Shown: positions 1 through 33,126 of the stretch, one piece after another | How the letters are laid out: each line of letters begins with the position of its first letter | How positions within the stretch are numbered: position 1 is the first letter of the stretch | DNA from: Calidithermus chliarophilus DSM 9957 | GTDB taxonomy: Bacteria; Deinococcota; Deinococci; Deinococcales; Thermaceae | Direction: 5' to 3' | NCBI RefSeq assembly: GCF_000430045.1 | Contig: NZ_KE387023.1 | Span: 976,096-1,009,221, forward strand | DNA length: 33,126 nt | Notes under the pieces: generated by a model | The model's database searches: none | Told to the model about the DNA's origin: nothing | What the model saw: the letters and a program-made list of their open reading frames with translations, nothing else | Translations under genes and position numbers: made by a program

Positions 1-259
1 GGCCCGGCGGCATGTCCGCGAGGGGGTGGCCGCAGGCCATACCGGCCTTGCCGGTAACCTGGAGTCCCTCGGGGGAGCTGAGGGGGAGGTGATGTGGAAT
101 CGCCTCCCCCTCGCTCCCCCGACGGCGGAGCGGTCCCCGCCAAACCACCGCGCCGCAAACCAACCCCTCCCCACCGGCATAAAGGAATACCTCGCCATTC
201 GCGTCCCACCCCACAACTACCCAGCTCCCGAAGCGCTAGACTCTGGTCTAGAGGGAACA
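1..259. other. Leader region with no assignable gene
   Basis: No convincing coding frame is seen in these 259 bases. An open frame does run into the downstream hydrolase, but its translation has no family character and lacks a start with a good ribosome site. Bases 80-89 and 103-112 form a perfect 10-base GC-rich inverted repeat with a 13-base spacer and no T-run. It could be a weak terminator for a gene ending before the window. Confidence 0.5.
236..251. promoter_or_regulatory. Palindrome CTAGAC-N4-GTCTAG before the hydrolase
   Basis: A perfect 6-base inverted repeat with a 4-base spacer ends immediately before the ribosome binding site (AGAGGG, 250-255) of the hydrolase at 260. Its position could let a bound repressor or an RNA hairpin limit translation. 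No regulator is visible nearby, so the role is inferred only from the symmetry. Confidence 0.35.
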
Positions 260-973
260 ATGAAACCCTGGCTGCTCCTCGTGTGGGCCGTGCTGGTGCC
301 GCTGGCGTCGGCCCAGCAGGAGGTGAACTTCCGGGCGGCCGACGGGGTGAGGGTGTTCGGCAGCTACTACCCGGCCGCCTCCAAGCAGCGGCCCCTGATC
401 CTGCTGTTCCACATGTCGGGCTCCAACCGCTGGGAGTACGAGGCCATCGCCCCCGAGCTCGTGCGGATGGGCTTCAACTGCCTGGCGATCGACCAGCGCT
501 CGGGCGGGACCATGTGGAACCGCACCAACCGCACCCGCGACGGCCTGGGCCGCCCCGCCGCCTTCGCCGAAGCCCTGCCCGACCTCGAGGCCGCCCTCCG
601 CTGGGCCAAGGCCACCGGCCACCGCGGCAAGCTGCTGCTGTGGGGCAGCAGCTATTCCGCCGCGCTGGTGTTCGTGCTGGCGGCGCGTCACCCCGAGGTG
701 AGCGCGGTGCTGGCCTTCTCGCCCGGGGAGTACCTGGCACCCGCCTTCTCGGTGCGCGAGGCCGCGGCCCGGGTACAGGTGCCGGTCTTCATCACCTCCG
801 CCCGCTTCGAGGGCCCCACGGTCCGCGGCATCCTCGCGGCGGTGGCCTCGCGCGACAAGACGCAGTTCGTCCCCCGGGACACGGGCATGCACGGCTCGCT
901 GGCCCTGAGCTTCCCGCCCTACCGCGCCGAGTACTGGCCGGCGGTGGCCCGCTTCCTCCGGCGCTTCACGTGA
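260..973 (+). CDS. Secreted alpha/beta hydrolase family protein
   Basis: The 237-residue product begins with a typical signal peptide (MKPWLLLVWAVLVPLASA, cleavage near residue 19), so it should act outside the cytoplasmic membrane. The body has the alpha/beta hydrolase pattern: an oxyanion-type HMSGSNR stretch after beta-3, a nucleophile elbow GSSYSA (a variant of GxSxG with Ala in the last place), and a C-terminal MHGS that can supply the catalytic His. This suggests a serine hydrolase of the dienelactone hydrolase/BAAT type. The substrate cannot be told. The ATG at 260 was chosen over upstream in-frame starts because it gives the signal peptide and sits 4-5 bases after AGAGGG. A terminator for the opposing gene lies just downstream. 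Confidence 0.85.
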   Translation: MKPWLLLVWAVLVPLASAQQEVNFRAADGVRVFGSYYPAASKQRPLILLFHMSGSNRWEYEAIAPELVRMGFNCLAIDQRSGGTMWNRTNRTRDGLGRPAAFAEALPDLEAALRWAKATGHRGKLLLWGSSYSAALVFVLAARHPEVSAVLAFSPGEYLAPAFSVREAAARVQVPVFITSARFEGPTVRGILAAVASRDKTQFVPRDTGMHGSLALSFPPYRAEYWPAVARFLRRFT

Positions 974-975
974 GC

Positions 976-1019
976 AAAAAAAACGCTGCCCGGCAGGGAT
1001 GTGCGGACTGCCGGGCGGC
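976..1019 (-). terminator. Rho-independent terminator of the DUF1328 gene
   Basis: On the minus strand a 12-pair stem (1019-1008 with 996-985, one G-T pair, 11-base loop) is followed by eight T residues (983-976). It lies about 35 bases after the DUF1328 stop codon, in the right orientation to end that transcript, and just past the stop of the converging hydrolase gene. Confidence 0.85.
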
Positions 1020-1053
1020 CCCTCGAGAGCAGTGTTTTCTCACTTGTTGAGCG

Positions 1054-1218
1054 CTATACCGGTGTGCGTCTGCGGGTGACCAGGCTAATTAAGAAGGCGA
1101 TCAAAAATATGAAGAAGAGAATCTTGGCGATGTCGGCGGCAAGTCCCGCCAGACCGATGAAGCCCAGTACGCCGGCGACGAGCGCGATCACCAGGAATAG
1201 CACGGCATAGCTCAACAC
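1054..1218 (-). CDS. DUF1328 family mini membrane protein
   Basis: This 54-residue protein starts with GTG at 1218 behind a GGGGGGGTGAAAGA ribosome site and reads [12 protein letters not shown] then a Gly/Ala-rich turn ([15 protein letters not shown]) and a second hydrophobic segment ending in TRRRTPV. Two transmembrane helices joined by an [13 protein letters not shown]-type linker are the signature of DUF1328 (YtjA-like) proteins, usually 50-60 residues and often tied to envelope or general stress. The function is unknown. It is too short for common gene-length cut-offs. It is divergent from the TPR gene at 1464, and each has its own array of 11-base-phased TCAG repeats. A clear terminator follows it. 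Confidence 0.85.
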
Positions 1219-1302
1219 TCTTTCACCCCCCCTCGTGTGGTTTCAGCGTCCTGCTGTGGCTCGAGCGGCCTCGAGTTCACGCCTCCAAGCTAGGCGTGCC
1301 GA

Positions 1303-1346
1303 CTGATGAGTCCCTGTCGCTTCCCTGAGGCTAGGCTGAGAAAAGC
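1303..1346 (-). promoter_or_regulatory. Four 11-base-phased CTGA repeats (minus-facing array)
   Basis: CTGA occurs at 1303, 1325 and 1336, with CTGT at 1314; read on the minus strand this is TCAG/ACAG every 11 bases. The array faces the DUF1328 gene. Head-to-tail sites spaced one helical turn apart are typical of OmpR/PhoB-family response regulators. The family of the real binder is inferred. Confidence 0.55.
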
Positions 1347-1379
1347 CCCGTTCCTGTCGAGGGAAAATCGGGCTTCTCA

Positions 1380-1437
1380 TCAGCCGAATCTCAGCCAGGG
1401 GTCAGCCCAATTTCAAGCCTCGTGCCCAACCTAAATC
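1380..1437 (+). promoter_or_regulatory. Four 11-base-phased TCAG repeats and promoter of the TPR gene
   Basis: TCAG starts at 1380, 1391 and 1402, with TCAA at 1413, exactly 11 bases apart. A possible -10 box, TAAATC, lies at 1432-1437, which would start the message near 1445, just before the AGGAGG at 1452. The repeats would occupy the -35 region and upstream, as expected for activation by a tandem-binding regulator. Confidence 0.55.
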
Positions 1438-1463
1438 TGTCCTTGTGGGACAGGAGGCAAGGT

Positions 1464-2030
1464 ATGACCCGTCGGAACAAAGCGTTGAAAGTCCTTACGA
1501 CATCGGCTTTTCTGGCCAGCAGCCTGTGGCTGGGCAGTGCCTACGCCCAAACCACCCAACCCGCCCAACCGGCCCAGCCCGCCCAGGCCCCGCAACCGGC
1601 CATGACCGCCGAGCAGTACCACGCCGAGGCGCAGCGACTGGCCGTCGAGGCCGACGCCCGCTACGTCACCGACTTCTACGACCAGATCCTGTGGAACCAG
1701 GCCATCCGCAACGCCGAGGCCGCCGTGGCCGCGGAGCCGAGCAACCCCACCTACCTGCGCACCCTGGCCGAGCTCTACACCCGCACGCAGTTCTGGTGGA
1801 GGGCCTACCAGAACTGGCTCAAGCTCGAGCAGATGGCCCAGCTCGGCGATCAGGAGCGCCAGTGGGCGGCCTTGAGCGCGGCCAAGATCGGCTACATCCG
1901 GCTGAGCCGGGGCCTGGCGGTCGAGGCCATCCCCTTCCTCGAGGCCTCGCTGCGCTGGGAGGAGAACCCCCAGGTGGCGGCCATGCTCGACGTGGCCCAG
2001 CAGCAGGCGGCCGACACCGCCGTGCAATGA
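1464..2030 (+). CDS. Secreted TPR-like protein (short paralogue)
   Basis: The 188-residue product has a signal peptide (MTRRNKALKVLTTSAFLASS..., cleavage near AYAQ), then a Gln/Pro/Ala-rich linker of repeated QPA triplets, then helical TPR-like sequence. The part around LWNQAIRNAEAAVAAEP and LAELYTRTQFWWRAY matches the N-terminal half of the next protein (LWKRAIAKGEEAAALEP, LGNLYTETKWWIKAE), so the two are paralogues from a duplication. TPR domains bind proteins or peptides, here presumably in the cell envelope. The ATG at 1464 is chosen over a GTG at 1422 because AGGAGG (1452-1457) precedes it with 6-base spacing and it restores the signal peptide. Confidence 0.85.
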   Translation: MTRRNKALKVLTTSAFLASSLWLGSAYAQTTQPAQPAQPAQAPQPAMTAEQYHAEAQRLAVEADARYVTDFYDQILWNQAIRNAEAAVAAEPSNPTYLRTLAELYTRTQFWWRAYQNWLKLEQMAQLGDQERQWAALSAAKIGYIRLSRGLAVEAIPFLEASLRWEENPQVAAMLDVAQQQAADTAVQ

Positions 2031-2138
2031 CCTGCTTCGGCCGGGGCGGGCCTGAGGCACACCGCACGCCCGGGGTCGCCGGCCCCGTCACCCAGCCTCA
2101 CGGCTAGGCGTCGCGCGCCCGACCCCACGGAGGTGCAC

Positions 2139-3242
2139 ATGAAACTGTGGCTAAGCATCGCTGTAAGCTTGTTGACCGGCCTGGCGCTGGCGCTCCAGCC
2201 GGCCACCCGACAACTCCTCGACGAGGCCCAGGCCCTCGCCCAGCAGGCCCGCCAGCAGAACGTCGCCCCCTCGCCCGACGCCGACTTGTGGAAGCGGGCC
2301 ATCGCCAAGGGCGAGGAAGCGGCGGCCCTCGAGCCCCAGGCCCCCGAGGTCTGGCTGGTGCTGGGCAACCTCTACACCGAGACCAAATGGTGGATCAAGG
2401 CCGAGGAGGCCTGGAACCGCTACATCCAGCTCGCCGGGGTCAACGACCCCAAGGTGCGCCAGCAGGCCAGCCTGGTGCAGCTCAACCTGGGCTACGCCGC
2501 CTACCAGCGCGGGGAGTTCGACGTCGCACTCACCAAGTTCCAGGCCGCCGCCGAGCTCACCCCCAACGACCCCCAGCCCTACCAGTGGATGGGCCGCATC
2601 CACCTCGAGAGCGGCAACACCGCCGCCGCCCGCCAGAACTGGCAGCGGGCCGTGCAGCTCAAGCCCGACGCCACCAACCGCTACTTCCTCGAGCTCAGCC
2701 AAAGCAGCGTCAACTACGGCCGCGACGCGGTGAGCGCGTTCTACCTGGGTTACGAGGCCTACACCCTGGGCAAGGCGGGCGAGGCGCTGGGGCACTTCAA
2801 CCGCGCCGCCCAGGCCGCGCCCAACTGGCTGGAGGCCAAGCGCTGGGTGGCGCGGGTGCAGCTCGAGCAGGGCAACCCGGCCGAGGCGCTGCGGGTGTGG
2901 CGGGAGGTCGCGGCCTCGGGGCAGGCCAGCCCCACCGACCGCTACCAGTTGCGCCGGGCCGAGCTGGCCGCGCAGTACAACCTCCAGGCCGCCGACGCCT
3001 ACTTGCAAGGGGTGTCCAGCCACCAGCGCGGGGACCGGGCCTCCGCCCGGCGCTTCTTCGAGGCGGCGGTGCAGAGCGCCCCCGGCTTCGCCAGCGCCTG
3101 GTACTGGCTGGGCCGCACCGCCTACGAGCAGGGCGACTACGCGACCGCCGAGCGGGCCTACGGCCAGGTGCTCACCCTCGAGCCCGCCAACGCGCAGGCC
3201 CGCTACTGGCTCAACCGGGCCCGCCGGGCCATGGGGCGCTGA
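2139..3242 (+). CDS. Secreted tetratricopeptide repeat protein (long paralogue)
   Basis: The 367-residue protein has a signal peptide (MKLWLSIAVSLLTGLALA) and then tandem TPR units, for example LNLGYAAYQRGEFDVALTKFQAAAELTPNDP, QWMGRIHLESGNTAAARQNW and YWLGRTAYEQGDYATAERAYGQVLTLEPANAQARYWL (residue spacing 34). It probably forms a periplasmic or surface scaffold. The first 100 residues are paralogous to the protein just upstream, and the two genes are likely cotranscribed (108-base gap, no terminator in it). GGAGGTG at 2129-2135 supports the ATG at 2139. A hairpin at 3261-3283 ends the unit. Confidence 0.9.
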   Translation: MKLWLSIAVSLLTGLALALQPATRQLLDEAQALAQQARQQNVAPSPDADLWKRAIAKGEEAAALEPQAPEVWLVLGNLYTETKWWIKAEEAWNRYIQLAGVNDPKVRQQASLVQLNLGYAAYQRGEFDVALTKFQAAAELTPNDPQPYQWMGRIHLESGNTAAARQNWQRAVQLKPDATNRYFLELSQSSVNYGRDAVSAFYLGYEAYTLGKAGEALGHFNRAAQAAPNWLEAKRWVARVQLEQGNPAEALRVWREVAASGQASPTDRYQLRRAELAAQYNLQAADAYLQGVSSHQRGDRASARRFFEAAVQSAPGFASAWYWLGRTAYEQGDYATAERAYGQVLTLEPANAQARYWLNRARRAMGR

Positions 3243-3260
3243 GGGCAGGGATGAACCCGG

Positions 3261-3283
3261 AGGGCGGGGCCGCACCCCGCCCT
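3261..3283 (+). terminator. Probable terminator after the TPR pair
   Basis: AGGGCGGGG (3261-3269) pairs perfectly with CCCCGCCCT (3275-3283) across a 5-base loop. It lies 20 bases after the TPR stop codon. The following CTTCGCTGT is only weakly T-rich, so termination may be partial. Confidence 0.6.
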
Positions 3284-3295
3284 CTTCGCTGTGCA

Positions 3296-3339
3296 GCACC
3301 CCTCAGCCCCCTTTCAGCACCCTGTCAGAGCCGCATCAG
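3296..3339 (+). promoter_or_regulatory. Four 11-base-phased TCAG repeats before the GH13 gene
   Basis: TCAG starts at 3303, 3314, 3325 and 3336, exactly 11 bases apart and in the same orientation as the gene at 3450. It is the same motif and period as the arrays at 1303-1346 and 1380-1416, so the GH13 gene probably shares a regulator with the TPR and DUF1328 genes. No good -10 box can be fixed downstream. Confidence 0.55.
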
Positions 3340-3449
3340 CGCGTTTACCCACACTCGAAGAGGCTCCGGGCGAGTCGGAGGGACACCCGAAAGGGGGCGG
3401 CCTCGCCACCCCTTAGCGGGCGCGACGGTGCCAGCGGAGGTCGGACGCT

Positions 3450-5087
3450 ATGGAATTCACGCTATTCGCTCCCCACGTCGAGAAGGTCGAGCTCGTCGGC
3501 TCGTGGCTCGAGCGGCCCGTTCCCTTGGAGAAGGGCGAGGGCGGCGCCTGGCGGGCCGAGGTCGAGGTGCCCGACGGGCGGCACTGCTACAAGTTCCGCC
3601 TGAAGTCGCTCTCGCCCTTCCTGGACGGCGCGACCGTCGAGGTCGCCGACCCGCTCGCCCGCGCCGTGGACGAGGCCAGCGACGACGCCAGCCTGCTCGT
3701 CGTGCAGGGCGGGCGCGACGTCACCACCGCCCCCGGCTACGCCTGGCGGCACGACGACGTGCCGCTGCCCCAGGACAACGAGCTCGTGATCTACGAGCTG
3801 CACGTGGGCGAGTTCACCCACGACGGCAAGACCCCCGGCACCTTCGCCCGCCTCCTCGAGAAGCTCGACTACCTGCGCGACCTGGGGGTGAACGCGCTCG
3901 AGCTCATGCCCGTCAAGGCCTACCCCGGCCGCAACTCCTGGGGCTACACCCCGCGCCACTTCACCGCCCTGGAGAGTGCCTACGGCACCCCCGAGGACTT
4001 CAAGCGCCTCGTCGACGAGTGCCACGCGCGCGGCATGCGGGTGATCCTCGACATGGTCTTCAACCACTCCGACGACAAGGCCCCCCTCACCCAGATCGAC
4101 TTCTACTACTGGTACCGCGACACCCGCGAGGACGAGCTCTACTTCGGCCCCAAGCTCGACTACGAGCGCTTCGACGACACGCTGGGCCTCTTCCCGGCCC
4201 GCAAGTTCGCCGCCGAGGTGGCGGCCTACTGGGTCCGCGAGTACCACGTCGACGGCTACCGCCTCGACGCCGCCTACGTCATCGACAACTTCGACATCCT
4301 CCACGACCTGCGCCGCCACGCCAAGGAGGCCGCCGCCGGCAAGCCCTTCTACCTCGTGGCCGAGCACCTGCCCGAGAACCCGGCCGTGGCCGGGCCCGAC
4401 GGCCCCGCCGACGGGGCCTGGCACCAGCGCTTCGAGCTGCAGGTCGTGGCCACGCTGTGCGAGGGCGAGCTGCGCGAGTTCCGCTACGACCCCGGCAAGA
4501 CCCTCGAGGCCCTCGACCCGCGCAACCACGGCTACGCCGCCCCCGAGCGGGTGGTGCACTTCCTCGAGTCCCACGACGAGATCACCCTCATGCGGGTGCT
4601 GGGCGACTACGGCATCACCGGCGACAAGGCGTTGCGCAAGAACAAGCTGGGGGCCGCCCTGCTCTTCACCGCCGTCGGCAACCCCCTGCTCTACCAGGGG
4701 CAGGAGTTCGGCGGGCACCGCGCGCGCAAGCAGGAGGTGCGCCCGCTGCAGTGGGATCTGCTGGGGGCCGACTACGGCCGGGCGCTCAAGGAGCACTACG
4801 CCTTCCTGGCCCGCCTGCGCCACGGCTCCCCCGCCCTCAAAGGAGCCGAAATGGAACCCATACACCTCGACCAAGAAGGCGGCGTCATCGCCTACCGCCG
4901 GGGCTACGGCGAGGCGGAGGTGCTGGTGGTGGCCAACCTGCGCGACGAGGACAAGGCCCTCACCATCCCCTTCCCCGACGGGCGGTGGCGCGAGCTGACC
5001 TTCGGCTACGACATCGACTCCGCCGGCGGCCAGCTCGCCGACACCTTCCCGGCCTCCAGCGCCAAGATCTATGTCCGCCGGGGCTGA
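3450..5087 (+). CDS. GH13 alpha-glucan-active enzyme with N-terminal CBM48
   Basis: The 545-residue protein has an N-terminal immunoglobulin-like CBM48/isoamylase-N domain (about 1-95), a (beta/alpha)8 catalytic barrel (about 110-450) and a C-terminal beta domain. The four GH13 regions are visible: DMVFNH (201-206), DGYRLD with nucleophile Asp273 (268-273), VAEH with acid/base Glu305, and ESHD with Asp376. The layout resembles branching enzymes and malto-oligosyltrehalose trehalohydrolases, so it acts on alpha-1,4/1,6-glucans, but the exact reaction cannot be settled by eye. No signal peptide is present, so it is cytoplasmic, fitting glycogen or trehalose metabolism. GGAGGT at 3436-3441 supports the ATG at 3450. 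The start region carries the shared TCAG array. Confidence 0.9.
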   Translation: MEFTLFAPHVEKVELVGSWLERPVPLEKGEGGAWRAEVEVPDGRHCYKFRLKSLSPFLDGATVEVADPLARAVDEASDDASLLVVQGGRDVTTAPGYAWRHDDVPLPQDNELVIYELHVGEFTHDGKTPGTFARLLEKLDYLRDLGVNALELMPVKAYPGRNSWGYTPRHFTALESAYGTPEDFKRLVDECHARGMRVILDMVFNHSDDKAPLTQIDFYYWYRDTREDELYFGPKLDYERFDDTLGLFPARKFAAEVAAYWVREYHVDGYRLDAAYVIDNFDILHDLRRHAKEAAAGKPFYLVAEHLPENPAVAGPDGPADGAWHQRFELQVVATLCEGELREFRYDPGKTLEALDPRNHGYAAPERVVHFLESHDEITLMRVLGDYGITGDKALRKNKLGAALLFTAVGNPLLYQGQEFGGHRARKQEVRPLQWDLLGADYGRALKEHYAFLARLRHGSPALKGAEMEPIHLDQEGGVIAYRRGYGEAEVLVVANLRDEDKALTIPFPDGRWRELTFGYDIDSAGGQLADTFPASSAKIYVRRG

Positions 5088-5091
5088 GCTT

Positions 5092-6273
5092 ATGCAGCGC
5101 CGACCCGGGGAGTTCTTCACGCTCGAGGCTCGAGCCCTGCAGCGGGTGCTGTTCAACGCCATCCTCCTCGTCTTCGGGTTGCTGCTGGTGATCGAGTTCG
5201 CGGGGGCCGTGCTGACGCCGTTGGTGTTCATCCTGCTGGCGGTGGTGCTGGTGATGGGCCTCAACCCGCTGGTGGCGCGGCTGGAGGCCCGCTTCCGCGT
5301 CCCCCGCCGGCTGGGGGCGCTGCTGGTGGTGCTCGGGCTGCTGGCGCTGTTCGCGGGCCTGGTCGCGGTGCTGGTGCCGTTGCTGATGGCCCAGGGCACC
5401 CGCTTCGCCGAGAGCCTGCCCACGCTGATCGAGGGCTTCGAGGAGAGCCTGCGAACCCTCGGCCAGCGCTACCCGGTGCTGGCCCCCCTCAGCCAGGGGC
5501 TGCCCGAGGTCAACTTCTCCCGTTTCCTCGACGGGGACATGGTGGGGCGGCTGTACGCCATCGCCAGCTCGGTGGTGGGCCTGCTCGCCCTGACGCTGGT
5601 GCTGCTGACGCTGGTGCTGTTCCTGCTCATGAACCCCGACCCCCTGGTCAAGGGCGTGCTGAGCGGGGTTCCCCCGCAGAGCCGCCCGGTGGTCGAGCGC
5701 ACCCTGGTGCGCATCGGCTCCCAACTGGGGATGTGGCTCATCAGCACCATGATCTCCTCGGCCGTGGTGGGGCTGCTGGTGGGGATCGGGCTGGCGCTGG
5801 CGGGCTTCAAGAACGCGGTGCTCTTCGGGGTGGTGGCGGCCGTCACCAACCCCATCCCCTTCCTGGGCCCCTGGCTGGGCATCAGCCTGCCGGTGCTGGT
5901 GGCGGGGGCCGAAGGGGCCTGGAACCTGGCCTTCTGGGCCATCGTGGTGCTGGTGGTGGTGCAGCAGATCGACGCCAGCATCACCAACCCGCTGATCCTG
6001 GGCCGCACCGTGCACCTGCACCCCGCCTCGCTGCTGATGGGCGTGCTGATCTTCGGGTCGGTGAAGGGCATCATGGGCGTGTTCCTCACGGTGCCCTTGC
6101 TCATCATCATCAAGGCGCTGTACGAGGAGGTCTACCTCGAGCTCTTCAAGCGCCCCGAGGTGCCCGAGGAGAGCGTGAACAACATCGTCAGCGTCGGGCA
6201 CGGCGAGGAGGCGGACAAGGCCGAGCCTCCGCCGAAGGAGACCCCGCTGCCGCTGAAGGCCCAGGAGAAGTAG
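5092..6273 (+). CDS. AI-2E family (PF01594) membrane transporter
   Basis: The 393-residue protein is very hydrophobic, with about eight membrane segments: a paired N-terminal set, a long extracytoplasmic region around residues 100-165, and a C-terminal block containing NPIPFLGPWLG and an ASITNPLILGRTV stretch that is well conserved in this family. AI-2E permeases include an autoinducer-2 exporter and Na+/H+ antiporters, so the substrate is open. The charged tail after about residue 350 is cytoplasmic. An ATG at 5071 would overlap the GH13 gene by 17 bases but has no ribosome site. The ATG at 5092, 4 bases after the GH13 stop codon and behind GGGGCTGAG, is preferred. Cotranscription with the GH13 gene is likely. 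Confidence 0.85.
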   Translation: MQRRPGEFFTLEARALQRVLFNAILLVFGLLLVIEFAGAVLTPLVFILLAVVLVMGLNPLVARLEARFRVPRRLGALLVVLGLLALFAGLVAVLVPLLMAQGTRFAESLPTLIEGFEESLRTLGQRYPVLAPLSQGLPEVNFSRFLDGDMVGRLYAIASSVVGLLALTLVLLTLVLFLLMNPDPLVKGVLSGVPPQSRPVVERTLVRIGSQLGMWLISTMISSAVVGLLVGIGLALAGFKNAVLFGVVAAVTNPIPFLGPWLGISLPVLVAGAEGAWNLAFWAIVVLVVVQQIDASITNPLILGRTVHLHPASLLMGVLIFGSVKGIMGVFLTVPLLIIIKALYEEVYLELFKRPEVPEESVNNIVSVGHGEEADKAEPPPKETPLPLKAQEK

Positions 6274-6298
6274 GCCTCCGGTCTCCGCCTCAGGCACG

Positions 6299-6349
6299 GG
6301 GCAGGGGGCGCGCCCCCTGCCCGCCGGCGTTCAGCGTTCGGTCGCCGGC
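6299..6349. terminator. Convergent hairpins between AI-2E and LiaF-like genes
   Basis: A 24-base perfect palindrome (6299-6322, GGGCAGGGGGCG and its complement) is followed by GCCGGCG (6323-6329) pairing with CGCCGGC (6343-6349). The second loop, TTCAGCGTTCGGT, resembles the reverse complement of the dispersed heptad units. There is no T-run. The site lies between two converging genes and could stop either transcript. Confidence 0.5.
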
Positions 6350-6355
6350 TACAAG

Positions 6356-6865
6356 CTACCTGCGCTGCCGCATCAGCAGGTACACCCCCAGCGCGATCAG
6401 CACCAGCGGCCCGACGACCCGCAGCCCCGGTGCCCCGCCGAAGATGAAGAACTCGAAGAAGACGCCGAAGGCCACGAACAGGCCCAGGCCGGTGAGGATG
6501 AGGTTCCAGCCGCGCTGGCGGCTGGCCTCGTCGGAGCCCCAGCTCCCCATCAGGAACATCCCGACGCCCACGGCGGCGGGGATCAGCGCCCAGGCGTAGG
6601 CCCAGGTCTCGAAGCGGCCGGTGAGGTTCTGGAAAAACAGGATCAGCCCGATCGTGCTCACGATGCTGCCGGGGATGGCCAGCGGCAGCAGGTTCTTGCC
6701 GCCGAACAGCGCCCCCGCCAGCAGCAGCACGCCCGGAACCAGGATGAACAGCGGCCAGGCGAAGCTGCCGACGTCGAAATCGAACCACTGCCCCACGAGG
6801 AATAGCAAGCCCAGTGCCACCAGCACGGCGCCGATCACCAGGTTGGAATTGCGGGTCTCGTTCAT
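6356..6865 (-). CDS. LiaF/LiaI-like multi-span membrane protein
   Basis: The 169-residue protein has about five or six hydrophobic spans with short loops: NLVIGAVLVALGLLFLVGQ, WPLFILVPGVLLLAGALF, LAIPGSIVSTIGLILFF, WALIPAAVGVGMFLMG, NLILTGLGLFVAFGVFFEF and VVGPLVLIALGVYLLM. The GxxLxxxGxxFL repeats with FxWPLFILxxG are typical of the DUF5668/LiaI-LiaF membrane domain linked to envelope stress sensing. No beta-helical LiaF tail is present. The start ATG at 6865 has no ribosome site but lies 6 bases after a TACACT -10 box, so the message is probably leaderless. It is separated from secDF by a terminator. Confidence 0.75.
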   Translation of the reverse strand: MNETRNSNLVIGAVLVALGLLFLVGQWFDFDVGSFAWPLFILVPGVLLLAGALFGGKNLLPLAIPGSIVSTIGLILFFQNLTGRFETWAYAWALIPAAVGVGMFLMGSWGSDEASRQRGWNLILTGLGLFVAFGVFFEFFIFGGAPGLRVVGPLVLIALGVYLLMRQRR

Positions 6866-6871
6866 ACGCCG

Positions 6872-6877
6872 AGTGTA
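6872..6877 (-). promoter_or_regulatory. Leaderless -10 box TACACT of the LiaF-like gene
   Basis: On the minus strand TACACT is followed by six bases and then ATG at 6865. This TANNNT-N6-start layout is the pattern known for leaderless genes in Deinococcota. No -35 match was found. Confidence 0.5.
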
Positions 6878-6879
6878 GA

Positions 6880-6909
6880 GCAAAGAAGAAGGGGGGAAGT
6901 CCCCCCTTC
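6880..6909 (-). terminator. Terminator downstream of secDF
   Basis: GAAGGGGGG and CCCCCCTTC (6909-6901 and 6896-6888 on the minus strand, 4-base loop) form a 9-pair stem followed by TTCTTTGCTCT. It sits 30 bases after the secDF stop. The stretch between (6913-6937) holds a GATAGCC-type heptad fragment. Confidence 0.7.
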
Positions 6910-6939
6910 CTAGCCATCGGCTATCGGTTATCGACAACC

Positions 6940-9213
6940 CTACGCCTTAGCCACCTTGCGGCGGGCCGCCTCGCGGGTCTTGTACCACACCACCAGCGCC
7001 GAGACCACGTAGATCGAGGAGTAGGTGCCCACCACGAAGCCCACCGTGATCGCCAGCGAGAAGTCGCGCAGCACGGGGCCGCCCAGGAACAGCAGCGCCA
7101 GGATGGGCAGCATGGTGGTGAGCGCGGTCATGATGGTGCGCGAGAGGGTCTGGTTGATGGAGGTGTTGACGATCTCGTAGTAGCTGTAGCCGCGCATGAG
7201 CTTGAGGTTCTCGCGGATGCGGTCGGAGATGATCACCGAGTCGTTGAGCGAGAAGCCGATGATGGTGAGCAAGGCGGCCACCGTGGGGATGGTGAACTCG
7301 AGCCCGAAGAGGCTGTACATCCCGGCCACGATGGCGATGTCGTGGGCCACGGCGACGAGGCTGGCGACGCCGAAGACCCAGTCGAAGCGGATCGCCACGT
7401 AGACCAGGATCAGGCCCAGCCCCACCAGCACCGCCCAGATGGTGTTGCGGCGCAGCTCGGAGCCGATGGCCGGGCCCACCGTCTCCGACTGGAGCACCTG
7501 GGCCTGCAGCTTCTCGCCGAAGGCGCGCTCGAGCGCGATGCGGTTCTCCTCGCTGAGCTGCTTGACCCGCACCGAGAACTCGCGGCCGCCGCCGGTGGAG
7601 GAGAGGCTGGTGACGATGGCCTCGGCCCCGCCCGCCCCCTCGATGCCGGTGCCGTCGAGGAAGGAGCGGATCTGCTCGGAGTTCACGCTCTCGGACACCC
7701 GCACCGTGAAGGCGGTGCCCCCGGTGAAGTCGATGCCGAAGTTGAAGCCCTTCGTCAGCACGATCCCCCCGCCGATGGCGGCGAGGACCAGGCTCGCCAG
7801 CGTCACGTAGCGCGAGGGCTTCATGAAGTCGATCTTGGTGCCCCACAGCCAGTAGGGCGGGCGCACCTCGCGGATGGCGGCGATGCGCTCGAGCAGGTAG
7901 CGGCTGAAGATCAGGTTGGAGAACACCGAGGCCACCACGCCCACCGCCAGCGAGACCGCGAAGCCCTTCACGGGGCCGGTGGAGTACTGGTAGAGCGCGG
8001 CGGCGGCCAGCAGGTGGCAGATGTTGACGTCGAGGATGGTGACGATGGAGTGCGAGAAGCCGCCGGGGATGGCCTGGCGGAAGCGCTTGCCGTTCTTGAG
8101 CTCCTCCTTGATGCGCTCGAAGGAGAGCACGTTGCCGTCTACGGCGGCGCCCAGCGTCATGATCAGCGCCGCGATGCCCGGCAGGGTGAGGGTCACGCCC
8201 AGGCTGGTGAAGATGGCGAGGATGAGGACGGAGGTGTAGATCAGGCCCAGCGCGGCCACCAGGCCCATCCAGAAGCCGTAGTAGGCGAACAGCAGCACGA
8301 AGATCAGCACCGCGCCCACGACGGCGGCGCGGATGCCCGAGGCGATGGCGTCCTGGCCCAGCGTGGGGCCGATGGCGCGGGTCTCGGCGATGTTGAGCTT
8401 GACCGGCAGCGCGCCCGAGCGCAGCACCAGCGCGATGTCGGAGGCCTCCTCGAGCCCGGAGAGCCCGGTGATGATGGCGTTGCCGCCGGTGATGGCCTGG
8501 TTGATGTTGGGCGCGGTGTAGACCTTGTCGTCGAGCACGATCGCCAGGCGCTTGCCCACGTTCTGGCGGGTGACGTCGGCGAACTTCTGGGCGCCTTCGG
8601 GCTTGAAGGAGAGCTCGACCACCGGGCGGCCGGTGCCGGGCTCGAAGCTCGCGCGGGCGCTGGCGAGGTCGGCGCCGGAGAGCAGCGGCTCGCCGAGGTC
8701 GCTGAGCTTGATGAGGCTCTGCTCGAGGTCGGAGCGCTTGAGGCCGGGGTTGGCGCGGATCTGCTCGTTGATCTCGGCCACCGTGGTGCCGCTGGCGCCC
8801 TGGTTGACGATGCGGAACTCGAGCTTGGCCGTCTGGCCGATGAGCCGGATGGCCTTCTCCTGGTCGCTCTGCTTGAGGCCGGGCAGCTCGAGCACCACCC
8901 GGTCGTTGCCCTGCACCGTCACCAACGGCTCGGCCACGCCCAGCGCGTTGACGCGGTTCTCAAGCACGGTGCGGGCGGTGTCGAGGTCCTCCTGGCTGGG
9001 GTTGGGGGTCTCGGTCTTGAGGGTGATGCGCAGGCCGCCCTGGAGGTCGAGGCCCAGGTTGACCCGCGGCTCGCTGGCGGGGACCCAGGGCTTCCAGATG
9101 CCGACGACGGCGGCGACGAGGACCAGCAGCAGGAACAGGCCGGTCCACAAGGGGTTGGTCTGCGGGGTAGGGGTGCGCGGCTGGTAGCCAGGCCGCATGG
9201 GTTGGGGTCGCAT
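6940..9213 (-). CDS. secDF: Protein translocase subunit SecDF (fused)
   Basis: The 757-residue protein joins SecD and SecF in one chain, as in Thermus. After a first membrane span (23-41) comes the SecD signature LGLDLQGG (53-60), the large P1 periplasmic domain (about 60-280), and five further spans containing VDGN (358-361, where many homologues have VDAN) followed by FERIKEE. The SecF half starts near 470 with a span, GIDFTGGT (493-500), periplasmic P4, and five spans ending in SLNDSVIISDRIREN. SecDF uses the proton motive force to pull secreted proteins after SecA; the Asp in VDGN is the usual proton-relay residue. GGAAGGAG supports the ATG at 9213. A SecD-like partial paralogue lies two genes upstream on the same strand. 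Confidence 0.97.
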   Translation of the reverse strand: MRPQPMRPGYQPRTPTPQTNPLWTGLFLLLVLVAAVVGIWKPWVPASEPRVNLGLDLQGGLRITLKTETPNPSQEDLDTARTVLENRVNALGVAEPLVTVQGNDRVVLELPGLKQSDQEKAIRLIGQTAKLEFRIVNQGASGTTVAEINEQIRANPGLKRSDLEQSLIKLSDLGEPLLSGADLASARASFEPGTGRPVVELSFKPEGAQKFADVTRQNVGKRLAIVLDDKVYTAPNINQAITGGNAIITGLSGLEEASDIALVLRSGALPVKLNIAETRAIGPTLGQDAIASGIRAAVVGAVLIFVLLFAYYGFWMGLVAALGLIYTSVLILAIFTSLGVTLTLPGIAALIMTLGAAVDGNVLSFERIKEELKNGKRFRQAIPGGFSHSIVTILDVNICHLLAAAALYQYSTGPVKGFAVSLAVGVVASVFSNLIFSRYLLERIAAIREVRPPYWLWGTKIDFMKPSRYVTLASLVLAAIGGGIVLTKGFNFGIDFTGGTAFTVRVSESVNSEQIRSFLDGTGIEGAGGAEAIVTSLSSTGGGREFSVRVKQLSEENRIALERAFGEKLQAQVLQSETVGPAIGSELRRNTIWAVLVGLGLILVYVAIRFDWVFGVASLVAVAHDIAIVAGMYSLFGLEFTIPTVAALLTIIGFSLNDSVIISDRIRENLKLMRGYSYYEIVNTSINQTLSRTIMTALTTMLPILALLFLGGPVLRDFSLAITVGFVVGTYSSIYVVSALVVWYKTREAARRKVAKA

Positions 9214-9398
9214 GCTTCAGTGCTCCTTCCGAGGCGTCGGGGACGCCAAAAGGCCGTGAGGCTTCGTTCCTGAGTTTCGGGGCTCGCGCGAAAGCGCCCG
9301 GGGATGACGGGGACGGTTCTCGCGGGCGGGTCCACACGCCCGGCGAGGGCTCCGGGAGCACGCGCGGCTCGAGGAGACCCTGTGCCGGGCGGCGGGGC

Positions 9399-9716
9399 TC
9401 AGCAGCCCTCGAGCTGCAGCCGCCCGTAGAGCAGGAACAGCCGCCCGCGCCCGCGCGGACGGGGCAGGCGCGGCTGGGGAGGGCCCAGCCGCGCCCGGGC
9501 CAGCCGGAAGCGCTCGTTGCGGGGCAGCAGGAAGGGCAGCCAGCCCGGCCAGCCCCCGGGGTTGGCCTTCTCCTGGAACTGCGGCCCGGGGTTGCTCGAC
9601 CAGTTGGCGACGGTGGCCTTGGCCGGGGGGGCGGGCAGGATGAGGGGGTCGGGCCCCAGGAGGAGCACCCCCAGGATCGCCCAACTGATCCAGCCTTGTC
9701 CCCAGCGTCCGGTCAT
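9399..9716 (-). CDS. Small membrane-anchored protein of unknown function
   Basis: I do not recognise a family. The 105-residue product has one hydrophobic segment (WISWAILGVLLLGPDPLIL, about 10-28) that may be an anchor or uncleaved signal, a Pro/Asn/Trp-rich middle, and an Arg/Pro-rich tail ending QLEGC. Third codon positions are strongly G/C, like the neighbouring real genes. It lies between the SecD-like gene and secDF, all on one strand, so a link to secretion is possible but unproven. An alternative TTG start exists at 9725. The ATG at 9716 is preferred because a TAAGAT -10 box lies 8 bases before it, suggesting a nearly leaderless message. 9214-9398 to secDF holds no visible gene. Confidence 0.55.
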   Translation of the reverse strand: MTGRWGQGWISWAILGVLLLGPDPLILPAPPAKATVANWSSNPGPQFQEKANPGGWPGWLPFLLPRNERFRLARARLGPPQPRLPRPRGRGRLFLLYGRLQLEGC

Positions 9717-9724
9717 GTTCGTCA

Positions 9725-9730
9725 ATCTTA
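9725..9730 (-). promoter_or_regulatory. Candidate leaderless -10 box TAAGAT
   Basis: TAAGAT on the minus strand is followed by TGACGAAC and the ATG at 9716. The spacing puts transcription start at or one base before the start codon. There is no convincing -35 box. Confidence 0.4.
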
Positions 9731-9759
9731 TCGCCTCGGCCCGCCGCAGTGGGCGGGCG

Positions 9760-10524
9760 CTAGGGTTTGGGGTTCTCCACCGCCAGCCGCAGCGGGACGG
9801 CCGCCGCCTGGAGCTTGTCGGCGAGGCCCTTGGCCTCGGCCGCGCTCGAGGCCGACACCACCGCCACCCCGCCGCTGATCGGGCCGCCGATGCGCGGGGC
9901 GGTGTAGACCTTGTCGTCGAGCACGATGGCCAGCCGCCGTCCCCGGTTGGCCCCGGTGAGCTGCTCGAGCTTGCGCCCGCCCTCGGGGGTGAAGGTGAGC
10001 CGGACGCGCGGGGTGCCGTCGCTGTCGGAGACGGCCTCGGCCCGCTCGAGGTCGGCGTTGGTGAGGGCGGCGGGCTCGAGGGCGCTCGGCGGCATCAGGT
10101 TCTTCTCGCCGAGCTTGGGGTTGGCGGCCTGGGCCTCGCGCAGCTCGCTCACGGTGAGGCCCTTGGCGCCGGGCTTGACCAGCCGGAACTCCAGGCGGCT
10201 CACCTGGGTCACGCTGCGCAGAAAGCGGCGGTAGTTGTCCTCGCTCAGGCCCGAGGCCTGCACCCGCAGGCGGGGCGGGGTCTGCACCTGCACGCGCGAG
10301 CGGCGGGCGCCGTAGGCCTTGAGCCGCTCCTGCACCACCCGGCGGGTGCGCTCGAGGGCGTCGGGGGAGGGGTCGGGCGTGACCACCCGCAGCAGTACCT
10401 CCCGTTCGAAGGCGTTTTGCAGTGCCTGCCAGCGGTTCCAGGCGGTGGAAAGGCTCGCCACCAGCCCCGCGATCAGCAGCAGCGGGACGGCCAGCAGCAC
10501 CACCGTGAGCGCCCGGTCGCTCAT
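9760..10524 (-). CDS. SecD-like protein reduced to one span plus the P1 domain
   Basis: The 254-residue protein has one N-terminal membrane span (about 6-27) and then a region that aligns with the periplasmic P1 part of the SecDF encoded downstream: VSRLEFRLVKPGAKGLTVSEL against AKLEFRIVNQGASGTTVAEI, RLTFTPEGGRKL against ELSFKPEGAQKF, and a shared RLAIVLDDKVYTAP. It ends at the point where SecD would enter its second span, so it lacks the proton-conducting membrane part and the LGLDLQGG motif. It cannot work as a motor alone. It may assist SecDF or bind exported chains in the periplasm. GAGGGGAGGGG precedes the ATG. It follows infB on the same strand. Confidence 0.85.
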   Translation of the reverse strand: MSDRALTVVLLAVPLLLIAGLVASLSTAWNRWQALQNAFEREVLLRVVTPDPSPDALERTRRVVQERLKAYGARRSRVQVQTPPRLRVQASGLSEDNYRRFLRSVTQVSRLEFRLVKPGAKGLTVSELREAQAANPKLGEKNLMPPSALEPAALTNADLERAEAVSDSDGTPRVRLTFTPEGGRKLEQLTGANRGRRLAIVLDDKVYTAPRIGGPISGGVAVVSASSAAEAKGLADKLQAAAVPLRLAVENPKP

Positions 10525-10560
10525 GTTCCCCTCCCCTCACGACGCACGGGGCGTCATACC

Positions 10561-10617
10561 GGATTCAAAAAGATAATCGCCCAAACCAAAGACCCCGGGG
10601 GCTATCTTTTTGAATCC
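10561..10617. repeat. 15-base perfect inverted repeat around a 27-base core
   Basis: GGATTCAAAAAGATA (10561-10575) is repeated in exact inverse at 10603-10617. The core between them contains ACCCCGGGGG. With the adjacent hairpin at 10640-10669 it fills the gap between infB and the SecD-like gene. The form fits a small non-coding inserted element or a bidirectional transcription stop. Confidence 0.6.
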
Positions 10618-10639
10618 CAGAGCACTCCCTTCGGCCCTC

Positions 10640-10669
10640 TCAGTTTGGCGCCGTCCGGCGCCAAACTGA
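10640..10669 (-). terminator. Strong hairpin after infB
   Basis: TCAGTTTGGCGCC (10640-10652) pairs with its exact complement (10657-10669) across the 4-base loop GTCC, 12 bases past the infB stop. The 13-pair stem is very stable but no T-run follows on either strand, so it may protect the 3' end or pause polymerase rather than terminate fully. Confidence 0.5.
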
Positions 10670-10681
10670 CCGGATCGGCTA

Positions 10682-12412
<1,731 letters not shown>

Positions 12413-12433
12413 TGGCACCTCCAACAATGGTTC

Positions 12434-12700
12434 TCACGAGGGGTTTTCGGGCGCGGCCGCCAGCAGCGCGCTCAGCGCCTGCGAGAGCGTCGCCGCCCCC
12501 GCCCCGGCGAAGCGCCGCAGCTTCTTCTCCGCCCAGCACTCGGGCTGGTCGGGGCAGACGTAGGCCCCGCGCCCGGGCTTCTTGCCGCTCGGGTCGATCA
12601 CCGGGCCCTCGGGGGTGAGCACGACGCGCAGCAGCTCCCGCTTGGGCCTGCGCCTGCGGCAGGCCACGCACATACGCTCGGGGACGTGCTTGGGTTTCAC
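12434..12700 (-). CDS. ylxR: YlxR family RNA-binding protein
   Basis: The 88-residue protein opens KPKHVPERMCVACRRRRPKREL and continues with VIDPSGKKPGRGAYVC and CWAEKKLRR, the conserved marks of YlxR/RnpM (DUF448). It is basic and small, and its place between nusA and infB is the standard one. The family has been linked to RNase P regulation and nucleic acid binding. The GTG at 12700 is used because upstream in-frame sequence is translated heptad repeat DNA. The stop lies 21 bases before infB. An array of heptad repeats separates it from nusA. Confidence 0.93.
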   Translation of the reverse strand: MKPKHVPERMCVACRRRRPKRELLRVVLTPEGPVIDPSGKKPGRGAYVCPDQPECWAEKKLRRFAGAGAATLSQALSALLAAAPENPS

Positions 12701-12711
12701 GCGGTACCCCG

Positions 12712-12880
12712 TCGATAGCCGGTAGCCGGTAGCCAAAATCTGCCGAACGCCAAACGCCAAACGCCAGACGCCAGACGCCAGAAACCACCAACGGTTTGCG
12801 TCCTGCGTATTGCGTTTTGCGTACGCCGTAGGACGTACGGCCTGCTGGCGTTGGGCGTTCGGCGTCGGGCGTTCGGCATT
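12712..12880. repeat. Mirrored heptad-repeat array between nusA and ylxR
   Basis: The left arm begins with GATAGCC/GGTAGCC units and continues as seven-base units (GCCGAAC, GCCAAAC twice, GCCAGAC twice). After a short centre, the right arm holds the complement type (TTTGCGT, CCTGCGT, ATTGCGT, TTTGCGT, then TGGGCGT, TCGGCGT, CGGGCGT). The arms can fold into a long imperfect hairpin inside the message of an essential operon. Open frames through it are by-products of the 7-base period and are not genes. Confidence 0.85.
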
Positions 12881-12881
12881 C

Positions 12882-14051
12882 TCACTCGTCCGAGTCGGCG
12901 AACAGGCTCTCGAAGCGGTTCTTGGCCTCCTGGCTGACGCGCTCCTTCTCTTCCTTCTCGCTCGCGCGCAGGATGGCCGCGTCGAGGTCGGTGATCTCCT
13001 CGGCCTCCTCGAAGTCGATCTCGAAGCCGGTGAGCTTGCTGGCGAGGCGCACGTTCTGGCCGGCCTTGCCGATGGCCAGGGAGTGCTGGTCCTTCGAGAC
13101 CACCACCCGCGCGCGCTTGCCCTCGGTATCGACCTCGATGTTGCCCACCTGGGCGGGGGAGAGGGCGTTGCGGATGAACTCGCGCACGTTGGGCGACCAC
13201 TGGATGATGTCCACGCGCTCGCGGCCGAGCTCCGAGCTCACCGCCTGGATGCGCTGGCCCTTGTGCCCGATGCACGCCCCGATGGGGTCCACGTTGGGGT
13301 TGTGGCTCATCACCGCGACCTTCGAGCGGCTGCCGGGCTCGCGGGCGACGGCCTTGACCTCCACGATGCCCTCGGCGATCTCGGGCACCTCCTGGCGCAG
13401 CAGGTAGCGCAGCAACTCCTCGCTGGCGCGGCTGACGATCAGGCTGGCGCCCTTCGAGCCGCGCTGCACCTGCTTGAGGTAGACCTTCACGCGCTGGCCG
13501 GGGTGGTAGCGCTCGGAGGGGATCTGCTCCTTGATGGGCATGAGGGCCTCGCCGCGCCCCAGGTCCACGTAGACGCTGCCGCGGTTGTCCACGCGGGCCA
13601 CGGTGCCGGTGATGACCTCGCCCTCCTTGTCCTTGTACTCCGTGTGCACGCGGTTGCGCTCGGCCTCCTTGAGGCGCTGGGTGAGCACCTGCTTGGCGGC
13701 GAGCACGGCGATGCGGGTGAATTCCTCGCGTTCGACGGGGAACTCCATCTCCTCGCCCACCTGCACGTCGGGGTCGTAGGTGAGGGCGTCGGCGAGGGAG
13801 ATCTCGCGGTCGGGGTTCTCCACCTTCTCGACCACGGTGCGGATCTCGAGCACGTCCAGCTCGCCGGTCTGCGGGTCGAGCTGCACCTCCACGACGGGGC
13901 CTAGCCCCTCCTCGACCTCTTTCTGCTTGTAACCCCGCTGGCGCAGGTAGGCCTGCCGCAGGGCGTACTCGAAGGCGGCGATGAGCTCGTCGGCGGTGAC
14001 GCCGCGCTCGACCGCGACCTGAGTTAAGGCTTCGACGAATTCTCGGTTCAC
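12882..14051 (-). CDS. nusA: Transcription termination/antitermination factor NusA
   Basis: The 389-residue protein has the NusA N-terminal RNA polymerase-binding domain (1-125), an S1 domain (about 143-207) and two KH domains with GxxG loops (GHKG 262-265 and GKAG 328-331). It ends in a short acidic tail without the enterobacterial acidic repeats. It binds RNA polymerase and nascent RNA to control pausing, termination and rRNA antitermination. The GTG at 14051 is chosen because AAAGGAGG lies 5 bases upstream; a longer frame upstream reads through the ribosome site. Heptad arrays flank the gene on both sides. Confidence 0.97.
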   Translation of the reverse strand: MNREFVEALTQVAVERGVTADELIAAFEYALRQAYLRQRGYKQKEVEEGLGPVVEVQLDPQTGELDVLEIRTVVEKVENPDREISLADALTYDPDVQVGEEMEFPVEREEFTRIAVLAAKQVLTQRLKEAERNRVHTEYKDKEGEVITGTVARVDNRGSVYVDLGRGEALMPIKEQIPSERYHPGQRVKVYLKQVQRGSKGASLIVSRASEELLRYLLRQEVPEIAEGIVEVKAVAREPGSRSKVAVMSHNPNVDPIGACIGHKGQRIQAVSSELGRERVDIIQWSPNVREFIRNALSPAQVGNIEVDTEGKRARVVVSKDQHSLAIGKAGQNVRLASKLTGFEIDFEEAEEITDLDAAILRASEKEEKERVSQEAKNRFESLFADSDE

Positions 14052-14063
14052 TGTTCCTCCTTT

Positions 14064-14207
14064 GCGCCGCACAGCGGCGCGTCGAACGCCGATAGCCGAT
14101 AGCCAAACGCCGAAGGCCCGTGGCCCGTGGCTTTTGGTAAAAAGCTTTTCCCACTTGCCACGGGCTTTCCGCGGGCGTTCAGCGTTCGGCGTTCGGCGTT
14201 TGGCATC
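14064..14207. repeat. Mirrored heptad-repeat array between rimP and nusA
   Basis: The array starts with a small hairpin (GCGCCGC-ACA-GCGGCGC, 14064-14080), then GAACGCC, GATAGCC twice, AAACGCC, GAAGGCC and CGTGGCC units. A 9-base inverted repeat GCCCGTGGC/GCCACGGGC (14123-14131, 14157-14165) encloses AAAAGCTTTT. Complement-type heptads (TCAGCGT, TCGGCGT twice, TTGGC) close the right side. It is the same kind of element as 12712-12880 with different unit variants. Confidence 0.8.
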
Positions 14208-14208
14208 T

Positions 14209-14652
14209 TTACCTCGGGGTGTCCGGCCACTCGGCGAGGTTGGCCTTGAAGCTGCCGAGCTCGAGGCTCTTGGTCTCGCCCGAGTCGAGCAGGAAGTCCA
14301 CGCGGTCCGGGTGGACCATCTGGACGCGGCCGGTGAAGTTGCCCTGCTCGCTTTTGACCTTGACCTTGAGCCCCATGAAGCGCTCGAAGTGGCGCACGGT
14401 GAAGAGCGGGCGCTCGGGGCCGGGGGACTCGACCTCCAGGCGGTAGGCCCCCTCGATGAGGTCGCGGCGGTCGAGCTCTTCGCCGAGGGTGTGGCTGGCG
14501 CGCTCGAGGTCGGACACGCTCACGGGCACCTCGTCCTTGCGCTCGATGCGCACCAGCAGCACGCGGCTCTTGCCCGCCGGCCTGAGGCTGGCCTCCAGCA
14601 CGTCGTACCCCAGGCGCCCCAGCACCTCTTGGGCTAGTTGCTGCCAATCCAC
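14209..14652 (-). CDS. rimP: Ribosome maturation factor RimP
   Basis: The 147-residue protein shows the RimP pattern: an N-terminal alpha/beta domain (MDWQQLAQEVLGRLGYDVLE...), the conserved YRLEVESPGPERPL segment (usually EVSSPGLDRPL), and a C-terminal Sm-like barrel. It helps mature the 30S subunit and is the standard first gene before nusA. A stop codon lies two codons upstream of the GTG at 14652, so this is effectively the only long start. Its ribosome site is poor, but a 20-codon open frame with a strong GGAGG site (14634-14696) overlaps the start by 19 bases, which might couple their translation. Confidence 0.93.
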   Translation of the reverse strand: MDWQQLAQEVLGRLGYDVLEASLRPAGKSRVLLVRIERKDEVPVSVSDLERASHTLGEELDRRDLIEGAYRLEVESPGPERPLFTVRHFERFMGLKVKVKSEQGNFTGRVQMVHPDRVDFLLDSGETKSLELGSFKANLAEWPDTPR

Positions 14653-14696
14653 GGTTCAAACCCCAACCCGAGCCCCGGAAAGCTTGTGCTCAGCAT
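14634..14696 (-). CDS. Possible 20-residue leader peptide overlapping rimP
   Basis: An ATG at 14696 follows a purine-rich GGAGGAAAGGAGGGG ribosome site and encodes MLSTSFPGLGLGFEPWIGSN, ending in TAG at 14634-14636, 19 bases inside rimP in another frame. The rimP GTG itself has no good ribosome site. The frame may therefore bring ribosomes to rimP by coupling. Without conservation data it remains speculative. Confidence 0.3.
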   Translation of the reverse strand: MLSTSFPGLGLGFEPWIGSN

Positions 14697-14744
14697 TGGA
14701 GACCCCTCCTTTCCTCCGACGGCTATGGACTTTGAGCTTCCACT

Positions 14745-14781
14745 TCCCCCAAGAAGAAGGGGTGGGCCTGAAACCCACCCC
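14745..14781 (-). terminator. Terminator/attenuator hairpin in the rimP leader
   Basis: GGGGTGGG and CCCACCCC (minus strand 14781-14774 and 14766-14759, 7-base loop) form an 8-pair stem followed by TTCTTCTT. The final CCCC could instead pair with GGGG at 14750-14747. It lies downstream of the proposed rimP promoter, so it may act as an attenuator. It may equally just end the transcript of the gene at 14938. Confidence 0.5.
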
Positions 14782-14809
14782 GAATCATCAGGGAGAACCG
14801 CTAAAGCCA

Positions 14810-14838
14810 AGTCTAGCACTCCCGGCGGCTTTAGACAA
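14810..14838 (-). promoter_or_regulatory. Promoter of the rimP-nusA-ylxR-infB operon
   Basis: On the minus strand TTGTCT (14838-14833) and TAGACT (14815-14810) are separated by 17 bases, each matching four of six consensus bases. An 8-base inverted repeat CTAAAGCC/GGCTTTAG (14801-14808, 14827-14834) spans the promoter. Transcription would start near 14803, giving a leader of about 150 bases. Confidence 0.5.
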
Positions 14839-14937
14839 GCGCCTGAAAACGCCGAAAACCCCGTTCCCGAGGGCTTTGGGGCCCGGTGACGGGACGGGAA
14901 TGCGCCGAGCGGATAACCCCCGGCCGTGGCCAGAGGT

Positions 14938-15249
14938 TCAGTGCACGTGCACCCAGGAGGACTTGGACAGCGCCTCGAGCAGCTCCTTCACGCTGGGGGT
15001 GTCGGCGTCGCGGCTGGGGGTGCCCTGGACCGGCGCGGTCATGACCTCCTTGATCTCGTACTTCGGCAGGTAGGCCAGCGCGGCCCGGCCCCCCCGGTCG
15101 TGCAGGGCGAACTGCACCAGCTCCCCGCGGTAGAGGGTGAGGAAGCTCGAGCGGTAGTCCTTACCCATCGAGCCGACGACGTAGATGTTGAGGCTTTGCG
15201 AGGTTCGGGCGGCTTCCTGAACCGTGTCGATGAGCTTTTGGACAGACAT
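14938..15249 (-). CDS. Conserved-looking protein of unknown function
   Basis: I do not recognise the family of this 103-residue protein. It begins MSVQKLIDTVQEAARTSQSLNIYVVGSMGKDYRSSFLTL, followed by LYRGELVQFALHDRGGRAALAYL and an Asp/Ser-rich linker, and ends with a short helix SVKELLEALSKSSWVHVH. The alternation of hydrophobic strands (IYVVGS, SSFLTLY, VQFALHD) suggests a small alpha/beta fold, perhaps related to DUF4388-type domains, but this is only a resemblance. No signal or membrane segment. AGGAGG 4-5 bases before the ATG at 15249 makes translation certain-looking. It lies upstream of rimP but is probably a separate unit. Confidence 0.75.
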   Translation of the reverse strand: MSVQKLIDTVQEAARTSQSLNIYVVGSMGKDYRSSFLTLYRGELVQFALHDRGGRAALAYLPKYEIKEVMTAPVQGTPSRDADTPSVKELLEALSKSSWVHVH

Positions 15250-15280
15250 GCGACCTCCTAGGGCTTGCGGCGATGGGCAA

Positions 15281-15286
15281 ATTCTA
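15281..15286 (-). promoter_or_regulatory. -10 box TAGAAT for the 103-residue protein
   Basis: TAGAAT on the minus strand, 31 bases before the ATG at 15249, matches five of six TATAAT bases and leaves a short leader containing AGGAGG. No -35 match is present. Confidence 0.4.
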
Positions 15287-15398
15287 GACGGGCCCCGCGG
15301 CCGGGGAGGGCGCAAACGACCCGCCGGCCGGGCTATGTACCGGGTTCATCGCAGCGCAGCCCCCGGGGCGGCCAAACTCGCGGCCATCGGCCCTGCGA

Positions 15399-15404
15399 TA
15401 CAAT
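15399..15404 (+). promoter_or_regulatory. Leaderless -10 box TACAAT of the YceH gene
   Basis: TACAAT (five of six consensus bases) is followed by six bases and then GTG at 15411. No ribosome site exists, so the message is likely leaderless. Confidence 0.55.
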
Positions 15405-15410
15405 CCGGCC

Positions 15411-16028
15411 GTGGAACTCCTCAACGAGACCGAGGTGCGCGTCCTGGGAACGCTCATCGAGAAGCAGTTCGCCACCCCCGAGTACTACCCCATGACCCTC
15501 AACGCCGTTCGGCTGGGCGCCAACCAGAAGCAGGGCCGCAACCCCGTCACCAACCTCACCGACGCCGAGGTGCAAGAAGCCCTCGATACCCTGCAGATCA
15601 AGCGCCTCACCGCCTTGGTCAAGGAGTACGGCGCCCGCGCCCCCAAGTACCGCCAGTTCCTCGACCGCGAGTTCAAGCTCGAGCCCCCCGCCCTGGTGGT
15701 GCTGGCCGTGCTGATGCTGCGCGGCCCCCAGACGGTGGGCGAGCTCAAGGCCCGCACCGAGTCCATGCACAAGTTCGCCTCCACCCAGGAGGTCGAGGAG
15801 GTCCTCAGCTTCCTGATGAACCTGGCCCCCAACCCCCTCGTGACGCGCCTCGAGCGCCAGCCCGGCGAGCGCGAGCCCCGCTACGCCCACCTGCTGGCCG
15901 GGACCCCCTCCCCCGTGGTGCGGGCGGAGGAGAAGAGCGAGCTCGAGGCCAGGGTGGAGGCGCTCGAGGCCGAAGTGCGCGAACTGCGGGCAGCGGTTGA
16001 GGGGTTGAAGCGGGCGCTGGGGGTTTGA
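15411..16028 (+). CDS. YceH family protein (DUF480)
   Basis: The 205-residue protein starts ELLNETEVRVLGTLIEKQFATPEYYPMTLNAV and has NQKQGRNPVTNLTDAEVQEALDTL and RAPKYRQFLDREF, the conserved blocks of DUF480/YceH. The family has two winged-helix domains, here about 1-85 and 90-165, so nucleic acid binding is plausible but the role is unknown. The C-terminus (about 170-205) is a heptad-like coiled coil (ELEARVEALEAEVRELRAAVEGLKRAL). The GTG start follows a TACAAT -10 box by 6 bases, which explains the absence of a ribosome site. Heptad repeats start immediately after its stop. Confidence 0.9.
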   Translation: MELLNETEVRVLGTLIEKQFATPEYYPMTLNAVRLGANQKQGRNPVTNLTDAEVQEALDTLQIKRLTALVKEYGARAPKYRQFLDREFKLEPPALVVLAVLMLRGPQTVGELKARTESMHKFASTQEVEEVLSFLMNLAPNPLVTRLERQPGEREPRYAHLLAGTPSPVVRAEEKSELEARVEALEAEVRELRAAVEGLKRALGV

Positions 16029-16200
16029 GGGGTGGTTGTCGGTAGCTGATAGCTGAACGTGGGTCGTACGTCGTACGCCGTACGCAATACGCCGAACGCC
16101 GAACGCCAAACGCCAAACGCAAGACGCCGAACGCAGGACGCCAAACGCAGGACGCCAGACGCCTTGTTCCCCCCTTAGCAAGGGGGGCTAGGGGGGATAT
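16029..16200. repeat. Single-orientation heptad array with GC hairpin module
   Basis: After a GGTAGCTGATAGCTGA heptad fragment comes GTCGTACGTCGTACGCCGTACGC, then about thirteen units of ACGC plus three variable bases (ACGCCGA, ACGCCAA, ACGCAAG, ACGCAGG, ACGCCAG). It closes with CCTTGTT and a CCCCCCTT-AGC-AAGGGGGG hairpin (16169-16187) followed by CTAGGGGGG. The same order of parts recurs at 32955-33126, so these are two copies of one composite element. Confidence 0.85.
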
Positions 16201-16294
16201 TCCTTCCCCGGCGCCGGGGAGGGGGGCCTTTCACCATGAGCCCCAAGCCTTCCGCCCATCGCTGACGGCTGAAGGCTGATAGTTGACCCTCCTA
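16201..16294. other. Remainder of the YceH-SDR gap
   Basis: Bases 16206-16219 form the palindrome CCCCGGCGCCGGGG, a possible stop signal without a T-run. Bases 16258-16287 hold four 7-base units of the GCTGANN kind (GCTGACG, GCTGAAG, GCTGATA, GTTGACC). No gene is seen. Confidence 0.5.
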
Positions 16295-16323
16295 TTGTGA
16301 GCTTGGCTATGCTTTATGATATA
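16295..16323 (+). promoter_or_regulatory. Promoter of the SDR gene
   Basis: TTGTGA (16295-16300) and GATATA (16318-16323) are 17 bases apart. The -10 box lies inside the palindromic operator described next, so binding there should block transcription. Confidence 0.55.
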
Positions 16324-16337
16324 CTGTATATCATAAA
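16313..16337. promoter_or_regulatory. 25-base palindromic operator before the SDR gene
   Basis: TTTATGATATA (16313-16323) and its exact complement TATATCATAAA (16327-16337) surround CTG. This AT-rich palindrome stands out in very GC-rich DNA, overlaps the -10 box and ends just before the AGGTGAT ribosome site (16339-16345). It is a strong repressor site of the general GntR/TetR size, but no matching regulator is in the window. Confidence 0.7.
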
Positions 16338-16347
16338 CAGGTGATCT

Positions 16348-17145
16348 ATGCCTGCCTCGACCCCGCTCGCCGAACTGCTCTCCCTTCACGGCCGGACTGC
16401 GCTGGTCACCGGCGCGGGCTCGGGGATCGGGCGGGCCGTAGCGTTGCGGCTGGCTGAGGCCGGGGCCGACCTCGAACTCCTCGACTGCAACCGCGCTGCG
16501 CTCGAGCAGCTCGCCCAGGAGCTCTCGCCCTACGGGCAGCGGGTGGGGCTGCACGCGGTGGACCTCGCCCGGAAAAGCGCCATCGACGCCCTTTGGGACG
16601 GCCTGAGCGGCTCCCCGCCGGGCATCCTGGTCAACAACGCCGCCGTCTACCCCACCCGGCACTTCTCCGACATGGACGAGGGCTTCTGGAAGCACCTGAT
16701 GGCGGTGAACCTCGAGGCCGTGGTGTGGATGTGCCAGCGCATGATCCGAGCCCGGGGCCAGCAGGGCGGCGTGATCGTGAACATCGGCTCGGTCGAGGCG
16801 GTGCTGCCCTTCAAGGAAGACCTCAGCGCCTACAGCACCAGCAAGGCCGGGGTGATCGCCCTCACCCGCGCCCTGGCCCGCGAGCACGCCCGCAAGGGCT
16901 TCCGCATCAACGCCCTGCTCCCCGGCGGCACCCACACCCCCGGCACCCGCAGCATGGCCCGCAGAATCGCCCGGCTGCAATTGGGCCTGCTCAAGACCGG
17001 CTACGACTACTTCCAGCGCCTGCCCGCCGGCCGCATGGCCGACCCCGACGAGATCGCCCGCATGGTGCTGGTGCTGTGCAGCGACCTCGCCAGCTACGTG
17101 CACGGGGCGGCGGTGCCGGTGGACGGGGGGTTCCTGTCGGCGTGA
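16348..17145 (+). CDS. SDR family NAD(P)-dependent oxidoreductase
   Basis: The 265-residue protein is a classical short-chain dehydrogenase/reductase. It has the cofactor loop TGAGSGIG (21-28), an Asp at the end of the second strand (D46, favouring NAD over NADP), NNAA (96-99), catalytic Ser148, and Tyr162-x3-Lys166 (YSTSK), with a C-terminal VDGGF. The substrate is probably a sugar, polyol or other small alcohol, but sequence alone does not fix it. It stands alone, with its own promoter and a 25-base palindromic operator, so it is probably induced by its substrate through a regulator encoded elsewhere. Confidence 0.92.
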   Translation: MPASTPLAELLSLHGRTALVTGAGSGIGRAVALRLAEAGADLELLDCNRAALEQLAQELSPYGQRVGLHAVDLARKSAIDALWDGLSGSPPGILVNNAAVYPTRHFSDMDEGFWKHLMAVNLEAVVWMCQRMIRARGQQGGVIVNIGSVEAVLPFKEDLSAYSTSKAGVIALTRALAREHARKGFRINALLPGGTHTPGTRSMARRIARLQLGLLKTGYDYFQRLPAGRMADPDEIARMVLVLCSDLASYVHGAAVPVDGGFLSA

Positions 17146-17298
17146 AAGCGGGCTAGCTCAGGGAATAGGCTGTACGGCGTTCGTCGAAACCATGGTGCCG
17201 CAGACGCCGGACAGCGCCTCGAGCCGCCCTGCCTGAGCCTCGAAGAGGTTTGCGCCGGCGCAGACGTATCCAGCAACTGATTTTCGAGACCGTAAACC

Positions 17299-17745
17299 CT
17301 ACGAGGCTTTCCGTGCTTCTCCAAGGGAAGAGAGCGCCTCCTTCCACTCATAGCCGGAAGCACTCATGCTTCGCAGAAGATCCCGCCGCCGCAGGCCGAA
17401 CTTCTCAAAAAAGCGCTGGTTTTCGGGAAAGCTGTCCACGTACAGCGCGGTGATAGGGTGCTGGCTGAGCAGGGCCCGCATCAAGGCTGTTCCGACGCCC
17501 TGCCCACGGAAAGCCGGGTGCACCAGGATCTCGGACAAATGGGTGGTGAGCACGCCGTCGGAGAAGGCCCTCAACAGCCCTATCAGGCGATGGTTCAAAC
17601 GAGCCTGGATCAGAATTTGGGTGTTCGCTAAGGCTTTGCCGATCGACTCGGGCAGGTAATCGGAACGTCTGCCCCAGCCGGAGGCGTCGTAAAGATCGAT
17701 GACCTCTTCAGCGGTCAGTTGGGCGCGTCCCGAGACAATTTGCAT
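17299..17745 (-). CDS. GNAT family N-acetyltransferase
   Basis: The 148-residue protein has a compact GNAT fold. The acetyl-CoA-binding signature is [15 protein letters not shown] (R80-GQGVG-T), followed by the beta-5/helix part [22 protein letters not shown] with the usual N-x-x-F-x-x-x-x-GF pattern (here FGL). The substrate, protein or small molecule, is unknown. The ATG at 17745 has no ribosome site but follows TACCAT by 6 bases, so it is probably leaderless. It is divergent from paaA. 17146-17298, beyond its stop codon, holds no gene or clear terminator. Confidence 0.85.
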
Positions 17746-17751
17746 GGAGCC

Positions 17752-17757
17752 ATGGTA
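17752..17757 (-). promoter_or_regulatory. Leaderless -10 box TACCAT of the GNAT gene
   Basis: TACCAT on the minus strand, six bases, then ATG at 17745. This is the same TANNNT-N6-start layout as the LiaF-like and YceH genes. Confidence 0.45.
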
Positions 17758-17823
17758 CGGGGTGAACGCAGGGGAGCCCCGGTCGAGGACGGCAATTTGA
17801 AGCCGGGGAAATTAAGGCCTAAC

Positions 17824-17839
17824 TTGGACTCGAGTCCAA
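17824..17839. promoter_or_regulatory. 16-base palindrome upstream of the paa promoter
   Basis: TTGGACTCGAGTCCAA is a perfect palindrome ending 18 bases before the paaA -35 box. It may be a second regulator site for paa or for the divergent GNAT gene. CTCGAG is common in this genome, so part of the symmetry could be chance. Confidence 0.35.
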
Positions 17840-17857
17840 AGTTTACGGCGCTAATTC

Positions 17858-17886
17858 TTGATCGCAGGGCATTTGCCCCCTATACT
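17858..17886 (+). promoter_or_regulatory. Promoter of the paaABCD operon
   Basis: TTGATC (17858-17863) and TATACT (17881-17886) lie exactly 17 bases apart, a good housekeeping-sigma promoter. The predicted start near 17893 falls at the edge of the PaaR-type operator. Confidence 0.75.
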
Positions 17887-17892
17887 CTTAAC

Positions 17893-17906
17893 CTAACGAG
17901 CGTTAG
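17893..17906. promoter_or_regulatory. PaaR-type operator CTAACGAGCGTTAG
   Basis: This 14-base palindrome matches the pattern CNAACGNNCGTTNG, which I recall as the site of PaaR, the TetR-family repressor of phenylacetate degradation in Thermus thermophilus. It lies at the transcription start and before the ribosome site GGAGGT (17911-17916). Repression would be lifted by phenylacetyl-CoA. No paaR gene is in the window. Confidence 0.8.
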
Positions 17907-17922
17907 TTCGGGAGGTAGGCCC

Positions 17923-18894
17923 ATGCCTAGAAAGTTCGGAAAACCCACGGACCCCGATTACGAAGCTCGCCTGGCCGAGTTCGAGGCCCGTATCGCACGC
18001 GGGGAGAAGATCGAGCCGGGCGACTGGATGCCCGAAGAGTACCGCCGCCAGCTCGTGCGCATGATCTCGCAGCACGCGCACAGCGAGGTGGTGGGGATGC
18101 TGCCGGAAGGGGCCTGGATCACGCGGGCGCCCAGCCTCAAGCGCAAGATGATCCTCATCGCCAAGGTGCAGGACGAGGCGGGGCACGGGCAGTACCTCTA
18201 CCACGCGGCCGAGACGCTGGGCGTCACGCGGGAGGAGATGCTCGAGGCGCTGCTCTCGGGCAAGGCCAAGTATTCCTCCATCTTCAACTACCCCACCCTC
18301 ACCTGGGCCGACATCGGCACCATCGGCTGGCTGGTGGACGGGGCGGCCATCAAGAACCAGACCATGCTGGCGCAGTGCTCCTACGGGCCCTACAGCCGGG
18401 CCATGGTGCGCATCTGCGCCGAGGAGACCTTCCACCACAAGCAGGGCAAGGAGATGGTGATCACCTACGCCAAGGGCACGCCCAAGCAGCGCGCCATGGC
18501 CCAGGACGCCATCAACCGCTGGTGGTGGCCCGCCTTGATGATGCTGGGTCCCCACGACTCCGACTCGCCCAACACCCCCACGCTGGTGAAGTGGGGCGTC
18601 AAGACCAAGACCAACGACGAGGTGCGGCAGGAGTTCATCAACGAGCACGCGCCGGAGATCCTGGAGGCCGGCCTCACCCTCCCCGACCCCGACCTGCGCT
18701 ACGACGAGGCCACGGGCAACTGGGTCCACGGGCCCATCAACTGGGATGAGTTCTGGGCCGTGGTGAACGGCAACGGCCCCATGAACAAGGAGCGCCTCGA
18801 GGCCCGCCGCCGGGCCCACGCCGAAGGCGCCTGGGTGCGCGAGGCGCTGGCGGTCTACGCGGCGAGGAAGCAGCAAACCGCGGTCGCGGTTTAA
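17923..18894 (+). CDS. paaA: Phenylacetyl-CoA epoxidase catalytic subunit PaaA
   Basis: The 323-residue protein is the di-iron subunit of the PaaABCE monooxygenase that converts phenylacetyl-CoA to its ring 1,2-epoxide. Iron-ligand motifs are visible: [13 protein letters not shown] with Glu55, [17 protein letters not shown] with Glu85 and His88, and [12 protein letters not shown]. The conserved [14 protein letters not shown] and [18 protein letters not shown] blocks fit full-length PaaA. The ATG at 17923 lies 6 bases after GGAGGT and begins [17 protein letters not shown]; the longer upstream frame crosses the promoter. It heads paaABCD. An octamer-repeat hairpin follows its stop codon directly. 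Confidence 0.97.
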
Positions 18895-18980
18895 GGTGAA
18901 AAGTTGAAAAGGTAAAAAGGGGAAAAGCAAAAGCTTGAGCTGCGCCTCTTTTCACCTTTTCGCCTTTTACCCTTTTTACC
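18893..18980. repeat. Octamer-unit inverted repeat between paaA and paaB
   Basis: The left arm is purine-rich with 8-base units (AAGGTGAA, AAGTTGAA, AAGGTAAA, AAGGGGAA). The right arm is the pyrimidine counterpart (CTCTTTTC, ACCTTTTC, GCCTTTTA, CCCTTTTT, ACC). The first unit includes the last bases of the paaA stop, and the right arm ends just before the paaB ribosome site AAGAGG. A long hairpin in the message is expected. Confidence 0.85.
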
Positions 18981-18992
18981 TCAAGAGGTTTT

Positions 18993-19550
18993 ATGGACAC
19001 ACAGTGGCCCCGCTGGGAAGTCTTCAAACAGGACACCCCCGCCAAGCCCCACCAGGCGGTGGGTTCGGTACACGCCGCCGACCCCTTTCACGCGCTGCTC
19101 ACCGCGCGCAACGTCTTTGCCCGCCGGCCCCAGGCGGTGAGCATGTGGGTCGCGCCCGCCTCGGCGATCTTCTCGGTGACGCAGGAAGAGCTTGCCGAGG
19201 GTCAGGAGCCCAAGCCCCCGGCCCCCGACCCCCGGCCCTCGACCTTCTACGTCTTCCGCAAGACCTCGCACAAACGCTCGATGACCTTCGTGGACTATGT
19301 GGGCGAGCTCGAGGCCGCCTCGCCGCAGCAGGCGCTGGAGCTGGCGCGGCAGCGCTTCACCGATGCCGAGGCGCTGGCGTGGTGGGTGGTGCCCGCCTCG
19401 AGCGTCACCAAGAGCGAGAACAGCCCCGAGACCGTGGAGAGCTGGTTCGCCCCGGCCAAGGACAAGACCTACAAGCAGCAGTCCTACTACGGCGTGGTGG
19501 GTTCGCACGTGAGCAAGTTCAAGCGCCCGCGGGGGGAAGACGATGAATGA
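18993..19550 (+). CDS. paaB: Phenylacetyl-CoA epoxidase subunit PaaB, two-domain form
   Basis: PaaB from Escherichia coli is about 95 residues; this protein has 185 and contains two PaaB-like domains. The first (about 6-65) has [39 protein letters not shown] and [10 protein letters not shown]. The second (about 86-165) has [36 protein letters not shown] and [13 protein letters not shown], followed by the [15 protein letters not shown] tail. The subunit bridges PaaA-PaaC dimers in the oxygenase complex, so a fused double domain could replace two copies. AAGAGG precedes the ATG. It overlaps paaC by 8 bases. Confidence 0.9.
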
Positions 19551-20301
19551 GCAGGTAAAACAGGCCCTCATCGCCAAGCTCACCGCCCTGGCCGACGACG
19601 AGCTGATCCTGGCCCACCGCGACAGCGAGTGGACCGGCCACGGGCCCATCCTCGAGGAGGACATCGCCCTCGCCAACATCGCCCAGGACGAGCTGGGGCA
19701 CGCCACCGTCTGGTACGGCCTGCGCTCCGCCCTCGACGGGTCCGACCCCGACCGGCTGGCCTTCTTCCGCGACGCCGGGGAGTTCCGCAACTGCGAGTTC
19801 GTGGAGCTGCCCAGGGGCGACTGGGCCTTCACGATGCTGCGGCAGTACCTCTTCGACGTGTACGAGGCGCTGTGGCTCTCGGCCGCGGCCCGCAGCACCT
19901 ACTCACCCCTGGCCGAGGCGGCGGCCAAGGTCGTGCGCGAGGAGCGCTTCCACCTCCAGCACACCCAGGCCTGGGTCGAGCGGCTGGGGCTGGGCACCGA
20001 GGAGTCGCGCCGGCGCATCCAGGCGGCCCTCGACGAGCAGTGGGGCTACGCCCAGCAGCTCTTCGTGCCCCTGCCCGACGAGGCCCTGCTGGTGGCCGAG
20101 GGCATCGTGCCCGATCTCGCCGAGGTCAAGGAGGCCTGGCTCGAGCGCACCACCGAGCACCTGCGCAAGTCGGGGCTCGAGCTGCCCCTGCAGCCCGGCT
20201 ACCAACCCGCCTCGCGCCAGATGCACACCGAGCACCTTTGGTCGCTGCTGGCCGAGATGCAGTCCACCGCCCGCTGGGACGCGGAAGCGAAGGTGTGGTG
20301 A
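19543..20301 (+). CDS. paaC: Phenylacetyl-CoA epoxidase structural subunit PaaC
   Basis: The 252-residue helical ferritin-like protein is the non-catalytic partner of PaaA. Family marks include [49 protein letters not shown] and a second carboxylate-rich helix [14 protein letters not shown]. The C-terminal [16 protein letters not shown] is also typical. It starts inside the end of paaB (8-base overlap, GGGGGGAAGACG as ribosome site), so the two are translationally coupled. A second octamer-repeat hairpin lies between it and paaD. Confidence 0.96.
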
Positions 20302-20303
20302 GC

Positions 20304-20414
20304 GGGGGGGAAAAGGTGAAAAGGGGAAAAGGTAAAAAGGGAAAGAGCCGGGCGATCGCTTCGGCTTTGCGCCTTTCACCTTTTTCCCTTTTAGCCTTTT
20401 TGCCCTCTTCCCCC
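20304..20414. repeat. Octamer-unit inverted repeat between paaC and paaD
   Basis: The left arm is GGGGGGG followed by AAAAGGTG-type 8-base units (AAGGTGAA, AAGGGGAA, AAGGTAAA, AAGGGAAA). A centre AGCCGGGCGATCGCTTCGGCT follows, and the right arm has CGCCTTTC, ACCTTTTT, CCCTTTTA and GCCTTTTT, ending CTTCCCCC. It is the second copy of this repeat type in the operon, with different unit variants from 18893-18980. Confidence 0.85.
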
Positions 20415-20431
20415 GTCGCCTCGAGGTTCCT

Positions 20432-20923
20432 ATGACCCCCCTTCCCAGCGCCGACCAGGTCTGGCAGGCCCTCGCGCAGGTGCCCGACCCCGAGATCCCC
20501 GTCATCAACGTGGTGGAGATGGGGATCGTGCGGGACGTGCGGGTGGAGGGGGGGAAGGCCGTCGTCACCATGACACCCACCTTCTCGGGCTGCCCGGCGC
20601 TGCACGTGATCCGGGAGAACCTCGAGCAGGCCGTGCGGGGGCTGGGTTTTGGCGAGGTCGAGGTCAGGACCGTGCTCTTCCCGCCGTGGTCTACCGACTC
20701 GATCACCCCGGAGGCCAGGGCCAAGCTCGAGCGCTACGGCATCGCCCCGCCGCGCCCGGCGGGCGAGGTGGGGCTGATCGAGCTTGAGCTCGAGCCCGTG
20801 CGCTGCCCGCGCTGCGGCTCGCTCGACACCTCGGTGAAGAACACCTTCGGCCCCACGCTGTGCAAGAGCATCCACGTCTGCAACGCCTGCCGCGAGCCCT
20901 TCGAGAGCTTCAAGACGCTGTGA
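20432..20923 (+). CDS. paaD: Phenylacetate degradation protein PaaD (PaaJ)
   Basis: The 163-residue protein has an N-terminal MIP18/DUF59 domain with [17 protein letters not shown] (DPEIP 19-23) and PTFSGCPAL (Cys54), then a C-terminal zinc-ribbon-like part with Cys125-x2-Cys128 and Cys144, Cys150-x2-Cys153. PaaD is needed for a working oxygenase, probably for iron or iron-sulfur assembly of the complex. The ATG at 20432 is 5-6 bases after GAGGTT. The reductase gene paaE and later pathway genes are not in this window. A convergent hairpin follows at 20970. Confidence 0.95.
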
Positions 20924-20969
20924 CCTGAGCCTACAGGCGCTTACTAATCAGGTTGTGAGAGGCAGAACA

Positions 20970-20990
20970 CCCGCCGGGACCGGCGGGCGT
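20970..20990. terminator. Convergent hairpin after paaD
   Basis: CCCGCCGG (20970-20977) and CCGGCGGG (20980-20987) form an 8-base inverted repeat followed by CGTTTG on the plus strand and TGTTCT on the minus strand. It lies between converging genes and may serve both. Confidence 0.6.
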
Positions 20991-21004
20991 TTGTGGAAGC
21001 GCGG

Positions 21005-22447
<1,443 letters not shown>

Positions 22448-22466
22448 TGTGCCTCCTGTCCTGAAT

Positions 22467-22495
22467 CCTATACCGCGAAGGGCTATGCTGTCGAA
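22467..22495 (-). promoter_or_regulatory. Promoter of the MBL-rhodanese gene
   Basis: On the minus strand TTCGAC (22495-22490) and TATAGG (22472-22467) are 17 bases apart, leading to a short leader with AGGAGG. The -35 box touches the palindromic operator at 22496. Confidence 0.5.
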
Positions 22496-22510
22496 TAGCC
22501 CCAGGGGGTA
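22496..22510. promoter_or_regulatory. CsoR/CstR-type operator TAGCCCC-A-GGGGGTA
   Basis: Two 7-base arms with one mismatch surround a single A. G/C tracts bounded by TA are the usual form of CsoR-family operators. It abuts the -35 box of the minus-strand gene and overlaps a plausible TATATG -10 box (22509-22514) of the plus-strand gene, so one bound regulator could silence both. A related imperfect site GGCTAT-N8-ATAGCC spans 22481-22500. Confidence 0.65.
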
Positions 22511-22541
22511 TATGCCCCGGAAGGGGGAGGGAAGGAGCAAG

Positions 22542-23225
22542 ATGAGCCTTTTAGACGAGAAGATCCAGGCGCAGGTCCGGGAGATCCTGCAACCCATCGC
22601 CCAGCCCGTCGAGCTGGTGGTCTTCACCAAGAGCACGCTGGTGCTCCCCGGCCAGGACGAGCCGGGTTTGCAGGAAGAGACCGTGGCGCTGCTGAAGGAG
22701 GTCGCCAGCCTCAACGACAAGATCACCGTGGTCGAGAAGCCCTTCAGCGACCCCGAAGCCCAGGCCCTGGGCCTGACGCACGCCCCCACCACCCTGTTGC
22801 GCGAGGCGGGCTCGCAGCGCTCCAACATCCGCTTTCTGGGCATCCCCAGCGGCTACGAGTTCTCCACGCTGCTCGAGGCGCTACTGATGCTGGGCACCGG
22901 CGAGAGCAAGCTGCCCGAGCCGGCCCGGAAGGAGCTGGAGAAGGTAACCGAGCCGGTGCGGCTGCAGAGCTTCGTCACCCCCACCTGCCCCTACTGCCCC
23001 CGCGCGGTGATGGCGGCCTTCAAGTTCGCCTACCACAACCCCAACATCGTGGCCGAGGGCGTCGAGGCCAGCGAGTTCCCGGTGCTCTCCGGCCGCTACA
23101 AGATCTCCGGCGTGCCCGACACCATCATCCACGGCCTCACCCAGCAGCGCGTGCTGGGCGGCCAGCCCGAGCGGGTCTTCCTCGAGGCCACCCTCAAGGC
23201 GGCGGGCGTGGGGGCTACGGCCTGA
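22542..23225 (+). CDS. Protein disulfide oxidoreductase (double thioredoxin fold)
   Basis: The 227-residue protein has the size and layout of thermophile protein disulfide oxidoreductases, two thioredoxin-like units in tandem. The C-terminal unit has an active CPYC (149-152) and a cis-Pro segment SGVPDT. In the N-terminal unit the place where a CxxC is expected reads TKSTLVLPGQ, so only one redox site remains. It may form, isomerise or reduce disulfides, or handle persulfides given the neighbours. AAGGAG before the ATG at 22542 supports the start. The next gene, a CsoR-family regulator, follows after 20 bases in the same operon. Confidence 0.87.
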   Translation: MSLLDEKIQAQVREILQPIAQPVELVVFTKSTLVLPGQDEPGLQEETVALLKEVASLNDKITVVEKPFSDPEAQALGLTHAPTTLLREAGSQRSNIRFLGIPSGYEFSTLLEALLMLGTGESKLPEPARKELEKVTEPVRLQSFVTPTCPYCPRAVMAAFKFAYHNPNIVAEGVEASEFPVLSGRYKISGVPDTIIHGLTQQRVLGGQPERVFLEATLKAAGVGATA

Positions 23226-23245
23226 AGCCCGCTCAGGAGCCGCCC

Positions 23246-23518
23246 GTGAGCGAAACCCCGAGCCCGCTCGAGCCCGAGCGCCAGAAGCTCCTCCACCGCC
23301 TGCGCCGCCTGGAGGGCCAGGTGCGCGGCCTGCAGCGCATGATCGAGGAGGACCGCCCCTGCCACGAAGTGCTCACCCTGCTCTCCGGGATCCGCGGGGC
23401 GCTCGAGGGCATCGGAGAGATCGTGCTCGAGGAGTACCTGCTGGAGTGCCAGTCCGAGATGAGCCGGGGCGAGCTCGACGCGAAGGCGGTCGTGGAGGCG
23501 GTGCGGCTGTTGCGGTGA
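23246..23518 (+). CDS. CsoR/RcnR family regulator, CstR-like (persulfide-sensing type)
   Basis: The 90-residue protein is all-helical and matches DUF156: KLLHRLRRLEGQVRGLQRMIEEDRPCHEVLTLLSGIRGALEGIG. Copper sensors use Cys-His-Cys with spacing 25 and 29; here the positions are Cys39, Tyr64 and Cys68. The missing His and two retained Cys fit CstR, which senses persulfides through a Cys pair. This agrees with the persulfide dioxygenase-like gene across the shared promoter. It should repress both units through the site at 22496-22510. The GTG start follows CAGGAG by 7 bases. Confidence 0.88.
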   Translation: MSETPSPLEPERQKLLHRLRRLEGQVRGLQRMIEEDRPCHEVLTLLSGIRGALEGIGEIVLEEYLLECQSEMSRGELDAKAVVEAVRLLR

Positions 23519-23666
23519 GGGGTCGTACGTCCTGCGCCGAACGCCAAACGCCAAACGCCGAACGCCAAACGCTCTCGACCTTTGACGCCGGCGGGGAGGG
23601 GTTTACCACGAGCCACAGGCCTATCGGTGAGGGCTGAAAGCTGACCGCTGACGGCTCAAAGCTTAT
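23519..23666. repeat. Heptad array with GCTGANN units after the CstR-like gene
   Basis: GTCGTACGTCCTGCGCC leads into ACGC-type heptads (ACGCCAA, ACGCCAA, ACGCCGA, ACGCCAA) up to about 23573. After about 50 bases a second set follows, GCTGAAA, GCTGACC, GCTGACG and GCTCAAA (23632-23660). It sits between the converging CstR-like and GH43 genes. No gene or standard terminator is seen. Confidence 0.8.
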
Positions 23667-23669
23667 CGC

Positions 23670-24635
23670 CTACCGCTCCTCCCCCGGCGCGGGCTGCGGC
23701 GTGAAGCTCGGCCCGTCGGTGCGGGGGCCTTCGGGGGTCCAGAGGAGGCGGTCGATGCACATGCGGCGGGCGGTCTTGGCGGGGTCCCAGGCGTGGTAGA
23801 CGAGGTAATCCTGGCCGCCGGGGCCGCGCACCACGGAGTTGTGGCCGGGGCCGATGACGGTGCCGGGGAGGGTTTTGAGGACGGCGGGGGCGCCGGGGTG
23901 GGGCTCGAGCCAGGGGCCTAGCGGGTGGTCGGCCACGGCGTAGGAGACGCCGTAGCTCGCCTCCTGCCAGTTGCCGCCGGAGAAGAAGCAGTAGTAGCGC
24001 CCGCCGCGCTTGACCACGAAGGGGCCCTCGAGGGTGTGCCAGTCGTGGACGCCGCCGTACATGGGGCGCTGGCGCTGGTAGATCTGCCAGTCGGCGCTGG
24101 CCCGCAGCACGGTGCGGGGGGAGCCCTCGAGCCGGGTCATGCTGCGCAGGCGGTCCACCACCAGCGCGGTGCCCACCCGCTCGCCGTCGAGGAAGTCCTT
24201 GGCGTAGAACAAGTACCACTGCCCGTCGTCGTCGCGGAAGGGGCTGGGGTCGATGGCAAAGGGCTCGTCGGGGGTGAGCACCAGGCCCATGTCCCAGAAG
24301 GGGCCCTGCGGCTGGGTGGCGCTCGCCACGCGCAGGGCGTGGCCTTTGTCGCCGACGCCCGCCGAGTAGTACATGTAGAAGCGGTCGCCGCTGTGGGCCA
24401 CCTCGGGGGCCCAGTAGTCGAGCTTCTGGTCGAGGCTGAGGGGCTCGAGGGCCCCGCCCAGCGAGGTCCAGTCCACCAGGTTGGGCGACTGCAGCACCTC
24501 GACCACCCGCCCGTCGGGCTGCACGCCGCCGGTGCCGTAGGCGTAGTACATCCCGCCGTACTCGAGCACGAAGGGGTCGGCGAAGTAGCCGCCGTAGACC
24601 GGGTTGGTGTAGCTGCGCCGGCTGGTCCGGGTCAT
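23670..24635 (-). CDS. Cytoplasmic GH43 family glycosidase
   Basis: The 321-residue protein is a five-bladed beta-propeller of family GH43, which includes beta-xylosidases and alpha-L-arabinofuranosidases. The three catalytic acids are visible: Asp20 (YFADPFV), Asp129 (FAIDPSPF) and Glu203 (TLEGPFVVK). No signal peptide is present, so it acts on imported oligosaccharides. GAGGGG precedes the ATG at 24635, 11 bases after the stop of the secreted GH43 gene. It is the last gene of the sugar operon. Confidence 0.92.
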
Positions 24636-24646
24636 GGCGGGGCCCC

Positions 24647-25687
24647 TCACCGGCCGGGGTCGCCCGAGGGCAGGGGGCTGGGGCCGACGCTGGGGGGTGC
24701 CACCCGGGGCAGGCCGTCGGGGCCCCAGGTGATCTTCTGCGCGCGGGGGCTGCGCTGGTCCTTGCAGCCTAAGTCGGGGCCGGGGTTGGCGTGGTACATG
24801 ATCCAGTCCTCCTTGCCGTCGGGGGACTTGAAGAAGCTGTTGTGGCCGGGGCCGAAGGCCTGGCCCTGGTCGTTGCGGGTGAGGAAGGGCCTGGGCATCT
24901 TCTGCCAGGACTTCGGCTGGAGCAGGTCGGCACTTTGCGAGGCCACCAGCACCCCCACCGCGTAGTTGTCGGTCCAGCAGCCCGAGCCCGAGTAGGCCAG
25001 GTAGATCTTGTTGTTGCGCTTGACGACGGCCGGGCCCTCGTTGACCGCCGCGCCGTAGATCTCCCAGGGCTGGTCGGGGATGGAGATCTCGACGCGGGGC
25101 CCCGAGAGGGTCCAGGGGTTGGAGAGGGGGGCGATGTAGAGGTTCTGCGGCTTCTCGCCGGGCATCAGGTCGAAGGGGGTGCCGCTGTAGATCACGTAGA
25201 GCTTTCCGCCGTTCTCGAGCACGGTGGGGTCGATGGCCCAGAAGTCGTTCTGCGCGTCGAAGAGGCGGGCTTTGTAGCTGTAGGGGCCCATGGGGTCGTC
25301 GGCGGCCGACTCGAGCACGTGCATGCGCTGCTGGGCGCAGCACTCCGAGGGCCCGGCGGTGTAGTAGAGGTACCAGCGGTACTGGCCCTGGGGGTTCTTG
25401 AGCCGGTGGAACTCGGGGGCCCACACGTGGCAGCAGCGCTCGGGCTCAAAGTCGGCCCACACGACCTGCTCGGGGGCCTGGCCCAGCGTGGCTAAGCTCC
25501 GGGCCTTGCGGACGCGGACGTCGGCGCCGGTGGTGTAGGTGAGGTAGTAGTTGCCGCCGAAGAAGGTGACGAAGGGGTCGGGGCCGCTGGGGAGGAGGGG
25601 GTTGACGAAGGTCTTGGGGGGTTGGCTCGAGGCGCTCATGAGCATCAGAAACAGCAGGGTCAGAAGGGGGAGGGGCTTGGCTGGCAT
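24647..25687 (-). CDS. Secreted GH43 family glycosidase
   Basis: The 346-residue protein has a signal peptide ([21 protein letters not shown]) and a GH43 propeller with Asp37 (SGPDPFV), Asp153 (WAIDPTV) and Glu217 (VNEGPAVV) as base, modulator and acid. Substrates are likely arabinan, arabinoxylan or xylan side chains. Two Cys pairs (ERCCHVW, SECCAQQ) may form disulfides outside the cell. It would release sugars for the binding-protein transporter in the same operon. The ribosome site is GAAGGA before the ATG at 25687. Confidence 0.92.
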
Positions 25688-25696
25688 CTTTATCCT

Positions 25697-26629
25697 TCAG
25701 GCTACGGCCTGTCGCAGGCTCTCGAGCAGTTCTTCATCCAGCAGGGGCCGGACCGAGGCGCCCACGTTCTGCTCGACCTGTTCGGGGGTTTTGGCTCCCG
25801 GGATCGCCGCTGAAACCGCCGGATGGGCCAGCACGTAGCGCAGGGCGAGCTGGCTGAGGTTCTGGCCGGGTCCCACCCACTTGCGCAGGCGTTCGACTTT
25901 GCCCAGGCTCTCCTGGAACCAGGCCTCCCGGGGCCAGTCCTTGCGGATATCCCCCTCGGGAAAGCGGGTTTGCGCCGAGAATTTGCCGCTCAGAAGGCCC
26001 ATGCGCAGCGGTCCTCGGACCACTACCCCGATGCCGTGCTGCTCACAGTACGGCAACAGGCCGGCCTCGGACCTGCGGTTGAGCAGGCTGTAGTCGAGCT
26101 GGACCACGTCGAGCCCTCCGTGCTGGTTGAAGTGCTGGACATGCTCGAGGCTATCGGTGGAAACCCCTACCGCCCTCACCCGCCCCTCGGCCTTGAGCCG
26201 GGTAAAGGCGGCCAAAAAAGCCTCGGTTTCCTCGTGCTTGTCCCACCAGATGTGGTCGAAGTAGACGTCGAGGTAGTCGGTCCCCAGGCGTTGCAGGCTG
26301 GCTTCGAAGGCCCGGATCACCTTCTCGGGGGTGTCGTAAACCGGCTCCCTTTTAGGGTCGCGGTGGTGGCCCATCAGCCCGCCCTTGCTGGCGAGGATGA
26401 CCCTCTCCCGCTTTCCCCGGACGGCCTGGCCCACCAGCCGCTCGCTGCGACCGTCGCCGTAGACGTCGGCGGTATCGATGAAGTTGACCCCGAGCTCGAG
26501 GGCGCGCTCGAGGGCCCGCAGCGAGGTCGCGTCGTCCACTTCCCCCCAGGCGTCACCCCCGATGGCCCAGGCCCCGAAGCCGATCTCCGAAACCTCGATC
26601 CCGGTCCGACCCAGTTGCCTGTAGTGCAT
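25697..26629 (-). CDS. Aldo/keto reductase
   Basis: The 310-residue protein is a (beta/alpha)8 aldo/keto reductase with the tetrad Asp52, Tyr57, Lys82 and His126 in FIDTADVYG, ASKGG and YFDHIWW. It reduces aldehydes or oxidises sugars with NADP(H). Its place between the sugar permease and GH43 genes suggests it acts on the imported sugar, for example as a pentose or aldose dehydrogenase/reductase. GGAGAGGAG lies before the ATG at 26629. No signal peptide. Confidence 0.93.
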   Translation of the reverse strand: MHYRQLGRTGIEVSEIGFGAWAIGGDAWGEVDDATSLRALERALELGVNFIDTADVYGDGRSERLVGQAVRGKRERVILASKGGLMGHHRDPKREPVYDTPEKVIRAFEASLQRLGTDYLDVYFDHIWWDKHEETEAFLAAFTRLKAEGRVRAVGVSTDSLEHVQHFNQHGGLDVVQLDYSLLNRRSEAGLLPYCEQHGIGVVVRGPLRMGLLSGKFSAQTRFPEGDIRKDWPREAWFQESLGKVERLRKWVGPGQNLSQLALRYVLAHPAVSAAIPGAKTPEQVEQNVGASVRPLLDEELLESLRQAVA

Positions 26630-26670
26630 GCTGAACTCCTCTCCGAGAGACCAAAACCCCTGCCGAGGGC

Positions 26671-27540
26671 TCACTCCTTCATCCCGGTGAGCGCGATGCC
26701 CTGCTCGAGGTAGCGCTGGGCCAGCAGGTAGGCGACGAGCACGGGGATGGCGGCCAGGGCGGTCCCGGCCATCAGCTTGCCGTACTCGGTGACGTAGCGC
26801 TGGGAGAAGGAGGTCAGGCCGACGGGCAGGGTCTGCATGTCGGGGGAGGTGGCGACGTAGAGCGGCCAGACGTAGTTGTTCCACGAGCCCATGAAGCTGA
26901 ACACCCCCAGCGTCACCAGCACCGGCACCGACAGCGGCAGGATCACGAAGAGCAGGATCTGCAGGCTGTTGGCCCCGTCCATGCGGGCGGCCTCCTCGAG
27001 CTCGCGCGGCAGCGTGGAGAAGAACTGCCGCAGCAAGAACACCCCGAAGGCCCCGGCCACCCCCGGCCAGATCAGGGCGTGGTAGGTGTCGATCCAGTTG
27101 AACTGCAGCATCATGATGTAGGTGGGGATCAGCGTCACGATGCCGGGCACCATCATGCTCGAGAGGATGAACCAGAACCAGGTCTCGCGGCCTTTGAAGC
27201 GCATGCGCGACAGGGGGTAGGCCGCCAGCACGCACAGGGCGACGTGGACGAAGGTGAAGGCGAAGGCCGTGAACAGCGAGTTCCAGGTCCAGCGCAGGAG
27301 CTTGCCGTCGGGCGAGTTGATGATCTCGTCGTAGTTCTCGAGGGTGGGGTTCTTGGGGATCCACTGCACGGGGATGGAGATGGTCTCGGCCTCGGGCTTG
27401 AACGACGTCGAGAGCATCCAGTACAGCGGGGCCAGGAAGATGACCGCCAGGACCGCCAGCACGATGAAGCGCGGCAGGTCGCGGACGCGGCGCCAGCGGG
27501 GGGTGGAGCGGGGGCGGGAGTATCGGCCGGAGCTCACCAT
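26671..27540 (-). CDS. Sugar ABC transporter permease, MalG type
   Basis: The 289-residue protein has six membrane spans and the ATPase-docking EAA motif EEAARMDGANSLQILLFVILPL. NSLFTAFAFTFVHVALCVLAAYPLSR is the usual first core span of carbohydrate transporter family 1 (MalG-like) permeases. It pairs with the upstream MalF-type permease, whose stop codon lies next to this start. No ATPase gene is in the operon, so a shared MsmX-type ATPase is probably used. Confidence 0.95.
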   Translation of the reverse strand: MVSSGRYSRPRSTPRWRRVRDLPRFIVLAVLAVIFLAPLYWMLSTSFKPEAETISIPVQWIPKNPTLENYDEIINSPDGKLLRWTWNSLFTAFAFTFVHVALCVLAAYPLSRMRFKGRETWFWFILSSMMVPGIVTLIPTYIMMLQFNWIDTYHALIWPGVAGAFGVFLLRQFFSTLPRELEEAARMDGANSLQILLFVILPLSVPVLVTLGVFSFMGSWNNYVWPLYVATSPDMQTLPVGLTSFSQRYVTEYGKLMAGTALAAIPVLVAYLLAQRYLEQGIALTGMKE

Positions 27541-27541
27541 G

Positions 27542-28489
<948 letters not shown>

Positions 28490-28580
28490 TCGCACCTCCG
28501 GGGTTGAGCCGGGAGCCGGGGCTCGGGGCTATGGGCTGGGTGGGGCAGGGCTCGAGGCACCGGACGCTCCGTTGAGGGGT

Positions 28581-28613
28581 GGGCCTCCACCAGGAGGAGG
28601 TTGGTGGAGGCCC
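28581..28613 (-). promoter_or_regulatory. Intercistronic hairpin between binding-protein and permease genes
   Basis: GGGCCTCCACCA (28581-28592) and its exact complement (28602-28613) enclose a 9-base loop 13 bases after the binding-protein stop codon. No T-run follows. Such hairpins commonly protect the 3' end of the binding-protein message and lower permease output. Confidence 0.6.
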
Positions 28614-28626
28614 AAAGCGAGGGGGG

Positions 28627-29952
28627 TTAGCGGAAGTTGGGGCGGGCCTGGGCGATCTGCTTGTTGGCCTCGTCCACGCCCTGGTCGAGGGCCTGCTTGA
28701 CGGGCTGCTTGCCCAGGTAGGCCCGCTCCCACGCGCCGTCGAAGGGCCCGAGCACCTGGCCGCCCCAGGGGAAGCCGCTGGTGGCGTAGATGCTGTCGAG
28801 CTTGTCGAAGATGCCGGAGATGGGCTGGGTCTCGAACTTCTTGTCCTGGGCCACGGCCCGCACGGTGGGCAGGCTGCCCGTCGAGGTCCAGACCAGGTTC
28901 TGCGGGGCGGCCGACATCCAGTTGATGAACTCCATGGCCGCGGCGCGCTTGTTGGGGTCGTAGCCCTGGCGCTGCACCGGGAGGGTGAGGTGGCTCGAGC
29001 CGCCCCAGGTGGCGTCCTGCTTGTTGCCGATGCGCGGGGGGAAGGCCACGCCGAAGGAGAAGTTGGGGGTCTTCTCGAAGCGGTCGAGGTACCACTGGCC
29101 CGAGGGGAAGAAGCAGACCTTGCCCTGGCTGAAGGCGGCGAGCTCGGCCTCTTCGGTGGAGTTGGGGCGGGCCACGTTCTCCTTCTGCACGAGGTCTACC
29201 AGGAACTGCACCGCCTCGACGGCCTCAGGGGTGTTGAAGCTGGCGTTGAGGTCCTTGTCGACGAGGCTGCCGCCGTTTTGCAGGATGGCCGAGTAGGCCA
29301 TGCGGGCACCCACCCAGTTGTTGTAGAGGCTGATGCCCCAGGTCTCGAGGTTCTTGGCGTCGAAGCCGGCCTGGCCGGGCTTGCGGCCTTCCTTGTCGGT
29401 GGTGCAGGCGCGGGCGGCGGTGAGCAGCTCGGCGCGGTTGGTGGGCACCTTGCTCACGCCCATCTTCTGCATGAGGGCCTTGTTGTAGAACATCACGTAG
29501 GCCACCGCCGAGATGGGCACGCCGTAGCTCTGGCCCTTGTAGCTGGCGGTCTCGAAGAGGGGCTTGAAGAAGCGGTTGGTGTCGATGTTCGCGCTGCGGT
29601 ACATCTGCGGGGTGATGGGCGTGAGCGCGCCACGGGCGATGAAGCGGGTGATCTGGTCCTCGTTGACCACCACCACGTCGGGGGCGCGGCCCGAGGCGAC
29701 GAGGGGCTCGAGCTGGTTCCAGGTGGTGCCCCAGGGCTGGGCGGTGGCCTTGACCACGATGTTGGGGTGGGTCTCGTTGAAGCGCTTGACCAGGTCCTCC
29801 ATCACCGGGCGGTCGGGTCCGGTGAAGCCGTGGAGGTAGGTGATCTCGACCTTGGGGCCGGTATAGCTCGACTGCGTCTGCGCGAGGATGAAACCGCCCG
29901 TGCCTAGGGCGCCCAGCAGGAGCGCCAAACCGATCTTGCCTTTCCTGTTCAT
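28627..29952 (-). CDS. Sugar ABC transporter substrate-binding protein
   Basis: The 441-residue protein is an extracellular solute-binding protein of family 1. A signal peptide ([24 protein letters not shown]) is followed by [32 protein letters not shown], the [13 protein letters not shown] hinge segment, [19 protein letters not shown] and [14 protein letters not shown]. It captures oligosaccharides, probably arabino- or xylo-oligosaccharides given the GH43 partners, for the two permeases. No lipobox Cys is seen, so it may be kept by its uncleaved signal or be free. It starts 9 bases after the GH2 stop codon. Confidence 0.95.
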
Positions 29953-29961
29953 CTTGCCTCC

Positions 29962-31788
<1,827 letters not shown>

Positions 31789-31830
31789 GGGGAACTCCAC
31801 AGGAAACCCTGGTCGGAGGTGCTTTGTGTG

Positions 31831-31880
31831 TAGCGAAATATTACAGCTCAATACGAAATGTGTCAAGATTTAGCGAAATA
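31831..31880. promoter_or_regulatory. Three 20-base-phased TAGCGAAATA repeats (operator)
   Basis: TAGCGAAATA occurs at 31831-31840 and 31871-31880, with ATACGAAATG exactly between at 31851-31860. The 20-base spacing is two helical turns, so all face one side of the DNA. One repeat overlaps the -10 box, one fills the spacer and one lies just upstream of the -35 box of the GH2 promoter, ideal for repression. Confidence 0.75.
31838..31866 (-). promoter_or_regulatory. Near-consensus promoter of the sugar operon
   Basis: On the minus strand TTGACA (31866-31861, perfect) and TAATAT (31843-31838, five of six) are separated by 17 bases. It is the best housekeeping promoter in the window and drives the seven genes from GH2 to the last GH43. 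Confidence 0.85.
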
Positions 31881-31936
31881 AATGTGAGAATCGTTCACAA
31901 GGGGTCTTCTGCGATGCCGTAACGGCTTCCGTGGGT

Positions 31937-31973
31937 TTGCTAATGTTTCGGATTTTCGTGTAACATCGAAACA
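31937..31973 (+). promoter_or_regulatory. Promoter and CGAAACA inverted repeat of the regulator gene
   Basis: TTGCTA (31937-31942) and TAACAT (31961-31966) with an 18-base spacer form a moderate promoter. TGTTTCG (31944-31950) and CGAAACA (31967-31973) make an inverted repeat over it, with a CGAAA core like the operator repeats of the sugar operon. Autoregulation is likely. Confidence 0.5.
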
Positions 31974-31991
31974 AATGAGGGAGGGGTTAGC

Positions 31992-32954
31992 GTGCCAACA
32001 TCCGGAAACCGCCGCCTGACCGTCGAGGGTGAAGCCGCCGTGCCCGTTCTGCGGGCCCTGGACTCCGAGACGCGCATGCTCATCTTCAGCCTGCTCTCGC
32101 ACGAGGGCATGAACGTCTCGGAGCTGGCCGAGGCCATGGGCATGGCCCACTCCACGGTGAGCACCAACCTCAAGATGCTCGAGGAGGCCGGGCTGCTGGT
32201 GGTGCAGTACGTCCCGGGCACCCGCGGCTCGCAGAAGCTCGTCGCCAAGCGCTACGACGAGATCCTCATCAAGCTGCCCGGCGTGGCGGTGGAGGCCGAC
32301 CAGGACGTGGTGGAGATCTCCATGCCCATCGGCAACTACCACCGCATCGACGTCAAGCCCACCTGCGGCCTGGCCAGCGACAGCAAGTTCATCGGCATGC
32401 TCGACGACGTGCGCAGCTTCTACGAGCCCGAGCACGTCTTCGCCCAGCTCCTGTGGTTCGGCCAGGGCTACGTCGAGTACGCCTTCCCCAACAACGTCCC
32501 GCGCGGGGCGATCACCACCGAGCTCGAGCTCTCCGCCGAGATCTGCTCCGAGGCCCCGCAGTACGACCACAACTGGCCCTCCGACATCACCTTGTGGATC
32601 AACGGGGTGGAGGTGGGCACCTGGACCAGCCCCGGCGACTTCGGCGGCAAGCGTGGCAACCTCACCCCCGCCTGGTGGCCCGAGGACCAGACCCAGTACG
32701 GCGTGCTCAAGCGCTGGAAGGTGAGCGCCGAGGGCTCCTTCATCGACGGCGAGGCCCTCTCACCGGTCAAGCTCGCCGACTTGAAGCTCGAAAACGCCAA
32801 CCACATCGAGGTGCGCCTGGGCGTCAAGCCCGATGCCCGCAACGTGGGGGGCATGAACCTCTTCGGCCGCCGATTCGGGAATTACCCGCAGGACCTCCTG
32901 ATGCGGCTGAGCTATACGTTCCCGGAGGGGCAGAAGGCGCATAAGGTGAAGTAG
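31992..32954 (+). CDS. ArsR-like transcriptional regulator with large C-terminal domain
   Basis: The 320-residue protein has an ArsR-type winged helix (about 14-90): LRALDSETRMLIFSLLSHEGMNVSELAEAMGMAHSTVSTNLKMLEEAGLL, with the recognition helix near 53-65. ArsR proteins are usually about 100 residues; here some 230 more follow, rich in Trp and aromatic residues and beta-like, presumably a ligand-binding part. There is no ArsR metal-site ELCVC motif. Placement divergent from the sugar operon, with CGAAA-core repeats in both promoters, suggests it senses a sugar and controls that operon and itself. GTG start behind GAGGGAGGGG. Confidence 0.85.
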   Translation: MPTSGNRRLTVEGEAAVPVLRALDSETRMLIFSLLSHEGMNVSELAEAMGMAHSTVSTNLKMLEEAGLLVVQYVPGTRGSQKLVAKRYDEILIKLPGVAVEADQDVVEISMPIGNYHRIDVKPTCGLASDSKFIGMLDDVRSFYEPEHVFAQLLWFGQGYVEYAFPNNVPRGAITTELELSAEICSEAPQYDHNWPSDITLWINGVEVGTWTSPGDFGGKRGNLTPAWWPEDQTQYGVLKRWKVSAEGSFIDGEALSPVKLADLKLENANHIEVRLGVKPDARNVGGMNLFGRRFGNYPQDLLMRLSYTFPEGQKAHKVK

Positions 32955-33126
32955 GTCGGTGGCTGGTAGCTGGGGGTGGGTTGTGCGTCGTACGTCGTAC
33001 GCGAGACGCCAAACGCAAAACGCAAAACGCCGAACGCCAAACGCCAAACGCAAGACGCCAAACGCAAAACGCCAAACGCAAGACGCGGGGCGCCTTGTCA
33101 CCCCCCTTAGCAAGGGGGGCTGGGGG
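32955..33126. repeat. Second composite heptad array, cut by the window end
   Basis: The order repeats that of 16029-16200: GGTGGCTGGTAGCTGG, GTCGTACGTCGTACGC, then about twelve ACGC heptads (ACGCCAA, ACGCAAA, ACGCCGA, ACGCAAG), CGCCTTGTC and the CCCCCCTT-AGC-AAGGGGGG hairpin (33101-33119). Unit variants and their order differ from the first copy. The element continues past the window. Confidence 0.85.

Follow-up and report, generated by a model that had tools for sequence, protein, structure and literature searches.

Mtb PhoP binds head-to-tail on 11-bp direct repeats under strict spacing, with tri- and tetra-repeats being bound more tightly (PMC4832192); its box reads TCACAGC-N4-TCACAGC. The pho box of Escherichia coli also consists of 11-bp direct repeats. 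E. coli PhoB sites overlap the -35 position of the promoter (PMC3348028). General stress regulons are known under SigB in Bacillota and EcfG in Alphaproteobacteria, and their target families, CsbD for example, overlap with those described here. In the genome of Calidithermus chliarophilus DSM 9957, we characterized arrays of TCAG tetrads recurring every 11 bases, together with a response regulator, RR-A, as a candidate for reading them. The closest solved structure to RR-A is Mtb PhoP (200 bits). Four of the six side chains that contact bases are shared (N212, V213, E215, Y217), whereas two base contacts are changed (S216 to V, Y220 to Q). The half-site is TCAG(CC), four units are the norm, and the regulon is a different one. 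Judged by an operator of TCACAGC units and six contacts, the Mtb PhoP type is not met, as we observe TCAGCC and 4/6 contacts. The likeness to PhoB lies in repeats placed over the -35 position with a -10 element behind them, and PhoB is the best NCBIfam match of the regulator. However, the half-site is another one, and RR-A was rejected as PhoB because its 234.3 bits fall under the TIGR02154 cut-off of 296.2. Similarly, RR-A scores 226.6 bits against the CzcR/SilR/CopR family (TIGR01387), and arrays in Chloroflexota and with the G019 paralog are followed by HMA-domain proteins, but RR-A remains below the cut-off of 279.2 and this genome has mainly stress genes as targets, so that the assignment as CzcR-type heavy-metal regulator was rejected. 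MtrA was also rejected, the score being below the curated cut-off. While SigB and EcfG use an alternative sigma factor, a response regulator would act here at promoters keeping an ordinary -10 element.

The window, that is, the whole stretch of 33,126 nucleotides that was analysed, contains three arrays (Table 1). The first-pass annotation had reported them with ten of twelve tetrads exact and facing a TPR pair, a DUF1328 gene and a GH13 gene. All three positions and strands held, as did the number of exact tetrads and the DUF1328 and GH13 families, the latter enzyme also carrying a CBM48 domain. The TPR pair held only in part, being firm for the second protein; for the first, the TPR match was marginal (NCBIfam, E=7e-4) and a Pfam match was not found. 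TreZ is the best NCBIfam match of the GH13 enzyme, but a score of 216 bits against a cut-off of 538.8 excludes calling it a certain TreZ. Within the window alone, the three-unit pattern with up to two mismatches matched 6 times as compared to 2.7 expected, and 9 of 100 shuffles reached as many. The pattern is thus mildly unusual there and no proof; its significance is settled by the whole genome.

Table 1. Arrays, promoter hexamers and predicted target genes in the window, and the two regulator genes preceded by arrays
Feature	Position	Strand	Remarks
Array 1, TCAG/TCAG/TCAG/TCAA, 11-base step	1380..1416 (starts 1380/1391/1402/1413)	+	faces TPR genes
Array 2, TCAG/TCAG/ACAG/TCAG, 11-base step	1303..1339 (low ends 1336/1325/1314/1303)	-	faces DUF1328 gene
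Array 3, four TCAG, all exact, 11-base step	3303..3339 (starts 3303/3314/3325/3336)	+	faces GH13 gene
-10-type hexamer CAACCT	1427..1432	+	begins exactly 10 bases past array 1
-10-type hexamer TAGCTT	1287..1292	-	begins exactly 10 bases past array 2
-10-type hexamer CACACT	3350..3355	+	begins exactly 10 bases past array 3
DUF1328 protein, 54 aa	1057..1218	-	predicted target of array 2
Secreted-looking protein, 188 aa	1464..2030	+	predicted target of array 1; AGGAGG before ATG
TPR-repeat protein	2139..3242	+	probably co-transcribed with preceding gene (1464..2030)
GH13 enzyme, N-terminal CBM48	3450..5087	+	predicted target of array 3
RR-A	C3:459568-460242		identical copy on C7
RR-B	C7:467924-468589		followed by its own HAMP/HisKA/HATPase kinase

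Searching the whole 4.69-Mb genome, as had been proposed at the outset, returned 91 matches for the four-tetrad pattern at an 11-base step, allowing up to three mismatches, compared to 3 for the reversed pattern. With three tetrads and at most one mismatch there were 66 matches, 19 of them exact, and none in reverse. Under the same settings, a 10-base step yielded 2 matches, none exact, and a 12-base step 38 matches, 1 exact, its own reversed control reaching 12; a 12-base step preserves the codon frame, and such repeats occur in coding frame. The 11-base step is therefore specific, being enriched where the 10-base step is not, as required of an OmpR/PhoB-type operator. Merging left 48 strong arrays, of which 45 are intergenic, the coding share of the window being about 85% with the same gene caller, a simple and rough codon-usage scorer; for the arrays, only stretches of 6-16 kb around the strong ones were read. 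The outcome that would have refuted the first-pass annotation, arrays being equally common inside genes, was not observed, and the comparison it had suggested revealed that the 11-base phasing is kept in orthologous promoters. Most arrays sit tens of bases ahead of an ORF in the same direction, and the 7 bases between the units are poorly conserved. We consider it likely that the arrays mark about 45 promoters or transcription units of this genome.

Aligning the arrays on their last good tetrad (n=47, one identical duplicate excluded) uncovered a fixed promoter geometry. In 38 of 47 arrays, NANNNT follows exactly 10 bases after the last unit, as compared to a background mean of 1.9 at unrelated offsets, and the stricter TANNNT occupies the same 10-base offset in 19 arrays vs 0.28. 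The distance recurs in other Thermaceae (31/33), other Deinococcota (5/9) and Chloroflexota (15/20), and all three window arrays obey it. The promoter code accordingly reads four TCAG at 11 bases, then 10 bases, then NANNNT. If the hexamers serve as -10 elements, tetrad starts fall near -26, -37, -48 and -59, and the third unit would therefore replace the -35. It is a likely inference that the array stands in for the -35 box in the manner of PhoB sites; both PhoB-like features are seen, namely overlap with the -35 position and a constant distance from the -10, with the reservation that transcription start sites were not measured. Several targets have their start codon about 6-12 bases from the -10 hexamer (L067 near 2813-2850, L056 near 4948-4972, L071 near 2994-3022), and their mRNAs may be leaderless.

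Among the 17 Trans_reg_C matches of this genome, arrays directly precede response-regulator genes of two kinds: RR-A, present in two identical copies, and RR-B. Both proteins match PF00486 far above its cut-off and align over their full length to Mtb PhoP; having a receiver and a winged-helix Trans_reg_C domain, they are of the OmpR/PhoB type. The clade in question is set apart by a branch supported at 98/98, and we refer to it as KQ clade after its recognition helix NVVEVYVKQLRQK. The helix follows the pattern N[VIM][VL]E[VT][YF][VIM][KSM]QLRQK, with RR-A having I for L. The association holds in both directions: 6 of 20 loci of relatives chosen by array position only contain a close RR-A relative, and public-genome loci chosen by RR-A similarity carry arrays, with the reversed pattern at 0. 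An array lies 20-130 bp upstream of the start in 11/20 clade genes, and at about 250 bp in one more. Most arrays beside a regulator gene face the divergent neighbour, and autoregulation is therefore not implied. A stretch at the end of C7 (L081, G000:C7:919000-927782) repeats the RR-A/Transgly_assoc region of C3 (L052, around 455000-463000) in identical copies; the cause may be genuine duplication or overlap in the assembly. A related genus has a dense 22-kb island into which about 12 arrays are crowded and which includes the regulator gene (L088-L089, G004:C1:417000-439000). In the literature searched, which largely excluded subscription journals, we found no report specific to the operator or the regulator in Thermaceae or Chloroflexota.

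Across 61 genomes, the clade was called at 58% identity or more, the next matches having 48% or lower, and it was present in 11. Genomes with the clade (n=11) carry 11.2 arrays each, compared to 1.2 in those without it (n=50; Mann-Whitney p=3.4e-6, or p=1.1e-5 without the genome of the window). These p-values are only indicative, the genomes being related to one another. Within genus g3, two clade-bearing species have 13 and 16 arrays and the clade-less species 0-2; two further clade-bearing species have 1 array each. The clade is missing from all 17 genomes of the Thermaceae genus g5 (2.1-2.4 Mb), with one array match in all 17, and it is present in other Deinococcota and in Chloroflexota; the earlier proposal of a Thermaceae regulator therefore held only partly. 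Exceptions occur in either direction. Only one array match was obtained in each of G021 and G033, both of which have the clade. Conversely, a KQ-clade gene is missing from G007, with 9 arrays, and from G052, with 11 arrays and 2 control matches. For G007, a gene missed by the strict threshold was rejected as explanation, since no KQ-clade gene was found down to 1e-15 and none of the 13 paralogs read has the helix. Given these two genomes, another regulator may therefore read arrays as well, perhaps the sister clade L063/L221/L232/L234, though this is no more than a possibility. L152 and L153, Chloroflexota genes outside the clade, also have an adjacent array. In two genomes, a strong array precedes a transglutaminase gene 2-3 kb from a sister-clade regulator (L063:3826-3862 and 6112-7053; L092), and this regulator, too, might conceivably read arrays.

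Orthologs in Chloroflexota are accompanied by the same arrays, and the 10-base geometry is unchanged there. Seven Chloroflexota clade genomes, with KQ or MQ in the helix, have 5-12 array matches each, the control giving 0-2, the exact ones being found mostly on the contig that carries the regulator. The closest array-less relatives (L146-L149) carry the helix NVLEVY[VI]RYLRQK, with RYLRQ vs KQLRQ, and these four have only 0-1 arrays per genome. The helix positions varying with the arrays include the base-contacting Y220 of Mtb PhoP. A change of the recognition helix thus probably accompanies array loss in Chloroflexota, a correlation for which binding data are lacking. In the tree, Deinococcota members of the clade are nested among Chloroflexota, and the G019 paralog from Thermaceae groups with Chloroflexota (loci L097/L138 and L145), HMA and other target genes being common to both. 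The paralog suggests that regulator and targets could have been transferred together, and with the nesting and the common target types, the regulator/operator module looks portable.

The predicted targets point to stress protection. Arrays precede both DUF1328 genes of this genome, its only CsbD gene, behind which Hsp20 is next, and both Transgly_assoc genes, which are identical copies. DUF1328 and CsbD are absent from six relatives checked and are therefore probably acquired genes. Trehalose metabolism is represented by a glycosyltransferase-OtsA-OtsB operon divergent from TreS, by TreY (probably second in its operon) and by the TreZ-like GH13 enzyme of the window. Further targets are Usp, topoisomerase IB, uracil-DNA glycosylase, FMN reductase, Nramp, DUF326 proteins, DUF2171 and a DUF883/YtxH-like protein. 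The array is kept in orthologous promoters of the DUF883-like gene (4 genomes), of Transgly_assoc and Nramp (3 each), and of Usp, transglutaminase, uracil glycosylase and glycosyltransferase genes (two each). In Chloroflexota and with the G019 paralog, HMA-domain (heavy-metal) proteins lie behind arrays. Stress families are thus under the operator by annotation, without an enrichment statistic over all genes. A role in general stress, including osmotic stress in this genome, is likely, and is inferred from target families in the absence of expression data, with many targets lacking a family. Of the two functions suggested by the first-pass annotation, the stress link is supported by these families and the phosphate link is not: no phosphate-uptake genes were seen among the targets. 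A phosphate regulon as main reading was rejected, the one PhoU-like target (L062) having three units and no -10 at the expected place.

Several other readings of the arrays can be considered. Another OmpR-type or SARP-type regulator, from the sister clade (L063/L221) or a long Trans_reg_C protein, could be the actual reader, the KQ genes being merely members of its regulon. In favour of this view, the array-rich genomes G007 and G052 have sister-clade genes and no KQ clade, G000 has a strong array about 2-3 kb from the sister-clade gene L063, and many regulons include unrelated regulators. Yet array number in genus g3 largely tracks the KQ clade, the recognition-helix change in Chloroflexota goes with array loss, and an array linkage across two phyla would be unexpected for a mere regulon member. 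We therefore regard this alternative as unlikely and retain the KQ clade as the reader, an assignment that is probable and well supported by indirect evidence, without binding data.

Repression is less plausible still. Since units 3 and 4 extend over the -35 and the spacer, a protein bound there could obstruct RNA polymerase, but the fixed 10 bases to a weak -10 without a recognisable -35 correspond to PhoB-type activation (PMC3348028), and one exact spacing is not usual for repressor sites, leaving this reading very unlikely. That the arrays are chance, codon-periodic or repeat-element sequence without regulatory role might be argued from the mild enrichment in the window alone and from the 12-base-step repeats in coding frame. 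The reversed control, the two other steps (10 and 12 bases) and the intergenic placement rule out chance and codon periodicity. Moreover, 91 matches stand against 3 reversed ones, nearly all are intergenic, the -10 is found at one exact spacing in four taxonomic groups, and the inter-unit 7 bases are poorly conserved, unlike in element copies, so that a non-regulatory origin is all but excluded.

What the computation shows are the arrays, their phasing and position, the -10 geometry and the clade association. That the arrays are operators of some OmpR/PhoB-type regulator rests on strong evidence and is very likely, although inferred without binding data; the first-pass idea of one regulon under such a regulator, with sites spaced by one helical turn, has strong support, and a name can now be given to the clade. 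Our preferred reading is that the TCAG arrays are KQ-clade operators activating mainly stress-protection genes. We hold this to be likely, with binding, phosphorylation, activation and the stress signal all being inferred. The phosphorylated regulator would bind head to tail with one subunit per 11-base unit, usually four subunits; the -35 position would be covered by the third unit, and a weak -10 would lie ten bases past the last one. Recruitment of RNA polymerase by the bound regulator would follow, in the way known from PhoB where a promoter lacks a good -35; activation rather than repression is inferred because the fixed geometry is PhoB-like. As a result, about 45 transcription units would be activated, mainly for stress protection, including DUF1328, CsbD with Hsp20, Transgly_assoc, Usp, trehalose synthesis, and DNA and redox repair enzymes.

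A bolder reading, which we would neither favour nor dismiss, is that a two-component regulator with four-unit arrays runs the general stress response in place of an alternative sigma factor and, jointly, that the regulator/operator module was exchanged between Chloroflexota and Deinococcota, acquired genes such as DUF1328 and CsbD being wired in by array gain. Stress control in this lineage is little described; the analysis adds a large regulon that can be tested, a candidate regulator identified by name, and a promoter code that predicts targets from sequence alone. If true, it would represent a natural case of recognition-helix changes co-varying with operator presence in two phyla, and would show how a stress programme may be moved between bacteria as a module.
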